From Alphaproteobacteria bacterium (GTDB lineage: Bacteria > Pseudomonadota > Alphaproteobacteria > Reyranellales > Reyranellaceae): a stretch of 64,000 bases of DNA. Positions within the stretch are counted from its first letter, which is position 1. Each line of letters begins with the position of its first letter. The position numbers and the translations under genes were made by a program. A model generated the notes under the pieces. It saw only the letters and a program-made list of their open reading frames with translations, was not told the origin of the DNA and made no database searches. The DNA lies in assembly GCA_017308235.1 (NCBI GenBank), contig JAFKFL010000025.1:1-64000 (forward strand), given 5' to 3'. Positions 1 to 64,000 of this stretch are shown here, piece after piece.

Positions 1-1263
1 AAGGAGGCGACCGCCCTTGCAGACGCCGCCGACGCGGCACGTCGTTCCGGGTTTCCACTCGGGCCTCTTCACGGCCTGCCGATCGCCTACAAGGATCTGT
101 GCGACATCGCCGGCCGCATCGGCACCGGCGGCTCGAAGATGTACGCGACGCGGAAGGCGACGGAGACGTCGAACACGGTCGAGCGTCTCACCGCCGCGGG
201 CATGGTGCCGCTCGGCAAGCTGCACATGGTGGAGTTCGCGTTCGGCGCCTGGGGCACCAACCCGCTGATGGGCGCGCCGTGGAATCCGTGGGATCTGCGG
301 ACACACCGCACGCCTGGCGGCTCTTCGAGCGGTACCGGTGTGGCCGTCGCGGCGCGTCTGGCGCCGGCGGGCATCGGCAGCGATACCGGCGGCTCGGTGC
401 GCGTTCCCTCCGCCTTCAACGGGCTGGTGGGCCTCAAGGTCACGTTCGGCCGCATCGGCCTGTCCGGAACCATGCTGCTCAGCTGGACCCTCGATTCGAT
501 CGGCCCGCTCGCACGCTCGGTCGAGGATTGCGCGTTGCTGCTCAATGCGCTCGCTGCACCCGATCCGCGCGATCCGACGACGCTCGGCCAGCCGCCCGAG
601 GATTTCACGCTGTTGACCAGGCCGGGCTCGATCAAGGGGATGCGCATTGCGTTGCCCGATGCCGATCAGTTGCCCGACTTCATGCATCCCGATGTGACGA
701 ACGCCTGGCAGGCAGCGGCCCGAACGTTCGAAAGTCTCGGCGCGGTCGTCGAGGCGGCACGGTTGCCGGACTGGTACTTCAATCTGTCGAGCGCTCTGGG
801 CCCGATCATCTCCTCGGAAGCCTTCGCGCTGCACCGCGCTTATATCGAGGACACGACCAAGGCCATCGGCCCCGCCGTGCGCGCGCGGATCCTGGCCGCC
901 AGGGAGCTGAAGGCCGGCACCTATGCCGAGGAGATGCGCGTCATGGCCGGCCGGCGACGCGCCTTCGCCGACTGGTTCCAACGCTACGACGCGGTGCTGA
1001 TGCCCACCGTCGCCGTGCCGCCGATCCCCTTGAACGAGGTCGATGAGGCATCGCCCATTGCGGCCTATCTCACGCGGTCGGCGAACTATCTCGGCCTTTG
1101 CAGCCTCGCCATGCCATCGGGTCAATCCGACGGCCTGCCGCTCGGCATCCAGCTCATCGGCAAGCCCTATGCCGAGCGCGACGTGCTGCGCCTCGGCAAG
1201 GCCTTCCAGGACGCGACCGACTTTCACCGCCGCGTTCCCGACCTCTCGCCGCTTGGCCTTTAG
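1..1263 (+). CDS. Amidase (amidase signature family), 5' end missing
   Basis: The reading frame is open from base 1, so the start lies upstream; 420 residues are visible of a family that is usually 450-500. Amidase signature enzymes hydrolyse C-N amide bonds with a Ser-cisSer-Lys triad. All three parts are visible: the Lys in AYKD at visible residue 31, the Ser run in GGSSSG at 108-110, and the nucleophile region GSDTGGS ending at Ser132. The C-terminal half runs through PTVAVPPIPL and a typical LPLGIQLIG segment near the end, so the gene is intact at its 3' end. Substrate cannot be told from sequence; relatives include acylamide amidases and GatA-like proteins. No GatB or GatC is next to it, so a metabolic amidase is likelier than the tRNA amidotransferase. 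Confidence 0.93.
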   Translation, partial: KEATALADAADAARRSGFPLGPLHGLPIAYKDLCDIAGRIGTGGSKMYATRKATETSNTVERLTAAGMVPLGKLHMVEFAFGAWGTNPLMGAPWNPWDLRTHRTPGGSSSGTGVAVAARLAPAGIGSDTGGSVRVPSAFNGLVGLKVTFGRIGLSGTMLLSWTLDSIGPLARSVEDCALLLNALAAPDPRDPTTLGQPPEDFTLLTRPGSIKGMRIALPDADQLPDFMHPDVTNAWQAAARTFESLGAVVEAARLPDWYFNLSSALGPIISSEAFALHRAYIEDTTKAIGPAVRARILAARELKAGTYAEEMRVMAGRRRAFADWFQRYDAVLMPTVAVPPIPLNEVDEASPIAAYLTRSANYLGLCSLAMPSGQSDGLPLGIQLIGKPYAERDVLRLGKAFQDATDFHRRVPDLSPLGL

Positions 1264-1548
1264 TCCGGGCGCTACGGGTCCTTCAACGCGCCAGGCAACG
1301 CGCCGGGCGCCTTGCCAGGTCGGAGGCGGCGGCGAAGCGCCCTTACAACGTTGCGAGGGGCGATGTTGTTCGCGATTGCGCTCGTGGTGCTGGCCGTGGT
1401 GCTGGCCGTGGCGCTCGCACCGGTGCCGCTCGCCCGTGCTGACGGGCGAGGCGGCTTTCTGAACAGCAGCCCCATCAGCGCAAATACAGCGCTGGGCTCC
1501 GGCGATCGACGAGGCTGCATGCTGGACTCAGCGGCTACGGGAGCCGGC
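1264..1548. other. Spacer between amidase and csbD
   Basis: No convincing gene. It contains a tandem duplication of a 12-base unit (1384-1395 and 1396-1407). An ATG at 1363 behind a GAGGGG-like site opens a hydrophobic stretch, but that frame runs on antisense through csbD without a plausible end, so I do not call it. Confidence 0.4.
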
Positions 1549-1749
1549 CTAAGGGAGCCGACTCGTCCAGCTATTCACCTGTTTCTCGGCCTCCTCCTTG
1601 GCAATGCCATAGCGCTCCTGGATGCGGCCCACGAGTTGTTCCTGCTTGCCATTGATCCGTGTCAGATCGTCGTCCGTGAGCTTGCCCCACTGCTCTTTCA
1701 CGTTACCAGTGAGCTGCTTCCAATTTCCTTCGATGCGCTGCCAATTCAT
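1549..1749 (-). CDS. CsbD-family stress protein
   Basis: The 66-residue protein begins MNWQRIEGNWKQLTGNVKEQ and continues with WGKLTDDDL and a GKQEQLVGRIQERYG stretch, the classic CsbD layout. CsbD proteins are small, hydrophilic and general-stress induced; their biochemical role is unknown. An AGGAGG ribosome site lies directly upstream of the ATG. The gene stands alone, transcribed against the amidase. A GCAAC-N16-CGTT pair about 40 bases upstream resembles EcfG (general stress sigma) promoters of alphaproteobacteria, which suits the family. Confidence 0.93.
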   Translation of the reverse strand: MNWQRIEGNWKQLTGNVKEQWGKLTDDDLTRINGKQEQLVGRIQERYGIAKEEAEKQVNSWTSRLP

Positions 1750-1790
1750 CGTGTCCTCCTGCGTGAAGTTTGCGTTCAGTGCTGTTTGTC

Positions 1791-1816
1791 AACGTGCCCA
1801 TCGGGAGCTGGTTGCC
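1791..1816 (-). promoter_or_regulatory. Candidate EcfG-type stress promoter of csbD
   Basis: On the minus strand the bases at 1811-1816 read GGCAAC, followed after 16 bases by CGTT (1791-1794), 41 bases before the csbD start. The EcfG consensus is GGAAC-N16/17-CGTT, so the -35 box has one mismatch and the -10 box is exact. A perfect sigma-70 TTGACA also overlaps the CGTT box but has no good -10 partner. The match is seen; its use is inferred from csbD being a stress gene. Confidence 0.4.
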
Positions 1817-1977
1817 TGGGCTCGTGGCCTCCGAATTTGGTGCACAAGTGGACACAGGTAGGTCAGCCGCAGCGGTCGATGGCTGATCTCTACAGTTTGC
1901 GGTCGTTCCCGCTCAGCCCCATCCGGTTGCAGATGGACACCGATCCGCCACCACTTTGCTTTCGCACGCACACAGAC

Positions 1978-2133
1978 GGCGGCAAGGTCGCGCAGAACGT
2001 GGCGGCCGGCGTCGCCGGCGTGTTCATTCCGGTGCTGTGGTTCGCGATGGATTTCCAGAACGCCTCAGGCAAGGAGGCCCAGGCCCTCAACGCGCGCCAG
2101 CAATATCCCGGCACCCTGGCCGAGCAGCGCTGC
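1978..2133 (+). pseudogene. Fragment of a small membrane/lipoprotein gene
   Basis: Frame 1 encodes GGKVAQNVAAGVAGVFIPVL, then WFAMDFQNASGKEAQALNAR and a QQYPGTLAEQRC end. From memory this resembles the C-terminal half of small alphaproteobacterial lipoproteins with one hydrophobic segment followed by a KEAxAL..RxQYLxTLAxxRC tail. There is no start codon, signal sequence or ribosome site in a suitable place, so it looks like a 5'-truncated remnant. The same frame is open for several hundred bases, so chance cannot be excluded. Confidence 0.35.
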
Positions 2134-2210
2134 ACCGCCGTCGGTCCGGGCCCCGGTGCCCGCCATCGCCAGCGCTTCCAAGACCTGATCTTCTGCGGGG
2201 CGCGAAGGAG

Positions 2211-2242
2211 AAAGATCCTTCGCCCTTCGGGCTCAGGATGAC
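2211..2242. repeat. Half copy of palindromic repeat family A (A1)
   Basis: The right arm only: AAAGATCCTTCG followed by GGCTCAGGATGAC. It nearly matches the right half of the copy at 27759-27845. The left arm is absent. Confidence 0.6.
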
Positions 2243-2252
2243 GGCTGCGCCG

Positions 2253-3455
2253 TCACTCCGCCGCTTTCGCGATCGGCACCGGCGCGCGCACGCCGCCGCG
2301 GGAAAAGATCGCGTCGATCTCGGCGGCGCTGAAACCCAGCTCGCCCAGGATGTCGGGGCCGTGCTCGCCGACGTGCGGGGCGTGCTGCTGGGCTTCATGT
2401 TCGGAGGCGCGCGGCAGGCCCGGGATGTTGGCGACGGGCAGGCGGCCAAAGCCTTCCTGCTCGATCCAGTCGACCGCGCCCGACTCCTTCACATGCGGAT
2501 GCTCGAGATAGTCGGTGTAGTTGTTCACCCGCTCGCAGAACACTTCCTTGGGCTGCAGGATCGCGATCCACTCCTCGGTGGTCTTCTGCGGCATGGTCTC
2601 GTTCAGCGCCTTGACGATCTTCGGGGCGTTCCTGATGCGGCTCTCGTGGCTCTGCAGGTCGGGATCGTCGGCGACATCCTTGCGGCCGATCAGCTCGAAC
2701 AGCAGCCGGAAGTGATGCGGCCGCATGGCCGACACCATGATGTAGCCGTTCTTCGTCTTGTAGCTGCCGGCCGGCATGTAGAGCGGCGGCGCCGGCTGAT
2801 TGCCGGCGAACACCCATTCCATCAGCTTGGCGCCCTGGTAGGCCGCGGCCGAGCGCATCAGGCTCGAATCGATGAAGCAGCCCTCGCCGAAGCGGAACTG
2901 GCGCATGATGGCGGGCGCCAGCGCCTGGAAGGTGTAGAGGCCGGTCGTGACGTCGACCGCGATCATGCCCTGCCGGTACGGCGTGCCGTCGGGCATCCTG
3001 TTCATCACCATCATGCCGGAGAAGGCCTGGATCAGGCCGTCGACCGTCGGGCGTTTACTGAATGGGCCGGTCTGGCCGAAGCCCGACACCGAGCAGTAGA
3101 CGACCTTGGGATTGATCTTCTTCAGGTCCTCGTAGCCGAAGCCCAGGCGCTGGATGACGCCGGGCCGGAAGCTTTCCATCACCACGTTGGCCTTTTCAGC
3201 GATCTTCTTCACCACGGCGATGCCGTCGGCCGACTTGAGATCGAGCGCGATCGAGCGCTTGCCGCGGTTGTAGGCGACCGAATGCGGGCAGTGGCCGGCC
3301 TTCAATTCGCCCAGCGCGCGGCCCCAGTCGCCTTCGGGCGGCTCGATCTTGATCACGTCGGCGCCGTGCAGCGCCAGCAGCATCGAGGCATGCGGGCCCG
3401 CGACCCCTTGCGTGAAATCGAGGACGGTCACGCCGTCGAACGCGCCTTTGACCAT
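2253..3455 (-). CDS. CaiB/BaiF (family III) CoA-transferase
   Basis: 400 residues, the full family length. The start MVKGAFDGVTVLDFTQGVAG and the next block GPHASMLLALHGADVIKIEP are the N-terminal signature of class III CoA-transferases, which move CoA between carboxylic acids through an aspartyl-CoA intermediate. The conserved Asp region is in AVDVTTG near residue 170. Further family blocks are NRGKRSIALDLK, VMESFRPGV and YCSVSGFGQTGP. It could be a formyl-CoA or a racemase-like member; the substrate is unknown. It lies downstream, on the same strand, of the MFS-DUF2848-DUF1445-SDR group, but palindromic repeats separate it from the MFS gene, so co-transcription is uncertain. Confidence 0.92.
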   Translation of the reverse strand: MVKGAFDGVTVLDFTQGVAGPHASMLLALHGADVIKIEPPEGDWGRALGELKAGHCPHSVAYNRGKRSIALDLKSADGIAVVKKIAEKANVVMESFRPGVIQRLGFGYEDLKKINPKVVYCSVSGFGQTGPFSKRPTVDGLIQAFSGMMVMNRMPDGTPYRQGMIAVDVTTGLYTFQALAPAIMRQFRFGEGCFIDSSLMRSAAAYQGAKLMEWVFAGNQPAPPLYMPAGSYKTKNGYIMVSAMRPHHFRLLFELIGRKDVADDPDLQSHESRIRNAPKIVKALNETMPQKTTEEWIAILQPKEVFCERVNNYTDYLEHPHVKESGAVDWIEQEGFGRLPVANIPGLPRASEHEAQQHAPHVGEHGPDILGELGFSAAEIDAIFSRGGVRAPVPIAKAAE

Positions 3456-3571
3456 GGATTATGTTTCCTCCCGGCCCTGAACGTACGTTTACCTGCGCAC
3501 CGCGATCAAGTTCGCTCCCGCCGCATCCGCGCAAGGGCGCCATGCGCACGCACCGTGCGTGGGCCAAATAA

Positions 3572-3643
3572 CGGTGTCATCCCCTGATTAAGGATCCCTC
3601 ACTCAAGCGCGGGGGTTACCCCGCGCGATTCGGGATGACACCG
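3572..3643. repeat. Palindromic repeat family A (A2)
   Basis: The outer arms CGGTGTCATCCC and GGGATGACACCG are exact inverted complements. The centre carries AAGGATCCCTCACTCAAGCG and a GGGGTTACCCC side hairpin. Same arms as the other family A copies. Confidence 0.8.
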
Positions 3644-3663
3644 TCTTTGGGATCAAAGGAAAT

Positions 3664-3722
3664 GTGTCATCCCGAGGCGCAGCCGAGGGATCCTTCCTGC
3701 AGCGCCGCAAAAGGGATGACAC
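3664..3722. repeat. Palindromic repeat family A (A3)
   Basis: Arms GTGTCATCCC and GGGATGACAC flank a GAGGCGCAGCCGAGGGATCC core; a shorter member with a CTGCAGCGCCGC middle. It sits 24 bases before the 3' end of the MFS gene. Confidence 0.8.
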
Positions 3723-3746
3723 GGAGTGCGTCGGGGCAGAGGGGTG

Positions 3747-5144
3747 CTACGCCGCGATTTCCTCGAGGCGGCGCTGGTTGGTGCGTGGGCCGAAGAGGGC
3801 GATGATCAGGAACACCAGGATCATGGCCGCGGCGATGAAGATGAAGACGCCGGTCACGTGATAGTTCGCCAGCACCCAGGCGATGATGAAGCCGGTGAAG
3901 ATGGCGCTGAAGCGGCTCCACGAATAGACGAAGCCCACCGCCTGGGCGCGGATGCGCGTGGGGTAGAGCTCGGCCTGGTAGGCGTGGAAGGAGTAGGACA
4001 GGATGTTGTTGGCGAGCGTGATCAGGATGCCGAACAGGACGATGCCGACCGCCGTCGTCTGCCAGGAGAAGAGCACGCCCAGCACGGCGATGGCGATGGC
4101 CGAGCCCGCGACCTGCCATTTGCGCTCGATCTTGTCGGCAAAGAGATAGCCCAGCATCGGCCCGAACGGATTGGCAATGGCGATGATGAACGTGTACTCG
4201 AGCGACTTGGTGACGGTGATGCCCTGGCTGATCAGCAGCGTCGGCACCCAGGTGGCGAAGCCGTAATAGCCGATCGTCTGCAGGAAGTTGTAGGCGCTCA
4301 TCATGATGGTGCGGCCGAAGTAGGGGCCCTGCCACATCTCGATCCACGCGCCCTGGCGCTCCTCGGTCTCGCCCGCGACGACGCGCGGCGGCGGCAGCTC
4401 GCGGCCGGTCTCGGCGCGCACCTGGTTCTCCATCTCCGTCATGAGGGCGTCGGCCTCGGCGGTCCGCCCGCGCTGCGCGAGCCAGCGGGGCGATTCGGGC
4501 AGGCCGAGCCGGATGATCCAGATGAAGATCGCACCGATCGAGCCGATGGCGACGACCCAGCGCCAGCCGTCGTAGCCCAGGATCGTGGTGGGCACGAGGA
4601 AGGTCGCGATCAAGGCCACGATCGGCACCGAGATGAACTCGATCGTCTGGTTGAAGGCGAAGGCGCGGCCGCGGCTCTCCTGCGGCACCAGTTCCGAGAC
4701 GTAGGTGTCGATGTTCACCAGCTCGACGCCGATGCCGATCGAGGCGATGAGGCGCCAGATGTCGATCGACATGGCGGTGGTCTGGAACGCCATGATCAGC
4801 GTGCAGACCGAGTACCAGAGCAGCGAGAAGGTGAAGATCGAGCGGCGGCCGAAGCGGTCGGACAGGCGGCTGAACACGATGGTGCCCAGGAACAGACCGG
4901 CGAACAGCGCCGCGACGAAGCTCGCGAAGCCTTCCATGCCGAACAATGCTTTCGTCGTCGGCGTGAAGATGCCGCTCTTGAACAGGCCGAGCGCGATGTA
5001 GGCGGTGAAGAAGAGATCGTAGATCTCGAAGCAGCCGCCGAGCGAGATCAGGACGATCAGGCGGCGGACGTAGCTGGACTTGGGCAGGCGATCGAGCCGG
5101 GCGGCGATCGTCGATGTGGTGGACGCCATTGGTCGTTTCCCCAA
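3747..5144 (-). CDS. MFS transporter (sugar/organic acid porter type)
   Basis: 465 residues with about twelve hydrophobic segments and a central hydrophilic loop near residues 220-265. The motif GRRSIFTFSLLWYSVCT after LSDRFGRR is the loop 2-3 signature of the major facilitator superfamily, and GLPESPRWLAQRGR is the sugar/aromatic acid porter PESPRW motif at the end of helix 6. It should be a proton-coupled inner-membrane importer of a sugar, aromatic acid or small organic acid. It lies downstream of the DUF2848 gene, separated by a family C palindrome; it may feed substrate to the enzymes upstream. The start ATG has a GGGGAAACGACC leader on the minus strand. Confidence 0.92.
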   Translation of the reverse strand: MGKRPMASTTSTIAARLDRLPKSSYVRRLIVLISLGGCFEIYDLFFTAYIALGLFKSGIFTPTTKALFGMEGFASFVAALFAGLFLGTIVFSRLSDRFGRRSIFTFSLLWYSVCTLIMAFQTTAMSIDIWRLIASIGIGVELVNIDTYVSELVPQESRGRAFAFNQTIEFISVPIVALIATFLVPTTILGYDGWRWVVAIGSIGAIFIWIIRLGLPESPRWLAQRGRTAEADALMTEMENQVRAETGRELPPPRVVAGETEERQGAWIEMWQGPYFGRTIMMSAYNFLQTIGYYGFATWVPTLLISQGITVTKSLEYTFIIAIANPFGPMLGYLFADKIERKWQVAGSAIAIAVLGVLFSWQTTAVGIVLFGILITLANNILSYSFHAYQAELYPTRIRAQAVGFVYSWSRFSAIFTGFIIAWVLANYHVTGVFIFIAAAMILVFLIIALFGPRTNQRRLEEIAA

Positions 5145-5282
5145 TCGTCTTTTGGACTTCGGCCGATCCTATCGCGATGTATCGCAACCCGATATGAGTT
5201 GCCCGCTCACAGCGAAACTGTGCGGCGATAATGCCCGACTGACGCCACTGTCACTTCATTCGCAATGACACCAGCGCAGCGT

Positions 5283-5377
5283 CTTCCGGACCGCGAGCGT
5301 CTAAGCGCGGAGGTTACTCCGCGCGACTCGCTCAGGATGCATTCGCAGGAGCGAGCCGGAGGCTCGCGGTCCGGAAG
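5283..5377. repeat. Palindromic repeat family C (C1)
   Basis: The arms CTTCCGGACCGCGAGC and GCTCGCGGTCCGGAAG are exact inverted complements over 16 bases. The middle contains a second pair around GCGGAGGTTACTCCGC. It lies just 3' of the DUF2848 gene. Confidence 0.8.
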
Positions 5378-5378
5378 A

Positions 5379-6041
5379 TCACGCCACCACGGGCAAAGCG
5401 TGGATGTCGTAGGCGTGGGTGAGGGTGCGGCCCAGGACGGGATCGTGCAGTTCCATCTCGAAGCGGCGCGACGCACGGACGCCGCCGATCGCAGGCACGG
5501 TGCCACAGAACATCGCCACGCGCGGCGGCAGGCGGGCGTTGCCACGCCAGCCCGCGATCAGCTCACGCGGCGGCCGCAGCGTGGCGAGCGTGCCGTCCTG
5601 GTAGAGCACCTTGCCGCCACTCTCGTGGATGAAGCTTTTAAGCACGAGCTGGTCCCAGTGCGGCTCGACTTCCTCGAAGCGCCACGCCGTGCGCGCCAGC
5701 ACCTTGGGGCAGAGCTGCTTGGCGACGGCGACGCCGTAGGTCTCCATCTTGCGGTCGGTATGGTCGGCGCCGACCGTGACCCAGAGCCGGTCGGGCGTGC
5801 CCAGCAGCACCGGCTCGACCTCGCCCGAGGTCTCCGCGCCCAGCACCTGGATGTTCTCGGCTTGCGTCAGCAGGCAGGCGGCGAGGCGATAGTAGAGCGG
5901 CACGCGCGACGGCGGCGGCACGCCGATCGCCTTCAGCTCTTCGATATGATGGTTGAGCGCCGCGACGTCGCGCGCCGTCCAGCCCGCGATCACCAGCTCA
6001 TCGATGTCGACTTCGCGCCAGTCGAATGCCAGGCGCGCCAT
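5379..6041 (-). CDS. DUF2848 family protein
   Basis: 220 residues, the usual size. The blocks GWTARDVAALNHHIEELKAI, VLLGTPDRLWVTVGADHTDR, PKVLARTAWRFEEV and CGTVPAIGGVRASRRFEMEL are those of DUF2848, a family thought to share the fumarylacetoacetate-hydrolase-like fold. The C-terminal region (FCGTVPAI, then MELHDPVLGRTLTHAY) recalls the FAH core. No catalytic activity has been shown for the family as far as I know. It starts 14 bases after the DUF1445 gene ends, so the two are almost certainly co-transcribed, suggesting successive steps in breakdown of a hydroxy or keto acid. Confidence 0.9.
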   Translation of the reverse strand: MARLAFDWREVDIDELVIAGWTARDVAALNHHIEELKAIGVPPPSRVPLYYRLAACLLTQAENIQVLGAETSGEVEPVLLGTPDRLWVTVGADHTDRKMETYGVAVAKQLCPKVLARTAWRFEEVEPHWDQLVLKSFIHESGGKVLYQDGTLATLRPPRELIAGWRGNARLPPRVAMFCGTVPAIGGVRASRRFEMELHDPVLGRTLTHAYDIHALPVVA

Positions 6042-6055
6042 GGGACGGATCGCCG

Positions 6056-6859
6056 TCAGAGCACCGCGAGGCGCGAGTTCAGCAGATCGGTCACCAGCAT
6101 GTAGCCGGGCGCGTGGGTGATGCAGAACTCGGGCTTCACCGTCGCCACGACCGATTGCGGCGTCACTCCGCAGGCCCAGAACACCGGCAGCTCATCGTCG
6201 CCGATCGGCACCGCGTCGCCGTAGTCGGGCTTGGCGATGTTCTTGATGCCTAAAAGCTCGGGCTTGCCGAGATGCACCGGCGCGCCGTGCACTGAAGGGA
6301 AACGGGTCGTGACCTGCACGGCGCGGATCGCGTCGGCCGGCTTGAACGGCCGCATCGAGACCACCATCGGGCCATGGAAGGGACCGGCCGGCGTGCACTC
6401 GATGTTGGTCCGGTACATAGGCACGTTGACGTTGCAGCTCTGGTGGCGGATCTCGAGGCCGTTGTCGATCAGCGCCTCCTCGAAGGAGAACGAGCAGCCC
6501 AGCACGAATGACACCAGGTCGTCGCGCCACACCTTCTTCACGTCGTTGACCTCCTCGATCAGCTCGCCCTTCTTCCACACGCGATAGCGCGGGATGTCGG
6601 TGCGGATGTCGAGATCCTCGCCCAGCATCGGCAGGCGCCAGTCGCCCGGCTCGGACTGGCCGAGCACCGGACAGGGCTTGGGGTTGAGCTGGCAGAAGCG
6701 TGCGAAGTCGGCGGCGAACGCCTGCGGCAGGATCGCGAGATTGCCCTGCACAAAGCCCGGCGCCATGCCCGAGGTCGGCAGGCGATGGCCGCCCGCACGG
6801 ATACGGCGGCGCGCGTCGCGGCCCGTCTCGCCCTTGAGGTTCGTGATGGTGGTATCCAT
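6056..6859 (-). CDS. DUF1445 (YcsI-like) putative hydro-lyase / D-glutamate cyclase family
   Basis: I chose the start at 6859 ([10 protein letters not shown]) because AGGAGA lies just upstream; the longer frame adds 33 unrelated residues. The 267-residue protein matches the family length of about 265. Diagnostic blocks are [51 protein letters not shown] and the end [12 protein letters not shown] followed by [13 protein letters not shown]. The family includes mammalian D-glutamate cyclase and bacterial proteins labelled hydro-lyases. It sits 32 bases downstream of the SDR gene and 14 bases upstream of the DUF2848 gene, in one operon. The true substrate is unknown. Confidence 0.92.
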
Positions 6860-6891
6860 GAAACTCTCCTGAACGCTTCTAGACGTGCCGG

Positions 6892-7653
6892 CTAGACGTG
6901 CTGGCCGCCGTTGATCTGGATCTCGGCGCCGGAAACGTAGCTCGCGCCCTTCTCGCACAGGAAGTGGATCACGTCTGCCACTTCGTCGGGCGTGCCGAGA
7001 CGGCGCATCGGGATCTGGTTCTCGACGATCTTCTCCGTGCCGGGCGACAGGATCGAGGTGTTGATCTCGCCCGGCGCGATCGCGTTCACGCGGATGCCGA
7101 GCGGGCCGAAGTCATGCGCCATCTCGCGCGTCAGCGCCGCGAGGGCGGCCTTCGAGGTCGCATAGGCAGAGCCGGCGAAGGGATGCACGCGGCTGCCCGC
7201 GATCGAGGTCACGTTCACCACGGCGCCGTGCGCGGCCGACAGTTCCTTGATCAGGCCACGCGCCAGCGCGACCGGCGCGAAGAAGTTCACGTTGAACACC
7301 TGCCGCCAGAGATCGAACGGCGTGTCGATGGCGCCGAGCCGTTTGCCGTCCTTGCCCTTGGGCGAGATGGCCGCGTTGTTCACCAGCGCGTCGAGCTTGC
7401 CGCCGGCCAGGCGCTTCCGGATCTCCTCGATGCCGCGGCCGAGCTCCAGCGGATCGGCGAGGTCGAGCTGCACATGGTTCTCGCCGCCGCTCGGCCATGG
7501 GCAGAGCGCGCTGAACGGCTGGCGCGAGACGGTGAGGATGCGCCAACCGCTGGCGCTGAACTTCTTCACCGTCGCGTGGCCGATGCCGCGGCTCGCGCCG
7601 GTCAACACCAGGGTGCGTACGTTGTCGTGAAGCGGAGCATTCATGTCGGTCAC
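6892..7653 (-). CDS. Short-chain dehydrogenase/reductase (SDR)
   Basis: 253 residues, classic SDR length. The cofactor motif is TGASRGIG near residue 18, followed by NNAAIS. The catalytic Ser is in [10 protein letters not shown] and the YxxxK pair in [10 protein letters not shown]. The C-terminal [10 protein letters not shown] block and [10 protein letters not shown] end are typical. It is an NAD(P)-dependent oxidoreductase of unknown substrate, first gene of the SDR-DUF1445-DUF2848 operon. An alternative start three codons downstream (MNAPLHDN) is possible. Confidence 0.93.
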
Positions 7654-7787
7654 CTTACGCGTGCGATGAACCCTCGGCCATCCCGCGCCTTACATAGTGC
7701 GCGCGCGGGCGAATGCACCGCGAGCCGTTGTATTTACAGCAGAATCTCCAAAATTGCCCTTAATGCACTGGCATTGCGGAAATTTTC

Positions 7788-7816
7788 TTGATCCTTCGCC
7801 GTCCTTGGCATATAGG
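7788..7816 (+). promoter_or_regulatory. Candidate sigma-70 promoter for the small ORF at 7899
   Basis: TTGATC at 7788 and TATAGG at 7811 are separated by 17 bases; each box matches four of six consensus positions. The start point would fall about 80 bases before the 7899 TTG. Sequence match only. Confidence 0.35.
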
Positions 7817-7898
7817 AGCGGCTGGCCGGGCCCACTCCATATTTCGGGCTTTGGTCGACCTTTTATGACGTGTTCATTTCGATTCGGGGAGAGTCCCC

Positions 7899-8066
7899 TT
7901 GACGGACCTACACAAAAGGCGTGAGCCGACGCCGCATTTGCACACGCGGCCGGCGACCATGCTTACTGCGATTGGGCTTTGCGTCCTGATCTTGATCATG
8001 CAGCTCCTGCCACATCTCGAGGCCACTCGCGCGCCGGCGACGACGACCGTCTCCAGCGTCCGCTAA
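7899..8066 (+). CDS. Candidate small single-span membrane protein, 55 residues
   Basis: A TTG start preceded by GGGGAGAG encodes MTDLHKRREPTPHLHTRPAT, then a hydrophobic helix MLTAIGLCVLILIMQLLPHL and a short threonine-rich tail. The layout (charged N-terminus, one membrane span, short tail) is that of small alphaproteobacterial inner-membrane proteins. An upstream promoter match supports expression. I do not recognise the family, and a shorter version from the ATG at 7959 is possible. Confidence 0.45.
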   Translation: MTDLHKRREPTPHLHTRPATMLTAIGLCVLILIMQLLPHLEATRAPATTTVSSVR

Positions 8067-8073
8067 AGCAATT

Positions 8074-8176
8074 CCTCACCCTGAGGAGCGGCCCTAGGCC
8101 GCGTCTCGAAGGGTGGGATCGAGCACTGCGCTGGTTGTCACCCTTCGAGACGCGCTTCGCGCTCCTCAGGGTGAGG
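8074..8176. repeat. Palindromic repeat family B (B1)
   Basis: Arms CCTCACCCTGAGGAGCG and CGCTCCTCAGGGTGAGG are exact inverted complements. Inner arms GTCTCGAAGGGTG and CACCCTTCGAGAC form a second stem. Same architecture as the copy at 23849-23959. Confidence 0.85.
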
Positions 8177-8251
8177 TGACCCGCAGCGGAACAACGCTTG
8201 TGCGTTCGGTCGCGAACGCGCATTTATGGGGCCAACGCAAGTCCGCCCCCC

Positions 8252-10270
8252 ATGAATCCCGACAACGTCCAGGCTCTGCCGACCGGCACCTCGCTCGGCG
8301 ACTTCCGGCTCGACGCCATGATCGGGCACGGCAGTTTCGGCATTACATACCGCGCGTTCGACACGCAGCTCGCGAAGATCGTCGCCATCAAGGAATATCT
8401 CCCGGTCGAGTTCGCCGTCCGCAAGGACACGACCGAGGTCGTGTCACGTGGCTCGCGCTTCGCCGACGATTTCACCTGGGGCCGCGAGCGCTTCCTCGAC
8501 GAGGCGCGGGCGCTGGCGCGCTTTCGCCATCCGCACATCGTGCCGGTGCTGCGCTACTTCGAGTTGAACGGCACCGCCTACACCGTCATGGAATTCGAGG
8601 ACGGCCGCAGCGTCGCCGAGCTGTTGCGCGAGCCGGGCCGTCGCCTGCCGGCCGATGACGTGCGCCGCCTCGCCGACGGCCTTTTAAGCGGCCTCGCCGC
8701 CGTCCACGCCCAGGGCTTCCTGCATCGCGACATCAAGCCGTCGAACATCATCGTCCGTCGCGACGGCGTGCCGATCCTGATCGACTTCGGCGCCGCGCGT
8801 CAGGCGATCGGCGGCCGCACGCGCACGCTCACCGGCGTGCTCACGCCGCAATACGCGCCGATCGAGCAGTACGCGCTCGACGGCAAGCAGGGGCCGTGGA
8901 GCGACATCTACTCCGCTGCCGCGGTGCTGCATCACGCCATCGTCGGGCGTTCGCCGCCGGAAGCAGCCTCGCGCGTGGGCAGCGATCCCTACCGCCCACT
9001 GGCCAAGAGTGACATCGAGGGACTCGACGCGGCCTTCCTCGCCGCGGTCGATCGCGGTCTCGGCTTCGCAGCCAACGAGCGGCCGCAGTCGGTTGCCGAA
9101 TGGCGCGGCCTGTTCGGCGCCTCGCTGCCGTCCGCGCAGGATGCGCCGACGCAGCGCATGGCGTCGCCCGCCGCGCCGCGTCTCGGTGGCGTCAATCGCG
9201 AGTACGACGAGCGCCTGATGCCGCCGCGCGCGGTGCGGTCGCGATCCGGCTTCTGGCCTGCGATCGTGGTGGTGCTGTTGCTGGGCGCCGCCGCGGCGTG
9301 GTGGTTCGAGCCGATGCTGCGCGACAAGTTCACTTCGTCGACGCAGGAGAAGGTACAAGGGGCATCACAGGAATCGTCATCTGCGCCGACCGCGTCCGAT
9401 AACACCGCATCCGCCGATACGCAGCAGAACGCGCCCTCGCAACCGAACCCGTCGCAACCGAATACGGGACCAAACGATCCGACGGCGCTCGTGCCGCCGC
9501 CGACCACGCCTGCGACGCCACCGCCGAACCCGGCCACGCCGCCGCAACCCACGCCTCTCAAGCCCTCCACCAACGCAGCGACGCCCGCGCCGTCGTCCGG
9601 CACGTCGGACACAATCGCGGAGAAAGCCCTGATCGGGCAGGCCGAGCATGCCGCCGCCCAGGCGCGCGCGGCCGCGGACAAGGCCAAGGAAGCTGCCAAC
9701 GCTGCTCGCGCGACATCGGGCGAGGCCCGCATTGCCGCCGCCCGCGCGGCGCAACCAAGCCTCGAGAATGCCGATCGTCTCTCCTATCCCAACGGCGCGA
9801 GCTATGTCGGCCAGATCTCGGCGGGCCAACGGCAGGGACTGGGCGTGGCCGATCTCGACAACGACCAGCATCTGGCGGGCGAGTGGAAGGACGATCGCCT
9901 CGATGGCCTGGGCACGGCGAAGTTCAGCGACGGTACGCGCTACGAAGGTCGGTGGCGCGACGGCCAGCCGACCGGCCTTGGCGTGCGTGAGAAGCCAGGC
10001 GTCGAACGCGCCGCGGGCAATTTCGTCGACAACCGTCTCGAAGGCGCAGGCGTGCGCCGGCAGATGACCGATCCTGGTCTCGTGCAGGCGGGCGAATTCC
10101 ATGCCGATGCGCTGGACGGCGTCGGTGTCGAGACTTTCTCCGGCAGCGAGCGCTACGAAGGCGAATTCCGCGCCGGCCAGCGCAGTGGCTATGGCCTGCT
10201 GTTCGGGGCCGATGGCAAGGGCCACGCGGGCCGCTGGGAGAACGGCAAACAGGTCGAAACGGCACGCTGA
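8252..10270 (+). CDS. Transmembrane Ser/Thr protein kinase with C-terminal MORN repeats
   Basis: Start taken at the ATG at 8252 because the kinase domain begins soon after (LPTGTSLGDFRLDAMIGHG). The 672-residue protein has a Hanks-type kinase domain at about 15-285: glycine loop IGHGSFGITYR, VAIKEYL Lys near 46, HRDIKPSN near 158 and IDFGAAR near 176. A proline/alanine-poor juxtamembrane segment leads to one membrane helix (WPAIVVVLLLGAAAAWW, about 334-350). Then comes a Pro/Gln/Thr-rich linker, an Ala-rich helix (HAAAQARAAADKAKEAANAA) and MORN repeats from about 505 to 665 (YPNGASYVGQI, YEGRWRDGQPTGLG, YEGEFRAGQRSGYG). The kinase is cytoplasmic and the MORN part is predicted periplasmic. Partner and signal are unknown. 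Confidence 0.92.
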   Translation: MNPDNVQALPTGTSLGDFRLDAMIGHGSFGITYRAFDTQLAKIVAIKEYLPVEFAVRKDTTEVVSRGSRFADDFTWGRERFLDEARALARFRHPHIVPVLRYFELNGTAYTVMEFEDGRSVAELLREPGRRLPADDVRRLADGLLSGLAAVHAQGFLHRDIKPSNIIVRRDGVPILIDFGAARQAIGGRTRTLTGVLTPQYAPIEQYALDGKQGPWSDIYSAAAVLHHAIVGRSPPEAASRVGSDPYRPLAKSDIEGLDAAFLAAVDRGLGFAANERPQSVAEWRGLFGASLPSAQDAPTQRMASPAAPRLGGVNREYDERLMPPRAVRSRSGFWPAIVVVLLLGAAAAWWFEPMLRDKFTSSTQEKVQGASQESSSAPTASDNTASADTQQNAPSQPNPSQPNTGPNDPTALVPPPTTPATPPPNPATPPQPTPLKPSTNAATPAPSSGTSDTIAEKALIGQAEHAAAQARAAADKAKEAANAARATSGEARIAAARAAQPSLENADRLSYPNGASYVGQISAGQRQGLGVADLDNDQHLAGEWKDDRLDGLGTAKFSDGTRYEGRWRDGQPTGLGVREKPGVERAAGNFVDNRLEGAGVRRQMTDPGLVQAGEFHADALDGVGVETFSGSERYEGEFRAGQRSGYGLLFGADGKGHAGRWENGKQVETAR

Positions 10271-10295
10271 AGCCGGCCGATGTGATACTGCGAAT

Positions 10296-10318
10296 GTGCC
10301 TGGGCTTGGCACGATTTT
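10296..10318 (+). terminator. Weak hairpin after the kinase gene
   Basis: GTGCC and GGCAC pair around a 7-base loop and are followed by GATTTT. The stem is short and the T-run is brief, so termination is only possible. Confidence 0.25.
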
Positions 10319-10333
10319 CGCTCCTCGTCGGCC

Positions 10334-11296
10334 ATGCAGGCATTCCCGCTATTCCTTTGTCTGAAGGACCGACAGGCGCTGGTCGTCGGCGGCACAGATC
10401 AGGCTGCGCGAAAGGTCGAACTGCTGCTGTCGGCCGGCGCGAGGGTTTCGATGATCGCCGGCACAGTGACCGGCGAGGTGGCGCAATTGATCGCCGAGCA
10501 TCGCGTGCATTGGGCCGGCCGCGATTTCACCGACGCGCATCTTGCCGGCGTGAGCCTGATCATCGTGGCGACCGATGACGAGGCCTTGCAAGAGGCAGTC
10601 TCTTGTGCGGCGCAGGCCCGATGCGTGCCGGTGAATGTCGTCGATCGACCCGCGCGCTCGAGCTTCCTGATGCCCGCGATCGTCGATCGTGATCCGGTGA
10701 CGATCGCGATCTCGACCGGCGGTGCCGCGCCCGCACTTGCCCGCAAGGTGCGCGGCGAGATCGAGCGCCTGTTGCCGGCCGCCTTGGGCCGCGTGGCGCG
10801 CTTCGCCGATCTCTTCCGAGACCAGGTGCGCCGCGCGCTCGACGGGCCCGACGCGCGGCGACGCTTCTGGGATCGCGTGTTCGAGGGACCGGTGGCGGCG
10901 CTGGCGCTGGCGGGCGACGAGACCGGTGCGCGGCGTGCGCTCATCCGACTGCTTGATGGCGCGCGCCGCGAGGGTGTAGCCGTCGGCATGGTTCATCAGG
11001 TGGACGCGGGACGGGGCGATCCCGATCTACTCACGCTCAAGGATCATCGTCTGCTGCAGCAAGCCGATGTGATCGCCCACGATCAGCGTGTGTCGCCGCA
11101 AATCCTCGCCGCCGCGCGCCGCGATGCCGGGCGCCTGTTCGTCAGCGACGATGGCGGCTTGTCCGGTTGGGGATCGGCCGAGCTAGAGCGGCAACTCCTC
11201 GCCCTGGCGTGCGCCGGGAAGAAGGTTGTCTGCCTGAGGGGATGTCACTCTTCTCGCGCGGCGCGTGTAGATTCAGGGGGATTCAACCCTTTTTGA
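10334..11296 (+). CDS. cysG: Siroheme synthase N-terminal domain (CysG A-type) with truncated SUMT domain
   Basis: Residues 1 to about 210 are the precorrin-2 dehydrogenase/sirohydrochlorin ferrochelatase part of CysG: FPLFLCLKDRQALVVGGTDQ, ARKVELLLSAGARVS, IIVATDDEALQ and FLMPAIVDRDPVTIAISTGG. From about 225 the sequence becomes the start of uroporphyrinogen-III methyltransferase (VDAGRGDPDLLTLKDHRLLQ, QADVIAHDQRVSPQILAAAR). It stops at LRG, where the conserved GGDPFxFGRG block should come, giving 320 residues instead of about 460-480. The next frame reads LFSRGA, so a small deletion may have broken it. The enzyme would oxidise precorrin-2 and insert iron, with methylation done elsewhere, or the gene is decaying. 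Confidence 0.85.
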   Translation: MQAFPLFLCLKDRQALVVGGTDQAARKVELLLSAGARVSMIAGTVTGEVAQLIAEHRVHWAGRDFTDAHLAGVSLIIVATDDEALQEAVSCAAQARCVPVNVVDRPARSSFLMPAIVDRDPVTIAISTGGAAPALARKVRGEIERLLPAALGRVARFADLFRDQVRRALDGPDARRRFWDRVFEGPVAALALAGDETGARRALIRLLDGARREGVAVGMVHQVDAGRGDPDLLTLKDHRLLQQADVIAHDQRVSPQILAAARRDAGRLFVSDDGGLSGWGSAELERQLLALACAGKKVVCLRGCHSSRAARVDSGGFNPF

Positions 11297-11332
11297 GATA
11301 TATAAAGCCGCCCGCTTAAGCCTTGGCAGGAA

Positions 11333-11361
11333 CGGACAATTTTACTTGCGCTGGGGATAAT
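11333..11361 (+). promoter_or_regulatory. Candidate sigma-70 promoter of the DUF882 gene
   Basis: CGGACA (11333) and GATAAT (11356) are 17 bases apart, matching four and five of six consensus bases. The predicted start point is about 40 bases before the ATG at 11410. Confidence 0.45.
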
Positions 11362-11409
11362 CTCCGATAAAACTTCGTGTGGCAAAAATGCAACAACCTC
11401 GGGGCGGGG

Positions 11410-12243
11410 ATGCGGAGTTTTGTTCTTAGTCTGGTGATGACCGTTGCCTTTGCCGGCGTCGGTTTCGCCCAAACAACAGCAACAGGCGTTGCCGAGACGA
11501 AGATCCTTCGCGGGGTCTCCAAGACCAAGACGACCGCCAGTGAGAAGCCGGCGGTCCAGAAAAACGTCGCCGCCAAGTCGGCGATCCACCACACGGCTGC
11601 GGCCCATCACACATCGACGGCCCATCAGGCGGCCAAGCCGCCGGTGGTGATCCGGGGCAACTCGCCCGTCAAGACCGCGGCCAAGTCGACGTCCCGTCAT
11701 GTGACGCCGCAGAGCCTGCGCGGCTCGCGCTATGGCGGCTTCGCGCCCTCCGTGCCGATGGAACAGCCGGCCGAGCCGCCACCGCAGCTCGACATGACCG
11801 TGCCGCGTTCGCTTTCGATGACCAACGTCAACACCGGCGAGAGCATCAGCGTCACCTATTGGTCCGACGGCACCTACCATCGCGATGCGCTGGACAAGCT
11901 CAACCATTTCCTGCGTGACACGAGGACCGGCGAGCAGACGGAGATGGATCCGAAGCTGTTCGATGTCCTGTGGAGCACACTGCAGCTCACGGGCTTCGGC
12001 GGCACCGTCGAAGTGCTGTCGGGCTTTCGTTCGCCCGAGAGCAATGCCTGGCTTGCGAGCGTCAGCTCGGGCGTGGCGCGCGACAGCCAGCACATGAACG
12101 GCAACGCCATGGATATCCGCTTCCCGGGCGTGCCGGTGTTCAAGATCCGGCAGGCGGCGCGGTCGCTGCAGATGGGCGGGGTGGGCTTCTATCCGCGCTC
12201 CGGCTTCGTCCATATCGATACCGGCGACATCCGGTACTGGTAA
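11410..12243 (+). CDS. Exported DUF882 (YcbK-like, M15-type) peptidase
   Basis: Start at 11410, where GGGGCGGGG precedes the ATG and a signal peptide begins ([20 protein letters not shown]). The 277-residue protein has a basic, Lys/Thr/His/Ala-rich linker (about 25-105) and a C-terminal DUF882 domain. Zinc-site motifs are [21 protein letters not shown] and HIDTGD, the SxHxxGxAxD and HxD pattern of M15/LAS peptidases acting on peptidoglycan cross-links. It is periplasmic and probably trims the cell wall. The gene is followed after 4 bases by the macrodomain gene. Confidence 0.9.
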
Positions 12244-12247
12244 GCAC

Positions 12248-12757
12248 ATGTCGCGCCTCGAGGTTATCGAGGGCGACATCACCGGGCTCGACGTCGATGC
12301 CATCGTCAACGCCGCCAACGAGACCCTGCTGGGCGGCGGTGGCGTCGATGGCGCCATCCATCGCGCTGCTGGACCACAGCTAAAAGAAGAATGCCGCACG
12401 CTGGGCGGCTGCCCCACAGGCGACGCGAAGATCACCCGCGGCTATCGGCTGAAGGCACGCCACGTCATCCATACAGTCGGCCCGGTCTGGAACGGCGGCA
12501 CGCGTGGCGAGCCCGAGCTGCTGGCAAGCTGCTATCGCAACAGCCTGGCGCTCGCCCGGCAACATGGCCTGAAGAGCATCGCCTTTCCGGCGATCTCGAC
12601 CGGCGTCTATCGCTTCCCCAAGGAGCAGGCGACGGAGATCGCCGTGCGCGAGGTGAGGGCCCACGCAGGCGACGAGCAGGTGATCTTCTGCTGCTTCGAC
12701 AAGGCCACGGCCGATCTTTATCGCGCGGTTATTGCCCGAAGCGCTCGGCCGTCTTGA
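12248..12757 (+). CDS. Macrodomain protein, O-acetyl-ADP-ribose deacetylase type
   Basis: 169 residues, the length of YmdB-like macrodomains. Blocks are [47 protein letters not shown] and [12 protein letters not shown], which form the ADP-ribose pocket. It should hydrolyse O-acetyl-ADP-ribose or remove ADP-ribose from proteins in the cytoplasm. It starts 4 bases after the DUF882 gene and so is probably translated from the same message. Its last 29 bases overlap, tail to tail, the end of the DUF924 gene on the other strand. Confidence 0.93.
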
Positions 12758-13301
12758 GGTAGTCGAGCTCCTCGGCCGTGCAGTCGCGGCCCAACACCTC
12801 GTTGCGATGTGGGAAGCGGCCGAAACGCGCGACGATGTCGCGATGGCCGTTGGCGTACTTGGCGGATTCCTCGCTCAGGCTTGCGAACAGGGCGCAGCAC
12901 AGCTCCTGGTCGGCCAGCACTTCGCTGTGCTGGAAGGGCATGTAGAAGAACAGCCGGACATCGCGCGGGTAGGCGACCGGGTAGAAGCGTGCCAGCGCGA
13001 GGCGGGCGGTCGCGATGGCCTTGGCGTCGCCTGAGAAGGCGCGCACCGTGCGACGATGGATGTTGCGCGAGAACTGGTCGCACAAAAGGATCAGCGCCAG
13101 CGCCCCATCCGGCGAATTCGCCCAGCCGTCGAGTTCGCCCGCGACCGCTTGGTCGCGCAGGGACCTGAAGCGGGCGGTGATCTCTGCATCGAGCTCGGGC
13201 GTGCTCTTCCACCACATCTCGCGCTTCTGGCCGTAGCCCGGATCGCTCATCGGCAGGAACCAGAAATCGAGGATGTCGCGGATGGAAACGGTGTCGCTCA
13301 T
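12729..13301 (-). CDS. DUF924 family protein
   Basis: Start chosen at 13301 ([17 protein letters not shown]); the longer frame adds 37 unrelated residues. The 190-residue protein has the DUF924 blocks [45 protein letters not shown] and [13 protein letters not shown]. The fold is TPR-like and helical; no enzymatic role is established. It lies downstream of the GNAT and sulfatase genes on the same strand, 14 bases beyond the GNAT stop, though not obviously linked in function. Confidence 0.93.
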
Positions 13302-13315
13302 GACTTCATACCCAA

Positions 13316-13846
13316 CTAGATCGCACGCCCACAGAGATCGATCGGCTCGTTCGGCCAAGGCCGTCCCGACAGCTCCGCATACATGCTTCCACGATAGACG
13401 AGGCTCTTCCACTGGCCGTCCCGGTCGAGGAACCGCATCTGGTTTTGCATGAGCTTGTAGCCACTCGACGAATAGACGCGTGGCTCGTAGGCGAACAGGA
13501 GGGAAAACGGAATAGAACGCTCCTGCAGATATTCATGGGCATGATGAACGAGCCCGCGGGCAAGACCCTGCCCCCGGCAATCTGCCGCAACAGCGACTTC
13601 GCCGATCAGGCCGACGCGCAGGCCTTCAGTTCCGATCTTGATGAGACGCTCGAAGATGGCCAGGTGGCCGACAAGCTTCCGCTTTTCGCTCAGCAGGATA
13701 GTGGTCGTCGGAAAGCCGTGCGTCGAATAATAGCCCTCGAGCTCATGCGGGGCACCCTCGGGGTAGGCTTCATTGAGCAATGCGCGCGCTTGCGGCGCAA
13801 ACCCGTCGTCAGGCCTGATGTGGCTCGTCCTGGTCAACGTAACCAT
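13316..13846 (-). CDS. GNAT-family N-acetyltransferase
   Basis: Start at 13846 (MVTLTRTSHIRPDDG), 5 bases after the sulfatase stop; the longer frame overlaps the sulfatase. 176 residues. The acetyl-CoA motif A is VGLIGEVAVAADCRGQGLAR (R-G-Q-G-x-A), followed by GLVHHAHEYLQE and FAYEPRVYSSSGY. The acceptor is unknown; the YxSSGY end resembles acetyltransferases acting on small molecules or aminoglycoside-like substrates. Likely co-transcribed with the sulfatase. Confidence 0.9.
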   Translation of the reverse strand: MVTLTRTSHIRPDDGFAPQARALLNEAYPEGAPHELEGYYSTHGFPTTTILLSEKRKLVGHLAIFERLIKIGTEGLRVGLIGEVAVAADCRGQGLARGLVHHAHEYLQERSIPFSLLFAYEPRVYSSSGYKLMQNQMRFLDRDGQWKSLVYRGSMYAELSGRPWPNEPIDLCGRAI

Positions 13847-13851
13847 CGAGA

Positions 13852-15153
13852 TTAAGGCATGTCTTTCTTGCCGTAGACCAGGCGGACGCCGGCCTCTTTC
13901 GGGATGGGCGGCATCGTTTCGTCCCACTTTTCCCAGGCCGCGCGCATCTCCGACAGCCGTTCGGGATGGCGCTTGGCGAGATTGGCGCGCTCGCGTTCGT
14001 CGCTCACCACGTCGAACAGGTATTCGTGCTCGTTGACCTTCAGGTACTTCCAGCGTCCGGCAAGCATGGCGCGTTGCTCATTGTGCTTCATGCGCCAGAA
14101 CAGCGGGCGCTCGGTCACGGCCTGCGGATCGTCGAGTTGCTTCACCAGCGAAATCCCGTCGCTCGGATAGTCGGGGTGCGTCGAGGCACCTGCGGCCTCC
14201 AGGAAGGTCGGCACCCAGTCCATGGTGATGGCCAGCTGCTCGGTGACGGTCCCGGCAGGGGCGCGCGCCGGCCAGCGCACCACGTAGGGCACGCGGATGC
14301 CGCCTTCCATCAGGTCCATCTTGCCGCCGACCAGCGGCCAGCTATCGGAGAAGCGCTCTCCGCCATTGTCGCTGGTGAACACGACGATGGTGTCGCGCGC
14401 GATGCCGTTGTCGTCGAGCGCGCCCAGCACCCGACCGATGCCCTCGTCCATGTGATGGATCATGCGCCGGTAGGCATGGATGTTGCCGCCGTCGAGGTGA
14501 TAGATCGGCCGGCCCTTGCCGAACGACTTCGCGAGCCCGCCATCCTCGCGCGTCTCCCACGGCCAGTGTGGCGCGGTGTAGTGCAGGCTGAGCAGGAAGG
14601 GCTGTTTGGCTGCAGCGGCGCGCGCGACGAACTCGACCGCCCGCGCGCTTAAAAGATCGGTGAGATAGCCATCGCGATGAACTTCCGTGTCGTCCTCGAA
14701 CAGGTCGTGCATCCCAAAGCTGTCCTGGTGGGTGAAGTAATCCACCCCGCCCGACAGCGGCCCGAAATGCTCGTGGTATCCGCTCTTCAAGGGGCTGAAG
14801 GTTGGCGGGAAGCCGAGATGCCACTTGCCGATCAAGGCCGTGCGATAGCCGGCTTCGGCGAGACGCGACGCGAGTGTCGGATGCTCAGGCGGCAGGCCGA
14901 TCACCTTGTCGCCACGCATGGCGCTGCCGATCGGCTCCTCGGCCGCGCCTCGAATGCGGTACTGGTAGCGCCCCGTGGCGAGCGCGAATCGCGTTGGCGA
15001 GCAGACGGCGGAATTGGCGTAGCCCCGCGTGAAGCGCACGCCCTCGGCCGCCATGCGGTCGAGGTTGGGCGAAACAGGTGCGCGGCCGCCGTAGCAACCG
15101 AGATCGGCGTAGCCGAGATCGTCGGCCAGGATGAAGATGAAGTTGGTCGGCAT
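13852..15153 (-). CDS. Sulfatase (arylsulfatase type)
   Basis: 433 residues. The N-terminus FIFILADDLGYADLGCYGG carries the metal-binding Asp pair. The formylglycine site is CSPTRFALATGRYQYR (C-x-P-x-R), so the Cys must be oxidised by a maturation enzyme, which is not in this window. KWHLGFPP and FTSDNGGERFSDSWPL give further metal and sulfate ligands. No signal peptide is visible, so it would act in the cytoplasm on a sulfate ester taken up by the cell. First gene of a sulfatase-GNAT(-DUF924) unit. Confidence 0.93.
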   Translation of the reverse strand: MPTNFIFILADDLGYADLGCYGGRAPVSPNLDRMAAEGVRFTRGYANSAVCSPTRFALATGRYQYRIRGAAEEPIGSAMRGDKVIGLPPEHPTLASRLAEAGYRTALIGKWHLGFPPTFSPLKSGYHEHFGPLSGGVDYFTHQDSFGMHDLFEDDTEVHRDGYLTDLLSARAVEFVARAAAAKQPFLLSLHYTAPHWPWETREDGGLAKSFGKGRPIYHLDGGNIHAYRRMIHHMDEGIGRVLGALDDNGIARDTIVVFTSDNGGERFSDSWPLVGGKMDLMEGGIRVPYVVRWPARAPAGTVTEQLAITMDWVPTFLEAAGASTHPDYPSDGISLVKQLDDPQAVTERPLFWRMKHNEQRAMLAGRWKYLKVNEHEYLFDVVSDERERANLAKRHPERLSEMRAAWEKWDETMPPIPKEAGVRLVYGKKDMP

Positions 15154-15223
15154 GTTCGGCCGAGCTTACCCTTTCGCTGCGAGCGACACGATCAACAATC
15201 GGCCAGCAATGGGCGTGTGGTGA

Positions 15224-16186
15224 CTACTTCGCCAGCATGCCGACGCGCTTGAGGTTCTCCAGCTCGATCTGGTTCTGCGAACGGGCGGCTTTGTCGTAGG
15301 CCGCCGTGTCGAGATAGAGTGTCGGCATGTTGTAGGTCGCCATGACGGCCTGCGTCGCCGGATCGAACAGCGCCTCCTTCATGGCGTCGTGCACCTTCTT
15401 CACCACCGCCGGGTCCATGCCTTTCGGCCCGCATACGCCGTAGGGCGAGTTGACCACGAGGTCGACGCCCGCTTCCTTCAGCGTGCGCACGTCGGGAAAG
15501 AGTTTTAGGCGCTGCGAGCCCCACACCACCAGCAAGCGGAACTTGCCGCTCTGCACCAGCGGGATCCAGCCGCTGGCATCGGCGATCGCATCGATCTGGC
15601 TGCCGAGCAGGCCGTTATAGAGATCGCTGCCACCCTTGTAGGGCACGTGCGTGAGCTTGATGCCGAGCCGCTGCTGCAGGTCGACCATGACGAGGTTCTG
15701 CACCGAGGCTTGCCCGAACGTGCCGTAGGTCAGCTTCTCGGGTGCCGCTTTCGCGGCGGCGATGAAGTCCTCGAAGCTGTTCCATGGGCTGTCGCTGCGC
15801 ACGACGATGCCGTGGACCGACCCCGAGAGCTGGATGATGTAGGTGAAATCGGTCAGCGGATCGTAGGGCGGCTTGTCCGCCATCAGCGCGGCGCGGAAGG
15901 TGCCGGTATGGATCTGGCCCAGCGTGTAGCCGTCGGGTTTCGCGTCCTTCAGCGCCACGCCGCTCAGCGAAGCATTGGCGCCCGGCTTGTTGTCGGGGAC
16001 CATCGATTGACCGAGCCGCTTGCCGGATTGTTCCGCCATGACGCGCAGGAAGGCGTCGGCTGAGGCGCCCGGCGGCCACGGGATCACCAGGCGGATCGTG
16101 TGGCTGGGATAGTCGGCTTGCGCCCGCGCGATTGCGGGAGCTGCAAGCGCCGACACCAGCACGGTGCGGCGACGCAGATGGCGCAT
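15224..16186 (-). CDS. Bug/TctC-family extracytoplasmic binding protein
   Basis: Start at 16186, giving 320 residues with signal peptide MRHLRRRTVLVSALAAPAIA (twin arginine-like) cut before QADYPSH. The mature part has the Bug layout: TIRLVIPWPPGASADAFLRV, PGANASLSGVALKDAKPDGY, TFGQASVQNL, HVPYKGGSDLYNGLLGSQID. Such proteins bind carboxylates in the periplasm, usually for TctAB permeases, which are not present here; many Bug proteins are orphans. It is divergent from hyuB-hyuA and may report or deliver their substrate. Confidence 0.93.
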   Translation of the reverse strand: MRHLRRRTVLVSALAAPAIARAQADYPSHTIRLVIPWPPGASADAFLRVMAEQSGKRLGQSMVPDNKPGANASLSGVALKDAKPDGYTLGQIHTGTFRAALMADKPPYDPLTDFTYIIQLSGSVHGIVVRSDSPWNSFEDFIAAAKAAPEKLTYGTFGQASVQNLVMVDLQQRLGIKLTHVPYKGGSDLYNGLLGSQIDAIADASGWIPLVQSGKFRLLVVWGSQRLKLFPDVRTLKEAGVDLVVNSPYGVCGPKGMDPAVVKKVHDAMKEALFDPATQAVMATYNMPTLYLDTAAYDKAARSQNQIELENLKRVGMLAK

Positions 16187-16271
16187 AGGTGGTCTCCCCC
16201 TTACGCGGGATGTTCCCCGTGACGCTGACGAGCCGTCAAGGGTAGTCTTTCGCTCGACAACGGGAGGAACC

Positions 16272-18074
16272 ATGGCGCAGCAGCGCAGCGCGTCCCTGAT
16301 GACGGGCTCGGGCGTCGATCCGGTGACGCTGGAGATCATCCGGGGCGGCTTGCGCGCGGTGCAGTCGGAGATGGAGGTGCTGATCGAGCGCACCGCCATG
16401 TCGCCCTTCATCCGCGAGAAGAAGGATTACGCCTCGGCTCTCTATGCCGCCGATGGCCGCATGATCGCCGGCAAGGCTCTTCCGTTCGCGAGCGACCTCG
16501 TCACGCCGATCTTCGACGACTATCCGCCGGAGACGATGAAGCGCGGCGATATCTACTGGTACAACGACTGTTACCTCTCCCGCGGCGGCGTCACCCACAC
16601 GCCTGACCAGGTGCTGATCCAGCCGGTGTTCGGCGACGACGGGCTGATCGGCTTCTCGCAGACCTGGGCGCACTTCGCCGACATCGGCGGCATGCGGCCG
16701 GGCTCGCTGTCGGCCGACTGCACCGAAATCTTCCAGGAAGGCACCATGGTGCCGCCGGTGCGGCTGGCGCGCGACGGCACGGTCAATGAGGACCTGCTCA
16801 AGATCTTCATCCGCAATTGCAGGTTCCCGACGCTGGTCCGCGGCGATCTGCGCGCGATGCTGGCAGCGGTGGCGCTGGGCGAGAAGCGGCTGGAGGAACT
16901 GGCCGGACGCTTCGGTAGCACGATCCTGCGCGCCGCGTTCGACGAGCTGCTGGCCCGCACCGAAGCGGCCGTGCGCGACCGCCTGCAGGCCCTGGTGCCG
17001 CCGGGCATCTACACCTTTGCCGAGTCGGTCGATACCGACGGCCACGGCAGCGGACCGGTCACCATCCGCTACAAGCTCGAGGCCACCGAGGATGGCCGCT
17101 TCCTGCTCGACCAGACCGGCACCGACGACCAGACCAAGGGACCAATCAACCTTGTGCTGAATCCGAAGGCGCCCGGTGTGCTGGTCGGCGTCTATCTGCT
17201 GGGCGGCAGCACCGAGGTGTCGCTCAATGCCGGTGCCGAATCGCTGTTCGACGAAGTGAAGCTGCGCGAGGGCTCGGTGCTGGCGCCGCGCTTCCCGGCA
17301 GCGCTCGGCCATCGCGGCGTCACCATGCTGCGCAACCTCTCGGGCTATCTCGGCCTGATCAACCAGGCCTCGGGCGGCAAGGCCGCGGCGTCGCACAGCC
17401 CCTATGTGATCTGGCTGATCCGCGGCACCTCGATGACCGGCGAGCGCTTCCTGATGTCCGATGGCGTCGCCTGCGGCTATGGCGCGCGGCCGTTCGCCGA
17501 CGGCCATGACGCGGTCTATCTGGTGGCGCAGGAGAACTATCCTGCTGAGTTCGTCGACATCTCCTATCCGATGCGCGTGCGGACCTATGCCATCAATCCC
17601 GACACCGGCGGTCCGGGCCGCTGGCGCGGTGGCTGCGGCGTGATCCGCGAGCTCGAGGTGCTGGCGAAGGAGGCGGTCCTGTCGGTGCGTCTCGATGCGA
17701 TCGCGCATCCGCCGTGGGGCACCGCGGGCGGCAAGGCGGCGGGTACCGGACGCTGCGTCGTCAATCCCGGCCGACCCGATGAACGCGTGCTCAAGCCTCT
17801 GAGCGACGGCAACGTCCTGAAGCGCGGCGACATCATCCGGCTTGAGACCGGCGGTGGTGGGGGCTGGGGCCATCCTTTCGACCGCGAAGTCGAGCGCGTG
17901 CTGGCCGATGTGCGCGGCGGCTTCGTCAGCCGCGACAGTGCGGAGCGCGACTATGGCGTGATCCTGGATGCCGCCGGCCGCACCATCGACCAGGCCGCGA
18001 CCGACAAACGGCGCGCCGACCGACCCGAAGCCAAGCTCTTCCATCGCCACGGCTACGTCGAGACCTTGGTATGA
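16272..18074 (+). CDS. hyuB: Hydantoinase B / 5-oxoprolinase subunit
   Basis: Start at 16272 because CGGGAGGAACC precedes the ATG and the family N-terminus (DPVTLEIIRGGLRAVQSEME) follows. 600 residues, normal for HyuB. Other blocks: WYNDCYLSRGGVTHTPD, AHFADIGGMRPGSLS, RWRGGCGVIRELEVLA and the glycine-rich end LETGGGGGWGHPFDRE. With HyuA it hydrolyses hydantoins, 5-oxoproline or acetone-type substrates in an ATP-dependent reaction. The stop overlaps the hyuA start by 4 bases (ATGA), so the two are coupled. Confidence 0.94.
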   Translation: MAQQRSASLMTGSGVDPVTLEIIRGGLRAVQSEMEVLIERTAMSPFIREKKDYASALYAADGRMIAGKALPFASDLVTPIFDDYPPETMKRGDIYWYNDCYLSRGGVTHTPDQVLIQPVFGDDGLIGFSQTWAHFADIGGMRPGSLSADCTEIFQEGTMVPPVRLARDGTVNEDLLKIFIRNCRFPTLVRGDLRAMLAAVALGEKRLEELAGRFGSTILRAAFDELLARTEAAVRDRLQALVPPGIYTFAESVDTDGHGSGPVTIRYKLEATEDGRFLLDQTGTDDQTKGPINLVLNPKAPGVLVGVYLLGGSTEVSLNAGAESLFDEVKLREGSVLAPRFPAALGHRGVTMLRNLSGYLGLINQASGGKAAASHSPYVIWLIRGTSMTGERFLMSDGVACGYGARPFADGHDAVYLVAQENYPAEFVDISYPMRVRTYAINPDTGGPGRWRGGCGVIRELEVLAKEAVLSVRLDAIAHPPWGTAGGKAAGTGRCVVNPGRPDERVLKPLSDGNVLKRGDIIRLETGGGGGWGHPFDREVERVLADVRGGFVSRDSAERDYGVILDAAGRTIDQAATDKRRADRPEAKLFHRHGYVETLV

Positions 18075-20101
18075 GCGGCGCCATCATTGGCGTCGACACC
18101 GGCGGCACCTTCACCGACGTCACCTTGTTCGATCCCGCGAGCGGCCGGTTGATCGTCGGCAAGACGCCATCGACGCCGCACGATCCCTCGGAGGGCTTCG
18201 GCAACGGTCTCGGCGTGGTGCTCGCGCAGGCGGGCCTGAAGGGCGGTTCGGTCGACCGCGTGCTGCACGGCACGACGGTGGCGACCAACCTGATCCTGGA
18301 GCGCAAGGGTCCGAAAGCGGCACTGCTGGTCAGCAGCGGCTTCCGCTACGTGCTGGAGATCGGCCGTCACGACATCCCGCGCCGCGCCAACCTCTTCACC
18401 TGGCAAAAGCCGCCGCGTCCGGTGCCGCCGGAGCATGTCTGGGAGGTCACGGGCCGCATCGCTCCCGACGGCAGCGAGATCGAACCGATCGACGAGCCCG
18501 CGATCCGCCGGGCCGCGCGCGAGATCGCCGCGGAAGGCATCGGCACGGTGGGCGTGGTGCTGCTCCACGGCTACGCCAACTCAGCACACGAGAAGCGGGT
18601 GGCCGAGATCCTGCGCGAGGAGCATCCCTCGGCGCTGATCTCGCTTTCGTCTGAAGTGTTGCCGGTGCTGCGCGAGTACGAGCGCAGCGTGGTGACGCTG
18701 CTCAATGCCTATGTGATGCCGACCGTCTCGGCCTACGTCGAGAAGCTTGAGCAGCGCGCCGAGCAGCAGGGCATCACGGCGCCCCTGCTTCTGATGAAGA
18801 GCTCGGGCGGCGTCGCCAGCACGCGAGCCATTCGCCGCACGCCGGTCGAAACAGCGCTGTCGGGACCGGCGGCCGGTATCGTCGGTGCGGCGTTCGTTGC
18901 CAAGGCCGCAGGCTTCGGTGATCTGATCACCATCGATATCGGCGGCACCTCGGCCGACATTGCGCTGGTGCGTTCGGGCCAGCCCGGGATCACCACCAAC
19001 GGCCGCATCGCCGACTGGCGCGTGACCCTGCCGATGGTCGATCTCACCACTATTGGCGCGGGCGGCGGCTCGCTGGCGCGGATTTCCGAAACAGGCGGCC
19101 TGGTGGTCGGGCCGCAAAGCGCGGGCGCCGCGCCCGGCCCGGTCTGCTATGGCCGCGGCGGCACGCAGCCGACCGTGACCGATGCGCATCTCGTGCTGGG
19201 TCACCTGCCGGCCGGCCTGCTCGACGGCAGTTTCACGCTCGACGCCACAGCGGCGCGGCGCGCGATCGACGACAAGATCGCCCGTCCGCTCGGCCTCTCG
19301 GTCGACGAGGCGGCGCGCGGCATCCTGGAGATCGTCGACAACACCATGCTGGGCGCGATCCGCGTGGTGTCGGTCGAACGTGGCCACGACCCGCGCGAGT
19401 TCGTGCTGGTGCCGTTCGGCGGCGCCGGCCCGCTGCACGGGGGTGCGCTGTCGCGCCTGATCGGCTGCCCGGTGCAGCTCATTCCACCGGCGCCGGGCGT
19501 GCTGTCGGCGCTGGGCCTGCTCGCCTCGAGCCTGCGCGCGGAATTCTCACGCAGTTGCGTGCAGCGCGGCGGCCGCTTCGATCTGGATCAGATCACTGCG
19601 GTGTTCGCCGATCTCGAGCGCGATGCGGTGGCGTGGCTCGCGGCCGAGGGCGTGGCGGACAGCGCCCGCCTCATCAGCCGGCACGCCAGCCTGCGCTACG
19701 AAGATCAGGGCAGCGAGCTCACACTACCCTGGGCCGGCACGCTCGAGGCAACGTTGGCGGCGTTCCATGCCGAGCACGAGCGGCTCTACAGCTTCCGCCT
19801 CGAGGACGTGCCGGTGGAGATGGTGACCCTGCGCGTCGATGCCGTCGGCGTCTTGCCGGCGCTCAGCTTGCGCGAGATCCCGAAGCGGGGACCAGCCGAA
19901 ACAGCCATCGTCGCGCAGCAGCGCCTCTCGCTTGCCAGTGGCATGGTCGAGGCACCGGTCTACGACCGCTCGCAGCTCGGAGCGGGCGCCGTCCTCCAGG
20001 GACCGGCGGTGATCCGGCAGCTCGATGCCACGACGCTGCTGCTGCCCGAGCAGACAGCCGAGATGCACCCGTCAGGCTCGCTGATTGTGCGCGAGGATTG
20101 A
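18071..20101 (+). CDS. hyuA: Hydantoinase A / 5-oxoprolinase subunit
   Basis: 676 residues. The N-terminal ATP-binding block IGVDTGGTFTDVTLFD, the segment HGTTVATNLILERKG and the ASKHA-like core DLITIDIGGTSADIALVRSG and GPVCYGRGGTQPTVTDAHLV define HyuA. It phosphorylates the substrate with ATP before ring opening in complex with HyuB. Translation is coupled to hyuB. Substrate could be a hydantoin, 5-oxoproline or N-methylhydantoin; sequence does not decide. Confidence 0.94.
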   Translation: MSGAIIGVDTGGTFTDVTLFDPASGRLIVGKTPSTPHDPSEGFGNGLGVVLAQAGLKGGSVDRVLHGTTVATNLILERKGPKAALLVSSGFRYVLEIGRHDIPRRANLFTWQKPPRPVPPEHVWEVTGRIAPDGSEIEPIDEPAIRRAAREIAAEGIGTVGVVLLHGYANSAHEKRVAEILREEHPSALISLSSEVLPVLREYERSVVTLLNAYVMPTVSAYVEKLEQRAEQQGITAPLLLMKSSGGVASTRAIRRTPVETALSGPAAGIVGAAFVAKAAGFGDLITIDIGGTSADIALVRSGQPGITTNGRIADWRVTLPMVDLTTIGAGGGSLARISETGGLVVGPQSAGAAPGPVCYGRGGTQPTVTDAHLVLGHLPAGLLDGSFTLDATAARRAIDDKIARPLGLSVDEAARGILEIVDNTMLGAIRVVSVERGHDPREFVLVPFGGAGPLHGGALSRLIGCPVQLIPPAPGVLSALGLLASSLRAEFSRSCVQRGGRFDLDQITAVFADLERDAVAWLAAEGVADSARLISRHASLRYEDQGSELTLPWAGTLEATLAAFHAEHERLYSFRLEDVPVEMVTLRVDAVGVLPALSLREIPKRGPAETAIVAQQRLSLASGMVEAPVYDRSQLGAGAVLQGPAVIRQLDATTLLLPEQTAEMHPSGSLIVRED

Positions 20102-20121
20102 CGCGGTATCGCGGACCGGCT

Positions 20122-20778
20122 CTACAGCGCGATCGTCCAGGGTTCGCGCTTCGCCGCTTCGACCCAGTCTTTCATCGGCGGATAAGCGAGGACGGTCTTG
20201 CAGTAAGCGTCGACGTCCGCATCGAGCTTGACGCCATAGGTCCGAAAGCGGGTCACGACCGGTGCGTACATCGCATCGGCAGCGGAGATCGTGCCGAACA
20301 GGAAGCCGTCGTCCGTCGATGCAGAGCCGGCAAAACGTTGCCTGCAGTCGCGCCACAGGCCGGTGATGCGTTCGATGTCGGCATGCACTTCCGACGTTAT
20401 GCCTTTCCCCGGATAGGACACGCGGATGTCCATCGGCATGTGCGTGCGCAGCTCGACGAAGCCCGCATGCATCTCCGATGCAATGACCCGCGCATGGGCA
20501 CGCGCCGCGGCGGAGGCAGGCCAGAGGCCGGCACTCGGCCGGATCTCGTGGAGATATTCGGCGATGGCGAGCGACTCCCAGATTGCGAGCCCGTTATGCA
20601 GCAACACGGGCACGCGGCCGGCGGGCGAGTGCTTGGCGATCGCGGCTTTGGTCTCCGGCTGATCGAGCGGGATCACGATCTCATCAAAGGCGATGCCGGC
20701 GATCTTCGCCATCAGCCAGCCGCGCAGTGACCAGGACGAATAATTCCTGTTGCCGATCACCAAAGTGAACTCAGCCAT
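20122..20778 (-). CDS. Glutathione S-transferase family protein
   Basis: 218 residues. The N-terminal thioredoxin-like domain has VIGNRNYSSWSLRGWLMAKI with the Ser active-site region, followed by SPAGRVPVLLHNGLAIWESL, the cis-Pro and the ES dipeptide that bind glutathione. The C-terminal half is helical. It probably conjugates or isomerises small electrophiles in the cytoplasm. Convergent with hyuA and divergent from the aminopeptidase gene. Confidence 0.93.
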   Translation of the reverse strand: MAEFTLVIGNRNYSSWSLRGWLMAKIAGIAFDEIVIPLDQPETKAAIAKHSPAGRVPVLLHNGLAIWESLAIAEYLHEIRPSAGLWPASAAARAHARVIASEMHAGFVELRTHMPMDIRVSYPGKGITSEVHADIERITGLWRDCRQRFAGSASTDDGFLFGTISAADAMYAPVVTRFRTYGVKLDADVDAYCKTVLAYPPMKDWVEAAKREPWTIAL

Positions 20779-20863
20779 GTCTTCTCCCTGTCACATCGCT
20801 TGCCAGCACATCGATTTGACCGGCAATCTCGACCTTCACAACCTAGTTTTCGTGAGCCCGCCC

Positions 20864-22243
20864 ATGTCTTTGCCTTTTATCGACCGCGCCCCATCTGCTT
20901 TGCCTGTGCACTTCGTCAGTGCGCCAAAGTGGCGGAGCTGGCTCAAGGAGCAGAATGCTGCGCGTCGCGGCTGGCTCGACTCGAACGGCATCGCGGGTGC
21001 GGCTGGCGATTTCGCTGTCCTGCCCGGACGCGATGGCAAGGCAGCGGGAGCGGTGCTGGTGCTGTCGGCCGCGCCGACTTTGTGGGACTTCGGCGCGCTC
21101 GTCACCCGGTTGCCGGCCGGCACCTGGAAGCTTGGTGACACCGCGCCTGTGTCGCCGACAGATGCCGCTGTTGCGATTGGCCTCGGCGCCTGGCGCTTCG
21201 AGCGCTATCGCTCGAAGAAGGGCAAGGCCCTGCCGAAGATCCTGTGGCCAGAGGGCGCGGACAAGGCGCGGGCCACCGCCATCGTCGAGGCTGTTTCGAT
21301 GGCGCGCGATCTCATCACCACGCCCGCATCAGACCTGGGGCCGGCGGAACTCGCCGCAGCGGCGGAAGCACTGGCGAAGAAGCACAAGGCCGAGATCAGC
21401 GTCATCATCGGCGGCGATCTTCTGAAGAAGAACTATCCCATGGTGCATGCGGTCGGCCGCGCCAGTGCCCGCGCGCCGCGGCTGATCGACCTCACCTGGG
21501 GCCGCGAAAGCGACCCCAAGGTGACGCTCGTTGGCAAGGGCGTGTGCTTCGACTCGGGCGGCCTCGACCTCAAGCCGGCCGGCGGCATGCTCAACATGAA
21601 GAAGGACATGGGCGGGGCCGCCACCATGATGGCTGTCGCCGCGATGATCATGGCGACCAAGCTGCCGGTGCGGTTGCGGCTGCTGGTGCCCGCGGTCGAG
21701 AACAGCGTGTCGGGCAATGCCTTCCGGCCGCTCGACGTGGTGCCGACGCGCAAAGGGATCACGGTCGAGATCGGCAACACCGACGCCGAGGGCCGCCTGA
21801 TCCTGTGCGACGCGCTGCATGAGGGTGCTTCGGAGAAGCCCACGATGATGGTCGATTGCGCAACGCTGACCGGCGCGGCACGCGTGGCTCTCGGTACCGA
21901 CCTGCCGGCGCTGTTCTGCAACGACGATACGCTCGCCGATCAACTGATCGGTGCCGGCAAGGACGTCGCCGATCCGATGTGGCGCATGCCCCTGTTCAAG
22001 GGCTATCGCCGCCTGCTCGACAGCAAGGTGGCCGACATCAACAACGCGCCCGGTGTAGCCTTTGGCGGCGCGATCACGGCTGCGCTCTACCTGCAGGAAT
22101 TCGTGCCGGACGACGTGCCGTGGGCGCATTTCGACATGATGGCCTGGAACAATGGGAGCCGGCCCGGTCGTCCGGAGGGTGGCGAAGCCCAGGCCGCCCG
22201 TGCCATCTTTGCTGCCATAGAGAAGCGCATCGCCAGCAAGTGA
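20864..22243 (+). CDS. M17 leucyl aminopeptidase family protein
   Basis: Start at the ATG at 20864 (MSLPFIDRAPSALPV); an upstream extension would overlap the GST leader. 459 residues. The two-metal core is visible: VGKGVCFDSGGLDLKPAGGM, NMKKDMGGAATM and the signature NTDAEGRLILCDAL, which supply Lys, Asp and Glu ligands. It removes N-terminal residues from peptides in the cytoplasm. Length and the ADKARATAIVEAVSMARDLI region fit the shorter alphaproteobacterial PepA-like group. It is followed after 11 bases by a cupin-like gene. Confidence 0.94.
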   Translation: MSLPFIDRAPSALPVHFVSAPKWRSWLKEQNAARRGWLDSNGIAGAAGDFAVLPGRDGKAAGAVLVLSAAPTLWDFGALVTRLPAGTWKLGDTAPVSPTDAAVAIGLGAWRFERYRSKKGKALPKILWPEGADKARATAIVEAVSMARDLITTPASDLGPAELAAAAEALAKKHKAEISVIIGGDLLKKNYPMVHAVGRASARAPRLIDLTWGRESDPKVTLVGKGVCFDSGGLDLKPAGGMLNMKKDMGGAATMMAVAAMIMATKLPVRLRLLVPAVENSVSGNAFRPLDVVPTRKGITVEIGNTDAEGRLILCDALHEGASEKPTMMVDCATLTGAARVALGTDLPALFCNDDTLADQLIGAGKDVADPMWRMPLFKGYRRLLDSKVADINNAPGVAFGGAITAALYLQEFVPDDVPWAHFDMMAWNNGSRPGRPEGGEAQAARAIFAAIEKRIASK

Positions 22244-22254
22244 CGGAGGACGGA

Positions 22255-22773
22255 ATGGCTTACACGCTCGAACAGCTCAGCAACGACATCCGCGCGGCCC
22301 TGAAGGCCGATCCCGGCGTCGGCGGCAAGGAAGCCGTGTGCAAGCTCGTTTCCAAGGTCCTGCTCGACAAGGAATTCGTCGACAAGCATCTCACCTCCGA
22401 GCAGTGCAAGCCGCGCAAGGTGCTCTACGAGGATCCCGAACTCGGCTTCTGCATCTGCGGCCATGTCTACGAGAAAGCGGCGCATGGCGAGCCGCACGAC
22501 CACGGTTCGAGCTGGGCGATCTACGGCCTCGCGGTCGGCGACACGGAGATGACCGACTGGCGCATCGTCAAGAAGAGCGATGGCACGAGCCCGAACCTGG
22601 TCGAGCCGGTGAAGAGCTATGTCCTGCGGCCGGGCGATGCCCACTTCTACGATGTCGGCATGGTGCACTCGCCCAAGCGCGATTCACTCACCAAACTGGT
22701 GCGCATCGAGGGCGCCAACCTCGACCGCATCAAGCGCTCCAACATCAAGGCGGCGTCGAAGGTGGCGGCTTAA
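22255..22773 (+). CDS. Cupin-like protein of unknown function
   Basis: 172 residues from the ATG at 22255, which has a CGGAGGA ribosome site; 11 bases after the aminopeptidase stop. The N-terminal half is helical. The central GEPHDHGSSWAIYGLAVGDT contains the HxH pair of a cupin metal site; a later FYDVGMVHSPKRD supplies a third His. This resembles cysteine dioxygenase-type and AraC-like cupins. I do not know its substrate. Context suggests an amino acid-related role with the aminopeptidase. Confidence 0.88.
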   Translation: MAYTLEQLSNDIRAALKADPGVGGKEAVCKLVSKVLLDKEFVDKHLTSEQCKPRKVLYEDPELGFCICGHVYEKAAHGEPHDHGSSWAIYGLAVGDTEMTDWRIVKKSDGTSPNLVEPVKSYVLRPGDAHFYDVGMVHSPKRDSLTKLVRIEGANLDRIKRSNIKAASKVAA

Positions 22774-22782
22774 GAGGACCAC

Positions 22783-22855
22783 GTGTCATCCCGAACGGAG
22801 TGAGGGATCCTTCACTTCGCCGATTAAGGATCCCTCGCTGCGCTCGGGATGACAC
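22783..22855. repeat. Palindromic repeat family A (A4)
   Basis: Arms GTGTCATCCCGA and TCGGGATGACAC are exact inverted complements; inner GAGGGATCCTT and AAGGATCCCTC also pair. It lies between the convergent cupin-like and dehydrogenase genes, where it could act as a bidirectional mRNA end. Confidence 0.85.
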
Positions 22856-22872
22856 CGTTTCTTCGGCGGGGA

Positions 22873-23811
22873 TCAATACCCGGTCTTCGGATCCACCCGG
22901 TTGATCAGCGGCTGCCCGGCGCGCAGGCGCTTGATGTTCTCGACGACGCCCGGCGAGGCGGTGCGCGGGTTGGTGGCGCCGGCGATATGCGGCGTCACGT
23001 GCACCTTGGGATGCGTCCAGTAGGGATGGTCGGACGGCAATGGCTCGGTGTTGAACACATCGAGCGTCGCGCCAGAGAGATGACCTGAGTCGAGCGCTGC
23101 TAGAAGATCGGCGTCCACGACGTGCCCACCGCGCGCCATATTGATGAAGTAGGCGTTTTTGGGAAGGCCGGCGAAGGCCGTCGCGTCCAACAGGCTCTTG
23201 GTGTCGCGCGTGAGCGGCAGGACATCGACGAGGATGTCGGTGCGCGCCAGGAATTTCCGGAAACCATCCGCGCCGTGGAAGGTCTCGATGCCCGCGATGG
23301 TCTTGGCCGTGCGGCTCCAGCCCGCCGTCGGAAAGCCGAGGGCGGCGAATTTCTGCGCCGTGTCCTGGCCGATCGTGCCCAGGCCCATCACGCCGATGCG
23401 GCGATGGATGGTGTCGACGAAATCCTCCGGCTTCCAGGTCTTGGCGCGCTGCGAGGCCGCGTACTTGTCGATGTCGCGATGGTGCCGCAGCGCCCAGTAG
23501 ATCGCGTACTCGCTCATCTGCCCCACCAGCCCGTCATCCATGATGCGGGTGATCGGCACGCCCTCGGGCAGCTTGTCGTCGGCCAGCAGGTGATCGACGC
23601 CCATGCCCAGCGACACGATCATCTTCATGTTCTTGAACGTGGCGAGCAGGCCCGGCTTCGGCTTCCAGGCGAGCGCTACCTCGATCTCGTCGGTGTTGCC
23701 GAGACCGTCCGCGATCGCGCGGAAGTCGATCTGGCCCAGCCCGGCCTCCAGCTGCTTCCTCCAGGCGACGCCATCGGTGTCGCGGCTGACATAGGCAATG
23801 GCTCCCGCCAT
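22873..23811 (-). CDS. 2-hydroxyacid dehydrogenase, GhrA-type (glyoxylate/hydroxypyruvate reductase)
   Basis: Start at 23811 (MAGAIAYVSRDTDGVAW) because GAGGAGAAATCC precedes it. 312 residues. The D-isomer dehydrogenase layout is clear: NMKMIVSLGMGVDHLLAD, the NAD motif GVMGLGTIGQDTAQ, the Arg/Glu/His catalytic series in INMARGGHVVD, LDVFNTEPLPSDHPYW and VTPHIAGAT. The short GhrA-like form reduces glyoxylate or hydroxypyruvate with NADPH. A family A and a family B repeat flank it, so it is probably a single-gene unit. Confidence 0.93.
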   Translation of the reverse strand: MAGAIAYVSRDTDGVAWRKQLEAGLGQIDFRAIADGLGNTDEIEVALAWKPKPGLLATFKNMKMIVSLGMGVDHLLADDKLPEGVPITRIMDDGLVGQMSEYAIYWALRHHRDIDKYAASQRAKTWKPEDFVDTIHRRIGVMGLGTIGQDTAQKFAALGFPTAGWSRTAKTIAGIETFHGADGFRKFLARTDILVDVLPLTRDTKSLLDATAFAGLPKNAYFINMARGGHVVDADLLAALDSGHLSGATLDVFNTEPLPSDHPYWTHPKVHVTPHIAGATNPRTASPGVVENIKRLRAGQPLINRVDPKTGY

Positions 23812-23848
23812 GGATTTCTCCTCAGAACACATTTCGCTTCGACAGAAT

Positions 23849-23959
23849 CACCTCACCCTGAGGAGCGGCCGCAGGCCGCGTCTCGAAGGGTGGAACGAGC
23901 TCCTTGTCTGTTGCCGACCCTTCGAGACGGCCGCTGCGCGGCCTCCTCAGGGTGAGGTG
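23849..23959. repeat. Palindromic repeat family B (B2)
   Basis: Arms CACCTCACCCTGAGGAG and CTCCTCAGGGTGAGGTG are exact inverted complements. Inner GTCTCGAAGGGT and ACCCTTCGAGAC make a second stem. It separates the yejF end from the dehydrogenase leader. Confidence 0.85.
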
Positions 23960-23982
23960 GTATGGGTGCAACGTTGTCCATA

Positions 23983-25608
23983 CTACCCGACCGTCTCGAG
24001 ATTGAAGGCCGCGGCGATCAGCGCCTTGGTGTAGGGCGTTTGCGGCTGGCCAAAGACCTGGTTGGTCGAGCCGCGCTCCACGACCTTGCCGTCGCGCAGC
24101 ACCACCACCTCGTCGGCGAGCGCGCGCACCACCTTGAGGTCGTGACTGATGAAGAGATAGGCGAGCTTGTGGCGCGCCTGAAGGTCGCGCAGCAGGTCGA
24201 CGATCTGCGCCTGCACGCTCATGTCGAGGGCCGAGGTCGGCTCGTCCAGCACGATGAAGCGCGGCTTCAGCACCAGCGCGCGGGCGATGGCGATGCGCTG
24301 ACGCTGGCCGCCCGAGAATTCGTGCGGATAGCGGTCGCGCACGCCGGGATCGAGCCCGACCTCGCGCAGGGCTGAGTCGATCATGCCCGCGCGTTCTCCC
24401 GCCGTGCCGATGCCATGCACCTCGAGGCCTTCGCCCACGATCTCCGCCACCGTCATGCGCGGGCTGAGCGAACTGAACGGATCCTGGAACACGATCTGCA
24501 TCTGCCGGCGCAGCGGGCGGATGTCGCGTTGGCCCAGCGCCTGCAGGTCCTGGCCGTCGAAGCGGATGCCGCCCTCGCTTTTCTCCAGTCGCAGGAGGGC
24601 GAGGCCGAGGGTCGTCTTGCCCGAGCCCGATTCACCCACGAGGCCGATGGTGTGGCCTTCCTTCAGGGCGAGGCTGACGCCATCGACCGCCTTCACATAG
24701 CCGATGGTCCGCCGCAGCACACCGCGCTTGATCGGGAAGTGCACCTTGAGATCGTCGAGCCGCACGATCTCCGGCGCGGCGGGATCGACCTCGACCGGCC
24801 GGCCCTTGGGCTCGGCAGACAGGAGATGCCGTGTGTAGGCGTGGCGCGGACGCTCGAAGATCTCGGCCACCGGGCCCTGCTCGACGATCTCCCCCTGGGT
24901 CATGACGCACACCCGGTCGGCGATCTTGCGCACGATGCCGAGGTCATGGGTGATGAAGAGCAGCGCCATGCCGTACTTCGCCTGCAGGCTCTTCAGGAGC
25001 TTCAGGATCTGGGCCTGGATGGTGACATCGAGCGCCGTGGTGGGCTCATCGGCGATCAGGAGGTCCGGATCGTTGGCGAGCGCCATGGCGATCATCACGC
25101 GCTGGCGCTGGCCGCCCGAAAGCTGATGCGGATAGGCGTCGAGGCGCTTGGCGGCCTCGGGGATGCCGACCTGCTCCAGAAGCTCGAGCGTGCGCTTGCG
25201 CGCTGAATTGCGCGACAGGCCCTTGTGCAGGATCAGCACTTCGTTCACCTGCCGCTCGATCGTATGCAACGGATTGAGCGAGGTCATCGGCTCCTGGAAG
25301 ATCATCGACACGCGATTGCCGCGCACCTGCAGCAGATCGCGCGGCGGCGCGCCGACCATCTCCTTGCCCTGGAAGCGGATCGACCCCGTAGGATGGCGCG
25401 CCGTCGGATATGGCAGGAGCTGCAGCACCGACAGCGCCGTGACCGACTTACCCGATCCTGACTCGCCCACCAGCGCCACCGTCTCGCCGCGGCGGACATC
25501 GAAGCTCACGCCCTTCACGGCGGCGACCGCGTTGCTGCCCGCGCCGAATGTCACCGCGAGATCATGTACCTCGAGGAGGCCTGTGTCTCTGAGGGGGGCC
25601 TCGCTCAT
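23983..25608 (-). CDS. yejF: ABC transporter ATP-binding protein with two ATPase domains (YejF type)
   Basis: Start at 25608 ([19 protein letters not shown]), overlapping the yejE stop by 4 bases. 541 residues with two ATPase domains, each with Walker A ([24 protein letters not shown]), signature ([16 protein letters not shown]) and Walker B ([24 protein letters not shown]). This fused form belongs to the peptide/microcin transporter family YejABEF. It powers uptake through YejB-YejE. Last gene of the operon. Confidence 0.95.
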
Positions 25609-26624
25609 GCCAGCGCCTTGCGCGGATTGAAGGCGTCGCGCACCGCTTCGCCGATGAACACCAGCAGCGCCAGCATGAGGGCGATGACGATGAAGGCGGT
25701 GAAGGCGAGCCACGGCGCGGTGAGGTTGTTCTTGCCCTGCAGCACCAGCTCGCCCAGCGACGGCGAACCTGGCGGCAGGCCGAAGCCCAGGAAGTCGAGC
25801 GAGGTGAGCGTGGTCACGGAGCCGGCCAGGATGAAGGGCAGGTAGGTGAGGCTCGCGGTCATGGCGTTGGGCAGGATGTGCCGCATCATGATGCGCACAT
25901 CAAGCATGCCGAGCGCCCGGGCGGCCCGGACATAGTCGAAATTGCGGCCGCGCAGGAACTCCGCCCGCACATAGCCCACCAGCGCCATCCAGCTGAACAG
26001 CAGCATGATGCCGAGCAGGATCCAGAAGCCGGGCTGGACCAGGCTTGCCAGGATGATGAGCAGATAGAGCGTCGGCATGCTCGACCAGATCTCGAGAAAG
26101 CGCTGGAAGGAGAGATCGATCCAGCCGCCGAAGTAGCCTTGCACCGCTCCCGCGGCGATGCCCACGATCGAACTCAGGATGGTGAGCGCCAGGCCAAACA
26201 GGACGGAGATGCGAAAGCCATAGATCACGCGCGCCAGCACGTCGCGCGCCTGGTCGTCGGTGCCGAGCGGATGGGCGAGCGACGGCGGCAGGAGTGAGGT
26301 GCGGTGCTCGCTCTCGACGACGGTGTCATAGCTGTAGGGGATGAGCGGCCACACCATCCAGCCTTTGGCGTCGATCGCGTCGCGGACCTCCTTGTCGGTG
26401 AAGACCGCGTTGGTCGGCAGGTCGCCGCCGAAGGTCGTCTCCGGATAGTCGCGGAACACGGGCATGTAGAAGTGGCCGTCGTAGCGGACCAGGATCGGGC
26501 GGTCGTTGGCCAGGAATTCGGCGAACAGCGACAGGAAGAACATCGCGCCGAACAGGACCAGCGAGATCATGCCGCGGCGATTGGCACGGAACTGCGCAAG
26601 CCTGCGCCGGGTGACCGCTCTCAT
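25605..26624 (-). CDS. yejE: ABC transporter permease (YejE type)
   Basis: Start at 26624 ([18 protein letters not shown]), overlapping yejB by 4 bases. 339 residues, the YejE size. Early helix [20 protein letters not shown] is followed by a periplasmic part ([20 protein letters not shown], the YejE-specific insertion) and the permease core with the EAA-like loop [20 protein letters not shown]. It forms the channel with YejB. Confidence 0.95.
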
Positions 26625-27721
26625 GCGCCGCGGGTCGCGAAGTCGATGCGCGGATCGACGACGGTGTAGACCAGGTCGCCGACGATGTTCATGACGAGGC
26701 CGATCAGACCGAAGAAATAGAGCGTGCCGAAGATCACCGGGTAGTCGCGGTTGATGGCCGCCTCGAAGCCCAGCAGCCCCAGCCCGTCGAGCGAGAAGAT
26801 CACTTCGGTGAGCAGCGAGCCAGTGAAGAGGGCGGCGACGAATGCGGCCGGAAAGCCCGCGATCACGATCAGCATGGCGTTGCGGAAAACGTGGCCGTAG
26901 AGCACACGGCGCTCGACTAGGCCCTTGGCGCGGGCCGTCATGACATATTGCTTGCCGATCTCGTCGATGAACGAGTTCTTGGTGAGGAAGGTGAGACCGG
27001 CGAATCCGCCCACCACCATCGAGGTGATCGGCAGCACCATGTGCCAGAGATAGTCGGCGATCTGCGAGGCAAGGCCGAGGCTGTGCCAGTCGTCGGACAC
27101 CAGGCCGCGCAAGGGAAACCACTGGAAATAGCGGCCGCCCGCGAACACCACCACCAGCAGGATGGCGAACAGGAATCCGGGGATGGCGTTCAGCACGATC
27201 AGGAAGGTCGAGCTCGAGAGGTCGAACCGGCTGCCGTCACGCACGGCCTTGGCGATGCCAAGCGGAATCGACACGAGATAGACCAGCAGCGTGGTCCAAA
27301 GGCCGAGCGAGAGCGAGACCGGCATCTTGTCCAGCACCAGGTCGACCACGCGGCTGTTGCGGAAGAAGCTGTCGCCGAAGTCGAAGACGGCGTAGTTCTT
27401 CACCATCAGCCAGAAGCGCTCGTAGATCGGCTTGTCGAAGCCGTACATCTTCTCGATGCGCTGAATCAGCTCCTTGGGCAGCCCGCGCGCGCCGCGATAG
27501 GTGCTGTTGCTCTCCTGATTCTGGCCGCGCTTCATCAGCTCGCCACCCGAGGAGCTGCCTGAGAATCGCTCTGTAGCGCCGACAGCGGTGCCCTCGATGC
27601 GGGCGATCATCTGCTCGACCGGCCCGCCCGGCGCGGTCTGGATGATGAAGAAGTTCAGCACCATGATGCCGAACAGAGTCGGCACCACAAGCGCCAGCCG
27701 CCGCAGGATGTAGGCGAGCAT
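26621..27721 (-). CDS. yejB: ABC transporter permease (YejB type)
   Basis: 366 residues starting [20 protein letters not shown]. It has the DppB-like start, a YejB-specific hydrophilic insertion (about residues 45-90, including [20 protein letters not shown]), about six helices and the cytoplasmic coupling loop [20 protein letters not shown]. It pairs with YejE. The stop overlaps the yejE start by 4 bases. Confidence 0.95.
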
Positions 27722-27758
27722 CAGGGGGTTCGCATTTGACAGGCAACCAGCGAGGATA

Positions 27759-27845
27759 GAAACCGTGTCATCCTGAGGCGAAGCCGAAGGATCCTTGGCT
27801 GCGTCGAGGAAAGATCCTTCGCTGCGCTCAGGATGACACGGTTTC
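27759..27845. repeat. Palindromic repeat family A (A5), inside the yej operon
   Basis: The most perfect family A copy: GAAACCGTGTCATCCTGA and TCAGGATGACACGGTTTC are exact inverted complements (18 bases), with inner AAGGATCCTT and AAAGATCCTTCG. It lies in the yejA-yejB gap, the position where REP elements often stabilise the binding-protein message. Confidence 0.85.
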
Positions 27846-27866
27846 TGTCTTCGACCTCCCCGGCCA

Positions 27867-29720
27867 TCACGTCTTCTTCTCCCCGCGGTTCGTGAGCGCG
27901 CGGTCCTTGGTCTCGTCGACCCACCAGCTGTCGAAGGCGAGCGGCTCGTATTTGGCCGTCTTCTCCGGCCGGCCGAAGCGGTTCCAGTAGGCGACCAGCG
28001 CCTTGCCGGAATAGAACTGCGGGACCACGAACATGTGCCACGACAGCACGCGGTCGAGGCAGCGGGTGCGGGTGATCAGGCTCTCGCGGGAGGGCGCGGA
28101 GATGATCAGCTCGACGAGCTGGTCGATCGCCGGATCCTTGATGCCGATGGTGTTGCGGCCGCCCGGGATGTCGGCCGCCTTGGAGCCCCAGAAGTCACGC
28201 TGCTCGTTGCCCGGCGACAGCGATTCGCCCCAGAGGTCGATCACCATGTCGAAATCATAACTGTCGGTGCGGCGCTGGTATTGCGAGGTGTCGACGGTGC
28301 GGATCGTCATCTCGATGCCGAGACGGTCGAGGTTCTGCTTCACCGGCAACGCCATCTTCTCGAACGCCGCATCGTTCAGCAGGATCTCGAAGGCGAGCTT
28401 GCGGCCGTCCTTGTCGGTCATCTTGCCGTTCTTGATCTCCCAGCCCGCGGCCTTCAGGAGCGGGATCGCCTGGCGCACCTGTTCACGGATGTTACCGGAG
28501 CCGTCGGTCTTGGGCGGCTCGAACTCGGCGGTGAAGACCTCATCGGGAATCTTGCCGCGCAGCGGCTCCAGGATCTTGAGCTCGTCAGGCGAGGGCAGGC
28601 CCTTGGCCTCGAGCTCGCAGTTGCCGAAATAGGAACGCGTGCGCTGGTAGAAGCCGTAGCTCAGGTTCTTGTTCTGCCATTCGAAGTCGTACATCAGGCC
28701 GATCGCCTGGCGCACGTTGCGGTCCTTGAACATCTCGCGCCGCGTATTGAATACGAAGCCCTGCATGGGCGTCGGGTTTTCATGCGCGATCTCGGCGCGC
28801 TGGATGCGGCCGTCGGCGACGGCAGGCAGGTCCTTGTAGCCGATCATCCAGTTGCGGCCTGAGTTCTCGCGGCGGATGTCGGTGTCGCCGCCCTTGAAGG
28901 CTTCGAAGATGATGGTGTTGTCGCGATAGTAGTCGTAGCGGATGGTCTCGAAATTGTTGCGGCCGCGGTTGAGCCACAGGTCCTTCGCCCACCAGTTGGG
29001 CACGCGGCGATAGGTGATCGCACGCCCGACATCGACCGAGTCGACCTTGTAGGGGCCGCTCGCCAGCGCCGGCTCCAGCGACACCGTCTCGAAGTCTTTG
29101 CTCTGCCACCATTTGGACGGCAGGATCGGCAACTGGCCGAGGATCAGTGGCAGCTCGTGGTTCACGCCGCTGCTGAAGCTGAAGTGGACCTTGGCGTCGC
29201 CGACCTTCTCCGCCTTCAGCACATCGGCATAGTACGCGGCGTAGTTCGGCCGCCCCTTGCTCTTCAGGATGTCGAAGCTGAAGACCACGTCCTCGGGCGT
29301 GATCGGCGTGCCGTCATGCCACTTGGCCTGCGGGCGCAAAGTGAAGGCCACCCAGGAGCGATCGTCGGGCCATTCGATGGTCTCGGCGATCAGGCCATAG
29401 ACAGTGAAGGCCTCGTCCGGCGACTGCCGGCAGAGCGTCTCCCAAAGCATGTCGATGCCGACCGCCGGCACGCCCTTCAAGGTGAAGGGATGGAGGGAGT
29501 CGTAGGTGCCGAGCGTGCCGAATTTGACCGCGCCGCCTTTGGGCGCTGATGGATTCACGAACTCCGGCGGCCCGGCGTCGGCGGGATATTTGGGCTCGCC
29601 GTGCATGGCCATGCCATGGCTGACATTGACCTTCGACGCACTCTGCGCCCGCAGGATCGCCGGCGCCCCGACCCAAAGGGCCGCACCGCCCGCCAGAATG
29701 CCGCGCCTGCCGATTGCCAT
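27867..29720 (-). CDS. yejA: ABC transporter substrate-binding protein, family 5 (YejA type)
   Basis: 617 residues. A signal sequence [20 protein letters not shown] with RR is followed by [20 protein letters not shown] and [20 protein letters not shown], the YejA start. Core blocks: [40 protein letters not shown] and [20 protein letters not shown]. It delivers peptides (or microcin C-like compounds) to YejBEF. First gene of the operon, separated from yejB by repeat A5, suggesting more message for the binding protein than for the permease. Confidence 0.95.
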
Positions 29721-29903
29721 CCGTACGCTCCCGTCCGCGAGTTGCCTCCCACACGCTATATAACGCGGCCAAGTTGGGCCGCACTATGGCTGCCCCGGGG
29801 CTGTCCCAGGTAGCTGCCCCAGTAGCTGCCAGATTCGCCGGGTCGGGACCGGCTCGCGGAAGGGCTGAATTGACTTCGAAGCGCGCTTCCCTAGGTTTCC
29901 CTC

Positions 29904-30830
29904 ATGGCCGACACAACGGATTTCGCTCCCGCTTTCGACGCGCCGATCGAATACATGCGCCGCACGCGCGAGTACTACCTAGCGCTGGGCTACGACAATC
30001 CCTACCGCTGGGCGCACTATGTCGATGCACCGTTCCAGCCGCTCAAGAAGCCGTTGAAGGAAAGCGTTCTGGCGCTGATCAGCACCGCCGCACCTTACCA
30101 GTCCGACAAGGGCGACCAGGGACCGGGTGCGGCCTACAATGCCTCCGCGAAGTTCTATTCCGTCTATTCGGGCGACACCGCAGCCGATCACGACACGCGC
30201 ATCAGCCACATCGGCTACGATCGCAAGCACACGACGGCCAAGGACAGCAACACGTGGTTCCCGTTGCCGCTGATGCGGGAATTTGCGCAGCAGGGTCGCT
30301 TCAAGCTGGCGCCGCGCTTCCATGGCGCACCGACCAATCGCAGCCAGCGCGTCACGCTCGAGACCGACGCCCCGGAGATCCTCGCCCGTTGCCGGCAGGA
30401 CCAGGTCGATGCCGCGTTGCTCGTGCCTACGTGACCCGTCTGCCATCAGACCGTGAGTCTGACTGCCCGATATCTCGAACGAAACGGCATCCCCACCGTG
30501 GTCATGGGGGCGGCGAAGGACATCGTCGAATGGGCTGGCGTGCCGCGCTTCCTGTTCAGCGATTTCCCGCTCGGCAATTCCTGCGGCAAGCCGCACGAGC
30601 CGGACACGCAGCGCTTCACGCTCGACCTTGCGCTCAAGGTGCTGGAGAGCGCCGTCGGCCCGCGCACGACGGTGCAGTCGCCGCTGCGCTGGAACGACGA
30701 TGGCGACTGGAAGCAGGACTTCAACAATCTCGAGCGCATGCCCGCCGAGGAAGTGGCGCGCCGCCGCGCCGACTTCGACAAGGTGAAGCAGGTGGCGCTC
30801 GCCGAGCGCAAGCGGGCGGGCGTGGCTTAG
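29904..30830 (+). CDS. GrdB-family selenoprotein (glycine/betaine/sarcosine reductase B-like), Sec at residue 177
   Basis: Two open stretches, 29904-30434 and 30435-30830, are in the same frame and separated only by a TGA at 30432-30434. Read through, they make one protein of 308 residues. Blocks: DAPIEYMRRTREYYLALGYD at the start, FKLAPRFHGAPTNRSQRVTL, then LLVPT-U-PVCHQTVSLTAR, YLERNGIPTVVMGAAKDIVE, and FSDFPLGNSCGKPHEPDTQ. The U-P-V-C element (Sec177, Cys180) is a Cxxc-like redox centre, and I recall relatives with Cys at this position. A perfect hairpin follows the TGA at the right distance for a bacterial SECIS. Family: PF07355-like GrdB/PrdB reductases; GrdA and GrdC partners are not in the window, so the substrate is open. 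If Sec is not inserted, a 176-residue fragment results. The start has no strong ribosome site. Confidence 0.85.
30432..30462 (+). promoter_or_regulatory. Candidate bacterial SECIS element
   Basis: The TGA (30432) is followed by a perfect 6-bp stem TCAGAC (30446-30451) and GTCTGA (30457-30462) with loop CGTGA (30452-30456). The G and U in the loop are positions 22 and 23 counted from the T of TGA. In the E. coli fdhF element the SelB-contacting loop G and U are at about 23 and 24. An outer GC/GC pair could extend the stem after a 2x2 internal loop. The geometry is seen; SelB binding is inferred. Confidence 0.7.
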
Positions 30831-30834
30831 TCAA

Positions 30835-30884
30835 CGGACCGCGGGCTTCCAGCCCGCTCTTGAGCGCGCTGGAAGCGCGGTCCG
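30835..30884. repeat. Palindromic repeat family C (C2)
   Basis: Arms CGGACCGCGGGCTTCCAGC and GCTGGAAGCGCGGTCCG pair nearly perfectly around CCGCTCTTGAGCGC. It starts 4 bases after the selenoprotein stop and shares the GGACCGCG outer arm with the copy at 5283-5377. Confidence 0.75.
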
Positions 30885-30904
30885 AATGAGAATTGTGTGG
30901 TTCG

Positions 30905-32098
30905 ATGAGCAAACCTTTCACCGGCGTCAAAATCCTCGATTTCACGCGTGTGTTGGCGGGCCCCTACGCCTCCTACCAGCTCACCCTGCTGGGCGCCGAC
31001 GTCATCAAGGTCGAGTCCCGCGAAGGCGACGACATGCGGTTCGGCAATCGCGCCGGCGATTGGGAGAAGCGCGGGCTTGCAGCTCCCTGGGTGGCGGTGA
31101 ATGCCGGCAAACGCTCGATCACGCTCGACCTCAAGAAGCCCAAGGCGATCGAGATCATCAAGCGCCTAGCCGCGAAGGCCGACGTGGTGATGGAGAATTT
31201 CCGTCCCGGCGTGATGGACAAGCTCGGCATCGGCTACGAAACGCTCCGGGCAATCAATCCGCGCCTGATCTATTGCGCCGTGTCGGGTTTCGGCCAGGTC
31301 GGGCCGGCCGCCAAGACCGCGGCCTTCGACGGCATGATCCAGGCCATGTCGGGGCTGATGTCGATCACCGGCTTCCCGGCCAACGGCCCCACACGCGTGG
31401 GCTTCGCCGGCGCCGATGTGATGTCGGGCGCGACCGCGGCGTTCGGCGTCGCCTCGGCGCTCTACCAGCGCACCCATACTGGCAAGGGCCAGCTCGTCGA
31501 TGTCGCCATGATCGACGCCGTGATGGCCTATCTCGCCCAGCAATTCACCGAGCACATGATGACAGGCCGTGTGCACGAGCAGGCGGCCAATCTCTCGGTC
31601 ACCCGCAAGCCCACGGGCAATCTCTTCAAGACCAGGGACGGCTGGATGGTGCTCGCGGTGATGACCGATCCGCAGTTCCAGCGTCTCATGAAGGTCCTGG
31701 GTCGCGAGCAGGCGCTGGCCGATCCGCGCTTCGTCGACTGGCCTACCCGCATCCAGAACAACCAGGCCCTGCACGAAATCGTCGAGGGCGCGATGAAGCA
31801 GGAGACCTCGGCGACCTGGGCCGAGCGCTTCGCCAAGGCCGACGTGCCCGCCGGCCGCGTGCTCAGCATCCCAGAGACCGCACAGCTCGACCTTTTCCAG
31901 CACCGCACCGTGCTGCAGGACGTCGAGACCGAGCACGGTCCGATCCGCGTGGTTGGCTCCGGTTTCCGGCTGGAGCATGGCGGCGGCTCGGTCGAACGGC
32001 CGCCGGCCAAGCTCGGCCAGCATACCGACGAGGTGCTGGGCGAGGCGGGCTATTCGCCGGCGGAGATCGCGGAGATCCGCCGCACCAGCGTGGTCTGA
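30905..32098 (+). CDS. CaiB/BaiF (family III) CoA-transferase
   Basis: Start at 30905 (MSKPFTGVKILDFTRVLAGP), 397 residues. Class III blocks are YQLTLLGADVIKVESREGDD, NAGKRSITLDLKKP, VMENFRPGVMDKLG and YCAVSGFGQVGP; the conserved Asp is in FAGADVMSG. A paralogue of the enzyme at 2253-3455 but only moderately similar. It lies 74 bases downstream of the selenoprotein gene, with a palindrome between, so a shared transcript is plausible and a functional link possible. Confidence 0.92.
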   Translation: MSKPFTGVKILDFTRVLAGPYASYQLTLLGADVIKVESREGDDMRFGNRAGDWEKRGLAAPWVAVNAGKRSITLDLKKPKAIEIIKRLAAKADVVMENFRPGVMDKLGIGYETLRAINPRLIYCAVSGFGQVGPAAKTAAFDGMIQAMSGLMSITGFPANGPTRVGFAGADVMSGATAAFGVASALYQRTHTGKGQLVDVAMIDAVMAYLAQQFTEHMMTGRVHEQAANLSVTRKPTGNLFKTRDGWMVLAVMTDPQFQRLMKVLGREQALADPRFVDWPTRIQNNQALHEIVEGAMKQETSATWAERFAKADVPAGRVLSIPETAQLDLFQHRTVLQDVETEHGPIRVVGSGFRLEHGGGSVERPPAKLGQHTDEVLGEAGYSPAEIAEIRRTSVV

Positions 32099-32258
32099 CG
32101 CGGCCCCGGGGATAATCGCGGGAAACCTGCGGGACGGTTGCCGCAGGACAGTCTGCCGCGTGGCTGTGATGCTGGCAAAACTGCCACAATTCCCGTATCT
32201 AGTCGGTGTGTGCTGGCCCCGTTCCCCCTCCCTTGGGGCGCGCACCAAGGAGGACCTC

Positions 32259-33140
32259 TTGAAGAGACGCGACTTCGTCTCCGGCACCGCGGCCATTGCT
32301 GCGTCCAGCGCGGTTGCCGGTCTTGTTTCGCCGGCTTTTGCCGCCACCATCAAGCCGTACAGCTGGGATCTCAATCCGCCCACCGACACGCGCCAGCATT
32401 TCGTCGAATGGGGCAAGGCACGGGGCGAAGACCCCACCTTCCTCGGCGAGCGGTGGGACCGCTTCCAGGCGCTGCTGCGCAACAAGGACCTGTGGAGCGC
32501 GCCGACCATGCGCGCCTTTTTGCTGACACCGCGCGAAGAATTCGCGTCGGTCCGGCCGCAGATCCACAAGCATGCCTACGACCACGCCTTCCTCGATATC
32601 GGCTATGGCGTGACCATGTCGGGCCCGCACATCCAGGGCCGCATGACCAACGTCATCGACGTGAAGCGTGGCGAGAAGGTGCTGGAGATTGGCACCGGAT
32701 CGGGTGTGCAGTCGGCCTATATCGCCAACCTGACCGAGAACGCCTACACGATCGAGATCATCAAGCCGCTCGCCGAGCGCACCCGCGCGCTCTACGACAA
32801 GCTGATCGAGAAGGGCTACACCGAGTACCAGCACATCAAGAGCAAGGCCGCCGATGGCTACTACGGCTGGGAAGAGGCGGCGCCGTTCGACAAGGTCATC
32901 GTGACCTGTGGCATCGACCATGTGCCGCCGCCGCTCCTGCAGCAGCTGAAGTCGGGCGGCTTGATGGTGATCCCGGTCGGTCCGCCGGGCGCGCAACGCG
33001 TGCTCAAGATCAGCAAGCAACAGGGCGCCGACGGGTCCATCACCACGACGCGTGAAGATATCTACGGCGGCAAGATCGTGCCCTTCGTGCCGTTCACCAA
33101 GCTCGAAGGCGACCAGATCGTCGGCACGCACAACCGCTGA
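32259..33140 (+). CDS. Exported protein-L-isoaspartate O-methyltransferase-like protein
   Basis: I choose the TTG at 32259 because AAGGAGG lies 5 bases upstream and the product then starts with a twin-arginine-like signal (KRRDFVSGTAAIAASSAVAG, then LVSPAFAA). The 293-residue protein has a region of about 100 residues before the methyltransferase domain; the SAM-binding motif is VLEIGTGSGVQSAYIANL (about 141-158), followed by KVIVTCGIDHVPPPLLQQLK and GGLMVIPVGPPGAQRVLKI, typical of PCMT. Usual PCMT proteins are about 210 residues and cytoplasmic. SAM is not thought to be available in the periplasm, so export or activity is puzzling. Confidence 0.85.
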   Translation: MKRRDFVSGTAAIAASSAVAGLVSPAFAATIKPYSWDLNPPTDTRQHFVEWGKARGEDPTFLGERWDRFQALLRNKDLWSAPTMRAFLLTPREEFASVRPQIHKHAYDHAFLDIGYGVTMSGPHIQGRMTNVIDVKRGEKVLEIGTGSGVQSAYIANLTENAYTIEIIKPLAERTRALYDKLIEKGYTEYQHIKSKAADGYYGWEEAAPFDKVIVTCGIDHVPPPLLQQLKSGGLMVIPVGPPGAQRVLKISKQQGADGSITTTREDIYGGKIVPFVPFTKLEGDQIVGTHNR

Positions 33141-33144
33141 CGCC

Positions 33145-33214
33145 GGGGACGCGCCACTCCAGTGGCGCGTCTTCTTGCGATTCATGATTCGCGTCACTGG
33201 AGTGACGCGCCCCC
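33145..33214. repeat. Palindromic repeat family D (D1)
   Basis: Outer arms GGGGACGCGCCACTCCAGTG and the complement region CACTGGAGTGACGCGCCCC pair with one mismatch; an inner CGCCACTCCAGTGGCG hairpin is also possible. It lies between the methyltransferase stop and the start of the next gene. Confidence 0.75.
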
Positions 33215-33229
33215 AGCACGGAGTCCCTG

Positions 33230-35896
33230 GTGACTGTCTCCGTCGATCTCGACCGGCATCCGCCAATCACTTTCTATCTTTCGGTCGGGCTGGTCGCCGG
33301 CAGCATCATCGCGCTGCAAATCGGCATCATGCGCGTCTTCTCGGTCGGCAGCTGGGCGCATTTCGGCTCGCTGGTCGTCAGCCTCGCCATGTTCGGCTTC
33401 GGTCTCACCTCGGCGGTGATGTGCGTGGGCAAGGGCTGGTTCGAGCGCCATTGGCAGGGCGCGGTGAAGGGGGCCTTGCTGCTGTTCGGGCCCTTGATGG
33501 TGGCCTGCAACCTGATCGCCCAGCAGGTGCCGTTCAACGCCATCTTCCTGATTTCCGACCCGATGCAGAAGTGGCGGCTGTTCGCCAACTTCGTGCTCTA
33601 TTTCCTGCCGTTCCTGGCCGGCGCGCTTTATCTCGGCGTCGTGTTCCTGAAGGCGCAGAAGACCTTCAACCGTGTCTACTTCGCCGACATGGCGGGCTCG
33701 GGCCTGTGCGGGCTCTCGGTGTTGCTCGCCATGTACGTGTTCGACCCCGAGAACATGATCATGGCGCCGCTGCTGCTGTGGTTCGCGGGCGGCGCGCTGT
33801 GGTTTGTGGCCTTGCACGACCGGCGCGGTCTCGCTTCGCTTCTCGTCGTGGCTCTGCTGGCCGGGCTTGCGCACTACGTGCTGCCTCCTGCACTCGGCAT
33901 CCCCACGCTCGCGGTGTCGGACTACAAGGGCGTCGCCTACGCCCGCAAGTTCCCCGACAACAAGCGGACCTACGAGCGCGCCTCGCCGTTCGGCTTCATG
34001 GAGATCTATTCGAGCTCCTATCTCCATTTCGCGCCCGGCCTGTCCGACAACGCGGCGTTCAACCTCAAAAAGATGCCGGCGAACGCCTATCTCGGCATGT
34101 ACCTCGATTCGGATGGACCGTCGGGGATCATCAAAGACCTGCCGGAGGACGAGGTCGCCTACTTCCACTATCTGCCGATGTACTATCCCTATGTGCTGAA
34201 GCAAAAGCCGGACACTTTCGTGGTCCAGTTCGGCGGCGGCATCTCGACGGCAGTGGCGCTGAAGGAAGGCTCCGAGCATGTGACGGTGGCCGAGGGCAAC
34301 CCCGCCATCCTGACGGCTTTTCGCGAGGACAAGGCCCTGCGCGCCTTCACCGGCGACATCCTCAACAATCCCAAGGTGAGCGTCGTCGACTACGACGGCC
34401 GCCTCTACCTCGCCCACACCAAGAACCGCTACGACGTGATCGACCTCTCGCTCGCCGACTCGGCGGGCCTGTCGAGCCCCGGCGGCTTCGCGATCGTCGA
34501 GAAATATGCCTACACGCGCGAGGCGATGGCCGCCTACATGCGGGCGCTGAAGCCCGGCGGTATCCTGTCGGTGACGCTGTGGAACAAGGAAGAGCCGCCC
34601 AAGTCGGTGCTGAAGCTCTATGCCACCATGGCGGCGGCGGCACGTGACGTCGACAGCGAGAACATCGCCAAAGATTTCTACGTCTCCGCCGCCTATCTCT
34701 CGACCGCGACGGTGCTCTACAAGCGGGGCGGCTTCACCCCAGACGATATCGCCAAGCTGAACGCGCACACAAAGGCGATGTCGTTCGACGAGATCTATTA
34801 TCCCGGCATCAAGATCGACACGACGCCGCTCGCGCAAACGTTGCAGGACTACAAGGACCAGTTCTTCTACGCTGGCCCGCCGCCTGATCCGACCGGGCCG
34901 TCCGACAAGGGCAATGCGGAAAATGCATCCGACGATGAGCCGCACGACAAGCCGCCGCCGGGTGTGGGCGACGGCTCGGAGTCGACTGCGGGCACGCCGC
35001 CCGCGCCGCTGGTGCCGGCGACCACCATGGGCCGGCTCGCCTGGTATTACCTGATCAACGGCGGCTGGCAAAAGGTCGCGGACGACTATGTGTTCGATAC
35101 CCGCGTGCTCACCAACCACCAGCCGTACTTCGCCGCCTACATCAAGGTGCAGGATCTCCCGAAGTTCCTCGATCGCCTGGAACTGGTGCAGGACGAATGG
35201 GGCTATCTGCTCCTGTGGGCGACGCTCGGCATCGCCACGATCTTCGCTTTCACGCTCGTTCTGTTTCCGGTGATATTCGGCTGGCGTACCATTTTCAGCC
35301 GCAATCCCGGCAAGTTCGGCACGATGATCTATTTCCTCTGTCTCGGACTCGGCTACATCACCGTCGAGGTGGGCATGATCTCCCACTTCGTGCTGGCACT
35401 TTCCAATGCCACGGTTTCGGCTTCGGTGCTGATCACCGGCATGCTTGTGTTCTCCGGCCTTGGCAGCTTCTTCTCCGAGCGCATCTTCGATCGTTCGCGG
35501 CAGGTGATGCCGCGCATCTTCTTCGCGATCTTCGTCATCCTCGCGGTCTATGCCTTCGCCGTCGACTACGCGCTCGACTGGATCGGCACGCTTCCCTACC
35601 TGCTGCGCATCGCGCTCTGCCTGCTGATCCTGCTGCCGCCAGCCTTCCTGATGGGCTTCCCCATGCCGACGGCCATGACGACGCTGAGCCGGCTGGGCAA
35701 GGATCACATGTTCCTGTGGGCCTGGGGCGTGAACGGCTGCTTTTCGGTGATCGGCGCCGCCCTGGTGCCGATCGTGGCGACGAGCTTCGGCTTGCCCACC
35801 GTCGTGCTGGTGGGCGCGGTGGCCTACCTGGTCGCCTTGCCGGCCTTCTTCTCCGTGCTGAAGCCGCTCGGCGGGAAGCGGCTTGCGACGGCGTGA
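33230..35896 (+). CDS. Large membrane protein with spermidine synthase-like methyltransferase domain
   Basis: GTG start at 33230, 888 residues. Residues 15 to about 215 hold about seven membrane helices (start FYLSVGLVAGSIIALQIGIM). The central soluble part (about 325-500) is spermidine synthase-like: VVQFGGGISTAVALKEGSEH, VTVAEGNPAIL, VVDYDGRLYLAHTKNRYDVI and KPGGILSVTLWNK. A low-complexity acidic/Pro stretch (about 560-600) precedes a second set of about seven helices (about 660-880, GTMIYFLCLGLGYITVEVGM). Such fusions exist but the substrate is unknown; polyamine synthesis is not certain because key aminopropyl-binding residues cannot be verified by eye. The stop overlaps the next start by 4 bases. 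Confidence 0.85.
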   Translation: MTVSVDLDRHPPITFYLSVGLVAGSIIALQIGIMRVFSVGSWAHFGSLVVSLAMFGFGLTSAVMCVGKGWFERHWQGAVKGALLLFGPLMVACNLIAQQVPFNAIFLISDPMQKWRLFANFVLYFLPFLAGALYLGVVFLKAQKTFNRVYFADMAGSGLCGLSVLLAMYVFDPENMIMAPLLLWFAGGALWFVALHDRRGLASLLVVALLAGLAHYVLPPALGIPTLAVSDYKGVAYARKFPDNKRTYERASPFGFMEIYSSSYLHFAPGLSDNAAFNLKKMPANAYLGMYLDSDGPSGIIKDLPEDEVAYFHYLPMYYPYVLKQKPDTFVVQFGGGISTAVALKEGSEHVTVAEGNPAILTAFREDKALRAFTGDILNNPKVSVVDYDGRLYLAHTKNRYDVIDLSLADSAGLSSPGGFAIVEKYAYTREAMAAYMRALKPGGILSVTLWNKEEPPKSVLKLYATMAAAARDVDSENIAKDFYVSAAYLSTATVLYKRGGFTPDDIAKLNAHTKAMSFDEIYYPGIKIDTTPLAQTLQDYKDQFFYAGPPPDPTGPSDKGNAENASDDEPHDKPPPGVGDGSESTAGTPPAPLVPATTMGRLAWYYLINGGWQKVADDYVFDTRVLTNHQPYFAAYIKVQDLPKFLDRLELVQDEWGYLLLWATLGIATIFAFTLVLFPVIFGWRTIFSRNPGKFGTMIYFLCLGLGYITVEVGMISHFVLALSNATVSASVLITGMLVFSGLGSFFSERIFDRSRQVMPRIFFAIFVILAVYAFAVDYALDWIGTLPYLLRIALCLLILLPPAFLMGFPMPTAMTTLSRLGKDHMFLWAWGVNGCFSVIGAALVPIVATSFGLPTVVLVGAVAYLVALPAFFSVLKPLGGKRLATA

Positions 35897-37050
35897 AGCG
35901 CCGGGCGCTGCTGCTGGGAGCCCTGTTCTTCCCGATGGCCGCGCATGCCCGGACCCCGAAGAAGGCGGTGAAGAAAGCGGCGCCACGCGCCCCGGCGAAG
36001 GCCGCTGAACCGGCTGTCGTGGCGCGCGAGCCGCCGGGGCCACCGCCCTTGAAGGAAGCGAAGTCGCAGCTGATCGCCTTCAACGCGTCGCCGTTCCCCT
36101 ATAGCGGTCTCATCCCCGGCACCAACAAGCCGTTCCTCGACGTGCGCGACGGCAAGCGCCGCGGCCACACCACGCTGCGCGGCGACATATGCTGGGAGGA
36201 CACGACCTACTCGGATCGCCGATCGCTGCTCTATTTGCCGCCCGGCTACAATCCGCAGCGTCCGTCGTTGATCGTGCTGTTCCTGCACGGCCAGGGCGCG
36301 ACGCTGGAGCGCGATGTGATGGCCCGTCAGGCGGTGCCGCGCCAGATCGCCGAGTCGGGCAAGAACGTCGCCCTGGTCGCGCCGCAACTCGCTGTCGATG
36401 CCGCCGATTCGAGCGCCGGCAACTTCTGGCGGCCGGGCTATCTCGCGACCTATATCGATGAGGCGGCGGAACGGCTGATGCGGCTCTATGGCGACAAGCG
36501 CGCGGGCCCGCACTTCAATGCCGCGCCGGTGATCATCGTGTCCTATAGCGGCGGCTATCTCTCGACGGCCTACGCTCTGGAGCGCGGCGGCGCCCTCTAT
36601 CGCGTGAAAGGCGTTGTCCTGCTCGACTCGCTCTATGGCGACGAGGAGAAGTTCGCCGGCTGGGCGGCAACGCGCCGCCAGACCGGCTTCTTGTTGAGTG
36701 CCTACACAGAGTCCACGCGCGACAGCAATGCGACGCTCGAAAGCCTGCTCGCCCGGCGCCGCGTTCCTTATGCCAGCACGCTACCCAGGACATTGACGCC
36801 AGGCACGGTCGCGTTCGTCGGTTGCGGCAGTGCCGATCTTCATGGCGATTTTGTTACGCATGCCTGGTCGACCGACCCGGTGAAGCATGCGCTGGCTATG
36901 ATTCCCGGCTACGAACCTGTTGCACCGCCCGAGCCGCCCAAGGCCGTGCCGGCGAAGGCCGTGCCGTCCAAACCTGCACCTCGCAAGCCCGCACCCTCCA
37001 AGCCGAAACCCAAGCCTGCGCCGGCCGTTCGTGCTAGGAAGAAGGTATGA
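35893..37050 (+). CDS. Exported alpha/beta-hydrolase-like protein with basic Pro-rich tail
   Basis: GTG start at 35893, overlapping the previous stop (GTGA). 385 residues: signal peptide VKRRALLLGALFFPMAAHAR, Lys/Pro/Ala linker, then a hydrolase-like domain (SLIVLFLHGQGATLERDVMA, VALVAPQLAVD, nucleophile-like IVSYSGGYLSTAYALE). The elbow is S-Y-S-G-G, consistent with a serine hydrolase. The C-terminal 50 residues are (A/K)P repeats such as KPAPRKPAPSKPKPKPAP, a likely cell-wall or periplasm spacer. The coupled start suggests it works with the upstream membrane protein. Confidence 0.82.
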   Translation: MKRRALLLGALFFPMAAHARTPKKAVKKAAPRAPAKAAEPAVVAREPPGPPPLKEAKSQLIAFNASPFPYSGLIPGTNKPFLDVRDGKRRGHTTLRGDICWEDTTYSDRRSLLYLPPGYNPQRPSLIVLFLHGQGATLERDVMARQAVPRQIAESGKNVALVAPQLAVDAADSSAGNFWRPGYLATYIDEAAERLMRLYGDKRAGPHFNAAPVIIVSYSGGYLSTAYALERGGALYRVKGVVLLDSLYGDEEKFAGWAATRRQTGFLLSAYTESTRDSNATLESLLARRRVPYASTLPRTLTPGTVAFVGCGSADLHGDFVTHAWSTDPVKHALAMIPGYEPVAPPEPPKAVPAKAVPSKPAPRKPAPSKPKPKPAPAVRARKKV

Positions 37051-37598
37051 GCGACACCCTTCGTCAGGAACTTCTGGATATTTTTGTCGGCCGCGCGACG
37101 CGCCGCTACGGATTGAGCGCCGTCAACCAATTGCAGCATGCGCTACAGGCGGCCGCATTGGCTGAAGCCGACGATGCGCCGCCTGCGACGGTGCTCGCCT
37201 CGTTGCTGCATGACGTCGGTCACATGATCCATGGGCTGGGCGAGGATCCGGCAGCGCGCGGCCTCGACGACCAGCACGAGGAGCTGGGCGCGACATGGCT
37301 GGCCGAGCGTTTCGATGCCGGGGTGAGCGAACCGGTCCGCATGCATGTTGCGGCCAAGCGCTATCTCTGCGCCGTCGAGCCCGACTACTTCGGCAAGCTC
37401 TCGCCCGATTCGGTCCGCAGCCTCGGCCTGCAGGGTGGGCCGATGTCGGCTGACGAGGTCGAGGACTTCCGGCGCAATCCCTTGTACGCGGAGGCCGTGC
37501 GGCTGCGCCGCTACGACGAGGCGGCGAAGGATCCGCGCACCAACACGCCTGATTTCGATCATTTCCTGCGCCACGTCGCAACCTGCCGCCGAGTCTGA
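37047..37598 (+). CDS. HD-domain protein related to PhnZ (phosphonate-type HD oxygenase)
   Basis: 183 residues; start overlaps the hydrolase stop by 4 bases. Metal-site blocks: QLQHALQAAALAE, LLHDVGH, QHEELGATWL, and the family's AAKRYLCAVEPDY and SVRSLGLQGGPMS, which I recall from HD oxygenases near PhnZ/TmpB. These use a di-iron centre to cleave C-P bonds. The region that in PhnZ reads YxGE before QLEHALQ is YGLS here, so the gating Glu appears to be Ser. No phosphonate genes are nearby. Function as an HD oxygenase is likely, phosphonate substrate uncertain. Confidence 0.8.
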   Translation: MSDTLRQELLDIFVGRATRRYGLSAVNQLQHALQAAALAEADDAPPATVLASLLHDVGHMIHGLGEDPAARGLDDQHEELGATWLAERFDAGVSEPVRMHVAAKRYLCAVEPDYFGKLSPDSVRSLGLQGGPMSADEVEDFRRNPLYAEAVRLRRYDEAAKDPRTNTPDFDHFLRHVATCRRV

Positions 37599-37602
37599 AC
37601 CC

Positions 37603-38526
37603 ATGATTGGCCGCAGCGACGTCGAGGCCGCATGGCGCCTCATCCAACCGCATGTCCGTCGCACGCCAGTGCTGGAGCTTCCCGCCGGCAGTTTTGGTGT
37701 ACGCGCGCCGCTGGCATTGAAATTGGAATCCCTGCAGCTCAGTGGCTCGTTCAAGGCCCGTGGCGCCTTCCACAAGCTTCTGGCGTCGAAAGTGCCGGCA
37801 GCCGGCATCGTCGCCGCGTCTGGCGGTAATCATGGTGCCGCTGCGGCCTATGCCGCCCGTGCACTGGGCCACAAGGCCGAGATCTTTGTGCCAACCATCG
37901 CTTCTTCCGCCAAGGTCGAGCGACTCAAAAGCTACTCCGCCGTCGTTCACCAGATCGGCGCGGTCTATGCCGAAGCGCGTGCGGCCTCGGAGAAACGTGC
38001 CGCGGAAACGGGCGCACTCATGGTGCCGGCCTATGAAGATGAAGTGGTGTTCGCAGGCGCCGGCAGCGTCGCGCTCGAGTTCGCAGAGCAGGCAACGTTT
38101 GATACCTTGCTGGTGGCTGTCGGCGGCGGTGGGCTTATTGCGGGCTGCGCGTCGGCGATCGGAGAAGGCACAAGGATCGTGGCAGTCGAGACCGAGGGGA
38201 CGCCGACGCTATACGAAGCGCTGCGTGCCGGCCGCCCGGTCGATGTCGCGATCTCGGGCATCGCCGCCGATGCGCTGGGCGCGAGTCTGATCGGCACCCC
38301 CAACTTCGAAGTTGCCCGCAGGCTCGTCCGTGAGTCCGTGCTCGTGAGCGACGAAGCCGTTCGCAAAGCCCAGCGCGCGTTGTGGGACCAGCTTCGTGTA
38401 ATCGCCGAGCCGGCCGGTGCCACAGGGCTCGCAGCCCTGATGTCCGGCGCCTACAAACGAGCCGCTGGCGAACGCGTCGCCACTTTGATCTGCGGCGCCA
38501 ACACGGATCCGGGATCGGTAGTCTAG
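37603..38526 (+). CDS. PLP-dependent threonine/serine dehydratase-like enzyme
   Basis: ATG at 37603, 4 bases after the HD gene stop. 307 residues. PLP site SGSFKARGAFHKLLAS with the Lys; Ser/Asn pocket ASGGNHGAAAAYAAR; glycine-rich phosphate loop VAVGGGGLIAGCASAIGEGT; end ICGANTDPG. These are fold II dehydratase features; threonine ammonia-lyase or serine racemase/dehydratase is the likely reaction. No ACT regulatory domain is present, so it would be the catabolic type. Confidence 0.92.
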   Translation: MIGRSDVEAAWRLIQPHVRRTPVLELPAGSFGVRAPLALKLESLQLSGSFKARGAFHKLLASKVPAAGIVAASGGNHGAAAAYAARALGHKAEIFVPTIASSAKVERLKSYSAVVHQIGAVYAEARAASEKRAAETGALMVPAYEDEVVFAGAGSVALEFAEQATFDTLLVAVGGGGLIAGCASAIGEGTRIVAVETEGTPTLYEALRAGRPVDVAISGIAADALGASLIGTPNFEVARRLVRESVLVSDEAVRKAQRALWDQLRVIAEPAGATGLAALMSGAYKRAAGERVATLICGANTDPGSVV

Positions 38527-38530
38527 ACTC

Positions 38531-39781
38531 TCAAGCCATCGTTCCGGCCATCTGCGTCAGGCCGAGCGCCACGGACAGGAGATCCGAGCCACCGGCCAGC
38601 CGGGCCGACGGCGCGGCCCGCGCGATCGCGGCGCGGACGGCCGGCACGCGGCTCGACCCGCCGGTCAGGAAGATCGTATCGATGGCGGCGGGACCAAGAC
38701 CCGCCAACGCGATGCAGTCGCTGGCCGCCTGATGCAGCCGATCGATCCTGGCGCCGATGGCACGGTCGAAATCGGCACGTGTCGTTGTGACGGCCAGGCC
38801 CGCTTCGAGAAAGGATAGAGGCAGCGCTGCGAATTTCTCGGCACTTAGTGCGATCTTCGCATCCTCGACGGCAAATGCCAGGCGATGGCCGAGCCGGTGG
38901 CGCACCACGTTCAGAAGACGTCCGACCTTCTCGGGTTCGCAGGCAAGCGACACCAGCTCGGCAAGCTCGCGCTCGTTCTGATAGGTGTACGCGAAGTTGA
39001 TCGTCGGCCACGCGGCAAGCACGTGATAGAGCGCGTTCGGCATTGGCAAGTCCTTCTCGAGGAGCAGCGTGCCAAGACCCAGGACTGGCATCACCGCGGC
39101 GAGGTTGAGGGCGGTGTCGAAATCCGTGCCGCCCACACGCACGCCGGTGGTCGCGAGCACGTCTCGGCGGCGCTCGCGGCGCTCGCGATGCTGCGGGCCG
39201 ACCCGGATGACCGAAAAGTCGCTCGTGCCGCCGCCGATGTCGGCGATCAGCGCCAGCTCCTCGCGCTGCACGGTCTGCTCGTAGTGATGGGCCGCTGCGA
39301 TAGGTTCGTACACGAACGTGACGTCGCGAAAGCCCGCTTGTCTCGCAATGGCTTCGAGCACCGACTGCGCGCGTGCGTCTGCCTCGTCATCGTCGTCGAC
39401 GAAGCGCACGGGCCGACCGTGCACGACCGCCGTGATCTCGCGCCCGGCGAAGGCCTCAGCCTTTTGTTTCAGATGCCGTACGAAGATCTCGACCACCTTC
39501 TTGAGCGGCACCTTGCGGCCTCCGAGGACGGTCTCCTCGTCGATCAGGGGCGAACCCAGGATCGACTTCAGCGCACGCATCAGCCGGCCTTCGGTCTGCC
39601 CGACATAGGCCGCGATGGCGTCGTTGCCGAACAGCACCCGACTTTTTTCTTCGTAATCGAAGAACACTGCACTTGGCACCAGGGTGCTGTCGCCCTCGAT
39701 AGGTGCAAGCGCTGCTGTCTTGTCGCGGACAACGCCGATGGCCGAGTTCGACGTCCCGAAATCCAATCCGCAAGCGATCAT
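38531..39781 (-). CDS. Hsp70-family protein (YegD-like)
   Basis: Start at 39781 behind GAGGGGA. 416 residues. The ATPase core is clear: CGLDFGTSNSAIGVV, VTFVYEPIAAAHHYEQTV, LIADIGGGTSDFSVIRVG and DTIFLTGGSSRVPAVRAAIA. It covers only the nucleotide-binding domain with short extras and no classical substrate-binding domain, like E. coli YegD (about 450 residues). Role is unknown; probably a chaperone-like regulator. Its stop is 4 bases from the stop of the convergent dehydratase gene. Confidence 0.9.
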   Translation of the reverse strand: MIACGLDFGTSNSAIGVVRDKTAALAPIEGDSTLVPSAVFFDYEEKSRVLFGNDAIAAYVGQTEGRLMRALKSILGSPLIDEETVLGGRKVPLKKVVEIFVRHLKQKAEAFAGREITAVVHGRPVRFVDDDDEADARAQSVLEAIARQAGFRDVTFVYEPIAAAHHYEQTVQREELALIADIGGGTSDFSVIRVGPQHRERRERRRDVLATTGVRVGGTDFDTALNLAAVMPVLGLGTLLLEKDLPMPNALYHVLAAWPTINFAYTYQNERELAELVSLACEPEKVGRLLNVVRHRLGHRLAFAVEDAKIALSAEKFAALPLSFLEAGLAVTTTRADFDRAIGARIDRLHQAASDCIALAGLGPAAIDTIFLTGGSSRVPAVRAAIARAAPSARLAGGSDLLSVALGLTQMAGTMA

Positions 39782-39877
39782 CACTGTCCCCTCAAGTCGC
39801 GAAGGGGATCTCATCTATAGAGACGCGCCCACTGTTGCTAGACTGTTTCTTTTCGTCTAACCTCGCCGTGCTCATGG

Positions 39878-39905
39878 GACGCCCGAGACATCGGGCGTCT
39901 TTTTT
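39878..39905 (+). terminator. Strong intrinsic terminator oriented to the plus strand
   Basis: GACGCCCGA (39878-39886) and TCGGGCGTC (39891-39899) form a perfect 9-bp stem with a 4-base loop, followed by TTTTTTG. In the minus direction there is no T-run. Both flanking genes are on the minus strand, so it would end a short plus-strand transcript. Confidence 0.7.
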
Positions 39906-39917
39906 GTTGGCTTCTTC

Positions 39918-41213
39918 TCAGGGCGAGGACGCCGCCGGCGCGCGAAGGCGCTGGATACTGACCAGGAGACCGTCCCAGGGCCAGGTCAGCAGGGTCGTAC
40001 GCGACACGCGCAGATATCCGGCGATCATGGCGATGTCGTTGTCGGTAAGCTTCTCCCGGAAACCCGGCATGGTTGGTCCTGGCGCGATCCCGTCACGGGT
40101 GATCCCGTCGAGCACGATGCGGATGTAGTTCTCCGGCTTCTCCGCCCAGACAGCGGCGCTGAGCCCGATCGGCGACCGCGCCATGCTGGTCATCGCTCCA
40201 CGTTTCTCGTGGCAGCTGCTGCAGAACTCGAGATATCGCTGCGCGCCGTAGCGCTCGTTGTCGTCGCGGGGAGCCAGAGGCGCGGTCGCCCTGGCGATGC
40301 CGGCCTTCTGATCGTGCGCGTAGGTGATGAAGCTCGTGAAATAAGCCGCAAGGGCCTCGATGTCCGAATCGGGCAAGCCCCGCAGGCTCTGGACCACTTT
40401 CTGCATCGGCTCGAGCGCCACGCCGTGCGGCACACTCTCGCCGGTGCGCAGGTAGTCGACGAGCTGGGCCCGGGTCCAGGGCTGGGGCGAGGCGGCGACA
40501 TCGAGCGGGGAGGCCCACCATCCGTCGACCAGGGCGCCGCCGTAGGGATGGCCGGCCTCCTCGGCGCCCAGGACATTGCGCGGCGTATGACAGCTGCTGC
40601 AGTGGGCGACCGCCTCGGCGAGATAGGCGCCGCGGTTCCATTGCGCATCCCGCGTCGCATCCGGCTGATAAGGACCCGGCGCGAGATAGATTGCCTTCCA
40701 TGTCGCCTGCAGAGAGCGGATATAGAACGGGAAAGGCACGCGATTGGATGGCGTTTGCGCTTTCACGGGCGGCAGGTTCATCAGGTAAGCGTAGAGCGCG
40801 CCGATGTCCTCGTCGGTGAGCTGGGTGAAGTGGTCGACGGGGAGGGCGGTGGCGAAGAGATGCTTGCCATCGCGCGCGACGCCGTCACGCAGCGCCCGGG
40901 CGAAGGCGTCGAGCGACCAGTTGCCGATGCCGGTTTCCGCATCCGGCGTGATGTTGCTCGAATAGATGGTGCCGAACAGGCGCGCAAACGGCCGGCCGCC
41001 GGCACCCGGCTGTCCCCCCTTCGTCGTATGGCAATCCATGCAACGCGCGGCACTGGCCAGCACCTTGCCCTTGTTGACCAGCGCGGGGGCAAAGGAAGCC
41101 GCAGCCGGCGGATCGACGGGCGGGATCGCCGGCTGCCAGGCAGCCGCCATGTAGGCCAGCACCGAAACGCTGCCCACGCAGACGAAACCCAGGGCCCACC
41201 TGATCGCCAACAA
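39918..41213 (-). CDS. Tri-haem cytochrome c (alcohol dehydrogenase cytochrome subunit type)
   Basis: 431 residues with signal segment (MLAIRWALGFVCVGSVSVLA). Three CxxCH haem sites: CMDCH near 57-61, CSSCH near 204-208 and CSSCH near 331-335. The spacing and blocks such as GGRPFARLFGTIYSSNITPD and YLAEAVAHCSSCHTPRN are those of membrane cytochrome c subunits of periplasmic PQQ or flavin dehydrogenases. It passes electrons from such an enzyme to ubiquinone or an oxidase. No partner dehydrogenase is adjacent. Lies 69 bases downstream of the binding-protein gene. Confidence 0.93.
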   Translation of the reverse strand: MLAIRWALGFVCVGSVSVLAYMAAAWQPAIPPVDPPAAASFAPALVNKGKVLASAARCMDCHTTKGGQPGAGGRPFARLFGTIYSSNITPDAETGIGNWSLDAFARALRDGVARDGKHLFATALPVDHFTQLTDEDIGALYAYLMNLPPVKAQTPSNRVPFPFYIRSLQATWKAIYLAPGPYQPDATRDAQWNRGAYLAEAVAHCSSCHTPRNVLGAEEAGHPYGGALVDGWWASPLDVAASPQPWTRAQLVDYLRTGESVPHGVALEPMQKVVQSLRGLPDSDIEALAAYFTSFITYAHDQKAGIARATAPLAPRDDNERYGAQRYLEFCSSCHEKRGAMTSMARSPIGLSAAVWAEKPENYIRIVLDGITRDGIAPGPTMPGFREKLTDNDIAMIAGYLRVSRTTLLTWPWDGLLVSIQRLRAPAASSP

Positions 41214-41282
41214 TCGCTCCCCTTAAGCCTTCGGCCACCCTAGCGGGGACAACGGTGGAGTGTCAGGCGCCTGTTTGCTGGC

Positions 41283-42884
41283 TCAGGCGGCCAGCCAGAG
41301 ATCGTGCCAGCTCGCGGCGGCAAAATCTGCGTCGTTCGAATGGTTGCGCACGCTGGCACTGGCGAGGGTGATCGTGTCGACCTCGACCAGGGGCAGAAGC
41401 GGCGCGTCATGCGTGACGATCTTCTGGAACGTGGCCACAAGCGTCTTGCGCTCGGCCTCGTCCGTCTCGGTCTTGATCCTATCCACCAGCGCGTCGAGCT
41501 CCGGGTTGGAATAGCCGGAGGCATTGCAGAAGGGCACGCCCTTTCTGATGCCGTCGCTCGTGTAGTACCGCGTCGTCGTGGGGACCGGTTCCGAAGGGTT
41601 CGACTGGTTGGAAATCGCGAGGTCGAAATCGTAGTCGGTGTAGAGGCGCCGTACCGACGTCGTGCGGTCCGGCACCGTGAGCGTGACGCCAATGCCAAGG
41701 TCTTCCAGCGCCTGCTTCACCGCGACGCCGACCTGGCCGTTCTCCGCGAACCAGCCGGCGGCAACCAGATCGACCGTAAAGCGCTTGGCCTTTCCTTTTT
41801 GCGGGAAGCCGGCCTTGTCCAGGAGTGCGGCGGCTCTCATCGGGTCGAAGGCGGTGCTGGTGATGTCGTCGGAGAAGAAGGCCGTGTTGGACGAGAAGAT
41901 AGGACTTGTCCCCGCGCGCCCATAGCCGCGGTAGACGGTCTTGGCCATCGTCTCGCGGTCGATGCCATGGAACAGCGCCTGCCTCACCTCGCGCTCGGCG
42001 AGAATGGGGCGCCGCAGATTGCATTCGAGGGTGGTTGCCCAGGCGCGCTCCTCATAGCCTTTCGATGTCGCGACGAGTTTGCCTGTGGCCGTGAGCCGAT
42101 CGATCTCCGACAGCGCGACCGGTGTGAAGACTCCAATCTGGATATCGCCTGCCTCCAGCGCAGCCGCGCGGCCGGCGGGATCGCGCACGTAGCGGATGAT
42201 CAGGCGGTCCAGATAGGGAAAGCCCTTGCGCCAATAGGCATCGTTGCGAACAAACTCGATATGGCTGCCACGCACCCAGCGCTGGAACTTCCAGGGGCCA
42301 GTGCCGATGGGTGCGTTGTTCGCGGCATTGGTGGCAGGATTGCTGCCGCCGTAGATGTGCCGGGGCAGCACATAGTTTGCGCTGCCGATCAGCAGCGACG
42401 CGAAGAACGAGGCTGGCGTGGGTTTGCTGAACCGGAAGACCACCGTCTGGGGGTCGGGAGAATCGACGCCGGTGAAATCGGCGAGCGCCAAAGGGTCGGC
42501 GCGCTTGGCCCAGATCTCAGTCACGGAGTAGGCGACGTCGCCTGATGTCATCGGCTTGCCGTCGTGGAAGGTCACGCCCTTGCGAAGCTTGACGGTATAG
42601 GACTTGAAGTCAGGGGCAGGTTGCCAACTCTCGGCGAGCACGCCCTCGAAGTCGCCCTCCAGGCGGCGGCGCGCCAGCCGCTCGAGCACCTTGGAGGCGG
42701 AGAAAGTCGGGCTGGGGCCGCCACCCGACGGTACGTAGCAGGCCTGCGGCTCACCATTGCCCAAGGTCGCGACCAGCGTGCCGCCGTATCGTGGTTCTTC
42801 CTGCGCCCATACGCGTCGTGACGCGCTCGCTAGGCCGGCGGCCAGCGTGCCGATGACGAAGGTTCGCCTGGAAAGCGCGTTCAC
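41283..42884 (-). CDS. ABC transporter substrate-binding protein, family 5 (peptide-type)
   Basis: GTG start, 533 residues. Signal MNALSRRTFVIGTLAAGLAS, then GGTLVATLGNGEPQACYVPS. Core blocks: SYTVKLRKGVTFHDGKPMTS, GTGPWKFQRWVRGSHIEFVR, VRQALFHGIDRETMAKTVYR. It resembles the protein at 47059-48660 and probably arose by duplication. No permease genes are next to it; it lies 9 bases after the thioesterase gene, as the last-but-one gene of a minus-strand group, and may use permeases elsewhere. Confidence 0.93.
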   Translation of the reverse strand: MNALSRRTFVIGTLAAGLASASRRVWAQEEPRYGGTLVATLGNGEPQACYVPSGGGPSPTFSASKVLERLARRRLEGDFEGVLAESWQPAPDFKSYTVKLRKGVTFHDGKPMTSGDVAYSVTEIWAKRADPLALADFTGVDSPDPQTVVFRFSKPTPASFFASLLIGSANYVLPRHIYGGSNPATNAANNAPIGTGPWKFQRWVRGSHIEFVRNDAYWRKGFPYLDRLIIRYVRDPAGRAAALEAGDIQIGVFTPVALSEIDRLTATGKLVATSKGYEERAWATTLECNLRRPILAEREVRQALFHGIDRETMAKTVYRGYGRAGTSPIFSSNTAFFSDDITSTAFDPMRAAALLDKAGFPQKGKAKRFTVDLVAAGWFAENGQVGVAVKQALEDLGIGVTLTVPDRTTSVRRLYTDYDFDLAISNQSNPSEPVPTTTRYYTSDGIRKGVPFCNASGYSNPELDALVDRIKTETDEAERKTLVATFQKIVTHDAPLLPLVEVDTITLASASVRNHSNDADFAAASWHDLWLAA

Positions 42885-42893
42885 CTGGCGATC

Positions 42894-43322
42894 TTAGCCC
42901 GCAAGCGTCGAATAGGTTGCGCGGCCCACGGCGACCAGCGCCTTCTGCTCGTTGAAGACGTCGACATCGACCACGCCCACGCTCTTGCCGGCACGGCGCA
43001 CCTTTGCGGTGGTGATCAGCTTGGTCTTGATCGCGGGCCGGAGGTAGTCGACGCGGAAGTTGACCGTCGGCAGGCCGCGCCTGAGCGCCATGACCAGTGC
43101 GTAGTCGCCGACCGTATCGATGATGGCCGCGATCGGCCCGCCATGCCATTGGCCGGTGCCCTTGCCGCGCTCGAACTCCGGCCGCATCTCGCAAACCATG
43201 GTGACCTGTTCTCTGGCGGCATCGGCCTCCGTGATCTTGAGGCCGAGGAAGGAGATGAATGGCGAATGGTCGAGCATCGCCTGCATCTCGTCGCCCGAGA
43301 GCGGCTTTGGTGCCTCGCTCAT
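42894..43322 (-). CDS. PaaI-type hotdog thioesterase
   Basis: 142 residues. SPFISFLGLKITEAD, GQWHGGPIAAIIDTVGDYAL and VNFRVDYLRPAIKTKL are the PaaI/hotdog fold blocks; the HGGPIAAIIDT segment holds the acidic catalytic residue. Hydrolyses an acyl-CoA in the cytoplasm. Its start overlaps the quinone oxidoreductase stop by 4 bases, giving a coupled operon with the acyl-CoA ligase. Confidence 0.92.
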   Translation of the reverse strand: MSEAPKPLSGDEMQAMLDHSPFISFLGLKITEADAAREQVTMVCEMRPEFERGKGTGQWHGGPIAAIIDTVGDYALVMALRRGLPTVNFRVDYLRPAIKTKLITTAKVRRAGKSVGVVDVDVFNEQKALVAVGRATYSTLAG

Positions 43323-44332
43323 GGTGCCACCACGACCTTGCCGAACACTTCACGGTCCTCGATCACGCGCAAGGCCTCGCGCGCTTCATCGAGCTTGAAG
43401 ACCTTGTCGACCAGCACCTTGAGCTTGCCGCTTTGCACCAGCTCCAGAAGCTTCTCGATGTCGCTTCTCATCCAGCCATTGGAGCCCAGCACCTTGAGCT
43501 CGAAGGTCCAGATGAAGCGGATGTCCTCCTTGGGGTCGAAGCCTGCGGTGGCGCCGCAGGTCAGCAGCCGGCCGCCGACCTTCAGCACCTTGAACGACTT
43601 CACCCAGGTGTCGCCGCCCGTATAGTTCACTACGACATCGACGCCACGGTCGGTGCCGCCACCGCGCCGCGTCGGCTTGCCATAGAGCTTGTAGATCTCG
43701 TCCTGGAAGTCGCGCGTGACGTAGTTGATGGTCTTGTCCGCCCCCAGTTCGATGAGGCGCTTGGCCTTGGCGTCGGTGCCGGCGCAAGCGACCACCTCAG
43801 CGCCGGCGAGCTTGGCGAGCTGCAGGCAGCAGACGCCGACGCCACCGGAAGCCCCCAGGATCAGGACCTTCTCGCCCTTCGCGACGTGCCCGTTGGTCAC
43901 CATCATGCGCAGCGCCGTGCCGTAGGCGACGGGAAGGGCTGCGGCATCGGCGAAGCTCACGCCGTCGGGAATCCGGACGAGCTGGTGCGCGCGTGCCTTG
44001 CAGAGCTCGGCCAGTCCGCCGTGCACGGTCTCGCCCATCAGCCCGCCCTCGACACGGTTGATCGGATCGACCAGCACGCGGTCGCCCTTCTTCCAGCCCG
44101 TGACGCCCGGGCCGACCTCGGCGATCTCGCCCGCGACGTCGAGCCCCATGATGGCCGGCATCGGCACCTTGATGCCGGGCATGCCGCGACGGGTGAACAC
44201 ATCGTGGTAGTTGAGCGACGCGGCCTTGACCGCCACGATCACGTCGCCTTCCCCCGGCTTCGGATCGGGGAAGCTGGTCTCGAAGTTCAGGCGGTCGGGC
44301 CCGCCATGTTCGCGGACGACGGCTGCTCTCAT
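43319..44332 (-). CDS. Zinc-binding dehydrogenase / NADPH:quinone oxidoreductase-like (MDR)
   Basis: Start at 44332 ([18 protein letters not shown]), overlapping the ligase stop by 4 bases. 337 residues. Medium-chain dehydrogenase blocks: [48 protein letters not shown] and the NADP motif [20 protein letters not shown]. The catalytic zinc Cys/His pattern is not obvious, which fits the quinone oxidoreductase (zinc-free) group. Substrate likely a CoA ester or quinone linked to the pathway. Confidence 0.9.
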
Positions 44333-45849
44333 TTCTGAAGGTCTCCTCCGGCTGGAATCTGCTTGGCGAGCGCGCGCTTGTCGATCTTGTTGGTGCCAGC
44401 CAGCGGCATCTCGTCGACGAAAAATACCTGCCGCGGATGCTGGTAGGCCGGCGCGTTGGCAAGCGCGTAGCTCTTCACTGCCTGCTCGTCGAGGTCGGCT
44501 CCGTTGGCGCGCACGACAAAAGCGATCGGCTTGTGGCCCTTGAGTTCGTCCGGCACGGGCAGAACGGCCGCCTGGTGGATGCCGGGATGGCGTTCCAGCA
44601 TCTTCTCCACGTCGCCGGGATAGATGTTCTCGCCGCCGCACACGAACATGTCGTCGGCGCGGCCGATGAAATAGAAGAAGCCGTTCTCGTCGCGGCGGAA
44701 CACGTCGCCGGTGCGATAGAAGCCGTCCTGCGTCATCGCCTTTGCCGTGGCTTCGGTTAGCTTGTGATAGTGCGTCATCAGCGCGCCGCACTTCATCTCC
44801 AGTACGCCGCCTTCAGGATCGGCTCCGACAACCTCCTTGCCGTCTCGCACCAGCCGCAACTCGACCGAGGGATGGGCGCAACCGGGCGAAAGATCCGGCT
44901 GCGGGAGGCCTTTCGGATGCGGGCCGAACACGACGGGACCGGCCTCGGTCGTGCCGTAGCCATTACCGATCTGCGCCTTGGGAAAGGCCGTGCGCACCTG
45001 GTCGACCAGCGACTGGGTGATGGGCGCGGAGCCCATGCGCACCGCCTCGACAGCAGAGAGGTCATGCTTCGTCAGAAGCTCCTTCTCGCGCAGGATCATG
45101 GCGATCATGGTCGGCACGGAGGTGAGGAAGGCGACACGATGCCTCGCGGCAGCCTCGACGTAGCTTCGGGTCGTGAACTGCGGCAGCAGCACCACGGTGT
45201 CGCCATGGCTGAAGGTGGTCTGGCACATCGCCAGCCCGTTCATGTGATAGAGCGGTGCGGCCACCAGCGAGCGCTGGCCGATGGGTCCCGTACGCCGCGG
45301 CCGCTGGTTCATCACCCAGAGATGCGAGTAGTGCGAGAGCACGACACCCTTGGGCTTGCCGGTCGAGCCCGACGTGTAGAGGAACATTGCCGGTTCCTCG
45401 GGCCTCATCGTCACGGGCGTGAACGGGCCTTCATCGAGGAGGGTAGGAAAGTCCTTGTCGAAGGAAAGCTTGGGGACGTTGTTGGGAGCGAGCGGCAGGC
45501 GCGCGTCGTCGCCGATCACCAGCCTGGCGTCGCAATCGCCCACGACATAGGCCACGGTTTCGGCCGGCAGCTTCCAGTTCACCGGCACCGACACCAGCCC
45601 GGCCTGCATGGTGCCGAGGAAGGTGAGCAGGAACTCCGCCCGATTGGCCGACAGGATCGCCACGCGATCGCCGCGCTGCAGGCCGCGCTTCAGGAGCCCC
45701 CGTGCGACGGCGCCACTCAGGCGAAGGAGATCGTCGTAACTATATTGGCGCTCGCGGCCATCGCCGCCCGCATCGATCAGCGCCAGGCTATCGCCCGGCA
45801 CCTCACGCGAGATCGCATCGCCCTGATTGTCCCATTTGATCGCAGTCAT
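44329..45849 (-). CDS. AMP-dependent acyl-CoA synthetase
   Basis: 506 residues. The AMP-binding motif is [19 protein letters not shown], with [32 protein letters not shown] and the C-terminal catalytic Lys loop [12 protein letters not shown]. It activates a carboxylic acid to its CoA ester. First gene of a coupled unit: ligase, oxidoreductase, thioesterase, followed closely by the binding-protein gene, consistent with import and breakdown of an organic acid. Confidence 0.94.
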
Positions 45850-45865
45850 CGCGGCGCATCCAATG

Positions 45866-45959
45866 GTGTCATCCCGAGCGCAGCGAGGGATCTTTTGCGA
45901 CGTTGATCAAAGATCCCTCGCTTCAGCGCGCGGGCTACCGCGCGCGACTCGGATGACAC
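45866..45959. repeat. Palindromic repeat family A (A6)
   Basis: Arms GTGTCATCC and GGATGACAC with inner GAGCGCAGCGAGGGATC and GATCCCTCGCT pair; the right half carries an inserted GCGCGGGCTACCGCGCGC hairpin, like A2. Located between the VOC stop and the ligase start. Confidence 0.75.
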
Positions 45960-45976
45960 AACTGAATGCTGCACGC

Positions 45977-46819
45977 TCACTCGACGAACTCCAGCACCGC
46001 GTTCACGGCTTCCTTCGCCGGGACGACGATGCGGTCCTTGTCCTGTTTCACGCCCGCGATCTTGCCGGCTTGCAGGGCCTGCGCCGCCTTGGCGAGCGAG
46101 GTGGTGCGCAAGGTGAGCCCCGCCATGTAGGCCGGCCGTCCCTCGGCATCGGGCACGGCATCGCCGAATTGCTCTTTGAGAGCGGCCGGCGTCAGGATGT
46201 CGAAGCGCGAATTGCCGATCACGACCGTCTTTCCGCCCTTGATGTCACGCACGGCTTCCGGCCCGAACATGTCGGCATAGAGCTTGGCGCCTTTGGCCGG
46301 ATCTGGCTCGACGATCAGCGCGCGCGCCACGGCCACCGCGCCGTTCCCGTGATGTCGCCACTCGTCGCGCCACACCAGGTCTCGGGTGAAGTGGTGGCAG
46401 TAGTAGACGCGGCCGTAGGGCGGAACGCCTGCTTTCATGCGGACCGTGCGGAAGCGGGCATCGCCCTGGCCGCCGTCGTACTTGACCGGACGGGTGAACT
46501 CGACCGGCGGCTCGACGGGGACGCCTGCTTTGCTCAGCGCACCGTAAGTGACGGCGGAATCCTCGGAGCCAAACACCAGCCCATTGAGGCCAAAGGAATA
46601 ATTCAGGATATCGAGACGACCCGACGTTGCGCCTTTGGGTATGGCGATCAACTCGAGATAGTCGGTGCCGAACATCGCAAGATGATTGGTCGAGCCCAGC
46701 GAATGGTAGCCGCGCTCGGTCAGCATGAAGCCCAGCCGTCGATAGATCTCGGCGGAACGGTCCATTTCGTCTCGCGCGTTGATCACGACGTGGTCGAGCG
46801 TCGGCACCGGCAATGTCAT
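45977..46819 (-). CDS. VOC-family (glyoxalase-like) protein
   Basis: Start at 46819 behind AGAGGAGTTGCC. 280 residues with two glyoxalase-like modules: LDHVVINARDEMDRSAEIYR, LGFMLTERGYHSLGSTNHLA, FGTDYLELIAIPKGATSGRL, and later GAKLYADMFGPEAVRDIKGG. Metal ligands are the early His (DHVV), the later His and the YLELI Glu. Reaction unknown; extradiol dioxygenase or isomerase-type are options. Divergent from the binding-protein gene at 47059. Confidence 0.85.
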   Translation of the reverse strand: MTLPVPTLDHVVINARDEMDRSAEIYRRLGFMLTERGYHSLGSTNHLAMFGTDYLELIAIPKGATSGRLDILNYSFGLNGLVFGSEDSAVTYGALSKAGVPVEPPVEFTRPVKYDGGQGDARFRTVRMKAGVPPYGRVYYCHHFTRDLVWRDEWRHHGNGAVAVARALIVEPDPAKGAKLYADMFGPEAVRDIKGGKTVVIGNSRFDILTPAALKEQFGDAVPDAEGRPAYMAGLTLRTTSLAKAAQALQAGKIAGVKQDKDRIVVPAKEAVNAVLEFVE

Positions 46820-46998
46820 GGCAACTCCTCTTGCCCGCAGTGTGCGCCATCCTGGCACGGAGGGCGCGTCAGGAATTTCCTATAACGCCGCAGCTTTGTC
46901 CCATGGTCGGAAAGCGTTTCCAACATCGGCGCATTCCGAGGAATGAACGTCCATGCGCGAGCCGCAGGACGAGAATCTTGTCTGATGGCCTGCATTTT

Positions 46999-47019
46999 GC
47001 TGTGCTTATGAAGCACAGC
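46999..47019. promoter_or_regulatory. Perfect 9-bp inverted repeat, candidate operator
   Basis: GCTGTGCTT and AAGCACAGC flank a 3-base spacer, 39 bases before the ATG at 47059. Not part of repeat families A-D. A regulator binding site or mRNA hairpin. Confidence 0.45.
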
Positions 47020-47058
47020 CGCTAGTCTCGATCGCTTCACTGCTTGGGGTTCTTGTTC

Positions 47059-48660
47059 ATGACTGCGAAATTTCGTCCGACGCGCCGCGCCGCGCTTGCT
47101 GGTGTCTCGGCGCTTGCCTTTATGGGAGGCCGCGGTTACGCGCAGACGGCGACGCCCAGGAAGGGCGGAACGCTCACCTTCATCCAGAACAGCGAGCCGC
47201 AAACCTTGGTGGCGCTCACCACCGTGGCCACGCCGGCGCTGACGGTGAGCGCGAAGGTCACCGAGGGCCTCCTCGAATACGACTATGACATCAAGCCGAG
47301 GCCGCTGCTGGCCATCGAGTGGTCGATCAGCCCCGACGGCAAGACCTACACTTTCAAGCTCCGGCCCAATGTGAAGTTCCACGACGGCAAGCCCTTCACC
47401 TCGGCCGACGTCGCCTATTCGATCCAACTCCTGAAGACCGTGCATCCGCGGGGCCGCAACACCTTTGCCAACGTGCTGGAAGTGAAGACGCCCGATCCGC
47501 TGACGGCGGTGATCGAGCTCAGCAAGCCCGCGCCCTATCTCATCAGGGCGCTGACCGCAGCTGAGACCCCGATGATGCCGCGCCATATCTACGAAGGCAC
47601 CGATCCGCTCGGAAATCCCAACGGTAACGCACCGGTCGGCACAGGTCCCTACAAGTTCAAGGAATGGGTACGCGGCAGCCACATCATCTACGAGCGCAAT
47701 GCAGACTACTGGGATCCCGATCTGCCGCGCATCGACCGCATGGTGTGCAAGTTCCTGCCCGATACGGGTGCACGCTCGATCGCGTTCGAGAACAAGTCAG
47801 CCGATATCGGCTACCGCATGCCGGTGGCGCTGAGCGACCTAGAGCGGCTGAAGAAGCTGCCGCATCTCGAATTCGAGACCGACGGTACGAGCTACTCCTA
47901 CAATGTCTCCTGCCTGCAGTTCAATCTCGACAGCCAGTACTTCAAGCACCTGAAGGTGCGCCAGGCGGTTGCCCACGCGATCAACCGCGAGCTCCTGATC
48001 AAGACGGTGTGCTACGGCTACGGCACGGTCTGCTACTCGCCGATCGCGCCGGGACTAAAAGACTTCCACGATCCGACGCCCAGTCCCTATACGCTCGATC
48101 TCAAGAAGGCCGAGCAGCTCCTCGACGAGGCGGGCTTCCCGCGCGGCGCCGACAAGATCCGCTTCCGTGTGCCGCTCGACTACAATCCGATCGGCGACGA
48201 GAGCCTCAGGTTGTCGGAATTCCTGCGCGCCTCGTTGAGCCGGATCGGCATTGGCGTCGAGGTCCGCTCGGCCGACATCTCCGCCTTCGTGAAGCGCGTC
48301 TATACCGACCGCGCTTTTGACTTCACCTACAACGGCCATTCGAACCTGTTCGATCCGACGGTCGGTGTGCAGCGCATCTACTGGTCGAAGAATTTCAAGA
48401 AAGGCGTGCCCTTTTCCAACGGCTCGCACTACGAGAACCCCAAGGTCGATGCGCTGCTCGAAGGTGCGGCGGTCGAAAACGATCCGGTCAAGCGCAAAGC
48501 GATGTTCGTCGAGTTCCAGAAGATCGTCGCCGAGGAGATTCCGGACATCCCGCTCTATTCGCCGCTGTTCCTCACCATCAAGAACAGGCGCGTGCATGAC
48601 GATTCGCTGACTGCCGACGGCGTGGAGGCCAACATGTCACGCGTCTGGCTGGATGCGTAA
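47059..48660 (+). CDS. ABC transporter substrate-binding protein, family 5 (peptide/nickel type)
   Basis: Start at 47059 (MTAKFRPTRRAALAGVSALA), a twin-arginine-like signal; 533 residues. Blocks: GGTLTFIQNSEPQTLVALTT, KTYTFKLRPNVKFHDGKPFT, GTGPYKFKEWVRGSHIIYER, VRQAVAHAINRELLIKTVCY, and KNFKKGVPFSNGSHYENPKV. It captures a peptide or similar solute for the permeases encoded downstream. A perfect inverted repeat 39 bases upstream may regulate the operon. Family D repeat follows the gene. Confidence 0.94.
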   Translation: MTAKFRPTRRAALAGVSALAFMGGRGYAQTATPRKGGTLTFIQNSEPQTLVALTTVATPALTVSAKVTEGLLEYDYDIKPRPLLAIEWSISPDGKTYTFKLRPNVKFHDGKPFTSADVAYSIQLLKTVHPRGRNTFANVLEVKTPDPLTAVIELSKPAPYLIRALTAAETPMMPRHIYEGTDPLGNPNGNAPVGTGPYKFKEWVRGSHIIYERNADYWDPDLPRIDRMVCKFLPDTGARSIAFENKSADIGYRMPVALSDLERLKKLPHLEFETDGTSYSYNVSCLQFNLDSQYFKHLKVRQAVAHAINRELLIKTVCYGYGTVCYSPIAPGLKDFHDPTPSPYTLDLKKAEQLLDEAGFPRGADKIRFRVPLDYNPIGDESLRLSEFLRASLSRIGIGVEVRSADISAFVKRVYTDRAFDFTYNGHSNLFDPTVGVQRIYWSKNFKKGVPFSNGSHYENPKVDALLEGAAVENDPVKRKAMFVEFQKIVAEEIPDIPLYSPLFLTIKNRRVHDDSLTADGVEANMSRVWLDA

Positions 48661-48681
48661 GGACCCTCAACAGTCGAAGAT

Positions 48682-48744
48682 AGCGCCACTGGAGTGGCGC
48701 GCTCCCTTGAGCGCTCGTCGGGGCGCGCAACTCCAGTTGCGCTC
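48682..48744. repeat. Palindromic repeat family D (D2)
   Basis: AGCGCCACTGGAGTGGCGCG, a loop with GAGCGCTC, and CGCGCAACTCCAGTTGCGCT. The arms share CACTGGAGTGGCGCG with D1. It ends one base before the ATG of the next permease gene, so it fills its leader. Confidence 0.75.
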
Positions 48745-49731
48745 ATGAGAATGGGCCGGCGCATCGCGGCCACGCTCAGGCGCACGGCCATTCATGCCGT
48801 GCCGACGGTCCTGGGCATCATCGTGCTCGACTTCCTGCTGCTGCAGCTCATGCCAGGCGACGCCGCCGATGTGATCGCTTCTGAATCGGGTGTCGCCACC
48901 GCGGAGAGCATGGCCATGCTGCGCCAGCACTTCGGGCTCGACCAGCCGGTGCTGACCCAGCTCATGAACTTCCTGGGCCATCTCGCGCAATTCAATCTGG
49001 GCTTCTCGCCGCGCTACAATATGCCGGTCGTCGACCTGATCCTGCAGCGCTTGCCGGGAACGCTGATGCTGATGGTGACGGCGCTCGCCTTTGCCCTGAT
49101 CATCGGCATCGCTGTCGGTTCGGTGATGGCAGCCTGGGCCGGCCGCTGGCCCGACCGCATCCTGTCGGTCGTCGTGCTCCTCTTTTATTCGATGCCGGGT
49201 TTCTGGGTCGGACTGATGGCGATCGTCCTGTTCTCGGTGAAGCTTGGCTGGTTGCCAAGCGACGGCGACATGACGGTCGGCGCCGGTCTCACCGGGTGGG
49301 CGATGATCGCCGACCGACTGCGGCATCTCGTCCTGCCTGCACTTGCGCTCGCCTCGTTCTTTGTCGCCGTCTATGCGCGGCTGACGCGCGCCTCGATGCT
49401 CGAGGTGCAGCGGCAGGATTTCATGCGCACCGCACAGGCCAAGGGGCTGCACCCCTTCCTCATCCAGCTCCGCCACGCGCTGCGCAATGCGTTGGTGCCG
49501 GTGACGACGGTGGCCGGCATGCACCTCGGCAACCTTTTGGGTGGTGCGGTCGTGGTCGAGACCTTGTTCGGCTGGCCGGGCATGGGCCGACTCGCGCTCG
49601 AGGCTGTATTGGCGCGTGACTTCTCGACCCTCCTGGGTGTGCTGCTGCTCTCCTCGTTCCTGGTGATCGTCGCCAACATGCTGATCGATCTCCTGCATGC
49701 CTGGCTCGATCCGCGCATCGGGGCCGCCTGA
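48745..49731 (+). CDS. ABC transporter permease (DppB/OppB type)
   Basis: ATG at 48745 (MRMGRRIAATLRRTAIHAVP); an ATG at 48751 is possible. 328 residues. Early block VPTVLGIIVLDFLLLQLMPG, FLGHLAQFNLGFSPRYNMPV, helices, and EAA loop YARLTRASMLEVQRQDFMRT. It forms one half of the channel. No ribosome site; repeat D2 occupies the leader. Confidence 0.93.
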   Translation: MRMGRRIAATLRRTAIHAVPTVLGIIVLDFLLLQLMPGDAADVIASESGVATAESMAMLRQHFGLDQPVLTQLMNFLGHLAQFNLGFSPRYNMPVVDLILQRLPGTLMLMVTALAFALIIGIAVGSVMAAWAGRWPDRILSVVVLLFYSMPGFWVGLMAIVLFSVKLGWLPSDGDMTVGAGLTGWAMIADRLRHLVLPALALASFFVAVYARLTRASMLEVQRQDFMRTAQAKGLHPFLIQLRHALRNALVPVTTVAGMHLGNLLGGAVVVETLFGWPGMGRLALEAVLARDFSTLLGVLLLSSFLVIVANMLIDLLHAWLDPRIGAA

Positions 49732-49733
49732 AG

Positions 49734-50636
49734 ATGGCATTGCAGGTCGAACCCGGCGTCGGGACACCGGTTTCCGTCGACACCGGCAACCGTGCGGCGC
49801 CGCGCAAGCGCCGCCGGGTGCGCGCCTTCCTGCGCAACCCGACCTTCGTTGCCGGCGCCGCGATTCTCGCTTTCTTCGTCTTCCTGGCGCTGTTCGCCGA
49901 TTTTCTCTGTCCCGGCGATCCGCTCGACATGGTGGCGCCGCCGGTTCTTTGGCCGGGGCAGGACCTTGCATTTCCGCTCGGCACCGATTCGCTTGGCCGC
50001 GACGTGCTCGCGGGGCTCGTCCACGGTTCTCGCGCTTCGCTGCTGGTCGGCATCTCGGCTGCGGCCATCGGGCTTGCGATCGGCATGTTCGTCGGCGCGC
50101 TGGCGGGCTTCTTCGGTGGCTGGATCGATACGGCGCTGACGCGGCTCATCGAGCTCTTCCAGACCACGCCCACCTTCATCCTGGTGATCGTCATCGTGGC
50201 GATCGGCGAGCCCAACCTGCAGACGATCGCGCTTGCAATCGGGCTTGCCTCCTGGCCGACCGTGGCGCGACTGGTACGCGCGCAGTTCCGCTCGCTGCGC
50301 GAATCGGATTTCGTCATGGCCGCGCGCAGCCTGGGCTACTCGCGCTGGCGTATCATCCTGCAGGAGATCCTGCCCAACGCCCTACCGCCAGTGATCGTCG
50401 CGGCTTCGGTGATGATCGCCAACGCGATCCTGACCGAGGCCGGTCTTTCTTTCCTCAACATGCGCGACCCCGACATCGTGAGTTGGGGCGGCATGATCGG
50501 CGCGGGCCGCGATCAATTGCGCACCGCCTGGTTCCTTACCGCGCTGCCCGGCGCCACCATCGCGCTCGCCGTGCTGTCGCTCAATCTGGTCGGCGACGGC
50601 CTGAACGAGATCCTCAATCCGAGGACCGAGCCATGA
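49734..50636 (+). CDS. ABC transporter permease (DppC/OppC type)
   Basis: 300 residues, starting two bases after the previous stop. Family block RNPTFVAGAAILAFFVFLAL, then LGTDSLGRDVLAGLVHGSRA, SLLVGISAAAIGLAIGMFVG and EAA loop ESDFVMAARSLGYSRWRIIL. Partner of the upstream permease. Stop overlaps the next start by 4 bases. Confidence 0.94.
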   Translation: MALQVEPGVGTPVSVDTGNRAAPRKRRRVRAFLRNPTFVAGAAILAFFVFLALFADFLCPGDPLDMVAPPVLWPGQDLAFPLGTDSLGRDVLAGLVHGSRASLLVGISAAAIGLAIGMFVGALAGFFGGWIDTALTRLIELFQTTPTFILVIVIVAIGEPNLQTIALAIGLASWPTVARLVRAQFRSLRESDFVMAARSLGYSRWRIILQEILPNALPPVIVAASVMIANAILTEAGLSFLNMRDPDIVSWGGMIGAGRDQLRTAWFLTALPGATIALAVLSLNLVGDGLNEILNPRTEP

Positions 50637-51625
50637 GCCTGCTGACCGTCGACAGGCTGTCGGTCGCCTTTCCCGGTCACACGGCGGTGCGCGAGGCGAG
50701 CTTCTCCATCGCGGCCGGCGAGACTTTGGCACTGGTCGGCGAATCGGGTTGCGGCAAATCGATAACGGCTTTCTCGGTGATGCGGCTGCTGCCATCCAAC
50801 GCACGGATCGCGTCGGGCCGTATCCTGCTCGACGGCATCGACCTCCTGTCGCTCTCCGAGCCCGAGATGCGCGAGGTGCGCGGCGCAAAGGTCTCGCTGA
50901 TCCAGCAGGAACCGATGACGTCGCTCAACCCGGTCTTGTCGATTGGGCTACAGATCACCGAGGTGATCCGCCGCCACGAGAGGCTGTCTCGCAAGGCTGC
51001 GCGCGCACGAGCGATCGAGCTGCTCGATCTCGTGCGCATTCCCGACGCCCACAGGCGCATCGACGATCATCCGCACAATCTTTCCGGCGGCATGCGACAG
51101 CGCGTGATGATCGCCATGGCGGTGGCCTGCCGGCCAAAACTTCTGATTGCCGACGAACCGACGACGGCGCTCGATGTCACGACACAGGCGCAGGTGCTCG
51201 ATTTGCTGGACGATCTGCGCCGCCGCCTCGGCATGGCTGTCCTGCTGATCACCCACGACCTTGGCGTGGTGGCGCAGTGGGCGGATCGCATTGCCGTCAT
51301 GTACGCCGGCCGAATCGTCGAGGAGGCCGGCATCGAGCCGTTCTTCGCCCAGCCAATGCATCCCTATTCGCGCGGACTTCTCGGCGCCCGGGTCGATGTC
51401 GATGCCGACGAACATTATTCGACTAATCGCTTGAGCGAGATCCCGGGCAGCGTCGGTTCGGCGGCCGGCGAAGCAGGGTGCTCCTTCGCACCGCGTTGCC
51501 CGGTCGCCGAGAGTGCCTGCCGTCAAGCCGTGCCATCGCTGCTCGCGCTGCAAGACGACCGCGCGGTCGCCTGTCCCGTGACCATCGCGCACGAAGGAGG
51601 CCCGCATGGCGCTGCTCGCCGTTAG
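50633..51625 (+). CDS. ABC transporter ATP-binding protein (DppD/OppD type)
   Basis: 330 residues from ATG at 50633. Walker [15 protein letters not shown], signature [14 protein letters not shown], Walker [15 protein letters not shown] and [20 protein letters not shown]. The C-terminal cysteine cluster [14 protein letters not shown] is typical of OppD/DppD and may bind iron-sulfur. Energises the permeases. Stop overlaps the next start by 20 bases. Confidence 0.94.
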
Positions 51626-52541
51626 GGATCTCCATACGCGCTATGCCGCGGGCAAGCAGGTGCTGCGCGCGGTCGATGGCGTGAGCTTCGAGGTCGGCCA
51701 AGGCGAAACCGTCGGCCTGGTGGGCGAGTCGGGCTGCGGGAAGTCGACGCTGGGCAAGACCATCCTGCGGCTGGTGCCGTCGGCCGAAGGTTCGATCGAG
51801 CTCGACGGCGCCAACATCACCCATCTTGGCGAAGGGGCGATGGCCCCGCACCGGCGGCGCATGCAGATGATCTTCCAGGACCCGTTCGGCTCGCTCAATC
51901 CGCGCCAGACGATCCGCACGGTGCTGGACACAGCGCTCAAGGTGCATCGGCTGGGCAACGCCACCGAGCGCGAGCGGCAATTGCAGGAGATCATCGCCCG
52001 GGTCGGTTTGCCTTCCGATTCGCTCGATCGCTACCCGCATGAATTCTCGGGCGGCCAACGCCAGCGGATCGGCATCGCTCGCGCCCTGATCCTGCACCCG
52101 GCATTGATCGTGTGCGACGAACCCGTCTCGGCGCTCGATGTCTCGATCCAGGCGCAGATCCTGAACCTTTTGGTCGATCTCAAGCGCGAGTTCGGGCTCG
52201 CCTATCTCTTCATCAGCCATGATCTCAGCGTCGTGCGTTACTTCGCCGACCGCGTTCTGGTGATGTATTTCGGCCGCATCGTGGAAAGTGCCTCGCATGC
52301 CACCTTGTGGCGCGACCCGCGCCACCCCTACACCAAGGCCTTGTTTGCCGCCCTGCCGTCAGCCGACCCGACGCACAAGCGCGCCGCACCGCCGATCAAG
52401 GGCGAGCTCGTCACCACGCAGCAGGTGAGGGGCTGTCGCTTCCATTCACGCTGTCCGGCCGCGACCGATCGCTGCCGGGCCGAGGAACCCCAGCTCCGCC
52501 CGTTGGGAGAAGGACACCATGCCGCTTGCCACTATGCCTGA
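51606..52541 (+). CDS. ABC transporter ATP-binding protein (DppF/OppF type)
   Basis: 311 residues starting at 51606. Walker [36 protein letters not shown], signature [14 protein letters not shown], Walker B LIVCDEPVSALDVS and LFISHDLSVVRYFADRVLVM. The tail has CRFHSRCPAATDRC, the oligopeptide ATPase Cys cluster. Second ATPase of the transporter. Confidence 0.94.
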   Translation: MALLAVRDLHTRYAAGKQVLRAVDGVSFEVGQGETVGLVGESGCGKSTLGKTILRLVPSAEGSIELDGANITHLGEGAMAPHRRRMQMIFQDPFGSLNPRQTIRTVLDTALKVHRLGNATERERQLQEIIARVGLPSDSLDRYPHEFSGGQRQRIGIARALILHPALIVCDEPVSALDVSIQAQILNLLVDLKREFGLAYLFISHDLSVVRYFADRVLVMYFGRIVESASHATLWRDPRHPYTKALFAALPSADPTHKRAAPPIKGELVTTQQVRGCRFHSRCPAATDRCRAEEPQLRPLGEGHHAACHYA

Positions 52542-52598
52542 GCGTGAGTTCGCCGACGCGCCGGTCTATCATCGCGCCACGGCGCAGGAGGCCGTGCA

Positions 52599-54344
52599 AT
52601 GAGACCCAATCATCCGCTGAGCCGCATCGCAAACCAGCTCATGTGGGATCGCCTGATCTCGGTCGTCGAGGAGCAGGCGCAGACCCTGGTGCGCACGGCC
52701 TTCGGCACGCCGACGCGAGAAGCGGGCGATTTGTCGGCCGGCGTCTACGACACGCAAGGCCGCATGCTGGCTCAGGCCGTCACCGGTACACCGGGCCACG
52801 TCAACTCCATGGCCAAGAGTGTGGACCATGTGCTGGCCAAGATCCCGCTCGCTGAGATGGCCGAGGGCGATGTCTTTGTCCTCAACGATCCCTGGCAGGG
52901 CACCGGCCATCTGAACGACATCGTGATCGTCACGCCCACCTTCCGCCGCGGCAAGGCGGTCGGGCTGTTTGCCGACACGCTGCACGTGGTCGATATCGGC
53001 GGCCGCGGCGTCATGGGGGCGGCCAACCAAGTCTACGAGGAAGGGCTCTATATCCCGATCACCAAGATCGTCGACAAGGGCGAGGTCAATCACTGGCTGA
53101 TGGATCTCATCGCCGCCAACGTGCGCGAGCCCGTCCAGGTGATCGGTGACATCTATTCCCTGATCGCCAGCAACGAGATCGGTGGCCGCCGCCTGGTCGG
53201 GATGATGGACGAGTTCGAGCTCGAGCATCTCGACGATCTCGCGCGGCACATCCTCGACCATTCGCGCGCGGCCAGCCTCGCCGCCATTGGCAAGCTCAAA
53301 CCCGGAACGTATCGCAACGAGATGACGGTCGATGGCTTCAACGGCAAGCCGATGACGTTCAAGGCGGCGCTTACGGTGGGGCCCGAGGGCATCGATGTCG
53401 ACTATGCCGGTTCACCCGGCGTCGTCGCGCAGGGACTGAACGTGCCGCTTTGCTATACCGAGGCCTACACTTCCTTCGGTGTGAAATGCATCATCGCGCC
53501 ACGGGTCCCGAACAATGCCGCGTCGCTTGCCACCATCCGGATCACGGCGCCGGAAGGGTGCATCCTGAATGCCAAGCATCCGGCGCCGGTCGCGGCGCGC
53601 AGCACGATCGGCCATCTGCTTCCCGACGTCGTGTTCGGCTGCCTGATCCAGGCGCTGCCTGACGGCGTTCCGGCCGAGGGGACCTCGGGCCTCTGGAACC
53701 TTCGCCTGATGGGCGGGCCCGGCCGCGTCGATGGAGATCCTGCGATGCTCGCTTCAGCGACGCCTTTCAACATCACGTCGTTCCATTCGGGCGGCACCGG
53801 CGCACGGCCACGCGAAGATGGTCTCAGCGCCACCGCCTTTCCATCGGGCGTGCGCAATGTGCCGGTCGAGGTGACGGAGACGCTGGCACCGGTCGTGATC
53901 TGGAAGAAGGAGTTCTGGGAGGATTCGGGCGGCGCGGGCGAATTCCGCGGCGGGCTCGGCCAGGTGATGGAGATCAGCAGCGCCGAGACCATGCCGTTCG
54001 GCATCTCGGCGACTTTCGAGCGTGTGGTCTATCCGCCGCGCGGTCGCTTGGGCGGCAAGGCGGGAGCCGCCGGGAAGGTCGAGCTGATCTCGTCGGGCAA
54101 GAACCTGCCGCCGAAGGCCCATTCGAGCGTTCCCGCAGGCGAGCGGCTGCGCATCTCCATGCCCGGTGGTGGCGGTTACGGCGATCCGATGAAGCGTCCG
54201 GCGGAAAAGGTGGCCGCCGACGTCAGGCGAGGTCTGGTTTCTGCAGTCAAGGCGCGTGAACTCTACGGCGTCGCATTGACGGCAGATTTCAAGGTCGATG
54301 AACCGGCGACGGCAAAGCTTCGAATGAAGGTCGCCGCGGAGTAA
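52599..54344 (+). CDS. hyuB: Hydantoinase B / 5-oxoprolinase-type subunit (second copy)
   Basis: 581 residues. N-terminal block HPLSRIANQLMWDRLISVVE, then VRTAFGTPTREAGDLSAGVY, FVLNDPWQGTGHLNDIVIVT, PGVVAQGLNVPLCYTEAYTS, and the end MPGGGGYGDPMKRPAEKVAA. It is clearly a HyuB but no HyuA follows; the partner could be the 18071-20101 protein or one outside the window. It lies at the 3' end of the ABC transporter operon, suggesting the imported compound is an amide, hydantoin or oxoproline-containing peptide. Confidence 0.93.
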   Translation: MRPNHPLSRIANQLMWDRLISVVEEQAQTLVRTAFGTPTREAGDLSAGVYDTQGRMLAQAVTGTPGHVNSMAKSVDHVLAKIPLAEMAEGDVFVLNDPWQGTGHLNDIVIVTPTFRRGKAVGLFADTLHVVDIGGRGVMGAANQVYEEGLYIPITKIVDKGEVNHWLMDLIAANVREPVQVIGDIYSLIASNEIGGRRLVGMMDEFELEHLDDLARHILDHSRAASLAAIGKLKPGTYRNEMTVDGFNGKPMTFKAALTVGPEGIDVDYAGSPGVVAQGLNVPLCYTEAYTSFGVKCIIAPRVPNNAASLATIRITAPEGCILNAKHPAPVAARSTIGHLLPDVVFGCLIQALPDGVPAEGTSGLWNLRLMGGPGRVDGDPAMLASATPFNITSFHSGGTGARPREDGLSATAFPSGVRNVPVEVTETLAPVVIWKKEFWEDSGGAGEFRGGLGQVMEISSAETMPFGISATFERVVYPPRGRLGGKAGAAGKVELISSGKNLPPKAHSSVPAGERLRISMPGGGGYGDPMKRPAEKVAADVRRGLVSAVKARELYGVALTADFKVDEPATAKLRMKVAAE

Positions 54345-54354
54345 GCTCCCGGCC

Positions 54355-54933
54355 ATGAGATCGACCCTCTCGATCATGGCTCTCTCGATCACGGTCCTTT
54401 TGTCGTTCGTCCTGCCGGCGGCGGCGCAGGATCGCGCCAAAACCTGCCAAGGACCGTTGCCGAAAGGCTGGGAAGGCCAAGTCTACGCGGTGGACGGCAA
54501 TACGCTGACCGGCGTCGGCCTCAAGTCAGCGATCCGGCTGTGGGGCATTCGCACGCCAAGGCTGCGTGGCGCGGACGACGTGGAGACGGTGCCTGGCATG
54601 GTGACGCGGGCGGCGCTCGAGGATCTGCTGGCGGCCGGCGAGCATCGCGTCTCGTGCAAGGTCGCGGCGTGGGACGATCAATGCCGGCTCGTGGCGCAAT
54701 GCACCATCAGCGCCGAGATGCCGCGTGGCACACCGGCCGCAGCGCACGATATCGCATTGCGCTTGCTCGAAGACGGCTTCGCCTATGGCTTCGAACTCGG
54801 CTCAAGCTTGTCGTGGGACAGCGAGGCAAGTGCACGCTATGCGCACATCGAGGCGCTCGCGCGTCAGGCGCGCAAAGGTCTGTGGACGTTGTGGTTAGGT
54901 GAGGCAGAACAGACGACACTACCGACGAAGTAA
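54355..54933 (+). CDS. Exported thermonuclease-like (SNase fold) protein
   Basis: 192 residues; signal peptide ending ...VLPAAAQ at about residue 25. Blocks GQVYAVDGNTLTGVGLKSAI, RLWGIRTPRLRG, and the end YAHIEALARQARKGLWTLW are those of staphylococcal nuclease-like domains. The usual catalytic Arg-Asp-Glu-Arg set is only partly visible (RLWGIRTP has one Arg; R-x-A-x-x-GLW second), so activity is uncertain. Follows hyuB by 10 bases, same strand. Confidence 0.85.
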   Translation: MRSTLSIMALSITVLLSFVLPAAAQDRAKTCQGPLPKGWEGQVYAVDGNTLTGVGLKSAIRLWGIRTPRLRGADDVETVPGMVTRAALEDLLAAGEHRVSCKVAAWDDQCRLVAQCTISAEMPRGTPAAAHDIALRLLEDGFAYGFELGSSLSWDSEASARYAHIEALARQARKGLWTLWLGEAEQTTLPTK

Positions 54934-54955
54934 TCGCCTCAGCGCCGACGCTCGT

Positions 54956-54973
54956 TGTTACATCTGTGTAACA
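54956..54973. promoter_or_regulatory. 7-bp inverted repeat upstream of the 2OG oxygenase gene
   Basis: TGTTACA and TGTAACA flank TCTG, 23 bases after the nuclease gene. The AT-rich palindrome suggests a regulator site; too short to be a terminator and no T-run follows. Confidence 0.35.
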
Positions 54974-55139
54974 TGCCACGCGAGTCCGGTGGACCGATAT
55001 GCAATTTTCGACTCTTGCGCGCTGAAGCTGCGAACACGACTTCGCATTCACAAGCTCGTTACGGCTTGTGGTGATGAGACATGGCTGACTTGACCGTCGG
55101 TCGCGCGTTTTGAGTTGGGTTCGCGAGTAAAGTGTAAAC

Positions 55140-55808
55140 ATGAGTATGAGTACAAGTCCGCGCGCGAATGCGGCGCCAGAGATCGTTCCGCTCTTCGCTA
55201 CGCCCCTTGTGATTTTCGATGTGCCGGACGCGCCCGCACTCAACAAGGAATTACGGGGCGTGATCGCCGAACGGGAAAAGAGTCAATCCAGCAAACAGAA
55301 ATCGAACATAGGCGGCTGGCAGTCGAGCTGGGACATGGATCGTTGGGGCGGACCGCCGGCCATCAAGCTTCTGGCTTATGCTCGCAACGTCGCCAATCGG
55401 ACCACGACGGATCCTGAAGGCAAGTCAGGCAATGGGCCGTATCCAGGTCACTTCGCCGTCACCTGGTTGGGCAACATGTGGGCCAACATCAACCGCAGTG
55501 GCCATGGCAACGAGTTTCACTCCCATCCCGGCGCCTTCTGGTCCGGTGTCTATTACGTCGACGATGGTGGCATCGATGCCGACCCGTCGCTGGGCGGCGA
55601 GCTCGAGTTCATGGATCCGCGCGGTCCGCTGCCGCTGATGAACGCGCCTCATTTGCGCATGTCGGGCAGTCTCACGGCCGGTACGACCGAGAAGGTCCGG
55701 CCAAAGGCCGGTCGGATGGTGGTCTTTCCGGCCTGGCTGATGCATCAGGTCCGACCCTACTACGGGATGGCCGAGCGTATCTCCATCGCCTTCAATCTCG
55801 CAGTGTGA
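55140..55808 (+). CDS. 2OG-Fe(II) oxygenase-type protein (TIGR02466-like)
   Basis: 222 residues. Blocks: EIVPLFATPLVIFDVPDAPA, WLGNMWANINRSGHGNEFHS, HPGAFWSGVYYVDDGG and the last RISIAFNLAV. The putative iron ligands H-x-D/N and the distal H and R are in FHSHPGAFWSGVYYV and MHQVRPYYGMAERISIAF. The family is annotated as a putative 2OG-Fe(II) oxygenase of unknown substrate. The preceding 200 bases are AT-richer than the surroundings and hold an inverted repeat, so it may have its own promoter. Confidence 0.87.
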   Translation: MSMSTSPRANAAPEIVPLFATPLVIFDVPDAPALNKELRGVIAEREKSQSSKQKSNIGGWQSSWDMDRWGGPPAIKLLAYARNVANRTTTDPEGKSGNGPYPGHFAVTWLGNMWANINRSGHGNEFHSHPGAFWSGVYYVDDGGIDADPSLGGELEFMDPRGPLPLMNAPHLRMSGSLTAGTTEKVRPKAGRMVVFPAWLMHQVRPYYGMAERISIAFNLAV

Positions 55809-55911
55809 GCGCAGCGCGCGGCGATCGCCGCTGCGTCGTTACCGCTCCCAACCCGATCCGGGATAAGGTTGGGGTCGGGAGTGGAATACCAAGAATGACC
55901 AAACCGACGCC

Positions 55912-57126
55912 GTGACAGAGTTCAGAGGCGTTGCGCCTCCATTTCGGAAGGCGCGTGCCAACGCCGCGGATTTCTGGCGCCTCTGGTATGTGGGCCTCGT
56001 CGTTTTCACCGTGCGCTGGCTGGAAACGGTCGCCGTCGGCGTCGTCGTCTACCAACTTACGGGCTCCGCCTTCCTGGTCGCCATGATGACCATGCTGCGC
56101 CTCCTGCCCATGGGGTTGTTCGGCGGTTTCATCGGCGAGCTCGCGGAGCGGCTCGACCGCAGGCTCGCATTGATCGGCGTTATCGCGATGATGGCGGCGA
56201 CATCGGCCCTGCTGGCTGCCGTTGCCTGGATGGGCCGGCTCGAGGTCTGGCACCTCGCGCTCGCGAGCTTCGTCAATGGTTTCGGCTGGGCGACCGACAA
56301 TCCGCTGCGGCGCGTGATGATCGGTGACATCGTCGGCCGCGAACGCATGAGCTGGGCGATGTCGCTCGATGTCGGCGCCAGCAATGCCAGCCGCATGATC
56401 GGCCCGATCGTGGGCGGCGTGCTCTTGGCCGGAATCGGGATCGAAGGCGCCTTCCTGCTGAGCGTCGTCCTTTATGCCACCGCGATCGGGGCAAGCCTTA
56501 CGGTGCGCGCGCATAGCCCCTCGACGATCGGTGCCGGGCGGGTGCTCGCCCGCACGTTGGAGGGCTTCGCCGTGGTGCTGGCCGACAAGCGGCTCACCGC
56601 GACCATGGTGGTGACCATAATCTACAACCTCTTCGCCTGGCCCTTCACCAGCATGATCCCGGTGATCGGCCGCGACCAGCTCGCGCTGGGACCGGAAGGC
56701 GTTGGCATCCTCGCGGGCCTCGACGGCGTCGGCGCGTTCGTGGGCGCGCTGCTGCTCGCATTCCTGCTGACGCCACGCTGGTATGCGCACGCCTATGTGG
56801 GCGGCCTCGCCTGCTACACCGCGGCGCTGATCGTGTTCGCACTGGCCTCCGATCCGATCGTGGCGGGTGTGGCGCTGTTGGTCACCGGCCTCGGCGGCGC
56901 GGGCTATGCCACGCTTCAGGCGACCATCGTCTATCTCGCCGCGCCGCTCGAGATGCGCTCGCGCGTTCTCGGCGTGCTCTCGGTCTGCATCGGCACCGGC
57001 CCGATCGGGTTCGTCTGGCTGGGGTGGCTCGCGGACCGGATCGGCGCACCTGATGCAACCGCGATCACCGGCGCGCTCGGCCTGCTTGCCGTCGCGGTTA
57101 CATTTCCGCTGTGGCGACGGATCTGA
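55912..57126 (+). CDS. MFS exporter (DHA3-like)
   Basis: GTG start at 55912; 404 residues, about twelve helices. LYWRLWYVGLVVFT-like start FWRLWYVGLVVFTVRWLETV, loop motif GELAERLDRRLALIGVIAMM, VGASNASRMIGPIVGGVLLA. The organisation is that of the drug/siderophore exporter group. No ribosome site precedes GTG; a 6-codon ORF (ATG at 55895) overlaps it. Ends directly beside the convergent gene at 57127. Confidence 0.9.
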   Translation: MTEFRGVAPPFRKARANAADFWRLWYVGLVVFTVRWLETVAVGVVVYQLTGSAFLVAMMTMLRLLPMGLFGGFIGELAERLDRRLALIGVIAMMAATSALLAAVAWMGRLEVWHLALASFVNGFGWATDNPLRRVMIGDIVGRERMSWAMSLDVGASNASRMIGPIVGGVLLAGIGIEGAFLLSVVLYATAIGASLTVRAHSPSTIGAGRVLARTLEGFAVVLADKRLTATMVVTIIYNLFAWPFTSMIPVIGRDQLALGPEGVGILAGLDGVGAFVGALLLAFLLTPRWYAHAYVGGLACYTAALIVFALASDPIVAGVALLVTGLGGAGYATLQATIVYLAAPLEMRSRVLGVLSVCIGTGPIGFVWLGWLADRIGAPDATAITGALGLLAVAVTFPLWRRI

Positions 57127-57567
57127 TCAGACGTCGGACAGCAGGGGCGGCGGGCGACCATCCGAACCGTCGCCGCCTGAGTTGAGGCCGGCGTAGCCGG
57201 CGACCATGGCGCAGGCGAGCAACACGAGCACCACATGCCGGAGCTGCAAGCGGCGCGCCGTCGGCGTCGCCGGGATCTCCCGATCCAGGGGAAGCCAACT
57301 GTGCCACATCCAGATGGCGACCGGCACGGCGACGAAGGCAAGGAGGATACCGCCGGCGACGCTCCAGGCGTCGAGCCCATAGACGTTGTTGAACCACATC
57401 CATGTGATCAACTGGACGCAGAGGCCGAGGACGATCGGCAGGATCAGGCGCAGCAGCCAGGTCCAGGCCCGTTCATCGCGTGCCATCCCGGGGGGAGCGG
57501 CCAAATATCTGTCGCCAGCAAGGGGACGGGCTTTCGCAGCCGTCTCTTGGCTTGAAAAATCGGTCAT
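57127..57567 (-). CDS. Small membrane protein of unknown function
   Basis: Start at 57567 (MTDFSSQETAAKARPLAGDR), 146 residues. Three hydrophobic segments: LLRLILPIVLGLCVQLITWM, VAGGILLAFVAVPVAIWMWH and HVVLVLLACAMVAGYAGL. The C-terminus is Gly/Asp/Pro-rich. I do not recognise the family; a transporter accessory or unknown DUF is possible. Its stop is adjacent to the MFS stop. Confidence 0.65.
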   Translation of the reverse strand: MTDFSSQETAAKARPLAGDRYLAAPPGMARDERAWTWLLRLILPIVLGLCVQLITWMWFNNVYGLDAWSVAGGILLAFVAVPVAIWMWHSWLPLDREIPATPTARRLQLRHVVLVLLACAMVAGYAGLNSGGDGSDGRPPPLLSDV

Positions 57568-57813
57568 CGCGCGACCCACACTCTAAAATCGGAGCGCTCT
57601 GCACCCACAGAGGCGCCCCTTAATCTCTTGAAAATCAGCAGTCACACGCTATGCGACCTCGATGGGTAAAAGCTGTGACATTCGTGGGAAATCTGCGGCG
57701 GGTGCCACTTTGACACACAGGCGGCGGACGTCGACGCGGCGCGCTCTTCCTGCAGGGACGTGGCATATTCGGATGATCCGACGACAAACAGTCGGAGGGG
57801 GAGGATCAGAACA

Positions 57814-58221
57814 ATGAAGGCATCATCCGTTAGTTTTCAGGCAGCAGTCGTCTTCGTCATCGTCGGCATGGTCTGGGGGTTGATCATGGCGATCTCGGGC
57901 GACCATTCGGCCATGCCCGCGCATGCTCATCTCAATCTGCTGGGCTGGGTGTCGCTCTTTCTGTTCGGCATTTATTACCGACTGCATCCTTTGCTGGACC
58001 GCCACAGATCTGCAATGACGCAGGTCGGGCTTTGGATTGTCGGCACCGTCGTCCAGGCCGTCGGTGTGGGTCTCGTTCATACCGGCCATGAGAGCGGCGA
58101 GCCTTTCGCCGCGGTTGGGTCGCTCATGGTGCTGGCCAGCATGCTGCTGTTCGCCTGGCTGGTGTTCCGGAACGAGCGGGCCGGCCTGCCATCGCACTCT
58201 GCGACGGCACCGGCGGAGTAA
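57814..58221 (+). CDS. Small four-helix membrane protein with HAH motif (cbb3 subunit I-like fragment)
   Basis: Start at 57814 after GGGGGAGGATCAGAACA, 135 residues with about four helices. PAHAHLNLLGWVSLFLFGIY (His37, His39) recalls the first haem-ligand region of FixN/CcoN-type oxidases and NO reductases. From memory, similar small proteins are annotated as cytochrome c oxidase-like in Rhizobiales. It is too short to be an oxidase. Might bind haem or another metal; function unknown. Confidence 0.75.
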   Translation: MKASSVSFQAAVVFVIVGMVWGLIMAISGDHSAMPAHAHLNLLGWVSLFLFGIYYRLHPLLDRHRSAMTQVGLWIVGTVVQAVGVGLVHTGHESGEPFAAVGSLMVLASMLLFAWLVFRNERAGLPSHSATAPAE

Positions 58222-58411
58222 TCCGAGGGCAGATATCGCGCAGAGCAAAACGGCGGCCAACAGCAGGCTCTTGCTGTCGGCCGACGCGTTGCCCTACGCT
58301 GGGACAACGAAATGCGCGGGCTGCACGGCACAGCCAGCCGCCAAAACCGGTCCCCCGCCGGAAGAAATCAGCCGCACTGCGGCACGAGGGACAGGAAAGG
58401 ACCAAGGGATA

Positions 58412-59281
58412 ATGACGGAAGTTCAATACGTGGCGCCAGGAACGCTCGATGAGGCGGTGCGTGTCTTCGCATCGGCCTCGGGGGCGGCCCGGATCCTGGC
58501 CGGAGGCACCGATCTACTGGTGCAGATGCGTTCGGGCGCAGTTCGCCCGGGCCTGATCGTCGATATCAAGAAGATCGCCGAGATGACGGCCATCGAGCAA
58601 GGAGCCGACGGCAGCTTCCGGATCGGCGCCGCGGTGTCGGGGGCGGCGCTGCGCGAGCACGCAAAATTGAAGGCGATATGGCCTGGCGTGGTTGAGGCCG
58701 CGAATCTGATCGGCTCGACCCAGATCCAGGGTCGCGCCTCGGCGGGCGGCAATCTCTGCAATGCCTCGCCGGCCGGCGACAGCGTGCCGGCGATGGTGGC
58801 GGCTGCCGCCACGGTCACCGTGCAGGGGCCTAACGGCCGCCGGCAGTTGGCGGTCGAGAAGGTTCCGGCGGGACCGGGTCGCACGACCCTCGCCAAGGGC
58901 GAGATCGTCGTGAGCTTCACCTTGCCGCCCCGGCCCAAAGGCTCGGGCGACGCCTATTTGCGCATGATCCCGCGCACCGAGATGGATATCGCCGTGGTCG
59001 GCTGCGGCGTCAGCCTGACGCTGGACAAAGGCACCTGCACTGCGGCCCGTGTCGGGCTGGGGGCGGTGGCGCCGACCGTCCTGCTGGTCGAGGACGCCGC
59101 CAAGGCCCTGATCGGCTCGAAGCTCGATGCCGCGGCGCTCGACAAGGCCGCCAACGCCTGTCGCGCGGCCTGCCGGCCGATCGACGACAAACGCGGCACC
59201 ATCGCCTACCGCACCCAAATCGCGGGCGTGCTCCTGAAGCGCGCCGCCACCATCGCCGCCGAGCGCGCCGGGAGAAGCTGA
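58412..59281 (+). CDS. Molybdenum hydroxylase FAD subunit (CoxM-like)
   Basis: 289 residues. FAD-binding: RILAGGTDLLVQMRSGAVRP, GASVSGAALREH region, AGGNLCNASPAGDSVPAMVA. It carries FAD for a xanthine dehydrogenase-type complex. First gene of the three-gene operon; FAD subunit first, then FeS, then Mo, with coupled starts. Confidence 0.93.
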   Translation: MTEVQYVAPGTLDEAVRVFASASGAARILAGGTDLLVQMRSGAVRPGLIVDIKKIAEMTAIEQGADGSFRIGAAVSGAALREHAKLKAIWPGVVEAANLIGSTQIQGRASAGGNLCNASPAGDSVPAMVAAAATVTVQGPNGRRQLAVEKVPAGPGRTTLAKGEIVVSFTLPPRPKGSGDAYLRMIPRTEMDIAVVGCGVSLTLDKGTCTAARVGLGAVAPTVLLVEDAAKALIGSKLDAAALDKAANACRAACRPIDDKRGTIAYRTQIAGVLLKRAATIAAERAGRS

Positions 59282-59283
59282 CC

Positions 59284-59766
59284 ATGGCCAAACTGCATGT
59301 TTCAACGACCATCAACGGCGAGCCGCACGAGTTCCTGTGCGATGCCGAGCAGAGTCTGCTCGACGTGCTGCGCGGGCCGCTCGGCCTCACCGGCAGCAAG
59401 GAAGGCTGCGCGTCGGGCGACTGCGGCGCGTGCAGCGTCACGGTCGACGGCCGGCTCGTTTGTTCCTGCCTGGTGCTGGCGCCCGAAGCCGAGGGCAAGA
59501 GCATCAACACGATCGAAGGCATGGCCACGAGTGACCAGCTGCATCCGTTGCAGCAGAAGTTCCTCGAGATGGCGGCCCTGCAATGCGGCATCTGCACGCC
59601 AGGCGTGCTGATGGCAGCCAAGTCGCTGCTCGACAGGAATCCCGACCCGACCGAGCATGAGGTCCGCTTCTGGCTGGCCGGCAATCTCTGCCGTTGTACG
59701 GGCTACGACAAGATCGTGCGCGCGGTGATGGAAACGGCCAAGGACATGAGGGAGGCAGTACGATGA
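59284..59766 (+). CDS. Molybdenum hydroxylase 2Fe-2S subunit (CoxS-like)
   Basis: 160 residues starting two bases after the FAD subunit stop. First cluster GCASGDCGACSV with a later C-x-C; second cluster CGICTPGVLM and CRCTGYDKIVRAV. Transfers electrons between the Mo and FAD subunits. Stop overlaps the next start by 4 bases. Confidence 0.95.
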   Translation: MAKLHVSTTINGEPHEFLCDAEQSLLDVLRGPLGLTGSKEGCASGDCGACSVTVDGRLVCSCLVLAPEAEGKSINTIEGMATSDQLHPLQQKFLEMAALQCGICTPGVLMAAKSLLDRNPDPTEHEVRFWLAGNLCRCTGYDKIVRAVMETAKDMREAVR

Positions 59767-62036
59767 ACGCTCCGGTTTCAGAACGCTCCGACAACAAGTG
59801 GATTGGCCAACGCACCGTCCGGCCCGACGGCGCGGAGAAGGTCACCGGCCGCGCGGCCTATGCCGCCGACACGACCATGCCTGGCATGATCTGGGGCAAG
59901 GTGTTGCGCAGTCCGCATCCGCACGCGCGCATCCGCTCGATCGACACCTCGAAGGCCGAGAAGCTGCCGGGCGTGAAGGCGGTGATGACCGCCAAGGACA
60001 TCGTCGACTTCCCGCTCGACAAGTCGGTGATGCTGGGCATCCAGGACATGCGCTGGATGTGCCGCAACGTCATGGCGCGCGAGAAGGCGCTGTTCGCCGG
60101 CCATCCGGTCGCAGCCGTGGCTGCGATGTCGGAGAAGATCGCCGACGAGGCCTGCAAGCTGATCGAGGTCGATTACGAGGTCCTGCCCTGGGTGATCGAC
60201 GTCGAGGAGGCGATGAAGCCCGACGCCCCCATCCTGCACGACTTCATCAAGTTCGAGGGCAAGCCCTCCAACATCGCAGGCAAGATTGAGCACAAGCTCG
60301 GCGACGTCGAGAAGGGCTTCGCCGAAGCCGATGTCGTGATCGAGCGCAGCTTCCGTACCAAGCCCGTGCACCAGGGCTATATCGAGCCGCACGCCTGCCT
60401 GGTCAGCGTCTCGGACGGCAAGGCCACGGTGTGGAGCTCGAGCCAGGGCCAGTTCATGGTCCGGGCCATGAGCGCCTACCTCACGGGCCTGCCGCAGAAT
60501 GATATCCGCGCCATTCCGGCGGAGATCGGCGGCGGCTTCGGCGGCAAGACCATCATCTACCTCGAACCGCTGGCGCTGATCCTGTCCCGGAAAACCGGCC
60601 GGCCGGTGAAGATGGCGATGACCCGCGAGGAGGTGTTCCGCGCTTCGGGTCCGACCTCCGGCTCCTACAGCAAGGTGAAGATCGGCGCCAAGAAGGACGG
60701 CACGATCGTCGCCGCGCAGGGCACCTTCTGCCTGCAGGCCGGCGCGCTTCCGGGTTCGCCCATCCGCGGTGCGGCGGGCTGCGCCTTCGCGCCCTACAAC
60801 ATCGCGAACGTGCACTCCGTCGGCTTCGACGTGGTGTCCAACCGCTCCAAGGTCGCGGCCTATCGCGCGCCCGGCGCGCCGCTCGGCTGCTATGCCACCG
60901 AGTGCGTGCTGGACGAGGTGGCCGAGGCGCTGAAGATGGATCCGCTCAAGCTCCGGCTGAAGAATGCGGCACGGGAGGGCACCAAGGCCGCGCATGGTCC
61001 GGTCTTTCCGCGCATCGGTTTCGTCGAGACGATCGAAGGCGCCGTCAACCACGACCACTACAAGACGCCGCTGCCCAAGGCGACCAACGGCCGGCTCTAC
61101 GGCCGCGGCATCGCCAGCGGCTTCTGGTTCAATGCCGGCGGCGAGTCGAGTGCCCAGGTGAATATCAACGAGGACGGCACCGTCGTCGTGATCACCGGCC
61201 ATCCCGACATTGGCGGCTCGCGCGCCTCGACGGCCAACATCGTGGCCGAGCTTTTGGGAATCGATTACCGCAAGGTGTCGGTGCTGATCGGCGACACCAG
61301 CGTGATCGGTTTCAGCAACCTCACGGGCGGCAGCCGCGTCACCTATGCCTCGGCGATGGTGGCGACACAGTCGACCGAACAGGTGATCACGACGCTTAAG
61401 GAACGCGCCGCCAAGATCTGGAAGATCGATCCCGACGCCGTCGTCTGGGAGAACGGCGAGGCTCGCCCGGCTGGCGACAACGCCGGCAAGTTCGAGCCGC
61501 TGACGCTCGCCCAGCTTGCGGCGCAGGCCACCGCGACCGGCGGCCCGATCGGCGCCGGCAAGCAGCTCAACACGACGGGCGCCGAAGGCGGCTTCGCCAC
61601 GCACGTCTGCGACGTCGAGGTCGATCCCGAGCTCGGCATCGCGCGCGTGATCCGCTACACCTCGTTGCAGGATGTGGGTCGCGCCATCCACCCGGGCTAC
61701 GTCGAAGGTCAGATGCAGGGCGGTGCGTCGCAAGGCATCGGCTGGGCGCTGAGCGAGGAATACATCTACGACAAGAACGGCAAGCTCGATAATGCGGGCT
61801 TCCTCGACTACCGCATGCCCGTGACCTCGGACTTGCCGATGCTCGACGCGGTCATCATCGAAGTGCCGAATCCGAAGCATCCGCAGGGCGTGCGCGGCGT
61901 CGGCGAGGTGCCGATCGTGCCGCCGCTCGCGGCGGTGTCGAACGCGGTCTATAACGCGCTCGGCACGCGCTTCTACAGCCTGCCCATGTCACCACCGAAG
62001 GTGCTGGAGGCGTTGCAGGCGAAGTCTAAGGCGTAA
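59763..62036 (+). CDS. Molybdenum hydroxylase large (Mo) subunit, xanthine dehydrogenase family
   Basis: ATG at 59763, 757 residues. Start WIGQRTVRPDGAEKVTGRAA, then GQFMVRAMSAYLTGLP, EIGGGFGGKTIIYLEPLA, AYRAPGAPLGCYATE (about 366-379), and the catalytic Glu in GVRGVGEVPIVPPL (about 715). The active-site loop AYRAPGAP is not the AYxCSFR of form I CO dehydrogenase nor AYRGAGR of form II, so an aldehyde or N-heterocycle substrate is likely. No XdhC/CoxD maturation gene is in view. Followed by a strong palindrome. Confidence 0.94.
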   Translation: MNAPVSERSDNKWIGQRTVRPDGAEKVTGRAAYAADTTMPGMIWGKVLRSPHPHARIRSIDTSKAEKLPGVKAVMTAKDIVDFPLDKSVMLGIQDMRWMCRNVMAREKALFAGHPVAAVAAMSEKIADEACKLIEVDYEVLPWVIDVEEAMKPDAPILHDFIKFEGKPSNIAGKIEHKLGDVEKGFAEADVVIERSFRTKPVHQGYIEPHACLVSVSDGKATVWSSSQGQFMVRAMSAYLTGLPQNDIRAIPAEIGGGFGGKTIIYLEPLALILSRKTGRPVKMAMTREEVFRASGPTSGSYSKVKIGAKKDGTIVAAQGTFCLQAGALPGSPIRGAAGCAFAPYNIANVHSVGFDVVSNRSKVAAYRAPGAPLGCYATECVLDEVAEALKMDPLKLRLKNAAREGTKAAHGPVFPRIGFVETIEGAVNHDHYKTPLPKATNGRLYGRGIASGFWFNAGGESSAQVNINEDGTVVVITGHPDIGGSRASTANIVAELLGIDYRKVSVLIGDTSVIGFSNLTGGSRVTYASAMVATQSTEQVITTLKERAAKIWKIDPDAVVWENGEARPAGDNAGKFEPLTLAQLAAQATATGGPIGAGKQLNTTGAEGGFATHVCDVEVDPELGIARVIRYTSLQDVGRAIHPGYVEGQMQGGASQGIGWALSEEYIYDKNGKLDNAGFLDYRMPVTSDLPMLDAVIIEVPNPKHPQGVRGVGEVPIVPPLAAVSNAVYNALGTRFYSLPMSPPKVLEALQAKSKA

Positions 62037-62051
62037 AAGAGCCTGATCGGT

Positions 62052-62078
62052 TCTCCTCCGGTGTCACACCGGAGGAGA
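62052..62078. terminator. Perfect 12-bp palindrome at convergent gene ends
   Basis: TCTCCTCCGGTG and CACCGGAGGAGA flank a 3-base loop, between the Mo subunit stop and the end of the minus-strand small gene. No T-run, so a bidirectional Rho-type or mRNA end hairpin is likelier than a classic terminator. Confidence 0.5.
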
Positions 62079-62285
62079 GGCGAGGTCGGTTTCCCTGAGC
62101 CAGCCATCGAGGAGCAGGCCGTTGAAGGCGACGGCGCCATCTTGTGTATGCTCGTGGTGCCATTCCGTATAGTCGGTGGCCCAAGACGGAGACCACTCGA
62201 TCACTCGGTCGCTCAGCCGGTCATGGACCAGGGCGGGACGACTGGGATCGAAGTCACTCATCGATTTGAAATTCTTCTGCGACAT
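62064..62285 (-). CDS. Small hypothetical protein, 73 residues
   Basis: Begins MSQKNFKSMSDFDPSRPALV and continues HDRLSDRVIEWSPSWATDYT, EWHHEHTQDG. Hydrophilic, Trp/His/Asp-rich, no membrane span. Internal start MSDFDPSRP at residue 9 also fits. The amino acid mix and GTGAGG upstream suggest a real small gene, but I do not recognise it. Confidence 0.55.
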   Translation of the reverse strand: MSQKNFKSMSDFDPSRPALVHDRLSDRVIEWSPSWATDYTEWHHEHTQDGAVAFNGLLLDGWLRETDLASPPV

Positions 62286-62455
62286 CGTGGCCTCACGCTT
62301 GGGTATGGTGGGACCATGGTGCCGGCGACCCCTACTGCTGATCGAGTGTCAAACCTGTGCCAGCAGAATCATTTTTGTGGCAGACCAATATATTGCGGCC
62401 AGAACTTCAAGGTAGGCCATAGCCTTAGCGCAATCCGACTTGCGCCAGCTCGACG

Positions 62456-64000
62456 TCAATCGAAAGCGACGACGTGCCGGATCTGGAACCCGCCCAGCAG
62501 CTCGGCACAGCGCTTCTTGATCGCCTCGCGTGAGGGCGAACCCGCAACCCGCACCTCGGCCAGCGTGCCGTAGGTTGCGTCGTTGCGTACCGTCACCTCG
62601 GCCTTCACGCCTTCGGCCTTCAAGGGTGCCAGCGCTGCATCGAACGCGCGCTGGGCCGCGTCGAGGCGCAGCGCGGGCTTGAAGATCTTGCCGACGCCAG
62701 TCACCGGCATCACCGGGATCGGCACGACCTGCACCGGCACGGCGGCGCGCTCGGGAATCTCCTTGCGGCAGAACTCGCGCAATTCGTCGGGCGTCGCTAC
62801 GGCGTTGGGCTTCAGCTGCACGAAGGCCATCGGCAGCTCGCCGGCATAGGTGTCGGGCAGGCCGACGGCGGCCGCGGTCTCGACGGCGAGATGGCGCGTG
62901 AGCGCCTCCTCGATCATCACCGGATCGATGTTGTGGCCGCCGCGGATGATCAGGTCCTTCGAGCGGCCGGTGAGCCAGACATAACCGTCCGCGTCGAGCC
63001 GGCCGAGATCGCCGGAATCGAGCCAGCCGTCGGCAAGCATCGCGCCCTTGTTGTGGTACGGGTTGAGGTAGCCCGGCGTTACCTGCGGGCCGCGCATCAG
63101 CACATGGCCGATCTCGCCTGCCGTGCAGTCGCTCCGGATCGCGCCGTCGGGCGCCACATCGGCGATGCGCACTTCGAGATAAGGAAGGCGCAAGCCGACC
63201 GAGCCGGGACGGTGGTCGCCGTGTCTCGGATTCATGGTCGAATAGCAGTGCACCTCGGTCATGCCGTAACCCTCGATCACCGGCACGCCAATCTCGCTCT
63301 CGATGCGGCGGATCAGCTCGACCGGCACCGTCGAGCCGCCGGTCACGAAGCACTGCAGCGACGAGAGATCATGTCCGTCGCGCGGCACGTTCATGATGGC
63401 GGCAAGCGTCGTCGGCACCGCGCCCCCCACCGTCACCTTGTTGCGCTCGACGATGCCCCAATAGTCGCGCACCACGTTGGGATTGCGGGCACCGAGCGGC
63501 GTCGGGATCACCACCGTCCAACCGCTCGCGATCGCCGACAAGGCGCCAAAGATCGAACCGCCGACATGGAACTGCGGCAGCGGATTGAGGAGCACCGTGC
63601 CCGGTCCGAGATCGAAGAAGAGCGCGTTGCTCCAGGCCGCGAGCGCCAGCGCGCCGTGCGTATGCTGCGCGAGCTTCGGCAGCCCCGTCGTGCCGCCGGT
63701 ATGGAACAGCGCCGCGACGGTATCGCGCTCGAGCTTCTTGGGCGCCACGAGCTTGTCGCCCGGCTGCCGGGCGCAAGCTGCTTCGTACTCGATCACGCCA
63801 GGCATGGGCGCGCTCTCGCTGCCTCCGACGCGGAACACTTTCAGTCCAGGCAAGGCAGCGCGGATCGCCTCGACCTTGGGCCAGATGTCGGCAAACAGCG
63901 AGGCATCGGCGGCGACCAAGGCCTTGGCGCCGGCCTCCTTCATGATGCCCGCGATCTGCGAGGCGTCGAGGAAGTAGTTCACCGGATTGGCGATGGCCGC
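62456..64000 (-). CDS. AMP-dependent acyl-CoA synthetase, 5' end outside the window
   Basis: The frame is open to base 64000 (upstream codons read AAIANPVNYF), so the start lies beyond the window; about 514 residues are visible. AMP-binding motif LFHTGGTTGLPKLAQHTHGA, then YGMTEVHCYSTMNPRHG, RSKDLIIRGGHNIDPVMIEE and the C-terminal VTGVGKIFKPALRLD loop with the catalytic Lys. The layout is that of cyclohexanecarboxylate/long-chain-type ligases. Activates an organic acid; convergent with the 73-residue gene region. Confidence 0.94.
   Translation of the reverse strand, partial: AAIANPVNYFLDASQIAGIMKEAGAKALVAADASLFADIWPKVEAIRAALPGLKVFRVGGSESAPMPGVIEYEAACARQPGDKLVAPKKLERDTVAALFHTGGTTGLPKLAQHTHGALALAAWSNALFFDLGPGTVLLNPLPQFHVGGSIFGALSAIASGWTVVIPTPLGARNPNVVRDYWGIVERNKVTVGGAVPTTLAAIMNVPRDGHDLSSLQCFVTGGSTVPVELIRRIESEIGVPVIEGYGMTEVHCYSTMNPRHGDHRPGSVGLRLPYLEVRIADVAPDGAIRSDCTAGEIGHVLMRGPQVTPGYLNPYHNKGAMLADGWLDSGDLGRLDADGYVWLTGRSKDLIIRGGHNIDPVMIEEALTRHLAVETAAAVGLPDTYAGELPMAFVQLKPNAVATPDELREFCRKEIPERAAVPVQVVPIPVMPVTGVGKIFKPALRLDAAQRAFDAALAPLKAEGVKAEVTVRNDATYGTLAEVRVAGSPSREAIKKRCAELLGGFQIRHVVAFD

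Follow-up and report, generated by a model that had tools for sequence, protein, structure and literature searches.

Two open stretches in one reading frame, parted by a single TGA, raise the question of whether they are two genes, one broken gene, or one gene in which the TGA is read as selenocysteine (Sec), and of what the product might do. They lie in a stretch of 64,000 nucleotides (the window) from an alphaproteobacterium of the family Reyranellaceae (assembly GCA_017308235.1, contig JAFKFL010000025.1). An earlier note on this DNA had read them as a GrdB-family selenoprotein hidden as two open reading frames. The arrangement that it described is borne out. Translation through the TGA yields one product of 308 residues, in which the context of U177 is LLVPT-U-PVCHQTVSLTAR, and the frame closes at a TAG stop (30828-30830). 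The 18 bases between the TGA and the next possible start, a GTG at 30453, are open. Judging from the comparative evidence set out below, the gene almost certainly encodes a selenoprotein. Selenoprotein genes of this type are easily misread as two open reading frames, as happened at 29904-30830.

Table 1. Positions of the selenoprotein gene, its predicted decoding signals and its conserved neighbor in the window.
Feature	Position	Strand	Remarks
Predicted selenoprotein gene, PrdB/GrdB-like	29904..30830	+	308 residues, Sec at 177, ATG start, TAG stop
TGA predicted to be read as selenocysteine	30432..30434	+	UxxC motif U177-P-V-C180; TGA/Cys exchange, SelB co-occurrence, PrdB/GrdB Sec alignment
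Apical stem-loop, putative bacterial SECIS-like element	30446..30462	+	TCAGAC-CGTGA-GTCTGA, starts 11 bases past TGA
Family III (CaiB/BaiF) CoA-transferase	30905..32098	+	397 residues, conserved downstream neighbor, PF02515

The TGA is shared by homologs and exchanges with cysteine codons. Among the best 80 of the 470 loci encoding a relative, codon 177 is TGA in 48, TGC in 28 and TGT in 4, so that the Cys homologs for which the earlier note had proposed to look number 32. Within these 80, the top relatives with a genus name belong to Reyranella and Enhydrobacter, with protein identities of 84-94%. When all clades are taken together, the site can be placed in 148 gene instances, with TGA in 106 and a Cys codon in 42; this ratio is not a survey, because paralog stretches were mostly fetched for their known TGA. 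A tree of 97 rows, built after removal of near-duplicates, of one row that was too long (L067) and of those falling short of the length limits, requires the Sec/Cys label to change at least eight times; well-supported branches force six of these changes. The preceding residue, 176, tracks the site: within the best 80 loci, 47 of the 48 Sec genes have Thr there and the remaining one Ala, and all 32 Cys genes have Asn.

The source genome carries the machinery for selenocysteine. It comprises 6.31 Mb in 42 contigs, is 98% complete and lies close to Reyranella, an aerobe. The sel genes, whose presence the earlier note had suggested checking, are all there: selB (456 bits), selA (569 bits) and selD (434 bits) score above their cut-offs, as does tRNA-Sec (71 bits, cut-off 47), which ARAGORN also reports as tRNA-SeC with anticodon TCA. 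On contig C15, selA, selB and the tRNA-Sec gene (selC) are consecutive. The genome also holds two more TGA-bearing relatives of the gene, P2 (C15, 286 residues, about 51% identical) and P3 (C36, 390 residues, about 30% identical).

TGA-bearing forms of the gene co-occur with SelB across the class. We found a match in 51 of 385 alphaproteobacterial genomes; any TGA within the match was accepted for these class counts, the exact position being checked on the 148 instances. A TGA lies inside the match in 38 genomes and is lacking in 13. SelB is present in 35 of the 38 versus none of the 13 (Fisher p 1e-9, with genomes that are not independent of one another), and in 30 of 33 versus none of 13 when the gene's own family is removed from the sample. 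The three TGA-bearing genomes giving no SelB are G086 (77% complete), G337 and G386, and one SelB among the 35 (G410) is a fragment under the curated cut-off. Weak non-TGA matches such as those in G217, G211 and G421, none with SelB, fall outside the 148 instances, and their range suggests that they may be P3-type. One of the 13 non-TGA genomes, G145, has a TAG within its match. The matches in G145 (C321, C471), G006:C50 and G003:C10 contain either an in-frame TAG or two to three TGA codons, and could represent disrupted genes or proteins with several Sec.

Within the gene's own order, the association is looser. Among the matches listed there, the gene is matched in 74 of 76 genomes and SelB in 72 of 76. 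Three of these listed genomes (G017, G033, G042) have a TGA-bearing match and no SelB, and six (G009, G019, G036, G038, G045, G065) have SelB together with the Cys form of the same gene. Thus, the Sec or Cys form is not strictly tied to SelB within the order, and the latter six genomes indicate that exchange continues within Sec-decoding genomes.

The bases just downstream of the TGA form a conserved hairpin. The 17 bases at 30446-30462 fold as six pairs closed by a CGUGA loop, with a G in the loop. Codons 182-186 show zero synonymous variation in 49 TGA genes, this one included, and in a single TGA gene the Ser at 185 is replaced by Gly. Of 266 five-codon windows, one is as low in synonymous variation. 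The same codons do vary in the 32 Cys genes. Across 84 distinct 45-mers from TGA genes, pairing holds in 485 of 504 stem cells, versus 20-219 once the pairing partner is shifted by 1-3 bases. The five inner pairs all form in 70 of these 84 sequences versus 1 of 39 Cys 45-mers. Relatives have changed both sides of pairs, giving CAGAC/GTCTG, CAAAC/GTTTG, CAATCC/GGATTG and GCGCGC/GCGCGC. This conserved and covarying hairpin is a putative SECIS that would help the decoding of the TGA. It is weaker in the P3 paralog clade, where the five inner pairs form in 8 of 21 distinct sequences and one pair is G-G in 12 of 21. We dropped minimum free energy as stand-alone proof, since the value is not unusual (z -1.15); it is the comparative evidence that carries the SECIS assignment. 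An Rfam scan of the window returned nothing at gathering thresholds.

These observations bear on whether the TGA could be a real stop. A pseudogene, a sequencing error, or two genes with a genuine stop between them, the GTG at 30453 serving as a start for the second half, has a negligible chance of being the right explanation. The 48 loci that share the TGA all come from other assemblies, and constraint is alike on either side of it: against eight TGA-bearing relatives, pN/pS is 0.07-0.33 upstream and 0.06-0.52 downstream, the downstream value being slightly above the upstream one in more distant relatives. The recurrent TGA, this two-sided constraint, the co-occurrence with SelB and the frozen hairpin codons led us to reject these readings. 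The earlier note's view that the second half is unlikely to be a gene of its own is therefore upheld, and none of the outcomes it had named as counting against a selenoprotein (no sel genes, a true stop in homologs, a base error) was seen.

What kind of selenoprotein would this be? The best family match is TIGR04483 (PrdB), with 78.4 bits and an E value of 5e-22 over residues 43-250, and the equivalog cut-off of 300 is not reached. GrdB-type models score 35-42 bits, and TIGR01918, at 36.8, does not reach its curated cut-off of 65.45. PF07355 passes its gathering score of 22 with 24.8 bits, matching residues 45-176 to the C-terminal part of the profile only. The Sec/Cys column and C180 both align with the corresponding columns of clostridial PrdB and GrdB; identity to clostridial PrdB is 29-32%, and PrdB from two clostridial records, at 31-32%, has its own TGA in the same column, as does GrdB. 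Twenty-three residues are identical across the three proteins of the source genome and the two PrdB, and 14 remain identical when two GrdB are added, including the Sec column, C180, D106, P120, G195, I196 and R215. By sequence comparison, then, the protein is a homolog of PrdB/GrdB that shares their catalytic position and stands outside the equivalog families as curated. Of the GrdB-family assignment in the earlier note, the superfamily and the Sec at the family's Sec/Cys site stand; GrdB as the nearest relative gives way to PrdB.

The protein nonetheless differs from its named relatives. It resembles PrdB, the selenoprotein subunit of clostridial D-proline reductase, in the matched region, the Sec column and the UxxC motif, but it has 308 residues against 238 model positions, a CoA-transferase neighbor, an alphaproteobacterial host and no PrdA/GrdE-type partner found in the source genome. 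With GrdB, GrdF and GrdH (component B of glycine, sarcosine and betaine reductase), it shares a homologous C-terminal half and the aligned Sec column, whereas the Pfam profile is unmatched over roughly its first 215 positions, the TIGR01918 score is under its cut-off and no GrdE was found. RefSeq gives the name “glycine/sarcosine/betaine reductase selenoprotein B family protein” to two plasmid-borne relatives from Roseomonas and Haematobacter, which are 63% and 59% identical (L128, L129); these carry Cys at the site, and the name does not come from testing. A divergent clade (L124:5663-7394 minus, L108:5080-5829 plus, L109:12624-13373 minus) carries Asp where the resolving Cys would be expected, giving UxxD by codons, and the L124 gene stands in tandem with a second GrdB-like gene. 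Asp occupies this column in 4 of the 97 tree rows.

The canonical partner is missing, and another gene is conserved in the neighborhood. PF09338, the family of the pyruvoyl-forming partner (PrdA/GrdE), was not found in the 98% complete source genome; the same search gave 5 matches in one clostridial control record and 3 in another. GrdA (PF04723) gave no match in the source genome and none in the control genomes either. Directly downstream lies a CoA-transferase, which matches PF02515 with 397.5 bits (cut-off 23.3) and is under the cut-off in all seven NCBIfam models matched, the best being succinate--glutarate CoA-transferase (285 versus 750). It is found downstream on the same strand in 68 of 77 loci, drawn from the best 80 of 470 after three with too little downstream sequence were excluded; the gap is at most 50 bases in 45 loci and 51-200 in 23. 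A second count took 101 instances best matched by the 29904-30830 protein, excluding those with less than 800 bases downstream and including a few divergent relatives best matched by the same protein: the CoA-transferase is downstream in 77 and not in 24, and two of the 77 positives are merely 32-33% identical. The pairing extends to Bradyrhizobium, Rhodopila and several further families at 51-66% identity. Since it is common to Reyranellaceae, Bradyrhizobium, Acetobacteraceae and other families at 51% identity or more, the pairing is either old or has been transferred as a pair.

Other neighbors are less constant. An acyl-CoA dehydrogenase adjoins the selenoprotein/CoA-transferase pair in two genomes (one of the two confirmed by Pfam). 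In a sister subclade, a glutaredoxin-like gene lies directly downstream on the same strand in 5 of 8 cases (by tblastn; two of the five confirmed by Pfam), and no glutaredoxin was found beside the 29904-30830 gene. Among the P2- and P3-type genes examined, none of two of each type has the CoA-transferase beside it. Of 22 P3-type genes compared, mostly chosen for their TGA, eight share their stretch with selA or selB, several of the stretches having been cut wide to include a selB of known place; a SelD-like neighbor family occurs in 6 of 21 P3 loci (one checked). Upstream in the window, divergent from the selenoprotein gene, stand peptide-type ABC transporter genes (23983-29720, minus strand). 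These are kept in most Reyranella-side loci; elsewhere, there are only distant ATPase matches. Between the selenoprotein and CoA-transferase genes, a long hairpin (30835-30884) has a z of -7, a stability that none of 200 shuffles reached. In many relatives this spot spans only about 10 bases, and so the hairpin may be an inserted repeat.

An AlphaFold model of moderate confidence (pLDDT 76) shows an alpha/beta core in which U177 lies just past a beta strand and the U177-x-x-C180 motif leads into a helix (180-193). A PDB sequence search gave nothing at E up to 1, and Foldseek against the PDB gave no match at E 0.001 or better. With VIA-align, the best Z was 8.4, and unrelated, mostly Rossmann-like chains scored within 1 of it, a result that neither shows a new fold nor excludes a family.

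In the Grd and Prd reactions, a selenolate attacks the carbon that bears the leaving group, and a thiol then resolves. We propose a mechanism by analogy. SelB and tRNA-Sec would decode the TGA, aided by the hairpin directly downstream. The U177 selenolate would attack the activated carbon of a small carboxylate, C180 would resolve the adduct by forming a Se-S bond, which would then be re-reduced by a glutaredoxin or thioredoxin; the glutaredoxin-like neighbors in the sister subclade suggest such a route. The outcome would be reductive cleavage of the small carboxylate. The neighboring CoA-transferase probably supplies or removes the CoA thioester of the substrate or product. With the pyruvoyl subunit missing, substrate activation as in clostridial D-proline or glycine reductase would be impossible. 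A change of leaving group within the superfamily has a precedent in Synergistota, where cleavage of C-F bonds has been proposed for a Grd-like pair (PMC10838667).

How far do the data favor this mechanism over other roles? The protein is very probably a reductase that uses its UxxC pair. That it is a selenocysteine-containing UxxC reductase of the PrdB/GrdB superfamily acting on a CoA-linked carboxylate is the reading we prefer and hold to be probable, the reaction itself being drawn from analogy; we also lean towards the view that selenoprotein and CoA-transferase act in one pathway. It could instead be a general thiol/selenol redox protein, a disulfide or peroxide reductase or a detoxification enzyme, whose UxxC cycles with glutaredoxin or thioredoxin and whose link to the CoA-transferase is genomic only. 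The way in which UxxC runs into a helix in the AlphaFold model, the glutaredoxin-like genes of the sister subclade, the 24 instances with no CoA-transferase downstream, and the presence of three paralogs in differing contexts within one genome would all suit such a role. We nevertheless consider it unlikely, because residues shared with PrdB (S101, D106, D114, P120, R215, G224 and others) sit away from the redox motif and point to a substrate site, and because the CoA-transferase neighbor is conserved over several families. The 50 structural neighbors listed, mostly Rossmann-like and with no thioredoxin among them, argue weakly in the same direction.

The protein might also be a true component B of D-proline or glycine reductase, served by an unrecognized partner elsewhere in the genome. 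PrdB is, after all, its best model, and the Sec residues align. This is very improbable given a score so far below the equivalog cut-off, the low identity to clostridial PrdB, and a search for PF09338 that was negative in a nearly complete genome and positive in the controls. For the preferred reading, a reductase of CoA-linked carboxylates, the partner of the named reaction is missing in the single genome tested, and the conserved neighbor offers a testable lead to the real pathway.

Reports of abundant selenoproteins called PrdB in metagenomes of the surface ocean go back to 2005 (PMC1088965, PMC2398784). The Sargasso Sea data held 42 Sec “PrdB” genes, the third most abundant among known selenoprotein families (PMC1088965), and the Global Ocean Sampling (GOS) data held 235 Sec and 110 Cys homologs under pfam07355 “PrdB” (PMC2398784). 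The category is therefore not new. These marine “proline reductase PrdB” proteins resemble ours in UxxC and in the PrdB label, a likeness taken from their description; the passages describing them name no operon partner, whereas the 29904-30830 gene has the CoA-transferase. PrdB appears in a 2026 review as a D-proline reductase subunit (PMC13188914). In the literature searched, we found nothing that connects proteins of this kind with a CoA-transferase or with Reyranella. What is new is the present branch and its CoA-transferase partner gene. The earlier note had expected a use unlike the clostridial one and undescribed; the difference is supported by the missing PF09338 partner and the conserved CoA-transferase, and “undescribed” does not hold in view of the published marine “PrdB” selenoproteins. 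A family named for strictly anaerobic amino-acid fermentation is now tied to whole Sec-decoding alphaproteobacterial genomes. It is conceivable, though we would not bet on it, that these proteins form a separate alphaproteobacterial class of Sec reductases that dropped pyruvoyl chemistry, uses CoA-activated carboxylates and is re-reduced by glutaredoxin, and that the surface-ocean “PrdB” belong to it and have been misnamed as proline reductase for twenty years.

The selenoproteome of the source genome extends beyond this family. A passage of a 2006 survey credits Alphaproteobacteria with one selenoprotein family, formate dehydrogenase (PMC1794560). We count at least four predicted selenoproteins in this genome, from two families other than formate dehydrogenase, the fourth being just under its model cut-off. 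This fourth candidate belongs to the UGSC family (L026:2565-3080 minus, on C15; NF041046, 120.9 bits versus a cut-off of 125) and lies beside selA-selB-selC. By eye, its UGSC-xx-C motif is similar to the UGTC-xx-C of GrdB. The adjoining gene (L026:3095-4252 minus) encodes 385 residues that match no Pfam or NCBIfam model. At another locus, L158, a P3-type gene, selA and selB are accompanied by a UGSC frame and by a 35% relative of this adjoining gene.
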